NCBI RefSeq assembly: GCF_016859285.1 | Contig: NC_053420.1 | Location: forward strand, 10,341,501 to 10,405,500 | Direction of reading: 5' to 3' | DNA: 64,000 nucleotides | Origin: Xiphias gladius | Lineage: Eukaryota; Chordata; Actinopteri; Istiophoriformes; Xiphiidae | Part shown: piece by piece, positions 1 through 64,000 of the stretch | Numbering within the stretch: the stretch's first letter is position 1 | Layout of the letters: each line of letters starts with the position of its first letter | Notes under the pieces: model-generated | Told to the model about the DNA's origin: nothing | The model's database searches: none | Seen by the model: only the letters and a program-made list of their open reading frames with translations | Program-made: the position numbers and the translations under genes

Positions 1-3000
1 AGGGCTCAGAATACCCTGCTTCTAATTCAGCTAGTGCGCTGCTGCTCTCCCTCAGTGTCTATCAATCCCCAGCTCTTTGCTCCTTCCTTCTGTTCCCATT
101 GGCAGCCCTGCACCACCAACCCAGAGCCAAACAGAGACTCCCCTGCTGGCACACACCGACATTCTTATTTCAGGACAGTTTCCTGCCCCCTCCACTTTCT
201 CTTCTTCTCTCTCACTCCAAAGCTCTGCGCTGCCATACATTGCCTCTGATCTCAACCAAAGTGTTTATAATTGATTCTTTAAGGGATAAGTTCTCTCCCT
301 CTCTTTCTTTATTTCTTTTTCTCCCTCTCTCCCCCATTGCGTATCTCCCCCACCAAATTCATTATTGAAAATCTTTTTTGTAAGGGTAGGAGCACTGACA
401 AGGTCGCAAGGAATAAATGGATTCTCAGATCTCTCCATGCTCTGAATTTGCCTTTATCTGTGTTTCCCTCCTCTTTTCACCTTTTGTCCACCCTGCACCT
501 CACACGTCAGGAAACCATCTTGTCAAAAAGGTCTTTCTTCACTCTGCAATTAAAAATACAACAAAGAGGTCACGTGAATGTGTGGATACTTGGGTTTCTC
601 AAAAGCACTGTGACAGAAAATCCACACCTAGTATCCTTCCCTCCTTCCTTGCTGGAAAAGCCAACATAAAATTAGGCTATGAAGCAGGATGCAGGCTGAT
701 ATCAAACCGCCCAGGGTGGTGTTTGATGGCTTTTGGTCTTGTGTTGTCAGTTTGTACTTTTAAAAACCAGAATATTACTGTGGGCAAAATTCTACAACTT
801 CATAATTGAGAACACATACTAACATAAAGCAACATTAAATTTAATGTCCTAAAAAGTTGTTTAAACACCTCTAATACATAAAAAATTTAAAAATCAATAC
901 ATGTCACAAACATCTTTCCATTTTATTTAAGCACTTTGTGCTATTCACACGTGTTTCTGTATGTTTTCTTCATTGAAAAAACTACTTTTGTCAAAATACT
1001 GTACTACTTATTTAGAAGTAAATAAACAATTGGCCAAATTTACAACAAAACGCTAACTAGGCAATTATTAACTATTAATACTGTTTCATAAAACCATGTT
1101 TCTCCACATGAGTAGTGACTGGCTTTACTTATAGCCCTAGTCTGTTAATGTCATAAGGATGGTAACCATGGCAATGCACTGTAATCCTTTGGCAGTATGA
1201 CACCTGTTAATGTTTGATATATACAGTATATATAATATAGTACAGTCTTAGTATACATTGGAGTAGCAATTGCTGTAATTGCCAACCAGAGGTACTCAGG
1301 GTTACTCAGTAAAGTAGAGGGCTAAAAGTACTAAATAAATGCTAAAAAAAAATCTCCTGCCACTCCAAGTCATAGCAGTACAAATGTAAACTTGACCAAA
1401 ACTATCAAAACAAAATACATCAGGCCTTAATAAAGACAATGATGTCAAATACCTTGTCAGAACAAAAAGGACAAAATCAACTTCAGCATTCCAGTTTAAA
1501 AAACATTCAACAGAATACAGGGGCTGGCGGTGCGTCAGACAAAAGTTGGGAACTGGCGAATTACGAGATATATATTAATGTCCCACCCCTTTTTAAGTTC
1601 GGTGTCAAATATTTGATTCATAATCTTGGTTGGTTGAAATAAGGTTTTGAATAGACACATTACAAAATCCTAATTACCTCACAATTCAGTTGCTAATTTG
1701 ACTTGCCAGATTTTGAGACTGAAAGACAAGACTATGTCAGGGAGATCCACTGGCCTCGTTACACTCAAAGTAAAGGAAGGAATTTTTTTCATTAAGGATG
1801 CATCCATTACTCAGCAACAACCTAATTGATACATGTCTTTGAGTTCTAAAGTAATAGCAAATTGATTGATTTATCCTCAAGAGGGAAAGTGGTGGGAATT
1901 GTCCAGCTCAAAAGAACAGCAGAATCATCAGCTTTGAGCTGATAGATGAGACCGGAATAGCAATGAATAAAAAAGGGTGGCGCGAAGGTGAGGTGTGTCA
2001 AAAACAGTGGATGAGGAATGGGAGATTAAAGCATGTTTGAAATTCTGATATCACAAATGACAGGTACCTCAAAAGACTCTCAGCCTCAACAGTCATCACA
2101 TTTAATAGCCAATATCATTTAATTAGATCATTTTTTTAAACTAAGAAATTAGAAGCCAAGGTGCCCCAGCTCAAAGCTTACACCAGTATCCTTCCACCAT
2201 GGTTTAGCAATGAAAATACAGTCCCTGCAAACACAAATGAGGGAATTTCAGATTAAAAAGAAGGAAATCACCTGCTTTAATCATTTTAGGGAACACATTA
2301 CATGTATGGGCAGGGGGAATGATTACATTCACCAATAATTTACAAATGTCAAGAGAGAATTACGTATAAGAAAGACTTCAAAACCTACATTTATACACAG
2401 GGTGTTTGTGAAATGTGATCCATGACAAGGTGTCTCTGAAAGGCTCCCTCTATTGATCACATCTCATTAGCAACACTTCTCTATACCGCCAAGAGTGGAC
2501 TCTGAGGGTCAGTGGACAGCTGAGATGGAGCCAATAGCTCAATAGAATGATCACAGTAATTACGTAAGAGTCTAGGTAACACAAAGGTGTAGGGCGGTGA
2601 TGGGGGTTGGGGGTTGGGGAGGGTTTCACTGACTTGACAGGGAGACAAAATAGGCTGATGACAACTACTGAAAGACTAATAAAGAATGTTGTTTAACATG
2701 TCAGTAATTTAACTTGAAATCCATAATTAATAATTATAATAACATAAATCATCTCACACATATTTCAGTTAAGCTGTCTGTTAAACTTGATTAACTTATC
2801 TGCATGACAGGCTAACATTAATAAATGTCACACTACAATTTGATGTTTTTAGAGTTGAATATTGAAGGGGATTTCAGGGAGCTTTTTTGTCTTTACAGCT
2901 ATTGTAGAGAAGATGTAGCTGTAGAGAGATAAGTGCAAGACTCTTCTAAATTCTTGTAATAATTTCAATATCTTGTCAATTGTATTGATTTTTTTTTCTC

Positions 3001-6000
3001 TCAATTTAATTACATTGCTAAAATTGCACTTTGACACTAAAAAAAAATAATAATATGGAAAGAGATCACCTGTTAATTCCCTGTCTGAATTGTCCTCATC
3101 AGACATTTGGGACTGTCGTGGCACAGGAGGGTCTGAATGATCTCGAAAATGAATCGATAGTTTGCTTCATTGTCACCAAAGGGCCAAGCATGAGCAAGAA
3201 TATCTACGGACCGGACACAGGTAGATGACATCCCTCGCAGAATTGTCCCCATCCGCTGTTGTTATGATGACGAAAGCCTCGTGATAGCTCTCCACTCTAA
3301 TCACTCTCTATCTCACTCAAAAACACACACACTGACACAAACACATGCACGCACAAACGCACGCGAACGCATGCACACACCAATTCTCGCTCCCTCGTTG
3401 TGTATCACAGGTTATACGATGATGATTTTTAAAAAAACAAAACAAAACAAAACAAACAAACAAAAAAATAGGAGGCATATTTGCAAGTTGCGCCGCTGGT
3501 GCTAATTACTGTATATAATTTAGTAGCACTTTTTGGAGACCAAAAACGGTCACAAAATGTGACTAAATGGTCGCAGTCTGGAGCCCTGGACAGGGACGTG
3601 GAGAAAACTATCATTATCGTAATGATTCTACATGTTCATTCAAGACAACCTGATATTTTGTCTAAATACCACTATGACCTAAGTAATCGAAAATATTATT
3701 TCTTTCTGTGCATTTGGATAGAACCTGACGTTTTGTTTTTAACAAAAATATAAGAGTGGAAAGGAGGAACCTGTTGAGCTGCCATACTTCATTGTGTTTG
3801 GGCAAATAACTGGGCAGCTGGAAAAGGGAGATACAGAGCAACTCTGCAGTCTCTGAGAGGTTGAATGAGCACAAACCCGTGTCTCTCCTGATAGTACTTC
3901 TATTCCTGCTTCTGCTGTGGCAGCTGCTGTTTTGTGCCTTTGTGTCTCTCTGCAGCACTTGACCATTATGTTCAGTTTCATCTCAAGGATTTTGTTGTTA
4001 CCTGGGCCTCAGTCTCTGTCTTTATGTCCCTCTGTCTCTCTCTCTCTTGTTCCTATTTTATCTCTCATGTGTTGTCTCTCTCTTACGCTCTCTGCTAATC
4101 CTCTGGGCTTCAGTTTTGAGTCTTGCAAAGTTATAAGTCTGTCAGAGTTTTCCCTGGGGAATGAAGTGTTATGTCTTTAAGTGTTCAAAATGGAACAACT
4201 TTGACATAGTGACACTGTGACATCAATCAACTATCAGCATATTATCTGCAGAGGATCCCTTAGGGATGCAGTAAGATAGACTATGTACTCTATAGTTTTC
4301 TTTATATACATTTTTTCTATATAGATTCTATTATATAAATTTATGATTTCTCCATATGTCAATGAATGTGTTTCTTTAATTAAACACAAGGATATAAAAA
4401 ATATATATATGGTCTTTGTATTTCACTCACTTTTTAGGGCTTTCATAGTGTCTCCTGCAACTACGGTTCATAAGCTGCAGGCCACCTATTAATATTAATT
4501 GAGGATAACTTTTCTTTCCTGCTGTTCTTTAATATCATCTGAGCTAAAAGACATCAGCCCAGCCCTTCTGCATTCCTAATTAGCCAAAGTCTTTCCAAGG
4601 AGAAAGAGGAGGCAGGGACACAGTGAGTGGAATTTAGGGGCTGAGAGATAGAGGGAGTAACTAATCTGTTATACTTCCAGTGGTAATGACTGAAAATGGG
4701 TTATATGATACTGTGCCCCATTGGGTATTGGGACAAGTGACCCTTAATTGTTGACAACACTGGCCTCTAACACTTCCAACCTCTGATTGGACAATGTGGA
4801 CTTAACACCCGAATGTGAACCTGAAACTAGTGTGAAATCATTTCTGACACATTAGAAACCATAAGATATCCAAGTCCATACATCCATCAGAAGATTAGGT
4901 AGTATTCCATTTCGGATTCTCACCATTCCATCTGAGACAACCTGCATTAAGTGTTACCACTGCTTCGATCTGACCGTTTTATTTTCCATCATTATCACAG
5001 CACTGATTAAAATGATGCGTTGCAACTGGAAGCCTGGATGCCATACTGTACGTAGCTGAGACCATTTGTTTCTGGCAGTCTTCCACAGCTAGAGAGCAGC
5101 TAGCGAGGCATGGTGCCGCTGCCGGGGGTAAACAAGCCGAAGCTTCCGGCAGTGTTAATCACAGTTTTACTGCTTCCAGGCTCTGGGGTTTGGAGGCAGA
5201 GGCTGGGTGGAGTTCATTGTCCTTTTTGTTTCTTTTTCTATAGCACTGAAGATTTTTTCCCACACCATTAGTGCTCTCTGCTGAGCTGTTCCATCCAGGT
5301 CCACCACTGTACTGATACAGGAGAGCCCTGTGAAGCACCATATGCCATAAGCACAACTAACTACTGTAAATGTGGACACATCAGCACATTAGAGGAGCCG
5401 CACCATGTGCGTCGTGTTGCAGCCGACTCCTGTACTACATGGTTTTATGGGATATGGGGGGGAAAAAAATCCTCAGTGCATGAGATATTCTTACCTCAAA
5501 GGACCACTGAAGGACAGAGCTAAAGAGGGAGACAGAGGGCAAGATTTAATAGGTCTTTTCTTGCTTTCTGTCAACCATATTCTCTGTCTAGAGACATGAA
5601 TGTTATTTATCAAACTGGTGCACTAGTCTGGAGGAGCAGTTTGTTTGTCATGTGAAGCACACCTGTATTGTAATGAGTAAAGTTACTCTCTTCCTTTATG
5701 CATATACATTATTCGAGGATTGGGCAAATAAAAGCAGGGGATATGAGTTTTGTAGTTTGCTATGCACTTCGCTGGACTTACAAAGGTTAATACAGTTTGT
5801 GAGAGGCGGTTTTGCTTCAAGATGTCTCAGCTTCAAAGGTAGCTTCAGTTTATCTTGAAGAAGGCTGTGGCAGGTACAGTATGATTTAGTTGAGAAGTGA
5901 CAGCGAATACAAGTTGAGCACATAACTAATTGGTTTGCAGAGGAGCTGCACTGAATTAATCAAGAGTAAAAAGTGCCTTTTCTCAGAAAGAAGCATGCAG

Positions 6001-8068
6001 GATCTACTAATAAATACATCAAAGAGGAGATATTCAGTGATCTATAGAAAAGGACTCATTATGAGACATTTACAAATGTGAATTAAGCTGCAATTACCAT
6101 GGGATACTCAGGAGACATCAACCTTATCAATACAGTGCCATCATCACTTGCCACCTGTTCTGGTATGAACATCTGCTGGATAGTTGCTCTGTACAGATTA
6201 GCTCCCACTCCCACAGCAGCCTGCCACTGGTTGCAATGTGTACCATTATATTATGAGACATTTTTTTTGTGTGTGTCAATCTGTGTTATCTGTGTCTTTT
6301 TTAGTATTTTTTTTTTTTTTTTTAATTTTAGGAATACATTTTGTGACCCCTAATGAATCTATTTTGTACGCAGTTCCATTTCAACATCAATGAATTTAGC
6401 ATATTAATGCCTAAACTGGTTGAGGCCTTTACATTGCAGACATTTTCATGGCATTGCTTAATATGTTTCAAACATAAAATGCAACAAGATGCTGACTTTG
6501 CCGATGTCAAAATTACAATATTTTAACTGCTGCCTTGGTTACTCAGACATCAAAATAATAAGGAACATTAGGAAAAAAAGGCAAATTGATATATAGAAAA
6601 ATCATCAATGATTAGGTAAAATGTGAATGGGGTCACTCGTAGTGACAAAGAAACACAGAAATATCAGCGAACTCTGCAGCTCAGCTGCACTGCATTGTAT
6701 CCTGCATTTAATTTGGTTGAGAATAAGGCTTTCAAGAAATATTCTAAATTCGATTACGTAAGCGAACTGAGAAAAAAAAAAATATATTTGATTGTGAAAA
6801 TTAATATTCAATTGTGAAAGTAGCATAAACAATTCCCGTCTGCCCTGCGAGTTCTTGCATGGGCCTCTGCATGAGCCCTGCATGACGGACAGGAGTCACA
6901 CAACATCACTTTCATTGACTGAAAATAAAATGTAGGTCAAGCTGAAACGAGAGAATAATTCTACAACAACCGTGTGGTAATGATGACAGAGAGTTAACAA
7001 CCCAGTTCGGCCGCACAGAGACTGATTTGCATTCCGAGCAATCTAAAAGGCCCCGTTGTCAGCCAACAAGCTCTGATAGATACACTGTACGCTACCTGGC
7101 CAGCAAAAAACAGCAGAAAAGTTCATTTACTAGTTGGTGAAGTAAGTCAAACATCTAGCAAATAAAAGTGAAAGACTGCTTATTTTCTGTTTTTTGCTTC
7201 TTACAACAAGTCAAAAGTAATGGGTCATTTTTTATAAATATCTTGTTATCAGCAAAATACACATTACCAGTTGAGTGTATTACCTAAAGAATAAGGTGAA
7301 CTGTGCAGTCATCATCTCCTCCATTATAAATACGTATTCTGGCTATTATTAGACAGACATGACATCAAATGTACAGTAACTGATGACAACCATGGCTACA
7401 CTGTCAGGACAAGGTAAACTCCATCTGCTTCAGGCAGCTTAAATCCATATACTGTGTAGCAGATATAAAGTCAAACAGGTTCCAGGTAATAACCGGATGT
7501 GAGAAAAAAAACAATCCCACAAAATCTCGCAGAGGGACAGATTTTTTAATGTCTTACTCATAAAGCAAGTGTTGTGGCACTGACCCAAGGTTCAGCAAAA
7601 GACAAAGCAAAAGTTTCATTCTTTAATGAGATTTGCTCAACCTTTCAGAGGCTATACTATCACACTAAGACCAGCATGGAAGGCCCTACAGCAGACTTGT
7701 ACATGGTGTGTATCATCATGCTAAGATGTACTCTCAGTGGCCCTTGGCCTGTGAATAAGTCACAGTGCACATAATGTTTCTCAGTCCCATCCTGTGGGGG
7801 AACAGATGGATCTGGACTGATGGAGCCCCCAGATTGAATTGAGGATGAAAATCAGTCTATACAATTCACTGTCTTCTACATCCTGATGTGCCATTTCCCA
7901 AAAGCAAACTTCAGGGATGATTGCTCAGAAGAGGTCATATTATATAGGTGTAATAATAAACTATATAAGCACTGACCTTGTATTACAAACATGCTCAGGT
8001 GACCCCAGCCTTGGCAGGCCTCACCTGGCCCTGCAGAGGACATTTAACTATTGACATGCCTGACTCAC
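1..8068 (-). other. asic1 intron 2 (3' part outside window), no gene seen
   Basis: AT-rich sequence downstream of exon 2 with no recognisable exon on either strand. I looked for the conserved ASIC exon with the GTGNGLEIMLDIQQ motif and did not see it. Notable only are pyrimidine-rich stretches near 180-340, a short CA-rich patch near 3320-3380, and a less AT-rich block at about 3080-3260 that lacks repeats and could be a conserved non-coding element. That last point is a guess without a comparison. Short open frames here look random. Confidence 0.6.
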
Positions 8069-17311
<9,243 letters not shown>

Positions 17312-18595
17312 TATGTCCCCGGGATGAGTTTAGATGGATAAAGGGTAAGGGGTTGCTAATGGAGCAAACTGCCTTTATAGATAAGTAGGTGCTTTATTAA
17401 TGGGAAGGAGGTTAGTGTCTGCAAGTTCACGCCCTTCTACGCATGTATTTCTCATGCAGTCTGTGTGAGATGTTGCGTCACTGACACTGACAGCCCGACA
17501 TTCAGTGCATTTTTTTTTCTAAAGATATCGTCGAAACACCCCGTGCTTACATCAAAACACCTGGAAAAAGTATAGGTGGGGAAAGCATGTGTTGTACCTC
17601 GGCCGGGGTCACAGTTCCATGATAAATAGCCCGGTGTGGAGCGCGCATGGACAGATGCCAACGCTGCCCTCTCCTCCTCGCAGACTTCTGGAATATAACC
17701 GAGTTAATATTTGGCTTCCATGCTCTTATCGAAAAGCCGAAACACTGGGCAGGTCTGCAAAAGAATATTTAAAAAAAAAAAAAAAAAAAATTAAAAATAA
17801 TCACGCGTGAGAGGGGAGAAAAACAGGCAAATCACCCTCCGCTAGGAAATCAAGGAGATGTGATTTAGAAGACCAAAAGCGGCGTTATGATCTATCTCTG
17901 TGTGTCAGGCAGAGAGTAGATTGGCTACAGGGCTTCCCCCGCTCTTCATATTCAACCCCCGACACGTGCAGAAAAAACAAATACCCGCTGATTTTTCTCG
18001 CCTGTTATCGTTTTTCAAAAGCAGCCGTCGGGAAGTCCTGGGTTTTCAAAAGCCAGGATAAACAGCTGCATCACAGAGGAGCTGGCTCTGTCACATCGCT
18101 GCTTCGGTGCGCCTCTGCTCGCCTGCTTGCATCCATTCCCTCCTCCGAGCTGCCTCCACACAACAATGCAGTGGTAAATACTCCGCTTTGGTTTGGATTC
18201 CCGCTTGTTTATCCTTGAACAAGAGTGTTCCGGAGGAAAAAAAAAATGTTTACCTGGCCAAAAAAAAAAAAAAAAAAGGCAAAGCACGCCAGAAATGCTT
18301 AGCGTTATGAATTCAAGTGAAGCCACCTCAGAGGCGGTCGCGGTTTGCCCAGATCAATTAAATTCGCCCCAAAAAAAAAAAAAACAGGAGAGAGCGAGGA
18401 TAGGGTGGCATGTGTTTTACATCGGGAGACGAAGTCCAACGTCGGTGTCAGCAAAAGCAAAAGCTACACTTTACCTAGACCTGGACCTGGACCTGGACCA
18501 ACAGTTTGAGCGACGACGATACAACATGACTCAAGAATTAGTCACTGCCTTAGCCGCTGCCCGTGTCCCTACGGCGGTCCTCTGCGCTAGCTGAA
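17312..18595. other. asic1 5' flank, relatively CpG-rich, no gene seen
   Basis: Upstream of the asic1 start codon the sequence becomes visibly richer in CG dinucleotides (for example near 17590-17660, 18000-18130 and 18330-18600) than the rest of the window, as expected around a vertebrate promoter or 5' UTR. A short hexamer repeat, CCTGGA, occurs about four times at 18477-18499. Long poly-A runs at 17770-17790 and 18236-18280 break up any reading frame. The 133-codon plus-strand frame starting near 18193 has no recognisable domain. Confidence 0.5.
17374..17379 (-). promoter_or_regulatory. Candidate TATA box upstream of asic1 exon 1
   Basis: TATAAAGG on the minus strand about 63 nt upstream of the asic1 ATG, which would leave a 5' UTR of roughly 30-40 nt. 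Neuronal channel genes often lack TATA boxes and have longer leaders, so this may be coincidental. Confidence 0.25.
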
Positions 18596-19670
18596 GCGCT
18601 TAAAAACTAGCTAGCATCAAGCTTTACTTCCTACAGGTGAAAGTTACTATTTTTACGTTAGAAAGTGAAAACGTGGCAACAAGACGTTACCTAGTTATTT
18701 ATTAGTTGTAATTTACCTGGTTTCTGATGGTAAGTTGGCTCCGGTACTAAAAAAAAAATGCCAACCGTTCAAACGTTACGTTAACGTCAGGTGTAAAGGG
18801 GCCGTATGGAGGCTCGTGAGGGAAAAACAAAATCCCATTTTAGAAGACAGTTGAAAAAAAAAAAAAAAAATCAAAAACACTACAACTTTGCTGCATTGGG
18901 GAAAGGAATCAAGAAAAGTGGAGTTGGTTTTGTATTATAAAACTTTACCCAGTTATGATCCCAAAATGCATAAATACCTGCGTTATCACCACTCTTGTGT
19001 TTCTCTGGCAGTCTCTTAACTATCTTAGACAATGAAAACAAGCTGGTCTCAAGTTTTGCATTCTACCGGTGAAAGTTACGCTATTATTTTATGAAAGAAA
19101 AATGGTTACGAGACATCATGTGCAGGAGACATAAAGTGAGTTAATTTACCTGGTTTGTGAAGGTAAATTAGCTCAGCTAAGTGAATGCCAACTGAATTTC
19201 AAATTGTAAAGGTGTAATGACAGTAAGTAACACTTCAGGAGGCAAATGGACTACAGAAAACACAACAATTTTAATGATACAAACTTAGCTGCTTCACGGA
19301 AATAAACCGAAAAATTTAGAGTTCGATTTGTTTTATAAAACCTCACACAGAAGTGAGCTATTTGAGACCACATTTTCAGGGGTGTGACTCAAAAATTCAT
19401 TGTTATCTTAGTTACTACAGCCACCTATTTACTCACTTGTGTGTTTCTCTGGCACTCCTCTTAGCTAGCTTAGATAATAGAAATAAACATTAGCTAACAT
19501 CAGGTTTTCCTTTCCACTTTTGAAAGTTAGTGTTCATTTTACAAAGCAAAATAGTGAAAAAAAATTACTTTATTATTTGAAGGAGGTGTAAAGCGATTTA
19601 ATTAACCTGGTTTTTGAAGGTAGATTAGCCCAGCTACTGAAGAATTCCTATTGAATTTCTACCATTTTAC
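18596..19670. repeat. Diverged tandem repeat, about 445-bp unit, two and a half copies
   Basis: Landmarks recur in the same order. GTGAAAGTTA occurs at 18637, 19069 and (as TGAAAGTTA) 19521. ACCTGGTTT-TGA-GGTA occurs near 18715, 19147 and 19605. TGTGTTTCTCTGGCA is followed by CTTAGA-AATGAAA/AATAGAA near 19000 and 19440. CTAGC-ATCA(A/G)G is followed by TTTTC/TTTAC near 18612 and 19492. Spacing is 432 then about 452 nt. The copies are well diverged, so the duplication is old. No coding potential. Confidence 0.75.
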
Positions 19671-22600
19671 CACCGTTTCTTTGTTACCTCATGGCTTAGC
19701 ACATTGGTATTTTATTTCAATTATTTGTCCTTAATGCTGGTGATTAAAAGGTCTAAAACATGGCTTTTGTGTGTGTTCATGTGTAATTTCTAAGTGGAAG
19801 AGCTTTTTTTTGATACATTTAGTAGCACATCAACAAACTGCATTGTCTAGGGGTAAATTCAAAACAGTAAACATTGGGTCAGTGTAGTAGCATGTAGATT
19901 CCTTAAGCGGCAGAAATTAAAATGAAAATGAAAAAGGAGCTGACCACACAGGTACCGACCAGAAGGGCACTCGGTCAGCTTGTAGTGAAAGTGTCCCATT
20001 AGGGCACAACCACATTCTAATAAAATTTCTAAAATATGGTCACTTCTGCACTGAGAGCAAAAAAGGGCAGAGATTCACATGAACATCATACTGCTTACAG
20101 GAAGTGTAACTAAAAGACAAAAATAATTTATAAGAAAAAGATAATTAACACATTACTTTACCTTTAGATATGTACTGTTAACATTAGATATTATTAATTC
20201 AAAAATAAATAATACATTTAATAGAAAACAAAAGAGAGTGTGAAATTTCACAAAAAAATAATGATACTGCTTCTGGTTCACTACCCATCTTACAACCATT
20301 CAAAGTTTCCGCAGACACACACCTGTACACACACACACACTCAGACATATATGTAGACAAATGCACATATACTGTATGCAAAAACTCAGGACATACTGTA
20401 TGTATGTGGGTCCAGCTGCACATTTCCTTTGTGAAAGTTTTACACAAGACAACAGTTTTCCACAATTCGGAAACAAGTACTTATGCAATACACATACATA
20501 CACGTATATACACACAAATCTGCAATCATATAGTACCAACACATATATTGTAGACACATATGCACATACTGTAGTACACGTATACGTAAGCATTCATGCA
20601 TGTTTACTGTATAAATGCTTGTACGCGTACACACAGTTGTACACAGGCTCACGAAAATCCCTGAACAGGTCTTTTTTCTCCCCCATCCAATTCTATGTAG
20701 CCGACTGAATGGAACATCCAAATATGTCAGAGTGCGCACGTGAGCCAAACACAGGCAATAAGTCAGATGTGTCGCAAGATTGCCAGTGCCAAATCTGTCA
20801 CAGGAACCATATTGCCAAGAGGCGAGGGGAGCTCACCCATGAAATTGTTCATAATGCGTCCATAATTACCGTTTGCCATAGTATTGACTGTGACAATGTG
20901 GCAGTCATCTATAAAGCCTGCATCTTATATTGATCAGCAGTGCTGGGAAGATGAGCCATGCTCTGTTCCAGTGAGGTGATTTGAGTCCTGGCTAGACATT
21001 GTGCAGCAGTGACACACGTGGGTTTGATGTTACAGTAGATATTAAATTACTGAGATGAGTTTTGATAGCAGATGCTGGGCTGTACACGTACCCAAATTTA
21101 GGTTTTCTGATGGTTGTCTGTGCCGCAGAGATGCTGGAGTAGTTTGCTGAGAGGATACTTCTGTCCACTTACATTATTCTGAAGTCTAGTGTAATACTCC
21201 TCAGAGATACCTGGATGAATAGTCCTTTCTGACAAAGTCGTTTTCCAGTGCAGCTTTCTTTGCAGACTGCGCCATTGTTCAGCTCTGCTTAGACTTTCCC
21301 GCTGTCCAGCCCTGCTTCTGAATATATTTCCATCAACTGACACTATGAAAGTGGGTCTTTATTTTACAAAATACTTTTTTGAAAGTTCAGAAGTTGAAAA
21401 GAAATGTTCGATTTGTTGGCAGCAATTCTTGTGCTCCATGAAAGGAGAGTGTCATGATTATACAGATTATCAAGTAAGAGGTAGTGTAAAATTAAAACCC
21501 CTGCTCACGCACAATCACTGTATAGCAGTTATCTTTGTGCTTCAGTAAGAGTATCTTTGCAGAGTACATTTTATCACGACATTTTAACACGATCAACTTG
21601 TAAAGGAAGCCCTGCCACAGAAATTCAATTACAGAAGTGGAACTTGCCACCACTCCCAAAGTGATTGTATGGTCTTTAGATACAATTAGATAGATGGATA
21701 AGAGTTAGGAGGGAAGGGGGTGTTTTCGCTGAGCAGAAAAGCACTGACTTGCACTGGGAACAAAATGCAACAATGAAAGCTAGTCGTTTTTGTATGCTTC
21801 CACATAGACATATGAATATTAAAAGTAAGAAGTTCCCAGTCTCTGTTGTCTCATAAAATAGTGTTTTCTTTTTGTTGGGGTAAATTGCTTTTCTCCTCCA
21901 TTTCTTCTGCTGTAAACATTTACATCAACAGAGTCTATTGTGATCGGTTAGTTATTGAAAAGTGCACATGCTGATGAGTGTGTCTCACCCCTCTGAGGAA
22001 ACATGAGAGAAAGCCATACAAGAGAGTACTTCGAAAGCCTGTCACAAGCAAGACTTGCTCCAGTGTGGCAGCTATTGCAATTGACCATTTTCTAAACTCC
22101 TATGATTATCCATTACCAAGCATAACTAGGCACATTTTCACCTTTTCCAAAACCAACTTATCTAAAAGCAAAAGTGCAAGGAATTGATTAATCAGTGTGT
22201 GTATACATGCAGTAAGTATTCCTTCCAAAGCCAAAGAGCATGAAATGAACTAAACACATTATTTTGCTGGATTTTAAGTTTACATTTAAAAATAAATAAA
22301 TAAATAAATAATTCAGTTTAAGCCTTGGACACCCACTGATTGGGAGCTGAGACGCTAGAGTTTAGGGTAACTATAGAAGCCCTGTCCTACTCTTTAGTGG
22401 ATTTTAGGAAGTTTACACTCCAGCAACCACATTAACTGAGATAGCATTACACTTTGCCAAACACTATCAGTTAGTCCTCATCCTCAAAGCCTTTTCTCTT
22501 GTAAAAGTGAAACATATTAATATTGTTGGCACATGGAAAACAAAAGGTTTGTCTCCATAACACTTTGCGAGGTGGAGTCTCCTTTAATATTTCATTTGGT

Positions 22601-25600
22601 TTACACTAGTGGTGGGAGTAAGCTTACACACATGGGAAACTTATCCAGTCCTTCATCTCCTCTCCTTTCCACTCTCTTGTGTCCTCCTTCTCACTCCATG
22701 CAGATTGGCTTTTACTTTGGCCAAGGCTACGCGGTGTGCCAACCAACTCAGAGGGAGCTGGCAGGGAATACGAATACACTCCGGGTCCCATTGACAAGTC
22801 TCTTTAGTTATCGTTGGGCAAGCAGGACACAGAGGGAGCAAGAGGCTCTTGACCCTGATGATTTGAGTCCATTTAAAGCCCACAACCAGAACCTGCCTCC
22901 AGGCGACTGTTGTCATGGCGCTGGTCCACAGCATGACATCATCAAAAGGGTGACAGACAAGGTCTTCATAGACAGATGGTCGTTAGATCTAATAATGAGT
23001 ATCTGCAGGTTCCAGCCTAGACAAATGTGCACCACCCTAGTGGGAAATGATCATTATCAGGCAAGGACGCTTTTATTGATAGCAGGGGAAGCCATCAACA
23101 GAAAGCCTCATTACCCCCAGTTGAGCTCTTTGTGATGCTGTTCACCAAGATGCCTTCTCCCTCAAGTGATGTTATACTTAGGCATGTGAAACTTTTAAAG
23201 GGTAATACTTCTGTACTTCCCTGGCTCTGTAACTTATTACGATCCTACTGGGCATTTCAAGAGCTAATCATGCCAGGCTAATGCTCAGCAGAAAGTTCAC
23301 AACCCACCATGCATCTATTTTTCATTTAAGCAATCGCCAAGTCAGGCTTGTTGAGGGAATTGCCTGCAGAAATAATTCACAGACCAAATGATAGGTGTAG
23401 GTAGAAATTAGCCATCCTTACTTTGATCCTCAAATTTGACGTGCATCTGTTCAGTGACTAAGTCTACAGTTGGAATTTGGAGTTTTTGGTAAAAGGCCTT
23501 GCCATTATATCTCAAATTACTTAAATATCAGTGTCTGGTTGTCACAGATGAAAGACATGGTGGAATGCAATTTTTGGATGAGGAGGTAGTGTCATCTCAC
23601 CCGTGCTATTTCTACCCCTGATAGAGTGGCTGATTGGGTCTGAACATGGGTTATTCATCTGCGTCTCCAGTTCAATACAGCATCAGGTATCTCCGTTGCA
23701 AGATTGATTCTCTGCCCGTGGAAGAAAAGTTTTAGAATCACCATCCACAAACTTTGTGTGCTATCAGCCTCAGACTGGATCCAAGATGAGCGTCATGATA
23801 TATTTGGAGAGCTGGTAATGCGGGACCTTTACACTTATTTTACACTTACTGCGTTGACATTTTAACAAATCAAGGCACCAGGTGTAACCAGTGAAATGTT
23901 TCAGTTAATGTGCTGTTGTGAGTATTCTGGCTCGCAGGCAGATCGTCTTTCACCCCTGACGTCTAGAACAACACAGCTACATTTATGTTTTATATTTTAG
24001 AAGGTAAGCCAATAATTGCACTACTTCTTTATATTTTTATGAGCAGAGCAAGCTGCTCAGAATCGCTGCTGATTGCGTATTTAGTGATGACTTGTGAGCT
24101 CGCTACTGCTACACAGTTTTGAGTGATTGGCTATTGTCCGCAGCTGAAGCCTCTTTAAGAGACAGCATGGGACCTCCACCTCAGTCCTTTTGCATACCCA
24201 CCTCTTCTCCCTTGAGGAGTGCAAAAGAACATTTAAATTAGCCTTAAAGAGGAATTAATCCTAATGACTTCTATTCGTTAACGACTAATTAAATATTCAC
24301 ATGCAGGCCTCACTACACACCCCCCACCACACACCCTCTTTGTCTCTTTTTTTCATTGGTGGTCTGCTGCACAGTAGTACTCTCACTGCATGTATGAAAT
24401 GAGGGCTTAGCAAAATGGGCACCTCTTCTATAATATGACATGAAAGGAATTAGTTTTCCTTGAAGAGATAATTGAAAATTAAATCACGAGCAATTACTTT
24501 TTACTGTTGATCATGAAGAGTGTTTAAATGGGTGCTTATTGTGAATGAGTTCACATTGATTATGATTAAAATTTAAAATACAGGATTTTCAAGCCCTGTA
24601 TTAACATTTAACGTAAAATGCTAAGGAACTTTTTGAATAAAATTAATTTTTAAAACTGCTGGGGTTTTTTTTTTTAATGTATTTTTTTTTTTTTTGCTCA
24701 AAGGCAATTGTAAGAGAGATATAGGGAATATTCTTGATATAGACATTCTGAGACTCTCTTTCTATGATTTACCAAGCAGCTGGCTGGCCACATGGGCCTC
24801 AATCAATAGCTTTAACTCACACTGTTAGTTCTGTGGGACAGAATGAAAAACCGATGCAAGAGATGAGTACAGCCCTCCACTGCTATCAAGAATGGATTAG
24901 CATGTATTTTCAGTGAAACCAGACAGAATATCTTAGTGCACCAGTCAAGGGGAGAAGGAGAAGAAAACCTATTGAATCTTACACCCAGAAATGTTATCAG
25001 CAATATCAGCTTAATGCTATCGCTGATCACTGTAGGTTGGTTGCATTGCAACAAGTTAAATAACACACCATGCTGTTTAATTACACCTTAAGGCTCTCTT
25101 CAGGGTCGCAGCTGGCTTCATATCATACTATAAATCCAAATCTTTTAAACCGTAAAGGTCTGGAAATAAGACTTGCAGAAGATTTTTCATGTTATTACAA
25201 TGATTAACATGTAAAACATCTACAGCATCTTTTGATTATGTGCATTATATAACAAGAAAAACACCGTGGCCATCCACTCACTCGCCATTCTAACTTAATT
25301 TCCTTTGACTATTCAAAAATTATTGAGGTCCAAGTTAATTTTCTCCTTTCTAACTTCTGCTCATAATGTAGACAGTAGTCATGCATGCAAGTGAAGCTCT
25401 GAGATTGCATTTTCTGTCCCTCTGTAGTTCCAATTGTCAGTGGTTAAAAATAAATGACAGGATACACAGTAGATTTGTAAATCTGAGGGTTGCTTAATGT
25501 CAGAACTGTGTTGTTAAACTCACATCATCTTCAGATATCAAACAATCCAATTTCACCACGTTAATCCATCACTGTGACATGTCTGGTTTATGTGCTACCT

Positions 25601-28600
25601 TTTTAGCATATATTCACTTTTAACCTTGGTTTATTATATTGAGGAAAACACTGGGTTAATTAGACACATAAGTCTGCAAATTAACAAGTTGTCACAGCAC
25701 ATTTGACTCACACACTCTCGGTTAAATTGCTAATTGAGATATAGTTATTTTCTTCCCTTTCCCTCAGAGAATAATTATGTTGAAAGCCCGTGACAGGTAT
25801 GAATGTGCAGTTCAATGAAAAACCTGTTTTACAAAAGAGCTGCACAAGCTTCCCTCGCTGTTGTATATGGCTGTTTTAATTAGATCTCTATATAACACTG
25901 ATATACTGCGTTTTACTTACTGTATCAGAATATTATGTACAAAGTTCATAATAAAGCCATTTTCATCTCTTTTATTTGTTGTCTGGGGATATTTTATCTT
26001 TTTCAGTTGGGAAGTTTAATCAGCATTTCCAGTTAAAGAGTAGATTTAGGATTTTAAAGGCTGTCTAATGACCCAAACACTGGCACACATAGTATGACAA
26101 GGATGAAGAAACATGGTAGGCCAGTTTTTTAATCACCCTTCCGTCTCCTGCTATCACTCAGTGAGGGAGACCTGGAGCAGCGGCCTCCTTTTCCACTCCA
26201 GTGGCCCCTATCGCCGCTGCAGCCGAGGGCCAGGGCCCGGCACCACGGCAGCAGCTGAGACCAGGGCAGAAGGGGAACAGGGGAGAGGGAACAGACAAGC
26301 AGCTAGAGGTGAAAGCAGCAGCAGCCGCTGGAGGACAGAGATGGATGAACAGTACTCCACAGGATCAATCAGGCACTCGTTGCCACAGCAGATCATCTTT
26401 CTCCAGGAGCACGTTACTACTGCTGCACCACTACATCCCTGCCCACTATAAACCACATCACCCCACCATCTATATGGCGGCCTTTTTGCCGGATATATAG
26501 AGAGAGGCAGAAGGAAAGGAAACATGAGAGGGAAAATTAAATGGTGTAGCTTCCTCCGAGAGAGAGAGAGGGACACGTTGGGGGGAAAGGGTAGTAGTAG
26601 GATGTATTGATTGTTTTCACTGTGATATAATTGCAATTAAAGGTTGCAAACAGCCTAGTGGATCAGTTTCTCTGCTGTCACCCAGCAGGACACATGGCAG
26701 AACTGATGCATCCATACACATTTCCTCGGCCAGCAGGGAAAAGTGCTAATACACTGTCGGTCCCTGTAGACTATGTGTGGTTTAGTGCCGTGGTGTGCAG
26801 TAATTTAGCACTGCAACTCCTCACACATCGAATACAAACAAAGTATTTGACTGAAAAATAACACCACGGCCTCACGACACGAAAGGACAAGTAGCAGTGT
26901 TAAGTAGTTGTTATATAGCACTAATTTCTGAATTTGAGATTAAATGCAGATCAAGGAACGTGCATTTAAATGAGAATCGGTTCTTTGCCCTCATGTTAAC
27001 ATCAAAATGTCCTTATTACCCTTTTGTCCGTGATACTGTGTCTTTTTCTGATGCTGAAATAGTTGAAGGTTGTATTACTTAACATTGGTAATCATTTTGT
27101 GGCTTTGTTTACTGAACCATACAATTGCTCATCAAATGCAGAAGAGTTCCGTGAGCAGTCGAAGAGCCTCTTATTAAAGCTTTGAGTGTCAAGATGTTTA
27201 TTGTCTAGACAGTCCAGGACTCTTGTGCAATGCTGGCCAATGAAGAAAGACAGCAAAAGATAGGTTTGTATTGTAAGTGATCAAAATAAAAATTCAGAAG
27301 CCTTATGAGAAACAGATGGTTCCATGAAAATTTCTGTTCTGTTGAACTAAGGCCACTGCCAAAAAAGCCTAGAAAAATATAGTTTAGTGGTAACTTTGAA
27401 TGAAAAAACAAAAAGCAGTTCAATTGCAAAAATTTTATTCTGCGCACTCAAATTATCAAACATCTGCTCATCTTAAAGCTGCACTTAGCAATATTATTAA
27501 ATGAAAAGACTAAGTTAAATGAGAAATGGCTCGCTCAAAGTGATAAACCCACAGAAAACGATCACCCAACTCTGCATTTCCACTCAACTCTACAGAGCGT
27601 TTTGGCATTTTCAGGTCTTTGTTTTGGTATTTTAGCCTTCAGCTGTGCTGTTTTTGGTTAGAAAGTTAGTGACTAGCTTGTGAACTTAGTGGTGCATTTA
27701 ACAATTTAAGAGCCGGAATTTTCCACTCAGGAGTTGGCGGAGAGCAAAACAGAGCTAAATGAAGTCAGTGTTGGACTTATATTCATCAGGTGGCCAGACA
27801 CAGGACACCAAATGAATGTTGCTCAGTGTCTGCTTGATGTGTAAATAGGCAACTGTTGTTTAACACGTTCACCATATCAGCCTTATGTGGTGGTAATAAT
27901 ACTGTCACTGTTGTTTAGAGATTGTTCTGCTGCCCCCAGGTGAAAAAAAAAAAAAGTACACACACAATGTAGGAGCACCAAGCAGATATTGACACACTGA
28001 GGACTGGCTGTAATCGGTGTGCTGAAAGTCCAAACAACACCTTTCTAACTAATAAAGTTTATCTTCAAATACCTCAATTTATCTTGTGTACTTCTCAAAG
28101 CACCCTCAGTGTCTGTGTTACATACTGTCCCTCAGGGAAAGTTCTGCATTTCCAATGTAAACAGCATCACATGCCAGCACTAATAACAGAGCATGCTAGA
28201 ATGAATGACTATATACTAGCAGCAGCGTTAGTTCCTTTCAACGGGGTTTGAATTTTTTATCTCCACTCTGACAACAGTTTGAGCTCTTCAAATAGTGTCA
28301 CACTGAAACAACAGTTACCCTGTGATAACCGTCCCTGACTTTCTATCACAGACCCAATCAGTGCATCCCATTATTTTTTTTGGAACCTCAATTTCCTGCC
28401 CGCGTGTGTGAGACATCTTTATGGGAACCAAATCGACTGTTCATTAACGAGAGGAAGCTGTATCAAGAACAAACATCTTTAATTAACACATCCCCAACAC
28501 TTCCTGTCTTTGATCTCCCCATTTGATTTATGCCTCTGCAAAAAAAGGTTGGGGTGGTGGAGGGGTACACAAGGAGTTTTGGAGGGGACGAGGATACTCT

Positions 28601-30840
28601 TTGAGAAGATAGTGAAAATGTGGAGCCTCTGTTGATCAGGAAGACTTGTAGCATTAGGACCTTTTCGCTGTGTGTCAGGGGGCCAGCTCAATTACCAGTC
28701 AGTGTAGCTATCTCTTTAATAGCCTGATAAGGCAATAATCCCAAATCCATACAGTTTTAATGACTTTCTGTCTAATTAAAGACTGTTTTATATAAGACAC
28801 ATCACAGGCCTTCCCATTGTCCAGAAATCTATTGTTGGAAATATCGGCATGACGAGTTAAGAACTAATAAATGGCTTTTAAAACATATTAATATATATAT
28901 TTTACTTAGTGACTTACTGTCAGCATCAAGTAATCCATCTACGATTCAACTGTTCAGTGCTAGCGAGTTCGGAGCAAAGTAGAGGTGAGAAATCTTCTGT
29001 AACTTAGTTCTCACACTGGATTTAAATCTTAACAGTTGGGACTGTAGATTTTGACTTTTGTCTTCAAATACTGTTCTTATCGCGTTTTAGTACCACACCG
29101 AAATCTGCAAACAAACTCTAAATGCCCTTGCATGAAGATTCGGTACAGAGATCCCAGGACGACATGTCATCTGTCAGCCCCCTGTGAAGTGCAGATGACA
29201 CACGGTCATACCTGCAGATATTTGGTCACGTAGAGATTCTGTGGGTTTGTTAGTCTTTAGCCCCCTCTGGTGTTGAGCTGTAACACTGTCCTATTTCTCA
29301 TCACAGCTCGGACTCAAAATCCTGTAGTATGTAGAGTCAAAAATAATTTCTTATTTGACCTCTGTCCCAAATCATAAACTGCTCTATATTCTATTAATTA
29401 ATCAAAAATTAAACATCATAAAATCTTTAAATGTATGTCTTTGTAAATAATTATCGTCAGCTTCTTAAACTGCTGCAGTGACTTTGCTTTTTCTTTTTAA
29501 TTTTTATATTTAGAAAGATATAACAACTTGAAGAAAGGACAAGTAACATCATCTTGTCAATAGACTGAAATTGACGTCCTTTTTTGACTCAGACTGAATT
29601 CCATAGCTCCATATGTCACAGCTCCAGTCTTTATTTACTCAGCACCTAAGTGAGATCATTAACATTTCTTCACATTTCTGACTTTAAAGATATTTGCTGA
29701 AACAAGCATAGGGAATATTCTATTTTGGGAATTTTGTAGAATATATTTATAATGTAGTGTCTATAATGCGGTCAATCATCATGGTCAGATTTTGATTTTT
29801 TGTTTTGTTTATTAGGTATTCAGATATTCAGAGCAGAATTTCAACTTTATTTAATGGTACAGTAACAGAGAAAAAAACCTCTACTGTGTAGTAACCCAGC
29901 TGATGTCACTCTATCGCGCAAGAAAAACTGGCATTAACATTGACAGAAAAAGGTGGATTTATTTTCCATTTTAACATGTACTGTAGTTTATTAGGTGGTG
30001 ATGATGATGTGAAGAGGATGAAGGAGACTCCGCTGACGACGTCTTGATTGCATATAAAGGTTTTATTACAAAGAAGTACAGCGTCAAATCAAGCATCTGC
30101 AGATCTGCTATTGAGAGGGTGTGAAGCCAATGAACCACTCTGAAAATCAGCCTTGACCACCGACTCTTTAATAAGGCAGTGGTTTTCCTAAAAACTGTCA
30201 CTAATATATGGTTTAAGTCACAAAACATTAACTTCCTTTTCCAAACTGTGAGACACCCTCTGAGGACCTTTGACCTAGGGCCTCTATGTAGACATACACC
30301 TCAGTACCTTTGTTGTATGCCATTACAAAATGCTTGTAAATGAACTTCTCCTCTAAAAGAGTCACTTGGGACAAGAGATGGCACAGCCACATGTTTTCCC
30401 ATGTTTACTTCACAACGCGCGCTGGTTCAAATGGACGTGATTATTTTCTGATGAAAATATTCACAAAAACTTGCACTCTGTTTCATCAGAAAATTCATTT
30501 TAAGGTTTCATATTAGGGATTAACAACAAAAATGATTCCCTATACATAAATAAATACACTGAAAGACTGTTTTGGGTGTGACTAGTGGTAACAGGTCATA
30601 TGTAGGACAAAATTAGGAGATTTGTCATCATATCATATGGTTACACAAACATAAGTTCAGCCAGTCATCATTTTCTTTAGGACACTGTTCGGACAAACAA
30701 TAAAAGAGTTGCCCTAAAATAGATTTGGTGGATTTTATCAACCAAAATAAATTCATAAAAACCTTCTAAAACCCTTTTGAATCTCTTTGACTCATGCCAT
30801 TCAGATATACCTATAGTCCACGTGTCTTTCCTCATGCATG
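19671..30840. other. Intergenic region between asic1 and the elastase cluster, no gene seen
   Basis: About 11 kb without a recognisable exon on either strand. It holds low-complexity CA/TATG-rich sequence (20310-20640), an AAAT repeat (22289-22312), several poly-T/A runs and a GC-richer patch at 26160-26450. The longest open frame is 200 codons at 22533-23135 (plus strand). It has no signal peptide, domain or repeat I recognise and could be chance. Regulatory elements of asic1 or the elastases may lie here, but the sequence alone does not show them. Confidence 0.5.
22289..22312. repeat. (AAAT)n short tandem repeat
   Basis: A run of AAATAAAT units within intergenic DNA, about six copies. Confidence 0.85.
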
Positions 30841-30884
30841 AACTATTTCCTACTGGTCAAGCAGGAGGTGTGTGGTGACCAGCT

Positions 30885-30979
30885 GTGATAACGCTGCGTG
30901 TGAAACAGACCACAGGTGCATGACAGGATTTTGTCACACACTTTTCCACACCAGCTGAAGGTTGAGTTGAGGTATAAAA
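30885..30979 (+). promoter_or_regulatory. Elastase A proximal promoter: GTGATAA block, E-box, TATA box
   Basis: GTGATAA at 30885-30891, E-box CAGGTG at 30913-30918, TTTTCCA at 30942-30948, a second E-box CAGCTG at 30952-30957 and TATAAAA at 30973-30979. The ATG follows 52 nt after the TATA box. The GTGATAA to TATA distance is 88 nt and recurs in the two sister genes (90 and 93 nt). An E-box near a TTTTCC motif is what acinar-cell genes use to bind the PTF1 complex; PTF1 binding here is inference. Confidence 0.6.
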
Positions 30980-31030
30980 GAAAGAGAGAAGCATTTGTTC
31001 CTTGTAGAAACATTCAGACACACTGCAGAC

Positions 31031-33629
31031 ATGCTCATGTTTCTGGTGTTGACAAGTCTCACAGCCATGGGTAAGAAAATGACAGCACACACTGCACTAC
31101 ATAAAATTTCATTGTTGATCTCTTTCTGCCCGATTTGCTCTATTACTCTCAATCAGTCACTCTCTCTGTCATCCAGTCAGTCGCCCGTTTTTAGTTTAGT
31201 AATCTCAGGAGTTCCAGATAATCTGATCTTCCAGCACGCTCCAGCTGCCCTAATTTCTCCTTTCTTCTTTCTGTAGCTGGAAAGTAAATAATATTATGAG
31301 GTTTCCGGGAAAACGGTGTATAAATCAAATCCCGTTTTAAAAAAAAAAATTTTTCAACCAGTGCTGGCTGACCTGGAGCCCCAGCCCAGGTATCTGGAAA
31401 ACAGCTTTGAAAGGGTTGTAGGAGGGGAGGTAGCCAGACCCAACTCCTGGCCCTGGCAGGTAACCTGTTGTAACAAAGAGTCAACGATTACATTCATGTT
31501 TAAACACATACACTGTTTCAGCAGAAAAATATGAATGACGTTCAGGGACTTACTCTTGAATGAAGCCGGTCATATTTTCATACATACTCAGATCTGCTTT
31601 TCTCCCCCCTTAGATCTCTCTTCAGTACAAATCTGGCAGCAACTACAACCACACCTGTGGAGGAACCCTGATTGAGAGAGGCTGGGTCATGACCGCTGCT
31701 CACTGTGTGGCCAGGTAACACGATGATCAGCTAGAGCACAGACTTGCTGTTCTCCAGCTGTGTGAGTGTTCGGTGTATGTGTACACATTTTGTATTGCCT
31801 TGAATACAAAGAATAGTAATTCACTAAAAACGCATTGCTTATTCTTGTCTAGAGACCCAGCTATGATTTATTTCAGTGTTTTTAAATGTCACCAGCATCA
31901 GGACACTTCTGGCAGCCTCATTTATAACTGTCATATACCAAAGGGGATTCACTTAATAGATTAAAAAGTCTCCAAACCATGGAATCACAACAAAAACAAA
32001 ACCAGAAACCAGTTAATGGTGTTTTGTTGTTTTAATTTTTTTTTTTTTGCTTCAGTTTACTGTAATAAGAATTCATAACGTTCTAGCTCACTTGCAATTA
32101 GTCATTTGAGTCACAACTGTATCTAATCCTTGCCTGTTAACAATATTGTGTTTCTCTTTGCTTCTTTTAAAAAAAAAAATATACAGCAGAAGGACGTGGC
32201 GTGTCGTTCTTGGTGAACATGACCTGTACAGCTACAGTGGCAGAGAGCAGATCATGGACGTCAGCCATGTTTACATCCATCCTAAATGGGACTCCAGGAG
32301 AGTGTCTAATGGGTGAGGATTGCATTTTTTTTTTTTTTTTTCAGATTTAATGACGGTACAACCAACATGCTTTTGTTTATTTGAAAAGAGAGGTATATGT
32401 TACTTTAAAAGCAGTTTTGTCTTTAGTGAAACAATGTTTTGAGAGGAATCAATTTCTCTCATTTCTCAAGCATGTTTGTGCAAACCCGTATATTTGAAAC
32501 TGGTATGGGCTAATAATGTCACCTTAGAGACGTGGTTGTCTAACCATGAGACAAAAAGTGGTGTAGTATCTTCACAAAGCTACTTTTGGTTCCTCCTGCT
32601 TGATCCATGGATCTCCACCTCAGGTACGACATTGCCCTGCTGCGTCTGTCCTCTGAAGCCACCCTGAACTCCTACGTCCAGCTGGGCTCTCTGCCTCCCT
32701 CCGGCCAGATTCTGCCCCACAACAACCTCTGCTACATCACCGGATGGGGACACACCTCTAGTGAGTTGGCTGCACGAACCCTCTGGACACCTGTCAGTTT
32801 CAGTGCTGTGGTTGGGTCCCTTCTATGGAGCTCATAATATCATATATTTCCAATTTCATCATGTCTAGCTGGCGGCAGCCTGTCTGCAAAGCTCAAGCAG
32901 GCACAGCTTCCTGTGGTCGACCACAAGACCTGCTCCAGCTCTGGCTGGTGGGGCAGCACTGTCAAGACCACCATGGTGTGTGCCGGTGGTGGTGCTAAGT
33001 CTGGATGCAATGTGAGTCTCCTCCTATGTGAAAAAGAAAACTGGAAAACTAAAACCATATTACTATAAATTCATTTAGACATATTTTACTTGTACTTAAA
33101 TAAGCTTTATTGTTTGTACACCAATGAAGTAGTGGAGTGAAGTGATGTTGGTGGAAAAAAGAGAAGAAAGTAATCCAAATCAATTTAACCCTTATTAAAA
33201 GAAGTCTACTATGTGTTATCTTTGTTTTGGACACACCACTAAATCATTATGTCCATAATTCCGAAGATGCAAATGCTCTCTTTAATCTAATTCCTCTCAG
33301 GGTGACTCTGGTGGCCCTCTGAACTGCCTGGTTGACGGGAAATACTACGTCCATGGTATTGCCAGCTTTGTGTCCAGTTTGGGATGTAATGCTCCCAAGA
33401 AACCCACTGTCTTCACCCGCGTGTCTGCCTACATTGAATGGATAGACTCGGTTAGTACGAGTGATATGTACATTTTTGATAAGTGATATAATAACCTATG
33501 AAAAGACTCCTTATTAGTCTAGGAATGCTAGTTGGGTATGGGTTTTATGGAATTGATTCAATCTTGTGATATCATTTAGGTTGCGTAAGATGTCTGATCA
33601 GTACTCCTCTTTTCCAGATCATGATGTAA
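31031..33629 (+). CDS. cela1: Pancreatic elastase A (chymotrypsin-like elastase 1 family), complete
   Basis: Secreted pancreatic serine endopeptidase, made as a zymogen in acinar cells, that cuts after small aliphatic residues. Exons join(31031..31070,31362..31459,31614..31714,32187..32312,32624..32760,32869..33011,33301..33450,33618..33629) give 268 residues. A signal peptide of about 16 residues precedes a short propeptide with the trypsin-type activation site Arg31|VVGG. The triad is His76 (TAAHC), Asp124 (YDIALL) and Ser218 (GDSGGP). The S1 pocket is elastase-like: Ser at 189, Val at 216 (SFVSS) and Thr at 226 (KPTVFTRV) in chymotrypsin numbering. Exon sizes match genes B and C except exon 2, which is two codons shorter than theirs. 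All junctions are GT-AG; exon 4 has a tandem NAGNAG acceptor. The product ends D-S-I-M-M. Only about 100 nt separate its poly(A) signal from the promoter block of gene B. Confidence 0.95.
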
Positions 33630-33724
33630 ACAAGAGTCATCCATGTTGCGGGACACGAAAACCACATTCAATCATGTTTTGATTTATTTTTTGCTTCTTT
33701 ACTTGTCTGACCTCCTTTTACAAA

Positions 33725-33730
33725 AATAAA
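33725..33730 (+). terminator. Poly(A) signal of elastase A
   Basis: AATAAA 96 nt after the TAA stop, the only such hexamer before the next gene. Confidence 0.8.
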
Positions 33731-33829
33731 CTTGATTAAATTTTGTGTGGGGACTCCTTTTTTCCATCAGAAGGTTCATGCGACCACGGTAGTGATGTGG
33801 CAACGTGCTGTTACGCACAGTCACAAACT

Positions 33830-33926
33830 GTGATAAAGTCTGAGACGGACAACAGGTGCAATTCTGACCACTGCAATGCTCAGCAGAGAGTCCACCATCA
33901 AATGAAGGTCAGCTCAGGGTATAAAA
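33830..33926 (+). promoter_or_regulatory. Elastase B proximal promoter: GTGATAA block, E-box, TATA box
   Basis: GTGATAA at 33830-33836, E-box CAGGTG at 33853-33858 and TATAAAA at 33920-33926, with the same order and nearly the same spacing as in gene A. The ATG follows 41 nt after the TATA box. The intact promoter suggests the gene is still transcribed despite its altered active site. Confidence 0.6.
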
Positions 33927-33966
33927 GATTGAGACGTGGATTTAGGAACGCAGAGGTGTTGCAGAC

Positions 33967-36089
33967 ATGCGCGTGTTTCTGCTGTTCACTGCTCTCACAG
34001 CCACAGGTAAGAAATTCCAAGGCAGCACAGCAAATAACGTTCTGATGAAAAATCTTTTTTGCTTATGATAAAATATGGGTATAATTAACACAAGAGGAAA
34101 CTATGTTCAGTGGTGTTTTGATGAGTTTCTCCATGTGCCTCAGCGCTGGCTGACTTGGAGCTTCAGTCTAGCTACACAGACAGCAGCACTGCAGGAAGAG
34201 TGGTGGGAGGGGAAGAAGTGCCTTATCACAGCTCCTGGCCCTGGCAGGTGCGGCATCACATAGCCGGGCAGAACTTGTGAACTTGTGTGTGTTTAGGTGA
34301 AAGATCCTGTTCTTCCCTACAGTAAAGGTAGCAGACGAAACCAAAATACTCTGCATGTCTCAGGTCTGTTTTTAAGATGGTTACAGGTCAACTCCATTCC
34401 ATTATCTGTCTCATTTTTATCTAAGGAACAGTTTAACATATTAGGTGATATGCTTTTTCACTTCTTTGACACGAGTGAGAAGTGAGAAGATTGATAACAC
34501 TCTCGTGTTTGTTCATTAAGTATGAAGCTAGAGACAGCAACCGGTTAGCTTAGCTTAGCACAAAGACTAGAAACAGGGGTGAAACCGCTAACCCTTGCGC
34601 TGTCCAAAGTTAAGAAAATGCACCACGTTATCAAACAAGGCGATATGTAATGACATATACTGAGGTGCTGCTGCGTGGACTTTTTTATTTTCAGGTGCTG
34701 GCTGGTTCCAGTCTCTATGCTAAGCTACGCTAAGTAACTGGCTCCCGGCTGTAGCCTCACACTATCAGTCTTCTCATCTAACTGCTGGCAAGAAAGTGGA
34801 TAAGGGTATCTCACAAAAAGAAAAAAAACTTTTTTAAAACGGTAATGATGTATTTCCAAGGTATTTCTGAAGTACTATTTAGCAAAAAATGTGTTATGCT
34901 TCCTTAAACATATCTGATACATAAATTATTTTAATTTACAAATCTACACTTACTTTCTTTAATCTAACTCATGTGATGTGTTCATAAAGATACTGTAAGA
35001 CTGAAAAGTCTTACCGATCTGAGAACTTTACTTCGATCTCTTTTGAGGCTGGAAGAAAGTTTTTCTTGATAGGAATATTTTATGAATCCTGCTCCAGGTT
35101 TCTCTTCAGTACTACTCAGATGGATCCTATCACCATTTCTGTGGAGGAACGCTGATCAGGAGAGGATGGGTCATGACCGCTGCTCATTGTGTTTACAGGT
35201 AATGGATACATTATTGTCAACCTAAAATGATTCTAATTTGATATACTGCACAGTAACTATATGAGATTCTGGTCGTCTTACACATTACCCACACAAATAC
35301 TGTACATGTCTTCTGTTTTCTTTCTTGTCTTTGTGCCGTACCTCTCATATAATGTTTTTCTGTGGAAACAAATAAACTAATCAAAGCTAAAACAGTTCCA
35401 GGTCTCTGCGTGTTGTGCTCGGTGCACTTTTCCTATACCAGAATCATGGGACAGAGCAATACAGGAGTGTCATCAACATTTATATCCATCCTGAATGGAA
35501 CAATCACAGCATCTCCTCTGGGTGGGCCAATCTTTTTTCATATCCTAGTATCAGTCTAATTCTCATAGACCACATAAACATTTCTTATTTTGTTTAACAT
35601 CTTAGTTTCAAAGAAGTTTAATCTTACTTTTACAGAGTTTTATACTGGAGTACGATTTTGATTGACTTGACAAGGCTAACAACCTTTGAATGAAATTATA
35701 ACTGTATGATGTTTTCTGTTTAATTCTGTTTAATTCTTCTGTCATATATTATTTAAAAGTCACGCAAATAATTTTGGTCAGGATGTTTCTGGTGATGCTT
35801 GTTCCAGTAAGACAATTTTGTGCTGTGATAGTATGATATACCTGCAGTAGAAGAATTTCCATCATTTATTAAATGTTTTTTTTTTTTTTTTACCTTTAGT
35901 AATGACATCGCCCTATTGCAGCTGTCTTCTGAGGTCTCCTTGACCTCTTACGTAAACCTGGCCTCTCTGCCTCCTTTTGGTGAGATCCTGCCCCACTACA
36001 ACCTCTGCTACATCACTGGATATGGACGTATCTCCAGTGAGTCACACACAACCCCTCACATTCATAATTCTGACTCTAAACCATGAAGT

Positions 36090-36155
<66 letters not shown>

Positions 36156-37171
36156 CAGTCATGCCAGTCTCACTGTACATGTTTGTCTCTCGTCTGGGTA
36201 CCGTCAGCTGGCGGAAGCATGTCTGCCAGGATGAGACAGGCCTACCTCCCTATTGTTGACCACCAGACCTGCACCAGCTCTGGCTGGTGGGGCAGCACCA
36301 TCAAGACCACCATGATCTGTGCTGGCGGAGGAGCTCGGTCAGGATGCAATGTGAGTCTGCTGGTATGAACGATATGAAAAAATGTTCGGTACACAGTTAA
36401 AACATAGATCTCCCAAACTCATTCAGTCACTAAACCAAGTAGGGCTCCATGGGCGAAGGCCAAGGAGGACACCACTACTGAAAGAAAGGCACAAAAAGGC
36501 AAATCTCTTGACTGAGATCAGGGCTCAGTGGGGGCCTGAGCATCTGTTTCAGGACTCCTGGTTCTTCTTGTCACTAAAGATAGTTCTTCATGACTGTGGA
36601 TGTATGTTTGGGGTTGTTGTCTTATACTGCAGAATAAATTTGAATGGATAAGAATCAAAAAATCTAAAGTACCTAAAAGTTTTGCACAGTAATGTAAGTC
36701 AAATATCTCCCTAAATCTATGACAGAAGGTAATAAAAAAAATCTATATTTGTGGTCACGTATCTGTGTAGAATGATCAAAAAGTTTTTTGTTTCATCCCA
36801 GGGTGACTTTGGTGGCCCACTTAGCTGCCAAGTTAACAACAGTTGGTATGTCCATGGTATAGCCAGCTTTGTGTCTGGTATGGGATGCAACGCTCCCCAG
36901 AAGCCCACTGTCTTCACCCGCGTTTCTGCCTACATAACATGGATGAACTCGGTCAGTAATGGAGAAGTACTGTATAACAAAAGGAGAAAAAGTAAAAAAA
37001 ATAAGCAGACAGTATAAGGACTCCCTTTTTACATTATTTACATAATGTAGTTTTCACAGCATGCTCCTCTAAATTACTGTAGTTCACCAGGTCAAATCAT
37101 TTGAAATTAAGGTGAACTATTCACTAAATTAATAGTGAACTTTCTTTTCCCAGGTCATGAACAATGGTTGA
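33967..37171 (+). CDS. Elastase B: intact elastase-1 homologue lacking the catalytic serine (predicted pseudoprotease)
   Basis: Exons join(33967..34006,34144..34247,35098..35198,35396..35521,35900..36036,36208..36350,36802..36951,37154..37171) give an uninterrupted 272-residue cela1-family protein with signal peptide, activation site Arg32|VVGG, His78 (TAAHC) and Asp126 (NDIALL). The active-site motif is GDFGGP: codon 36808-36810 is TTT, so Ser195 (chymotrypsin numbering; residue 220 here) is Phe and peptide hydrolysis should be impossible. Other departures are Glu70 to Ala in the calcium loop (sequence GALFLY instead of GEHDLY) and Trp141 to Tyr (TGYG). The S1 residues Ser189, Val216 and Thr226 are kept. 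Exon 4 has two possible acceptors 6 nt apart; 35396 gives the 126-nt family length, and the pyrimidine tract is poor for both. There are no stops or frameshifts, which favours a retained non-enzymatic role, although a young pseudogene or a base-call error is possible. Confidence 0.9.
34421..34820. mobile_element. Palindromic MITE-like repeat in intron 2 of elastase B
   Basis: The left half contains GGTTAGCTTAGCTTAGCA, and the right half has the inverse arrangement, ATGCTAAGCTACGCTAAG. The outer parts also mirror each other (AGTGAGAAGATTGATA versus TATCAGTCTTCTCATCTAAC, and GATATGCTTTTTCACTTCTT versus AAGAAAGTGGATAAGGGTATC). I recognise this as a common fish foldback repeat, seen again at 38458-38870. 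No coding capacity. Confidence 0.75.
36091..36153. repeat. (AC)n microsatellite in intron 5 of elastase B
   Basis: An uninterrupted AC run of 63 nt between exons 5 and 6, ending about 50 nt before the exon 6 acceptor. Confidence 0.97.
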
Positions 37172-37257
37172 AGTGGATTGCATTTTTTCAACAGACACTA
37201 CTCTGAACTGAGCTTGTTCTTTATCTGCAACTAATTTGACTGTTCAAACCTTCTACC

Positions 37258-37263
37258 AATAAA
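37258..37263 (+). terminator. Poly(A) signal of elastase B
   Basis: AATAAA 87 nt after the TGA stop, the same arrangement as in genes A and C. Confidence 0.75.
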
Positions 37264-38457
37264 AAATGTTCAAAATCAATATCCGTGTTTTAAACTATTC
37301 TGTCTCCATAACTGGTTAATGTTCTGAATTTTCCACAGTGTTAGGGTGGAAAATCTCTCTGGCAATGACATTTCACATGATGACACTGATGAATGTATGG
37401 TTATATCATACACCATCATCAAGATGGTTATCCTAAAACTTCACATTCAAAATTTTCCCATTCAGAGCAGCATGTGAATGTCAGCAAGTCACAGACTGTG
37501 ACAGAAACGGGGCAAATACACAGATGAGCAGACGGTGCACCACGGGGCTGAACCAGGGACACAAGGACACACTTTTGTTTTTATTCTATTTCTGAGTTCT
37601 GACAGCCAGCAGCCCTGATTAAATGCTGACATTCATTTTGCAATGTTTTGTCTTTTGGTTGGCCTGTCCTTTTGTATTATTTGTGTTATTTTTCAAAATA
37701 AAAGTTTTGTTCTTTTTTTTGCACCCGTCAGAAACTGGTCTGATTGGTTTTTAATAAACAGAAGGGTCAGATTATCCTTTCTGCAGCCTCCCTGGTTGTT
37801 TTTGTGACATTTTAGAAGGAAAAGGCTGCAGTGAGAACTGAGGCACTACTACCGGGAATAGTGGATGCATGATAAGTTTCTGCCTATAGTGGGAACCACA
37901 CATGTGCAACAGTTGTGCTATATTTCAAATGACCAACTGTTGTGACTGGAGAAATTCATTATCTTTTGTATGTCTTAAATGATTTTTTTTTTTTTTTACA
38001 GTGTCTTCATTATGTTTTAGTCCAGCACTCCCTTTTCTTCCTCAGACTTCCATTTTTTAAATGTAAAATCTGGTTAGTGTTAGAGAAACATCACCAGCTT
38101 ATTTTACTAAATGTTTTATTTCCACCTTGAAACATTGGAGTATCCTCCACAAATAAGCATAAGCAGGGCCTGTGGGGAGGTTGCATCATTTATGTGAATG
38201 TACTGGGTATTAGTTACATGCTCCCAGCTATACTTTTATTATTATAGGATTGCTGTAATGGATGTTTCTAGCAAGACACATCTCACACAACGATGTGCTC
38301 CATGTACTAAATGGACACCCTTCAGTTTATCACATCATTACATTTGCAGTTCCATTTAATCAGAGAAACCGTGCAATTGGTATTTAAGTTCAAAGATAAA
38401 CAATATATAATACAAATCCTTTTAAAAAAAGGTCGCTTGCCTCACTTACTTTTTTAT

Positions 38458-38870
38458 TTTGTTTGTTTAATCCGTGCAAAAACCAAAGTGTAAAAACGAC
38501 AGTTATGTGCCGGACTATTTCTTGCTCAGGAGAGGTAGCCAGGTAAACAGTTAAGAGTCCAGGAGGTTACTGGTCCCCCGCAAGACAGTGAATTGTCGTT
38601 TTAACACTGACGGTTTTGTACAGATTAAACAAACAAGATATAACATTAATTAGAGAGCTGCTGGTAGGTAGATTTTGTTACCTTTGGACAGAGCCAGGCT
38701 AGCTAATTCCCATTTCCATTCTTTACAGTAAGATAAACTAACTGACTGCTGGTTTCGGCTAAATATTCACTACACAGGTATGACAGTGGTATCAATCTCC
38801 TCATCTACTGTGGGTCACAACAAGAAAGCGAATAAGCCCATTTCCCGAAAATGTCACACTATTCCTTTAA
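38458..38870. mobile_element. Palindromic MITE-like repeat, second copy
   Basis: Contains GTTTGTTTAATCCGTGCAAA and, inverted, TTTTGTACAGATTAAACAAAC, followed by GTTACCTTTGGACAGAGCCA, a GCGAATAAGCCCATTTCCC arm and a TTCCTTTAA end. It is the same family as 34421-34820 and represents mainly the central hairpin and right arm. The left arm is truncated. Confidence 0.75.
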
Positions 38871-40089
38871 ATTAGCTGAAAATTTTTTCTTATGACTAAG
38901 ACTGATGTAACAGATATAGACACTACCTTTCACTGTGAGTCAGCAGTCTGTGGGTCACATGCACAGTGATCACCGCTTGCTGTGGTCTTGTTAGAGGAGA
39001 GCAGAAAACGGAGCTCAGATCACTTCACTGATGGGCTGTGCTGCTCAGCAGCTCCGGGATGTGTGCTTGGTACTTGCAGTCTGAATGGTAGAGCAGTTGC
39101 CTTTGACTACTGCCTGACGCCTCATACTGGCACACAGCTGGTAAGACAAAGCCCAACACTGTTTCTGTTGCCTTAAACGAAGAGCCTAAATTTCAGAGAA
39201 TCGTAAATGAGTTTACAATGTATGTACGAGTAAAAAAAAAAAAACATTTCTTCAAATCAAAATCGAGAGCCTCAAGGTGTGCTTTATCCCCTGACGACTG
39301 AGCAACTGTTCGCAACACAACTGTCCTTCTCCCTCAAAAACCGAGTCATATGCTGCAGCAGCTCTTTCTACTGCACACTACCAACACTGGAACATAATAT
39401 TATTATACTATCAGATCCACAGGGCCTCATGAATACTTATCAAAGGCTTTAAGTGGAATACAGCATTTTAGCCCTGGGCTTGTTAAGCGTTAAACAGGAT
39501 CTTAATCTATATTAATCAACAACATGTAACATCTAAGGATATACACAGTTCATAATCCCATTACCGCACCTCCTCTCTATATGTTCCCATCTATCTTCAT
39601 TGTATCTCGAGCTCAGCTGTCTGTCTATCTTAAACAGCCTGCTGTTGACTTTAGAGCAGCTTTGACCATAATGTGAATTTCTCTGCGAGTGCAGATGCTC
39701 ATTTTTCATGTATAATAAGTTACAGAGCACGATGTGGATCCGTACATGGCATACTGTAGATGCTCCGCAACCTGATCCCATAATGTAGCATATTCTCTAC
39801 ACATTACACATGTATGTAACCTTGTATTATCCTAATTTACTTATACTTTCATACTGTTTAAAACTATAACTAAGGTGGTTTATGTTTCCAGCCACTCCAG
39901 TTTGTGTAAAAAAGGGGCATTCTACTCAAACATGAATATATTGCATATTTAAATGCACTTTCAGGAAATTAAAGTGGCATATGGTCTATGTAACTAAAAT
40001 GCTTGATCGCACTCAGAGACTGTGAGGATAATCTTCCTCTGAGTACCAGAGTAGTATCAATCAGCTAATTCACCTTCAAGCATGCTTTA

Positions 40090-41505
40090 AGGAAAAAAAG
40101 ACCCTAGGTGAGCAGCAAATTTCTGCTATTAAACTCAGACAGAACTGATATTATTGTACTTGGCCCCAAACATCTCAGAAACATATTATCTGATGAAATA
40201 GTTACTTTAGATGGCATTACCCTGGCTTTCAGCACCACTGTAAGTTATCCGTGATCAGGATATGTCATCTAACGCTCACATAAAACAAACTTCAAGGACT
40301 GCCTTTTTTTGTAACACTGTAAAAAAAACAGACACAGTCTGTCTCAAAAAGATGCAGAAAAAACTAGTCCATGCGTTTGTTACTTCTAGGCTGGATTATT
40401 ACAGCTCCTTATTATCTCTGCATTGGCTCCATGTAAAATCAAGGATAAGGATAAACCTAAGATAATATTATTGAATTATTATTACTGACATCCTATCCTC
40501 CTCACCTACAAAAAGCCCTTAATGGTCAGGCACCATCACATCTTAAAGAGCTCATAGTACCTTATTACCCCACTACGACACTGTGCTCCCAGAAACGCAG
40601 GCTTACTTGTGGTTCCTAGAGTCTCCAAAAGCAGAATGGGAGGCAGAGGCTTCAGTTATCAGGCTCCTCTGCTGTGAAACCATCTTCCAGTTTGGGTCCG
40701 GGAGACAGACACCCTCTCAATGTTTAAGAGTAGGTTTAAGACCTACGTCTTTAATAAAGCTTATAGTCAGGGCTGGCTTAGCCTTGGCTTGACCCATCCC
40801 CATAGTTATGCTGCTATAGGCCTAGACTGCCGGGGGGAACTTCCCATGATGCACCGAGCTCCTCTCTCCTCCTCTCCCTCTCCAACTGTACGCATTCATA
40901 TTGCATTATTACTAAGTTGGTATTGTTCTCTCTCCCGTAGTTTTGTGATTTATTGTCTCTCTCCTCTCTCCTCCTGTCGCTTCCTGCAGGTATTTCTGCC
41001 TCTGGAGCTGCAGAGTCTGGATCTGTGACTGCAAACCACCAACTGCCCCCATGGTCCTGCTCAACACCCACTGCTTCAATTATTATCATTATTAGTCTTA
41101 TTATTAGTAGTAATAATACTAATATTATTATTATTACTATACATCTCTATGTGAAACTTGCAATATGTTTTGCTCTCTTTCCCCCCGCTCCTCCTCCAGT
41201 TGGCTTTCCAGTCAACCGGAAGGAGAACAAAGTCATACACACTGACTCTGCAGAGTAAAATTCATCTGAACAGCACAGGTACACTTGAGGAAAATATCAG
41301 AATGTACTAGTGTGTGCTGTTTTTGAGCCCCTCTCTATCTTTGGCAAGCTGTGAGTTGCCCTTAATGCAGCAAACAATGACTTGAGGTCCTAAGGATAGA
41401 GGGTGCCATATGCTGTAGAGATTGTTAAACCCCTGGAGGCAAATTAGTAATTTGTGATATTGGGCTATATGGATATAACTGACTTGACTGGACTTGACTT
41501 GATGA
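40090..41505 (+). mobile_element. L2-type LINE fragment, copy 1 (decayed reverse transcriptase 3' end and 3' UTR)
   Basis: Broken reading frames encode the C-terminal part of an L2-like retrotransposon ORF2, with recognisable pieces such as VHAFVTSRLDYYSSLLS, LHWLHVKSRI, QAPSYLKELIVPYYP-like and FKSRFKTYVFNKAYS. The 3' end has the typical GGGCTATATGGATATAACTGAC tail region with degenerate ACTTGACT repeats. Stops and frameshifts abound, so it is inactive. It lies just upstream of elastase C and is closely similar, over about 800 nt, to the second copy at 48880. Confidence 0.85.
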
Positions 41506-41706
41506 GGGCAAGTAAGTATTAAAGTAAAAACACGAGGTAACATTTCCTCAAAAACTGCTTTGCTACAAAAGGTGAAGGTTTAGTAGTGAAATACAGAAAG
41601 AGCCGTACAGTAAAGGACAATCTCACAACTGACGGTAAAGCTAATACAAGCTGGGAAAAAATGAATTCATAGCTGAGTCAGCTGTTCCACGTATGGATCC
41701 ACTATA

Positions 41707-41806
41707 GTGATAACGGTGAGACAGTCACAGATGGACTGAACAAGTCATACACATACACACACACACAAAACACAAAATCAGCAGAAGGGGCCCTGAAGGT
41801 ATAAAA
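41707..41806 (+). promoter_or_regulatory. Elastase C proximal promoter: GTGATAA block, E-box, TATA box
   Basis: GTGATAA at 41707-41713, E-box CAGATG at 41728-41733 and TATAAAA at 41800-41806; the ATG is 48 nt further on. A CA repeat (41752-41767) has replaced part of the sequence between E-box and TATA, yet the spacing stays close to genes A and B. Confidence 0.6.
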
Positions 41807-41853
41807 GAGTAGTGGACAGAAGACTCCACAGAAAGCTTCAGGAGACTGCAGAC

Positions 41854-41945
41854 ATGCTCAGGTTTCTTGTGTTGACGTCTCTCGCAGCCCTCGGTAAAAA
41901 CCATCCGATTCTGCCTCCCTTTTGCTGTTCTGCACACACACACAC

Positions 41946-41977
<32 letters not shown>

Positions 41978-43616
41978 GACTCCAAACACACTTGAATACA
42001 TGATGTCTGACTGTTGTGCTTCTGCTTTGCTCAGTGCTGGCTGAGCTGGAGCCCCAGCCCAGGTACCTGGAGGACGGCAGTGCTGAGGAGAGAGTTGTGG
42101 GAGGTGAAGTGGCCAAACCCAACTCCTGGCCCTGGCAGGTACAGTGCGCTTTGTTTGACTCCACAACAGTGGAGGAAGAAGAACTCAGATCCTTTACATT
42201 AGTGAAAGTAGCCATGCCACAATGTGAAAATACTTGCGTCGGTCTGAGGTGTCAGGAAAAATCTTAGATCTCTCTCCGCTACAAACTCCCCCAGGACCGT
42301 CCGTTCGTTCCCCTTAATCTAGTTGTGGGACAAGCTACATCTCCATCGTTCATACTAGTGCACTGTGACCTCATGTGAATCCCAGCATCAATAGGTCAAA
42401 TCAGCCACACAACTGAAAACACTTGTGTGGGTAAGCAGGGCCTGTAATCCATAATCGTGCATCATCTCATACGTTGGTCATATGTTTTGTACGTATGTCA
42501 AAGTAACTAGTGAGTTAAATCCATGTAGTGAAGTAAAAAGTATAATGTTTTTAAGGGTCTACATGTCTTTAATCATAGTCCAGTGTCAGGAATGCTGCCA
42601 AGACACATTTAACAAAAATGTGAATGGTTTAGTTTGTTTTAGTTATAATGCTCTGTTGTCGTCTCATTAGATCTCTCTTCAGTTTAAATCCACCTACTGG
42701 AACACAGAGTCAACAGTGACATTTGTGCTTAAACACATACATTGTTTCAGCAGGAAAATATGAATGATGTTCCGGGACTGTGCCACTATCGTAGCAGATT
42801 AATAGCCGGTCATATTTTCATGCATATTCAGATCTGCTTTTCTCCCCCCTTAGATCTCTCTTCAGTACAAATCTGGCAGCAACTACTACCACACCTGTGG
42901 AGGAACACTGATCGGGAGAGGCTGGGTCATGACCGCTGCTCACTGCGTGGACCGGTGGGAGTTTCGCACATCACAGAATAGCTGCTGAGCCTAGATCTAA
43001 AAGAGATATGGGTGATTAGCAGGATATGTGTTCTGACAGAGCTGAACATTTACATAAATATATTTCATTATATTTCCTGGTGGCTTGAGTACATAGCCAG
43101 GCCATCTTAGACATAAAGCGTTTCAGCTCTCCATTTGAATCAGCTATTCAAATGAAATTGACAAGTCCCCACAAAACATATTTTCCATCTAAAATATGGA
43201 TTTTCAGCAGATGTCTTTGGGTTATTAGAGACAACTAACTGACAGACAGTGGAAGAATGAAAATGTTCTTTTTTTTTTTATGTCCACAGCTCCCGGACGT
43301 GGCGCGTTGTTCTTGGAGATCACAACATCCACTCCCACGAGGGCAGAGAGCAGTACATGAGTGTGAGCCGCGTCTACATCCACCCCCGTTGGAACTCCAA
43401 CAATGTTGCTGGAGGGTTAGTGGTTACTTGACATAGTTTGACCCACTTCTTCATACAAAAAATAGAAAATACTGATATATATATACACCACATATAAAAA
43501 CTATGCATGTAGTTATTTGTCAACATGTAAAAGTTATGAAAAATGTCAGAAGGCTTTTTTGGAATATAATGTTTAATATAATAGCCACATTATGTGGATA
43601 TTTCATTTTGAATGTT

Positions 43617-43657
<41 letters not shown>

Positions 43658-46054
43658 TTATTTTTTTTTACAAATACTCATTTATTTCTACTTTTTGCTG
43701 TCTGAAAAAACCTTCCTAGACTTATTATTCTGAACATACATTGTGAAAACTCAACCAGTCATACAGTATGTCCCAACTGGAGCTGAAACAATTAGACAAC
43801 TGACAAAAAATGTATCAGCAACTATGCTGATAATCAATTTATTGCTTAAATTAAATTTTTAAATGTTTTTTAAGATAAATTGACAAACACTATGTGGTTC
43901 CAGCTTGAAGATTTGAACATTGTAAATTAAATATTTTTGAGTTTTGGACAAAGGGAGAATTAGACAATTCAAGTGAATTACAGACCCATCTTGGGCTTTA
44001 GAAAACTGTGATTAACCAGGCAATTAGTAGATTAATCAAGAGAATAATCTGCAGATTCATTAATAATGAAATAATAGTTAGCCCTAAAAAACTCTACTTG
44101 AGAGACACACAATAGCCTTCTCTTAAACAAAGGCCATTACAATGAGCTTTTATGAAGACAGGGAAAAGATTTATAGCTCACTGACTTGAGGGCATTCTGA
44201 CCCTTAGGTGGGACATTGCTCTCCTGCGTCTGTCCTCTGATGCTTCTCTGAATAACTACGTCCAGCTCGGCGCCCTGCCTCCCTCTGGTCAGGTCCTGCC
44301 CCACAACAACCGCTGCTACATCACCGGATGGGGACGCACCCGGAGTAAGTCTGGCTTAATGATACAGTACATGATAAATTAATCGGTTCAGTGTTTACAC
44401 GCAGAGAGAAAGCTGTATGCAGTCGTCTATGATCCAGTTGTAAGACACAGCCCTTCTGTTGTCCCCAGCCGGAGGTCAGCTGTCTGCAAAGCTCAAGCAG
44501 GCGTACTTGCCTGTGGTTGACCACAAGACCTGCTCTAGCTACGGATGGTGGGGCAGCACTGTGAAGGATTCCATGGTCTGTGCTGGTGGCGGCAGCGACT
44601 CCGGTTGCCAGGTGAGCCAATGAGGTCTTAGAAAGGACTTTGTAATCCATTCCCACATTTGACACTTATTTGTACGACTCGAGAGCAAGAAGTTGGGGGC
44701 AGTATCCCTGGGGCGTGACAGCTATTTCAGGGTAACGCTTTCTAATAAGCCACCCTTTTATGAAGGGTTTAAAAGTTGTAACTACTGGCTTTATTAAGGG
44801 TTAACAAATTAATTACTTAGAATTTATGGATCAATTTTACGCCATTAATAAGAAAAACATTTGGACCATATGACCACTGACCTTGAGAAAATGAGCTGCT
44901 GAAGATCTGGACCAAGCGCATTTATTAACAGTGTATTAAGCAAGTATTCATCGGATTACTAACATTCATAACCATATTATTACCAAATAGAAAGGATAAA
45001 CACTGGCCAAAGCAATTTTTCACAGCCTATCAAACCAATGTGTCGTCTTATTAATGCTTATTACTGATCTATAAAGAATGAGAAACCGATATATGAAACA
45101 TTTACAAAGCCCTTAGTCACAACTAATAAACTCTTTTTAGAAAGTTTTCTATTTCAGCTGGACAAATTCCTCCCAGCTCAGATTTTGAAAGAATGCCGGA
45201 GTGATGTTTGGATTTAAGCAGAGAGGGAGAAACACTGGAAAGAACTTGTCAGAATTCAGTCCCACTCCACCATGACAAAGTGAAATTGAATGTCTCCCAC
45301 CGAGCTGAGGCCTGACCCCTTCCTGTCAAGGAAGATATTTTGGAGGACACATGCGGGATTACTTGCAGCATCAGCAGGGGCATAAGTCAGTAACAAAGAT
45401 CCAGGCTAGTGCTTAAGCTGCACGGAGTGTCAAAGTCTTGCAAACTCATGCTCTGCACGAACGTGCTCAAGGCTGTCTGAGATTAAAGTGGGAACATGTT
45501 GCTGTTTGAAAAACTGGGTATTTTGTCCAACTCTGCTCAAAAGGGCAGAAATAAAGCCATCAGTTATGAATTCTTGGCTCTGAGGTCCCTCTGGGATGTG
45601 TTTTCTCGGAATCCAGGGTGACTCCGGTGGCCCCCTGAACTGCAGTGTCAACGGCAAATGGGTCGTCCACGGAGTGACCAGCTTCGTGTCCTCCTCTGGC
45701 TGCAACGCCTACAGGAAGCCCACCGTCTTCACCCGTGTCTCTGCCTATATCAGCTGGATGAACGGCGTCAGTATTTAACACTCACCCATATCAATCAAAC
45801 AGTACCAAATATTTAAAAAACATTCAAACATGACACAGTTCAATCAGTGTTGGTTATGCATTTGTTGTTAAAGTGTTTGTTTTTTTTTTAATTTTATAAA
45901 TCAAGCTATATGCAGTAACTGCAGGATTTCATAATACGATTTGTACATTCACTCATCCTTACAAATACATGTATTTGTGCAGTATTTTGTTCAGATTCTT
46001 GAGGACAATCACATAATGATCCATTTGTCCTTATGTTGCCAGATCATGGGTTGA
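41854..46054 (+). CDS. cela1: Pancreatic elastase C (chymotrypsin-like elastase 1 family), complete
   Basis: Secreted zymogen of a pancreatic elastase. Exons join(41854..41893,42035..42138,42854..42954,43290..43415,44208..44344,44469..44611,45617..45766,46043..46054) give 270 residues. Features are a signal peptide ([10 protein letters not shown] start), activation site Arg33|VVGG, triad His78 (TAAHC), Asp126 (WDIALL) and Ser220 (GDSGGP), and elastase S1 residues Ser189, Val216 and Thr226. The calcium loop GDHN keeps an acidic residue at position 70. All junctions are GT-AG. Intron 2 carries two broken copies of the start of exon 3, and its distal part matches intron 2 of gene A. If intron 7 were kept, the frame would stop after four codons and give a nearly normal C-terminus. 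This copy should be fully active. Confidence 0.95.
41933..41977. repeat. (CA)n microsatellite in intron 1 of elastase C
   Basis: CA run of about 45 nt with one G interruption, between exons 1 and 2. Confidence 0.95.
42268..42706 (+). pseudogene. Two exon 3 remnants inside intron 2 of elastase C
   Basis: TTAG|ATCTCTCTCCGCTACAAA at 42268-42285 and TTAG|ATCTCTCTTCAGTTTAAA at 42671-42688 repeat the acceptor and first codons (I-S-L-Q-Y/F-K) of exon 3. The second runs on for about 36 nt and then joins sequence like that found in intron 2 of gene A. Neither continues to the TAAHC part or a donor, so they are dead exon starts that could still compete as cryptic acceptors. Confidence 0.7.
43624..43649. 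repeat. (AT)n microsatellite in intron 4 of elastase C
   Basis: A pure AT run of about 26 nt followed by a long T tract. Confidence 0.9.
43779..44092. mobile_element. MITE-like repeat, GATTAATC family, in intron 4 of elastase C
   Basis: Begins GAGCTGAAACAATTAGACAA, ends with GATTAATCAAGAGAATAATC and TAGTTAGCCCTAAAA, and contains GGTTCCAGCTT and TTTTGGACAAAG. I recognise this as a widespread fish repeat. Two related copies occur in gls2 introns at about 59320-59615 and 61715-61928. Confidence 0.65.
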
Positions 46055-46121
46055 GAACACCATCTCCATGGAGACGAGAGAAGACTCTGGATTTGTCTCT
46101 GTTTCTGTCTAACTCCACCAG

Positions 46122-46127
46122 AATAAA
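46122..46127 (+). terminator. Poly(A) signal of elastase C
   Basis: AATAAA 68 nt after the TGA stop. Confidence 0.8.
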
Positions 46128-48879
46128 ATGTCCTTTAACGTCCTTTTGCCTCACCTCATTTTTTGTGCTATAGTTTTGTGTGGGAGACATTGGTCATCTC
46201 AAGATTTTATAAAAGCATTAGTACCATGAAATGAAGCTTAATTTAGGTTCTGGAAAAATAGACTACTTGAGATCTATTCAGACAGCAGTTTTAATGAACA
46301 GTATTTCATATAAACTAATTTGTGCGAGAAAAACCTTTGGCTACTAAATTGATTTTAAAAGTGACAGCTACACTGTCACAAAAGGGATCATTAAGTATTG
46401 CCTTCAGTGAGGCAGTGGACATGCTGCAAAAGTACTTTTTGGAATATGTGCTAAGATTATAGGAAACGTAGAGTTACATCAAAATCAAATAATAATGATA
46501 CATCAAAATAAGCTGACTTCAAATCATGAAAAGAGGCTTTAAAACAGGTAGGAAGAGCACATTACCCTGTTAACAATTAAGTAGCTGTGCAACATGGAAA
46601 AGGCTGATGAAGTAAAGTATAAGATTAACTGTCAAAATACAGTCCAATTAAAAGACATAGTTTGAGATGATTCTGTGTAAGGAAGAAATCTTAGACAGCA
46701 AACTCAGTACTTTAGAATACCTTTGTATTCGACTTGCAATATCCACTGCATATGAATAATTCACAACTGCACAAATGTGTGTATCAACATATGACAGAGT
46801 AAACAACAGAAAGCTGGAAAGCTGGGTTTCAGTACATACAGGTGTTATGTGGATACAAGAAATAATGCGGGTGAATTCAATTACATGCACTTTTTCTAAT
46901 TATTGCAAATTAGAAATAGTGTGCTCATCTCTGTGTGACATTAAGAATTCAGACTTACTTACTGCATGCAAATATACATGTAAAAATTCCTTAGTGGCAT
47001 GAATTTACATTCAATTGTCATGCAGTCTATCGTTAAGTGTTTTTTTTATTCATTCTTTTATCGATGCTAGTTCAGGGTCATGGGGGCTGAGGTCTGTTCC
47101 TTCTCTGTTAGACTATGAGAGGAGATCACTGTGCCAACAGGAAACCCAAAGGAAAACATTCAGGATCTGAGCAAATCCAAAATACAATGCTATCTCTAAG
47201 ATGGATACCTTATTCATGACAAGAAAATATACACCGAAGTGTTTCAAATATTTGGACAAATCAGCTCTGGGGAAATCCCTGCTGGCAACATGAAACGTAC
47301 TTTTTAGTCAATCTGAAGTTATATGATTTATCTACCTACACCAATACCTACACCATAAAGGGAAGGAAATAGCTGTCAAAAATGATGAACTGGCTAGTGG
47401 ATGAAAAACAAACAGCAAATATCAAAAGCATGAGAAAAAGCACAAAAAACCTTCAAAGTCGCATAATGGCCTTGACTGTGGTAGATAAGCTTGAGATGGA
47501 AAACATCTGCGCTATAGGAAAGAGAGCAGCCCGTATCGCTTACTACAGCACAGGTCCTACATTTAAACAGTATGAAGTATACATACTGAGTTTATGAAGA
47601 GAGGCAGAGTTATCTGGAAGCTCTGGCATGCACAAACTATTCTGCTGCTGCTAACAGCTCTTTTAGCTTTGAGGAAGTAAGTTAGTGTCTTTCTACTTCC
47701 AGGTTTTGCTTAGCAGGGTCAGAGGTATGTACAAGTATCTTGGAGATGTAAGGACAACTAAACTCATAGCCAGTTATTTTGATATTGCCAGCACTCAATA
47801 GATAGATAGATGGATGAATAGATAGATACTTATTAATTCCCGAGGGGAAATACTTTGTTACAGGAGCCTACACATTAGTACAAACAGTGAGAAAACTTAG
47901 TAATGTGCTCGTGGAAACACAATATAATCAGTAAGGTGTAAAATAAAGAAAAGTAGTGAGAATAAAACAAGATAATATAAAGATATAAAAATGTCCTAAA
48001 AATCCCATGACTAGAGCAGATAAGTATAAGTAACAGCCATATTAAATAGTAGAGCAAGTTATTGGAAATAAAGCAATGTTGAGGTCTATTGCAGTGTGTA
48101 CCAAACAGATGTGGGTTATTATGTATATTGCACAGTTTTCAGTACCTGAACAAGTAATTGAATTATAAGTAAAAATGGTATTACCAAGAATAAAAAAAAA
48201 AAAAAATCATATTTTACAGTATAATAGGAAATTATAATAGCAGTATAATAGAAAAGAATACTGCCAGTATTTGCATAGTGAAGTTCTTTATACTATATTG
48301 CAATATTTCAGTGTATATGTGTACAGTTGTGGGAGTTAAATTAAACAAGCCTAAACTGCAGGGACAGTCAGTTTGGCTCTGGTCCATCACGCACTGGATG
48401 AATTAAACATTAAACATTTACCTCATTCGAGAAATATTATCCCTCCTGAGATTCTTTAAATATAGACAATGGTCCCTTGTATGATGGAGGTGACTGTTTT
48501 TTTTTTTTTTACACCCCGTGACCCAGCAAAATCACGTTGTCGCTCAGGTATGGCAGCTCTTGACAGTATACCTGGGCAGAAACCCACTGTCTGAACAGTA
48601 CTGACTCACGGGTCAGCTGGTAAACAGTTTCATATTGTCTGTTTTTTTTTTTTGATTGTTGGTGTGTGTGGGAAACATTTTGTTTTTGTCTCTGCAGCCG
48701 TGTGGCCATATGGTAACGATGGGGACTTTACATCCTCCAGTCATATTTTCTTGCTGCAACACAGGGATCTGATATAGATTTAAGCTAAGTGGAACCCCAA
48801 CTGCATCTCTAACGATTCCTGGGAACATTCAGACTTGTTTGAGAAGGAAATGTGAACTTCTTGAATGTCAAAAATATAT
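46128..48879. other. Spacer downstream of elastase C, no gene seen
   Basis: AT-rich, with no recognisable exon. From 47797 a GATA-type repeat (TAGATAGATAGATGG) runs into TTATTAATTCCCGAGGGGAA and then A-rich sequence to about 48380. This resembles the 3' end of a common fish retroposon in reverse orientation, but the family is unsure. Poly-T runs lie at 48497 and 48642. Open frames of 60-75 codons here show no domain. Confidence 0.5.
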
Positions 48880-49748
48880 AGGATAAACCTTAGATAATAT
48901 TATTGAATTATTATTACTGACATCCTGTCCTCCTCACCTACAAAGCCCTTAATGGTCAGGCACCATCATATCTTAAAGAGCTCATAGTACCCTATTACCC
49001 CACTACAACACTGTGCTCCCAGAACGCAGGCTTACTTGTGGTTCCTAGAGTCTCCAAAAGCAGAATTGGAGGCGGAGGCATCAGTTATCAGGCTCCTCTG
49101 CTGTGGAACCATCTTCCAGTTTGGGTCCGGGAGACAGACACCCTCTCAATGTTTAAGAGTAGGTTTAAGACCTACGTCTTTAATAAAGCTTATAGTCAGG
49201 GCTGGCTTAGCCTTGGCTTGCTTAGCCTTGCCTTGACCCATCCCCATAGTTATGCTGCTATAGGCCTAGACTGCCGGGGGGGACTTCCCATGATGCACCG
49301 AGCTCCTCTCTCCTCCTCTCCCTCTCCAACTGTACGCATTCATATTGCATCAGTGCTCGTTACTAAGTTGGTATTGTTCTCTCTCCTTTAGTTTTGTGCT
49401 TTTTTGTCTCTCTCCTCTCTCCTCCTGTCGCTTTCTGCAGGTATTTCTGCCTCTGGAGCTGCAGAGTCTGGATCTGTGACTGCAAACCACCTACTGCCGC
49501 GATGATCCTGCTCAACACCCACTACTTCAATTATTTTCATTATAATAATATAATTATTATTATAATAATTTGTTTGATGATGATGATGATTATTATTATT
49601 AGGCCTGTTATCATTAGTTTTATTATTAGTCTCATTATTATGATACATCTCTATGTGGAACCTGTATTGTATTATGTTCTCTTTCCTCTTTCCAGACAAC
49701 CCCCCGGTGAGACTTTGCCGATAAATTGAATTGAATTGAATTGAATTG
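48880..49748 (+). mobile_element. L2-type LINE fragment, copy 2 (5'-truncated)
   Basis: Starts at GGATAAACCTTAGATAATAT, corresponding to position 40449 of copy 1, and follows it with a few percent differences to about 49540. It encodes the same broken reverse-transcriptase tail (LVVPRVSKSRIGG, APLLWNHLPVWVRE, FKSRFKTYVFNKAYS). It ends with the pentamer tail (TTGAA)n at 49726-49748. Same orientation as copy 1, 8.4 kb apart, so the two bracket elastase C. Confidence 0.88.
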
Positions 49749-50547
49749 ACATATTAACATGTAAGAAGTATTTACATGTTTTAGCTGGTTTGGGTGGAGG
49801 TACTGTTAAGTACTTTATACACTGTAAGGTACTTTAATCTGCATTGGAGTAGAGGTATAAAGTAGCAGGGAACACTTAGATTAAGTATTGTACATCAAAA
49901 CTGTACTTCAATAAATGTTCTTACTTACTTGCCACAACTGTCTTTAATAGAAAAAAGAGGGAAGCAATTTATTTGGTGTTTGACTTAATAACACTGACAT
50001 ATTATATTTAGGATACAAAATTTTCAAGGTAGTGTTTATTCTATGTGCTAAAAAGGTACTGTTTTGACACAGTTTGTGTCTGTAACTGTTGTCACATGAT
50101 CTATAAATTCTGAATTCCTTAGAAAAACAACATAATGCTTTGGTGAAAATTAAATCAGCACAGCACATGACTTTGAGATATCCAGTCAACATTTTGAAAC
50201 TAATTTACTCATCATTACATGAGCGAAAAAGCACAAAATTATAATAAATATATATACGTTTTTTACAACTTTTCTCAGCCGGTGTAACAAAATCCAAAGG
50301 TCAATTTATCTGTAATAGCTCTGTGAGGACGTTATATTCGCTACTTCAATGAGAAACAGTTCACTTGTAGGACTAATTACACTCCATTCATCATTTTGCT
50401 CTGCTTTATTAATCATATTCTTGTGATGAAAAATGTTCACCTCTCAGTTCAATACTCTGTCAGGGATAGGCTTCTGTGATAACAAATTCTGCCTAATATT
50501 ATCATAGGTCCTCGCACAGTACCTCGATACCGTTATAGTAACCTTAG
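49749..50547. other. Spacer, no feature seen
   Basis: AT-rich sequence between the LINE copy and the elastase relic. I looked for decayed elastase exons 1-4 and did not recognise any. Confidence 0.5.
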
Positions 50548-53338
50548 GTTTGGGTCTCCACGGGTTGGTCCAGAGGCCACCCTGAGATCCTACATCCAGC
50601 TGAGCCTCCTGCCAACGTTTTGGGCAGCTCCTGTCCCCCAGCGACCTCTGCTAAGTCACTGTACAAACCTCCACGTACAGTAGCTGATTAAGTCATCGCT
50701 AGTTTCAGTGTGGGAAAGTAACACCAACTAGCGGACAAATGCTTGACTGTGTGTTGAAAAATTTGCTGGTTGATTACCTGCCACTTTGGAAGATAATTTG
50801 TAAGTAATTGAAAATCTTCAATTCTGTCTTTTAAATTATAAACATGAAAATGCCAAAAAAACAAAACAAAAACACGCTCATAATAACAATGCCAACATGC
50901 TGATGTTTATCAGGTATTTAGCATGTTCATCACCTCAGTTTATCGTGTAATCATGCTAACATTTGCTATTTAGCACTAAACACAAAGTACAGCTGAGGCT
51001 GATGGGACTATCATTAGTTTTGCAGGTATTTGATCATTAACTGCAACTGATAAATAAAAAACCTTATTCTTTTTAAACCCGATGATAGCACCAGACTATA
51101 AGTCAGGATATCATTAAAGTAATTACAGTTACTCCTGGGAAGGGACATGAGGGTGTGCACAAAATTTCATGACTATCCCTCCAATAGTCGTCTAGAGATT
51201 TCAGTCAAAGCCACAAAGGCCAACCTCATGGTCGCGCCAGAGGAAAAGTCAGGGGATCGGCAAAGTCTTTTGGATTCATCCTCTGGGGACCATGACTGTT
51301 TGTTCAAAATTTCATGGTAACCCACATGGTAGTGAAAATATTTCAGTCTGGAGCCAAACTATGGAGTGGACAGACTGACATTATATCATCTTCTAAGCCT
51401 TGTTGGCAGCAGGGCTAAAAATATCGATTACCAATCTTCAAAAACTAACTTGCTTGCTAGCAGTTAACGATGACTAAATGACAGTAACTTACAGACTAAA
51501 ATACGATTAAAGCAATAAAAAAAATCACATAATTCATACCTGCCCACTCAGAATTAGGCCTGTTTTTGGCTGGACTGCAAGGACAGAGCCAGCCGTATAA
51601 AAGCCAATGACCGTGACTGACTGACTGAGTGAGTGAGTATGTGACTAAGTGTTGGAGTTTCCCTGTTGGCAGTCGATCCTTCAAAATGATTTGGGGCAAA
51701 CAGTTTGTGTTGCGTCATCAGGGGGTGTTTAGAGGCAGTCTTGCCAATTTAGCGCCTTTGTTGCTAGATTTACTGACCACCCCTTTAGCGAGTTTTCTTC
51801 ACAAAAGCCCCTAGCGACAAATCTGGCAAACTTTTTAGACAAACCTTAGCTACTTTCCGTAGAAGAGAGTCGCAAGTATTTCCCCGCAAGCACGAGGTCA
51901 GGCTTTCCCTCTGCAGGCACACCTATGTGTCTCATTCAATTGACCGCTCGGAAGCTGACATAGACAGGAATGAGCTTCTAACTCTCTCTCTGAGAGATCA
52001 TTTTACAAGTAAAATAGCTGAAATCACAGCACAGACGTTGTCTTTAACTTGTATATAACCATGTATATAACCTTGTATATAACCATGTATATAACCTTGT
52101 ATATAACCATGTATATGGTTGATTTTGTCAGACGACGTTGTGGATATAAAACCAGGGTTTTAGCAGTGCAGAGCAGCAGCTTGGAAATGGCTTGGAGGTG
52201 ACTGGTTAACATGTAGTCTTAATGGGCCATGTTTCAGTAACTATTTCATACTTGTTCCGTTGTCTGACAAGAGAAAAACATGTAATTGAGAACAGCTTTA
52301 TTGGGAATTCACCTGTATTAAATGACTAAATATGTGAGCACAGAAGCAAACAGATAAAGGGCAGTCCAGCCATAGATTAGGTTTCGACTGAGTCTTGTTT
52401 TACTCCTCAGCCCGAAAAGCTTGAAAATTTGGTTATAAGCTTGCAGGGTTCCCTTTCATTCCTATTCCCTTTTTTTTTTTTGGTCCTAGCTTCATTAAAC
52501 ATCCTAAATAACTAACACCTCTCTGTCTGCCATGGTGATGAAGAGGCCTAGTTTGTTTTGTGCAGCTGGAGTACTTGATCCAAAACCATCATTATCGTGG
52601 CGAGCAACAAAATGTCAGCTCCCGTTCAGAGAGCACGATCTGATACCACACCCAGTGTCCTCCTTAAGGCAGAGAGCCGCATGAAAACCCAGCCTCCACA
52701 AGATAGTGATTGAGAGTGAATGGTTGTTTTTATTGCGTGCTTTAGAGAAAACAGAGACCACCACTCAACATAGTAAACTACTACATAATCAATGAAGCAA
52801 TGGGTAGTAGATTTTTCCTTTTATCATTCAAAGTAGCAGGTGTCATAATTTGTTTCTCATCTACACATAATCCAGTCGACTGCATGCGTTTCCCATGCAG
52901 GAGTCATATCCATACGGCAGATTAAAACTGTATTTGAATGAGAAAGATAATGTGAGGAAATAGCTCAATAGCTCAGTTTAATGTCTGCTCTCATATTAGC
53001 TGGTGGAGGCTTGTCTGCCCGGCTGAAGAACGGCTTCCTGCCTGTTGCTGCGGTGGAGGAATAAATCAGGACAACCACGGACTGTTCAGGTGGCAGCAGT
53101 CTCTCTCTGGCTGTCAGGTCAGTCTAATATAAGGTCTTTTCTGCTCCACAATGTTCCTTTCCTTCAGGGATCCAGGCATGTTCAGTGCAATGGACGCTGT
53201 GGGTTCACCAGTGGAGATCACAGACATTTATTTGTTAGGGGCACAGTGCCATCCGGTGGTTGCAAGAAAAACTGAAGTACATGTGTTTGGCGGCTGCGAC
53301 CACAGCCTATGCCTAAATCAGCTACATCAGCGAGGCCA
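50548..53338 (+). pseudogene. Decayed fourth elastase copy (exons 5, 6 and 7 only)
   Basis: The exon 5 relic is at 50548 to about 50696: acceptor ACCTTAG, then GAGGCCACCCTGAGATCCTA, matching the [10 protein letters not shown] stretch, with frameshifts. The exon 6 relic at 53000-53117 keeps acceptor TATTAG and donor GTCAGT, and reads GGGLSARLKNGFLP before an in-frame TAA at 53062-53064 and a deletion of about 25 nt. The exon 7 relic, 53168 to about 53338, keeps acceptor CTTCAG and fragments of the C-S-V-N-G and A-Y-I-S stretches, but the GDSGGP codons are destroyed. Exons 1-4 and 8 were not found. It cannot encode an elastase. Confidence 0.8.
52051..52118. repeat. 12-bp tandem repeat GTATATAACC(A/T)T, 5.5 units
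   Basis: Units end alternately in AT and TT, so the array also reads as a 24-bp repeat. It lies within the span of the elastase relic, between exons 5 and 6. Confidence 0.95.
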
Positions 53339-54555
53339 GTAAAGGGAAAAATCTGGCAAGACTGATGAACTTTAAATCTATAAATAGAAAAAGAGAAAAA
53401 GTGGGTTGAAGGTGCTGGCCATGACTCTGCATACATCGGTTTTATGCACTGTAGCCACAATTGAACTCATTACCTTTTTTAATGGTTTCTCATCATTTTA
53501 AACTATAATAATTATTAACACGGTCTTGCAATAATAGTATTTAAAACCAGCCACCTCCTGCTGCTTTATTATCTTTATTCCAGCTTTCAGCAGTGGATGC
53601 TGCTTAATATTTAATAACAAATTGCTGACTGCATGATGCTTTGACTAACCTCATAAACCCAAAAGAAAATGAAACTATGGGTGGCGTATAAATAATATAG
53701 GCTTAATGGATGTCCTCAATGTCAAAATATTCCACATAATAAATTACGTTTGGGAATTTAATGTGTATGCAGAGTTAAAATTACATAAATATTATAACAC
53801 TCTCTATAACACTGTATTTCTGTTTCAGGAACCCAGTACACATATTTACAGCTGAAGAACAAAATATATACAACAAATCCCACATAAGGTTTATTGGGAT
53901 CATGTAGAATTGTGATCAAACTTGAGTTTTCGCATCCACACATACCAGAGAGTTTTAGGTATTTAAAGGGGATGGTTTTCAACATGGCACAATAAGAAAA
54001 TAAAAGTACATAACAGTAAAAATGTAAAGCACTGTTGTGAGTTATAAGAAGCACTGTAGGTATAAATATCCATATTTGAGTTCATCAAATCCCTCTTAAA
54101 CAATCCTGAAGCTCTGCTCCATACAATTGTACATAAACGTTACCACAGCATGAACATTATGTGCGAGTAGATGAAATTAAGCTGAAACTGTTCCCATTAT
54201 ATGTAAGGCAGCTCAAAACTCACAATTGTTATATTAATTGTTATTGCTCTGTTGTTTTAATAATTGCACTATTTCTGTTGTGTTATTGTATTTTTTTGGC
54301 CCTGCTATATATTCTAATTGCACGGTTCTACAATTTTCTTCTCACCAAAATTTGCGGCTGCAACTACCAGTCTGCATAGTTAATTGATATAGTCAAGTGA
54401 CCTAACCAAAGGATAGGGTAGATCCGGATAGGTCGATCAGTTTGGTTCATTTCGGCACTCTTTCTCTGTGTTACAAATGGATTTTTCTTTTTTTCAAACT
54501 TCACAGATTACACAAATGCCCTGACATCTCACAGCCTGGGGACCCTATGCAGACG
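53339..54555 (-). other. gls2 3' UTR and flank, no other gene seen
   Basis: AT-rich sequence between the elastase relic and the gls2 stop codon. The part from about 53870 to 54555 is probably the gls2 3' UTR. Short open frames here show no recognisable domain. Confidence 0.45.
53890..53895 (-). terminator. Candidate poly(A) signal of gls2
   Basis: AATAAA on the minus strand about 660 nt downstream of the gls2 stop codon. It is the first such hexamer I found in this direction. A 3' UTR of this length is plausible but unproven. Confidence 0.4.
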
Positions 54556-57500
54556 TCACACCATGCCCTCGATGGTGTCGAGCTTCGGGGAACGCGCAGC
54601 TTCAGTGCGCTGCGTTCCCTGCTGCCTGCAGACCTGCTGGTAGTCTTTCAGCACCCTCACCACCTCGTCATGTCCGAACTGCACGGCGTCATCGACTGGC
54701 AGGTTCCCCCACCTGCACAGTGAGGAGGAGAGGTCATGAAGACGAGGGAAATTAGCAGATAGATTATGGAGGAGAATTTTGAGCGGTTCACAGTTTTCAA
54801 TTAGGGATCCACAATATATGGTAAAGACAATTTAAGCTCAAAAGGTTCACCCTTACAGTGCATTAAACCTCGTGATTAATCTGTTATTGAGTCACTACTA
54901 AATATTTTCTCAATCAAGTTGTTTTTTTATGTCTTGGTCTGTGAGATAATTGTATAGTTTCAGTTCATGGTGAAAACATTGTGCTTTCATTCAATAACTT
55001 CTTAAAATCAGAAACCACATTTTCAGGAGATAGATGGGAATGAATATGCATCTAAATAATGTGTTATCGAAATGATTGCACATAAAATGATACTTGCAAA
55101 TGACTGCAAAGAAAATAGAACTAGATGTTAAAATATTTGATCGGGATCAAATGCATGACATAAGGAGCAGTGAAGAAAATGCAAGCTAAAGGATACAAAG
55201 AAGTTTGAGATGCCAATCTCACCTGTCTTCTACAAATGGATCAACTTTGCAAGTTTCCGTCAGAAAGTTCACAACATCTATGTGACCTGATAATAAACAG
55301 AAAACATGCCAGTTTTTAGTTTCCCATCAGGGGCAATCAAATAGAGACAACCTTTTTCTGAAAAACACTTTGGTGTCAAAAAGCAATGGAACAGCAGCAT
55401 AAACCTTAAATTCATACCACATAAAACTAGCAATCTATTCTTGATTTACAACTTTATCTAACAGCATGAGAAATTGTGGTTGACGAAAATACTTGTGAAA
55501 GACAAAGAAAACTGCTGAAAATACAAACGGCGTGAAAAAATAAACGATGTACGATCATTTCCTCCAGTCATAATCCAACTCGGAATCAGATTTAGTGAGT
55601 GCAAAGCTCTGCCTTTTTCATTTGGAAGAAAACACGTATCACTCCCATTTTTTATCTCATAAACAAATGCCTTGCTTACAAGGTTGTTTCTGAAAAATGT
55701 TACTCTTGAAGACACTGCAGCGGAGCATTAAATCTGCGCTGTGAATAAACTTAAACCGCAACAGAAGACAAATAATCGAACATTTTGGTGCTCTGTAAGG
55801 GTTTGTGGGCTGATTCATTAGTGGTCTCGTACAACGTGAGCCAGAGGTACTGAACCTGTACAGTCACTCACGAAAAACAAACGACGTTAAAACTAATTAC
55901 TGCAACAAATAATTTAACAAGTGTAGTTAAACAGAAAATCTCTAATCTTTTTGCCGGATGACACATTGAGATAAAAAAAAACAAAACAAACTGCAGAACT
56001 ACTGAAACTTTGCACGTGTGTCATGTTAAAACCACGGCAAGTGACTTGTTATGTCTCACCTCACCATTGCTGGCATCCAGCTATGTAGTGAGTGAAACAT
56101 TATTGATATCGCACCCGTTCCGTCAGGTGCCTCGACAGGGCAATCGACGTGTCTCAGCAGAGTTCAGGGCGTCTCCAGCCACAGTAAAGGCGCCAGGTTA
56201 AATGTTTTACCATACTCCACCACACAAGATCAATGCATGCTTTAGAAAAATTACAAATTTCAGCTCTAATAACACATTAGTTAGAGGCCCTGCCCGCCCA
56301 CACGGGGTTTTCACTTATTCTGAAAATTATTATTATTGGATTCTGTTCGGGTGGAAGTTGGGTGCAGCTGTGCTGGAACAATCATTCATGAATTCATGAA
56401 TTTGTGAACGAATAACAAATGAAAAAGGTGTAACTTCTCCTACCTTGTGCAAGAAAAGGAGGGTCAGAGAGATTTATATACTCATGCAGTCCACAGAAGA
56501 GGTTTTAATCGGGCAGCATAAGTGAAAACACCTGCTTGGGTGGATTATAGGTGTTGAGGGCCTTTAAAATGTTGTAACATGCTTGAGAAGTTAGAGACGG
56601 TTTGAAGGATATACTGCATATAGCAGGATATTTTATTCAAAACTAAGTGTTATTTTCTGTTATGTTTTACTGGAGTTCATATTTTTTAGAATTGTATGCT
56701 TCCTTTTACCTTTAAGAGTGGAGAATGTTATTTTTTGCCCTTTGGTCATACAGATTTGTTGCCTGACTGTTTTAGAGTTTTCCTGTGGAACTGACATTAG
56801 TGTTGCTCATTCATTGAATGAAAATTAAGAACCACGGATGAACAGAACACGTGGAGCTCACCCTCTGCTGCAGCGATATGCAGTGCTGTTCGAGAATCAT
56901 AGTCTTTCAGATCCATGTCTGTGGATGAGAGCGAAAACCTGAAGGAATAAATAAAAGTACAGTTATATATTGGGATATATTAGGCAGCAAGTGAACAGTC
57001 AGTCCTTGATGTAGCAGGAAAAAATGGGCAAGCGTAAGGTACTGAGTTTATAAGATATTTTACAAACCAGACAGAAATAAACGCAGAAATTAGCTGTTTC
57101 ACCTCCAGTAGATTTCCCACTCGGAAAATCTATGCCGAGCAGCACTGAAGCTGTTTGTTACAGTTCACTAAAACACTTGATGTTCATTTTTAATTGAATT
57201 TTTCCACCGTCTGTATGGTTTGTTTGTTTTTTTTTCCATTACTCAGGCCTGGTGTTGACATTCAAGGCCATTTATTATACAAGAAAGACAATAATCAGGC
57301 CTCCTGGTAATGCACCTTCTCAGGGCCGACACATCTCCACTGTAGGCAGCGAACATCAAGTTGAAAACAGACTTGTTCTGCAAACACAGGGAAGTAGCAT
57401 AAACACAGAGGCACTAAACATGTTTAACGCAATAAACGAACTGAGAAAGCAACTCACCCTGTCATCCCCGTCCTGCCTGCGAGGGTCCTGCTTCTTCACA

Positions 57501-60500
57501 AAGTGCCTCAAGTTGTCGTAATTGTGGAAATTGAAGAGTGACACGAGCTCCTGAGGATAAGATACAGCTTTTATTTAGTTAAAAGAGAAAAACACAAGGA
57601 TTCAACTGAAAACACAAACCTATGGAGTCACTGTGGAGCTGCTACATCACAGATGACCAATAGGTTGTGATCTGGACGTTATTTTCAACCTCTTTCACAT
57701 TGTTTTCTCTGTAGAAAAGCTTTACATTTTACATCTTGGTGATATTAATGGTTTGAGTCAAAACTTTCAGATTTTTGGCTTGCGTATAAAGTTCACTTTG
57801 GCTTCACCTGGTGACAAGAAGAAGAAAAAGGCAGTGGCAGACAGTAATCCATCAGAATGATTCGATGCTATAATCCCATAACAGCTGATAAGTATATTTA
57901 TTAAAGCATCTACTTCTTTGCTAGAAAGAGACTAAATGCAAAGACACAAAAGGCAGAGTGCACGTCTTCCTCTTGCCTGACAGAAGTGTATTCCCCGGAC
58001 GCTGTTTCCAACTCTGTCCAGCGGAGGAGACCAACACATTACTCCCATCACGTTGGGGATCACCAGCAGTATTGCACCAGACACGCCGGATTTGGCAGGC
58101 AAGCCCACCTGGGAGATGAGAGCAAGAAGCTCTGTGTGGGATTTGTTTCAGGTCATCAAACGAACAGGCATTACCTTCACAGCGAACGACGAGTATGGGT
58201 TTGCTTTTGGGTTAGAGCGGTGGTGTGGTGGTACAGTCACCTTCTAGTGGTTACTCACATGAAAAGCCATCTGGCCCGAAAAGTCGTACATGCCGCATGA
58301 GTGCATGAGACTCAAAGTGTTCCGCACTGCCTCGGCACTCAGGACACGCTCGCCTGTGATCGGACAAATTCCCCCGTTGGCCAGAGTGGCAGCCATGATA
58401 CTCCCTGATTCACAGGTCACCTCGATTGAGCACAGCTGAGAGCAGAGGAGGGTAAGGTTATGGTTGAGACGTTTGGAACTACAGTATTTTTGTTTCAGCT
58501 AAATTAATATCAGGATCCACATGAATAATAATAAAAAAAAGGTTGTTTAATGATTCTTCATGAAATGCTGTATTCATGACATAGAAGTTTACCTGGAAGT
58601 AGAAGTCTAAGGCATCGATCATATCCGCCCAAGGTGGAAAACACTGGTGAATGAAATGCGATCATCATGACTGTTTGATTGACTAACATTGTACAGATAT
58701 ACGATGATTTCTCAATCAGAAAATCAAGATTATGTCAGCCAATTCATAAAGCTCTCTCTTGGTCTGGCCCCTCAAACGAGATCAATTTTTCTCGTTGGGA
58801 GACCCTACCGGGGACTATTACCCTCGACAACACAGCTCCCAGGGGTGGCGCCATGGGGGAAGGTCACGCATAACCCCTCTAACATGATGAAGTGGTGATG
58901 CAAGGAGGGGTGTGGGAGATGTATGGAGAGGCCACAGAGAAGGCGTTTTATTTGGCCCCAAAGATGATTGGACTAGCAAACTGATGAGGGCAGCAAAAAT
59001 GGAAGGAAAGTCGAGTTTTGATATTTTATTGGAAGCATAAAAGGAAGGAAATTTTAGAAAAGACTTAGTTGTATTCTGTGGCTAGAAATAATTGTAGGAA
59101 TATTGGGCTCAAAAATCCAAAGGAAAAAAAAAAAAAACTTAAAAAAGAAAAAACGTAAAATAACGAAAATAGTACAGTGAAGAGGCATATTTTTACTGGT
59201 TCCTGAAAATTATTACATTTGAAAATATGTTGTTTCCCCCCCGGAAAACAATGATATCTAGGTTTTCAAAAGATTAGCTTATCTTTGCCACTGTATATAA
59301 TATGTAGAATTCAAACAATGAATCCATTAATCGATTAGTCAACTGACAGAAAATGAATCTACTGATGATGGGTTGATTGTTTGAGTCATTTTTTCTAGCA
59401 AAAGGCCAAACATTCTCTGGTTTCAGCTTCTCCAGTGAGAGCATTTGCTGCTTTTCTCTATTTCATATCATGAAAAAACTGAATATCTTTAGGTTTTGGA
59501 CTGTTGGTCGGACAAAACCAGACACTGAAAGACATCACTGTGGCTTCAGGAAATTGTTATGGGCATTTTTCAGGGTTTCTGGTGTTTTATAGACCAATCA
59601 TTTAATAAAGAAAATGGTTTGTTGTAGCCCAATTTCTATGTACAAACTCTGTAAAAGAACATGAAACATACATGTGAAAGCACAACACCCAGTTAGTGTG
59701 TAAACATTAAGCTTTCTCTCAAACAGATGCAACAGAAAATAAAAAGGGTTTATAATCCTGCATATTTTAGCACTGTAAGAAAATGTACTGTAACTGACCT
59801 TCTTCTCTTTCATGTAATATCCAATGGCGAAGTTTCTGTCACCTGTTTCTTTTTCTGACTGGAACCTGAGACAGACAATCGGAAGGGGTCAACGCTGAAA
59901 CAACAATAATTCAATGGGGCAGTGGACGGGCGATCTGCCTAACACTGCCGTGGAACTTAGGTGTGTTAAATGAAGATATATAACGACAACATACCTCTTA
60001 ATTATTTGACAGTGTACTCACGTGGCATTGCTGAATCCAACATATTCTTGGCCAGCCATCCTTTTCACAAACTCCATAACCTAGGCAAATGAAGACAAAA
60101 ATGTATGTGTACCGCAGTGTCTCTCTGTCCACTGAGATGATCATGCCACAGTTTGCTATTCATGGTCGTAACAGAGAAGAAAGTCCGAGGCACAGTACTT
60201 ACATAGTCAAACTTCTCTGCCTTATTTGAACGAGGCTGAAAACAAAGCGAGAGTCGTTTGCTTGTATAAGAATATGCTGATTGCAACTGCCACGTTCATG
60301 AAAACTAAATATGACTTCAGTGTGATTAATAACACAGGGTGAAACGATGCATGAATGTATCGCTGATTGCATCATTTAACATCCTATTATCATTGGGTAC
60401 AGCAAGAGGGGAAAGATGCAGTGATCATAAACCACAGAGTTCAGGCAGAGGTCAGGAGGCATTTCACAAAACAGGACTACAAACACCCGTGAAAAAAAAA

Positions 60501-63496
60501 AGGTCCTTCCGATCCCTTTTGTTTTCTGGTTTGAATCTGTAAGACAAACCTTGTGAATATGCCAAAGAAAAGCCGTGATATTCAGAAAATAAGAGATTTC
60601 TCAAAATATTCCATGTATCAGGATATTTTGAAGTTATATAAATAACTTGCCACTGCTGCTTTATAACATTTCCCCCGGGCTTTGTCATAAAGATCATCGT
60701 CACATCAGCAGACTCGCTCAGCGACTTGCAGGCTCTAAACTAGAACACACTGCACATAACGGGGCTAAATGGGGTTTATTATTTAAAATAAGTCACAAAA
60801 ACAAGACGGCTGTTTTTTTCCGGAAAACCGTTTTAACTGTTGGCCATGGTCTAATTAAAATGTTTCAATGACACACAAAATCATCTATAAAACTTCAAAA
60901 CAGTACTGACAACAAATGTCCGGCACTTAATGGGATGAATGTGCTTGCAACAATCTACAAAATGCATTTTACAGCAAGATTGTTCCAGACTTTTCATGCA
61001 TGGACAAGACCAAATTTTAAAGACATTCCACAAATTCCCCAACCAGTGGGAATCTTGTCATTTTTTAAAGATAATTAATTAATTCAAATTATACAGTTAA
61101 CTTTTTAAAAAGTATACACAGTCTACCACTTGTGGGACTCCGAAGTACAAGTAACAGTGAATTTTTCCATGGCACGGACATGCTGTGTACTGGACGTGCT
61201 AACTCAATTATCACGCACCAGGCTGTGCATGTCCATCTGTTTACCTTGATAAGAGAGCTGATCACTATGGCTCCAGCGTTCACCATTGGGTTGTGGGGTT
61301 TATCTGGAGGAAAGGACAACAAGATAAGGTACCACGTTGATGAGGGGTTCCGTACTAAATAGCAGCTTTGTAAAAAGGGAGTTTCATTTAATTTAATCGG
61401 TCAGACCAAATATGAAAAAGCAAAGAAAATAGTAATAAATACAGAAAAAATTCACGTAGTCGTGAAGGGACCTGAGGTGTTTGTCTGGCATGTGTATGAA
61501 ACATGTTCTGAACATGCTGAGCTGCAGACCCATCGACACATTAAAACAAAGGGGTAAAAGAACACATCACAATCAACTCTAATATTTCCTGAAAGTACTT
61601 GGTCCTTTTTAAATCTCATGCAGCTGAAATTCTGAACAGGCTGTAATTCACTTGTTACTTTTAGGCTAGTTTGAGAAAAACAGAAAACAAGCTGAATACA
61701 GCACAACTCACACTTCTTTCCGTTATCGATTAATCTGTTGATTATTTTTATGACCAAACAACTGTTTGTTTAGTCAATTGAATGTTTTAAAAACAGCGAC
61801 AATAATAGAGAAAAATGGAAAGTGACCAGCTTTGATTGAAAAATGACTCAAACGATTCATAAATAAGCAAAATAGTTTGCTGGTTAATTTTCTGTCAGTT
61901 GACCAATGCACTAATGGTTTCAGCTCTAGGGCTTGCTTCATTATTTGGTTGTCCTTTGAGGAGAGAGATAAACTGTTTTGGTTGCCCCTCTCCAGTGTAA
62001 TTAGAAGACGTCCACGGCTTCATTTCTTGCTTGTTTCGGAGCAAAAAAAACCAAAAACCTAAACTTTTAAAAAAGATATGATGTGGTAGAAATTTCAGCT
62101 GGAGGAAGATGTAATCCATCCAGTGAGCGTTACAGTCAGTAAAGGAAACTCCTAGAAGTAAATTGTCTGGCGCAGCAGACATACTGTACGTATCTACTCA
62201 TACCTTATAGGTTTCTTTCTCCTGTCGCTTCAAACTAGAAGTGTCATTTACAGTCCAACAGCACAGCGACAGGGCCTTACACACCTTCATCATCCAGTGA
62301 GAGCATGTTGAACTTGAGTCCGCTGGGCTCCATGCCAACATAATGGTGGACCTCCTCCGTTCCCGCCTCATGGACGGCGATGGCGTACTGCAGGGGCTTC
62401 ACACAGGACTGCAGGCAGAACGGCTGCTTGGTGTCACCCACTGAGTGCCTGGAGGGAAAAGGAACCAAGACGAAACTTTTGAGAAGCAAAGGATCCCGGA
62501 AATTATGGTTCCAGGCCCACGTTAAGTGTCACACCCGGTCTACCCAGGAACACCACAGTCGTGACAGCAGTCGTCACTCAGCAGCGGCGACTGGGCAGTT
62601 TGAGGGTGAGCCGAGAGCTTTCAACCATATCACACAGTTTCTCAGCATGGTTGAAATCAAATCCATCTCAAGATTTAGGCTAACATGGATGAGAAGTGAT
62701 TGTAGTGTTCCGAAAAACTGAAATTTAAACATATACAGTTCAATGACGAGTGGGAAAACGCCATCTGCAAAGGAAGATCGTGTTATACGATCGAAAGCTC
62801 CGGAACTGCTACTGAATGGACCTTGGGGTGAGAATATTTGGTCAAGTACAAATCTGGATTTCTTACCTCTGGCCATCCACTGTACACAACGACATGCCCC
62901 ACAGTTCTGGGCTAAACTTGGCCAACTGGGGGATGTAGTCTGCGACCTAAAGCCAGGAAGCACAAGGGAAACACAGAAGTCAGATCACACAATTTCCGAT
63001 TTAGACAAGATGTCAGTAGAAAATGATTTTGTAGGAGTAGGCAGATGGAGTAAGGAAGAGTCAGTGAAATGGGACACAGTAAGGATTCCTACAGTACGCA
63101 TTTTCTGTCAGCAGCATGAATTTGAAAAAAAGCCACGGCAACATTTAACTGTCAATTGTTCTTGACTACACCACATACAGGACATATCACAATATGTGAA
63201 ATGCGGTAGGTATAAGAATCAGTATTCACATGTATGCAGGGACTAAACCATGCTGTTTTTCCATGTTTCTACACCCGTTATATGAAGCATTTCCCTCAAC
63301 ACAGAAGAGCCGGAAATTCACAACTAAGATTTCCATTCATAAGGAACAAACAAACAACACACATACCTTCCCATCACTTTGGTTTTGCACTCTGTTGTAG
63401 ATTTCATTGATTTTTTGTGCAAACACATCAAACTCAGGGATGATAAATTTCTTTCTGAAGGCCTGGATCAACAAGACGACGTTTCCACCAACACAT
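54556..63496 (-). CDS. gls2: Glutaminase 2-like (kidney/liver-type glutaminase), last 15 coding exons
   Basis: Mitochondrial enzyme that hydrolyses glutamine to glutamate and ammonia. Exons complement(join(54556..54712,55223..55286,56862..56938,57316..57377,57458..57550,57977..58108,58259..58435,58593..58643,59799..59865,60022..60080,60204..60236,61245..61303,62285..62448,62867..62946,63367..63496)) give the C-terminal 467 residues of a protein of about 600; the 5' exons lie to the right of the window. Catalytic features present are the Ser-x-x-Lys motif (QSCVKPL), Tyr in ADYIPQL, Asn in MVNAGA, Glu and Asn in [11 protein letters not shown], Tyr in CGMYDFSG and the Val of AKSGVSG. Ankyrin-type repeats follow ([30 protein letters not shown]). 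The last repeat, WGN-P-DDAVQF, fits GLS2 better than GLS. All introns are GT-AG except one GC-AG (donor at 57976). The protein ends I-E-G-M-V. The fish paralogue (gls2a or gls2b) was not resolved. Confidence 0.94.
57977..58108 (-). CDS. gls2: gls2 exon followed by a GC splice donor
   Basis: The 132-nt exon encodes 44 residues from [11 protein letters not shown] to GIHFCQ and ends CAG|GCAAGA. The next exon begins [12 protein letters not shown] after TCCTCAG. The junction is supported because both sides match glutaminase without gap and no GT lies nearby in frame. CAG|GCAAG is the usual context of GC-AG introns. Confidence 0.9.
59320..59615. mobile_element. MITE-like repeat, GATTAATC family, in a gls2 intron
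   Basis: Contains CCATTAATCGATTAGTCAAC, TGTTTGAGTCATTTTTTCTA, GGTTTCAGCTTCTCC and TTTTGGACTGTTGGTCGGAC, matching the family at 43779-44092 and 61715-61928. Non-coding. Confidence 0.7.
61715..61928. mobile_element. MITE-like repeat, GATTAATC family, in a gls2 intron
   Basis: Contains GTTATCGATTAATCTGTTGA, AAAATGACTCAAACGATTCA and a TGGTTTCAGCTCTA end. The GTTGACCAATGCACTAATGG part mirrors the start, as in an inverted-repeat element. Non-coding. Confidence 0.7.
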
Positions 63497-64000
63497 CTGA
63501 AAGATAAACAACGTAATGCAGAGCACTTACTGAAAATTAGATGTTTTCTTTGTTATTGCAATAACATAGTACATGCGGTGTGTGTGTCTGTGTGTGTGTA
63601 TGCGCGCGTGCGTGCATGCAATTCTCAGTAAGAGTGGGGAGCAGCTGCAAGCTATCAGTCTGAGCAACATGCCTTTGCTTTCACCAGCATGACAGTATAT
63701 AAAGCTGACATGACCTGACACACGCTACATAAAACTGAATTTACCACAGGCTGCCTACAGGTTTCACTGAAGTGCTGAATGACTTGAATGGCTAGCTATA
63801 GATCAATCAACAGAGAAAACAGTGATAAGAAAATATGTTTTTTATTAGATATTTATCTTTACCTATTTAAAAGCAAATGCAGGGTTGATTGCAGATCCAA
63901 GAAATGATAACAAATTATTTGAAATATCAGCGTATTTCCGTGACATTAGTCAGGTGAATTCTTTTAAAACGTATTGTAGTGTCGTGCAATTTCATAAAAG
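63497..64000 (-). other. gls2 upstream intron (partial)
   Basis: Sequence upstream of the first visible gls2 exon up to the window end; no further exon was recognised. A degenerate GT/GC-rich repeat (GTGTGTCTGTGTGTGTG then ATGCGCGCGTGCGTGCATGC) lies at 63579-63620. The missing N-terminal exons (mitochondrial targeting and the region before K-C-V-x-x-N) should be to the right. Confidence 0.6.

Follow-up and report, generated by a model that had tools for sequence, protein, structure and literature searches.

A tandem elastase-1 gene of Xiphias gladius with phenylalanine in place of the catalytic serine: retained pseudoprotease or recently dead copy?

Can a digestive elastase gene that has lost its catalytic serine still be kept for its product? 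The window analyzed here, a stretch of 64,000 nucleotides of Xiphias gladius DNA, holds three S1A elastase-1 (CELA1-type) genes, A, B and C, in tandem on the plus strand, and B encodes phenylalanine at the nucleophile position. We give a probability of about 0.48 to the reading that B is a retained secreted elastase-1 (CELA1-type) S1A pseudoprotease. The lean towards retention is slight, and is made because B left the standard elastase at Trp141 and many other residues while under constraint. The assembly searched comprises 690.8 Mb in 1298 contigs.

Gene B and its active-site codon

A, B and C each have 8 exons, GT-AG introns and identical phases (compared among these three genes). The cluster and the parts of B are:

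31031..33629, plus strand: gene A, an intact elastase-1 paralogue with GDSGGP and 8 exons
33853..33858, plus strand: E-box CAGGTG (CACCTG on the opposite strand) upstream of B, aligned with the same E-box of A at 30913-30918
33920..33927, plus strand: TATA box TATAAAAG of B, invariant in A, B and C
33967-37171, plus strand: gene B, 8 exons with a 272-residue open frame and GDFGGP
33967..34006, plus strand: B exon 1, with the start codon and a signal peptide recognized by eye
34144..34247, plus strand: B exon 2, with the activation site R/VVGG, cleavage falling between the codons at 34199 and 34200
35098..35198, plus strand: B exon 3, with the His57 codon CAT at 35185-35187
35396..35521, plus strand: B exon 4, with the calcium loop: Ala 70 (GCA, 35424-35426), Phe 72 and His 77, Glu80 being kept
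35900..36036, plus strand: B exon 5, with the Asp102 codon GAC at 35904-35906 and Trp141 changed to Tyr (TAT, 36021-36023)
36208..36350, plus strand: B exon 6, with Ser189 and Gly190 of the S1 pocket
36802..36951, plus strand: B exon 7, with GDFGGP; Ser195 changed to Phe (TTT, 36808-36810)
37154..37171, plus strand: B exon 8, with the stop codon
37258..37263, plus strand: poly(A) signal AATAAA of B
41854..46054, plus strand: gene C, an intact elastase-1 paralogue with GDSGGP and 8 exons
50573..50661, plus strand: exon 5-like relic of a fourth copy, D (72-74% identity)
53002..53106, plus strand: exon 6-like relic of D with an in-frame stop, a weak match (E 0.02-0.23)

Exon 7 of B opens at 36802-36813 with GGTGACTTTGGT, in frame as G-D-F-G-G-P. 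The exon start reads GGT GAC TTT GGT GGC CCA, so that GDFGGP stands in place of GDSGGP. At the same site gene A has GACTCTGG (Ser codon TCT) and gene C has GACTCCGG (Ser codon TCC). The first-pass annotation had reported this motif in B, and its reading of the codon as TTT, against TCT in A and TCC in C, is confirmed. The change from TCT to TTT is a single transition outside a CpG. A tblastn search over the window found one exon 7 for B and no alternative with Ser.

A sequencing, assembly or polishing error at one base of a normal active elastase would leave the same trace, and the difference does consist of one base in one assembly. We regard this as the least probable of the explanations considered here. 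The rest of B is unusual too, which would make an error at just this codon a coincidence. Nor does the assembly offer another copy carrying Ser: a DNA search for the exon 6-8 region of B found this region once, with gene A (81%) as the nearest exon match, and so revealed no second allele.

If the base call is right, the product of B is very probably not a protease, because Phe has no nucleophile. His and Asp of the catalytic triad are present with Phe at position 195, and the activation features of an active S1A peptidase, R/VVGG and Asp194, are in place. An S1A domain, a lost triad residue and an open frame class B by sequence as an S1A pseudoprotease. It had been argued earlier that no S1A protease can hydrolyse peptides without Ser195. 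This holds for Phe, which lacks a hydroxyl, and is slightly too absolute as a general rule: the available part of one beetle study describes a Ser195Thr homologue that retains low activity, Thr keeping the hydroxyl (PMC11172050).

Apart from Ser195, B retains His57, Asp102, Gly193, Asp194, Ser214, the S1 pocket (Ser189, Gly190, Val216 and Thr226) and 8 Cys. It does not have the form of a processed or decayed pseudogene, since all 8 exons, the splice sites, the TATA box and the poly(A) signal are there. The first-pass annotation listed the triad His and Asp, the activation site, signal peptide, TATA box, poly(A) signal and eight exons as present, and each was found again, the signal peptide by eye only. 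Its description of the gene as otherwise intact is borne out for the gene structure but not for the protein, which carries W141Y, a one-residue insertion near the mature N-terminus and an altered calcium loop. An apparent two-residue deletion in exon 4 was ruled out, as an acceptor 6 bases upstream, at 35396, restores the alignment with A and C. The 270-residue version of B with the later exon 4 acceptor was the query for the solved-structure match, the window tblastn and one genome listing; the 272-residue version was used for Pfam, NG86, the codon model, the tree, the residue comparison, the mosaic and the decay simulation.

A block with CAGGTG and the TATA box aligns upstream of A and B. 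On the opposite strand, CACCTG and, seven bases further on, TTTCAC in A or TCTCAG in B form an arrangement that we take, by eye, to be reminiscent of the PTF1 element of pancreatic genes. The E-box upstream of B is a possible PTF1-type pancreatic element. Downstream of B, the stretch at 37440-37560 resembles, by eye, the upstream region of elastase genes and is possibly the leftover promoter of a lost elastase copy. Intron 6 of B holds a dispersed repeat at 36513-36697, with at least 40 or so genome places listed at 75-88% identity. In the same intron, the 75 bases at 36428-36502 match a site on C7 with 99% identity. Gene C carries in its intron 2, at 42667-42690, 24 bases that partially copy the beginning of exon 3 (92%), some 180 bases before exon 3 itself starts.

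Exon and protein searches found no further exons of relic D. The minus strand carries, at 16745-17311, an exon of an acid-sensing ion channel 1-like gene (Pfam ASC; ASIC1 structures matched). In human, CELA1 and ASIC1 both map to 12q13, and because of this neighbour the locus is probably the CELA1 locus.

How rare the loss of Ser195 is in this genome was read from 80 other S1A last exons (L027-L106), hand-picked among the matches listed, with 150 of 353 and 142 of 235 candidates scored in the source listings and identical exon copies (L038/L039, L087/L088) counted separately. A script returned 75 S, 2 D, 1 A, 1 Y and 1 unaligned; after hand reading of frames, Ser195 is present in 74 of the 80. 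The six exceptions are L032 and L045 (both D), L033 (A), which presumably is haptoglobin by its appearance, L094 (Y), L037 (T, in SDTGG) and the broken L095. The best match of L094 is HGF-like protein, a known pseudoprotease. L044 has S at 195 but has lost Asp194. Within the elastase family, Ser is found in all nine in-frame sequences read besides B, namely A, C and seven other exons (L098-L104, all GDSGGP). L095 (G000:C6:23944444-23944680) is an elastase-like last exon whose frame breaks right after GDSG, and is another decayed copy.

Divergence of the protein and selection on B

B scores 206.5 bits against Pfam Trypsin (cut-off 20.6), compared with 236.9 for A and 234.0 for C. Among solved structures, salmon elastase 1elt comes closest to it (E 1.7e-99). 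B shares 64% identity in the mature domain with this protein and 57% with porcine elastase 1 (1b0e), together with the same S1 pocket and 8 Cys; with a protein of known structure at 64% identity, there is little reason to doubt the fold. In the protein tree B groups with A, C and the salmon and pig elastases 1, with support of 88/94, which is below the tool's 95/80 mark. Its overall sequence, its eight exons with shared phases and Ser189, Val216 and Thr226 of the S1 pocket place it in the CELA1 family, and its activation site is as in A and C. B differs from CELA1 elastases in Phe195, Tyr141, Ala70 and Phe72 of the calcium loop, and the one-residue insertion near the mature N-terminus.

For a wider comparison ten loci (L017-L026) were put to spliced alignment and six were used, L022 (poor model) and L024-L026 (other S1A types) being omitted. 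When A, B, C and salmon elastase are set side by side, residues unique to one sequence number 36 in B, 5 in A, 11 in C and 11 in salmon elastase. The change of Trp141 to Tyr required two base changes (TGG to TAT). In a set of 11 elastase proteins, 5 columns are invariant except in B, W141Y and S195F among them. We do not count this excess as a signal, as it is not clearly above other long branches: E5 has 9 such departures, E14 has 5 and pig 3, followed by E18a and E18c with 2, salmon and E19 with 1, and A, C and E18b with 0. Tajima counts for B:A and B:C are 41:11 and 48:17 with salmon as outgroup and 30:15 and 35:14 with pig. With E19 as outgroup they are 24:11 and 23:14 (chi-square 2.2 for the latter), and the faster rate of B is less clear.

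Two other features of the protein were tried and set aside. In the calcium loop, at positions with ligand roles, B has Ala 70 and Phe 72, against an acidic residue at 70 and N or D at 72 in A, C, salmon and pig. This is weak as proof of altered function: Lys occupies 70 in E19 and E18a-c, and position 77 is variable. Active-site erosion as a sign of an old loss finds no support either: the active-site set, 51 of 236 columns, holds 5 of the 36 unique changes, which is no enrichment (Fisher p 0.69 against the other sequences pooled). GC content at fourfold sites is 0.457 in B, 0.62 in A, 0.639 in C, 0.463 in E14 and 0.50 in E5, and the low value of B could hint, mildly at most, at weaker expression.

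Pairwise NG86 estimates of dN/dS are 0.242/0.671 for A-B, 0.286/1.025 for B-C and 0.183/0.610 for A-C. We fitted a codon branch model written for this analysis to 267 codons; as the protein tree gave no firm order of A, B and C, a star tree and each of three rooted orders were used. On the star tree the B branch has a dN/dS of 0.302, and a value of 1 is rejected (LRT 25.7, p 4e-7); the corresponding LRT values on the three rooted orders are 9.7, 24.7 and 24.2. B does not differ significantly from A and C (0.302 versus 0.245, LRT 0.52). By part, the B branch has a dN/dS of 0.306 in exons 2-5 (LRT 20.3), with 0.22 in exon 5 (LRT 10.5), and 0.14 in exon 6 (LRT 7.5). The prepro part (0.63, 30 codons, p 0.45) is not different from 1, and exon 7 (0.53, 50 codons, LRT 0.20, p 0.66) is indistinguishable from 1. 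The dN/dS comparison with A and C suggested in the first-pass annotation thus supports constraint for B overall but not for the exon that lost the serine.

Exon 7 offers too few codons and too few changes for constraint to show, and we rejected its dN/dS as proof of constraint after the loss of Ser. The constraint measured on B is not datable to after that loss, and constraint on the rest of the gene may predate it entirely. The constraint on B as a whole fits a retained product; the age limit from exon 7 and its uninformative dN/dS leave room for a late, functionless loss.

Age of the serine loss

The similarity of A to its neighbours is a mosaic. In the comparison of 31031-33450 with 33967-36951 and 41854-45766, exons 6-7 of A resemble B, and exons 1-5 and intron 2 of A resemble C. 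Third positions alike in A-B and A-C number 22:40 in exons 1-5 and 26:10 in exons 6-7 (Fisher p 7e-4), and A and C are 85% identical over 265 bases across intron 2 and exon 3. The simplest cause would be exchange among the tandem copies, either A-B in exons 6-7 or A-C in exons 1-5. An A-B exchange is not the sole reading, as an A-C exchange in exons 1-5 gives the same contrast. Exon 7 fits an A-B exchange; exon 6 alone fits it poorly (6 residues unique to B, 0 to A).

Under either exchange reading, Phe195 must have arisen after the last ancestor that exon 7 of A shares with exon 7 of B, since Ser195 stands in A, in C and in every other in-frame elastase exon read. The NG86 dS of exon 7 is 0.438 between A and B and 1.174 against C. 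On the B branch, dS is about 0.19 in exon 7 (50 codons), about 0.75 in exons 2-5 and 0.60 overall. The loss of Ser probably came after much of the divergence of B.

This timing bears directly on the chance that B died young. A redundant copy shielded by A and C would have lost Ser195 recently, in the species or only in the sequenced individual, without function and without having yet gained stops or frameshifts; we give this explanation a substantial chance, though short of even. A single transition suffices for it, and the nearness of exon 7 to A rather than C sets the loss after the A-B ancestor. Exon 7 has 4 residues unique to B against 3 unique to A, compared with 31 against 2 in exons 2-6, and its dN/dS does not differ from 1. 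Two other elastase copies in the genome, relic D and L095, are visibly broken. They show that elastase copies decay in this genome, in keeping with a young loss, and we also count them for the retention of B, which is not broken.

Simulated neutral decay limits how old a functionless loss could be. In 1500 runs with 0.1 indels per substitution, B stayed intact in 28%, 8.6%, 2.7% and 0.2% of runs at 0.01, 0.02, 0.03 and 0.05 substitutions per site. At 0.02 substitutions per site the intact fraction was 15% with 0.05 indels per substitution and 4.4% with 0.15. Because an intact B is this rare, either the loss is young (perhaps a polymorphism) or B is kept by something. A young loss would have to be no older than about 0.03 substitutions per site, which is little beside the dS of the B branch in exon 7 and overall. 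W141Y, with its two substitutions, and the 36 unique residues are older departures from the standard elastase and also speak against it.

Possible roles and precedents

As a retained pseudoprotease, B would be made in the exocrine pancreas, secreted as a zymogen and cleaved by trypsin to give a protein of mature S1A shape. The N-terminal switch to Asp194 is intact, so trypsin-cleaved B should adopt that shape. Phe195 at the nucleophile site would permit no acylation and no serpin trapping, and would probably crowd His57 and the oxyanion hole. Instead of cutting, B would then work through surface binding, partnering other zymogens or serving as a ligand. A binding role appears the likeliest, should B have a role at all. 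A fuller version of the retained reading makes B a lineage-specific vertebrate pancreatic pseudo-elastase that selection kept after the loss of Ser195. Secreted with the digestive zymogens, it would serve as a gut signal or bind partners without catalysis, its former active site having been remodelled by Phe195 and Tyr141 into a surface for binding. Taken with all these parts this reading is unlikely.

The first-pass annotation had suggested a decoy, inhibitor trap or regulator. As a trap or decoy, B would bind gut elastase inhibitors and spare A and C, which we consider highly improbable. The retained S1 pocket (Ser189, Gly190, Val216, Thr226) and oxyanion Gly193 would suit such a role, and the available text of the beetle study suggests interaction with inhibitors in the midgut lumen for the insect homologues (PMC11172050). 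Phe195, however, should crowd the S1/oxyanion region, where canonical inhibitors dock. Serpins require an acyl-enzyme with Ser195, and capture by serpins and alpha-2-macroglobulin needs cleavage. The S' side, to which residue 41 contributes, is also altered (T41F). The inhibitor trap seems the weakest of the roles proposed, and binding or scaffold roles have better precedents.

One precedent comes from the pancreas itself. Bovine proproteinase E (1pyt_C, 1fon), like B an elastase-family pancreatic protein, is matched by B at E 1.3e-82 and 2.8e-80; unlike B, it presumably has an intact catalytic triad. Going by a title in the reference list of PMC8398347, it is part of a ternary zymogen complex in bovine procarboxypeptidase A complexes. 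Caldecrin (chymotrypsin C) is also a pancreatic elastase-family protein, and its Ser216Ala form still lowers serum calcium according to the available part of the same source (PMC8398347). Caldecrin is naturally an active enzyme, unlike B, which is naturally without Ser. Elastase IIIB counts against such a precedent for B, as its effect on bone required its activity in that account (PMC8398347).

Outside the pancreas, dead S1A proteins serve as ligands (HGF, MSP), a cofactor (protein Z) and a scaffold (haptoglobin), as far as the accessible text of PMC13194640 goes. HGF and MSP resemble B in their S1A fold and in an aromatic residue at 195, and their pseudo-active-site region is a ligand binding surface (PMC13194640, same text). 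B differs from them in being nearest to digestive elastase, in lacking any additional domain and in retaining His57 and Asp102. Gut serine peptidase homologues of Tenebrio are likewise secreted S1A proteins with triad losses, 1-4 of them with Phe at 195, and 9 of 95 are highly expressed at feeding stages (PMC11172050, available part). They differ from B in their insect lineage and in that most also lack His57, which 42 of 125 keep (PMC11172050). Azurocidin became an inactive homologue in some mammals, in the portion of PMC7914634 available.

Among the matches listed from the open-licence literature (titles and abstract openings), none described a vertebrate pancreatic elastase gene naturally without the serine, which is not proof of absence in print; the motif GDFGGP had no match in that literature. 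Blood, immunity and insect guts all provide familiar examples of S1A pseudoproteases. Should Phe195 prove fixed and common to related species, B would be a clean case of a digestive enzyme turned non-enzyme, with two apparently active tandem sisters as controls. If it is not fixed or shared, B catches the first step of a duplicate's death.

The same genome offers a pair of similar plasma-type S1A exons about 14 kb apart, L045 and L061 (G000:C12:18684497-18698336), one with GDSGGP and one with GDDGGP. By its motif, L045 may be another S1A pseudoprotease.
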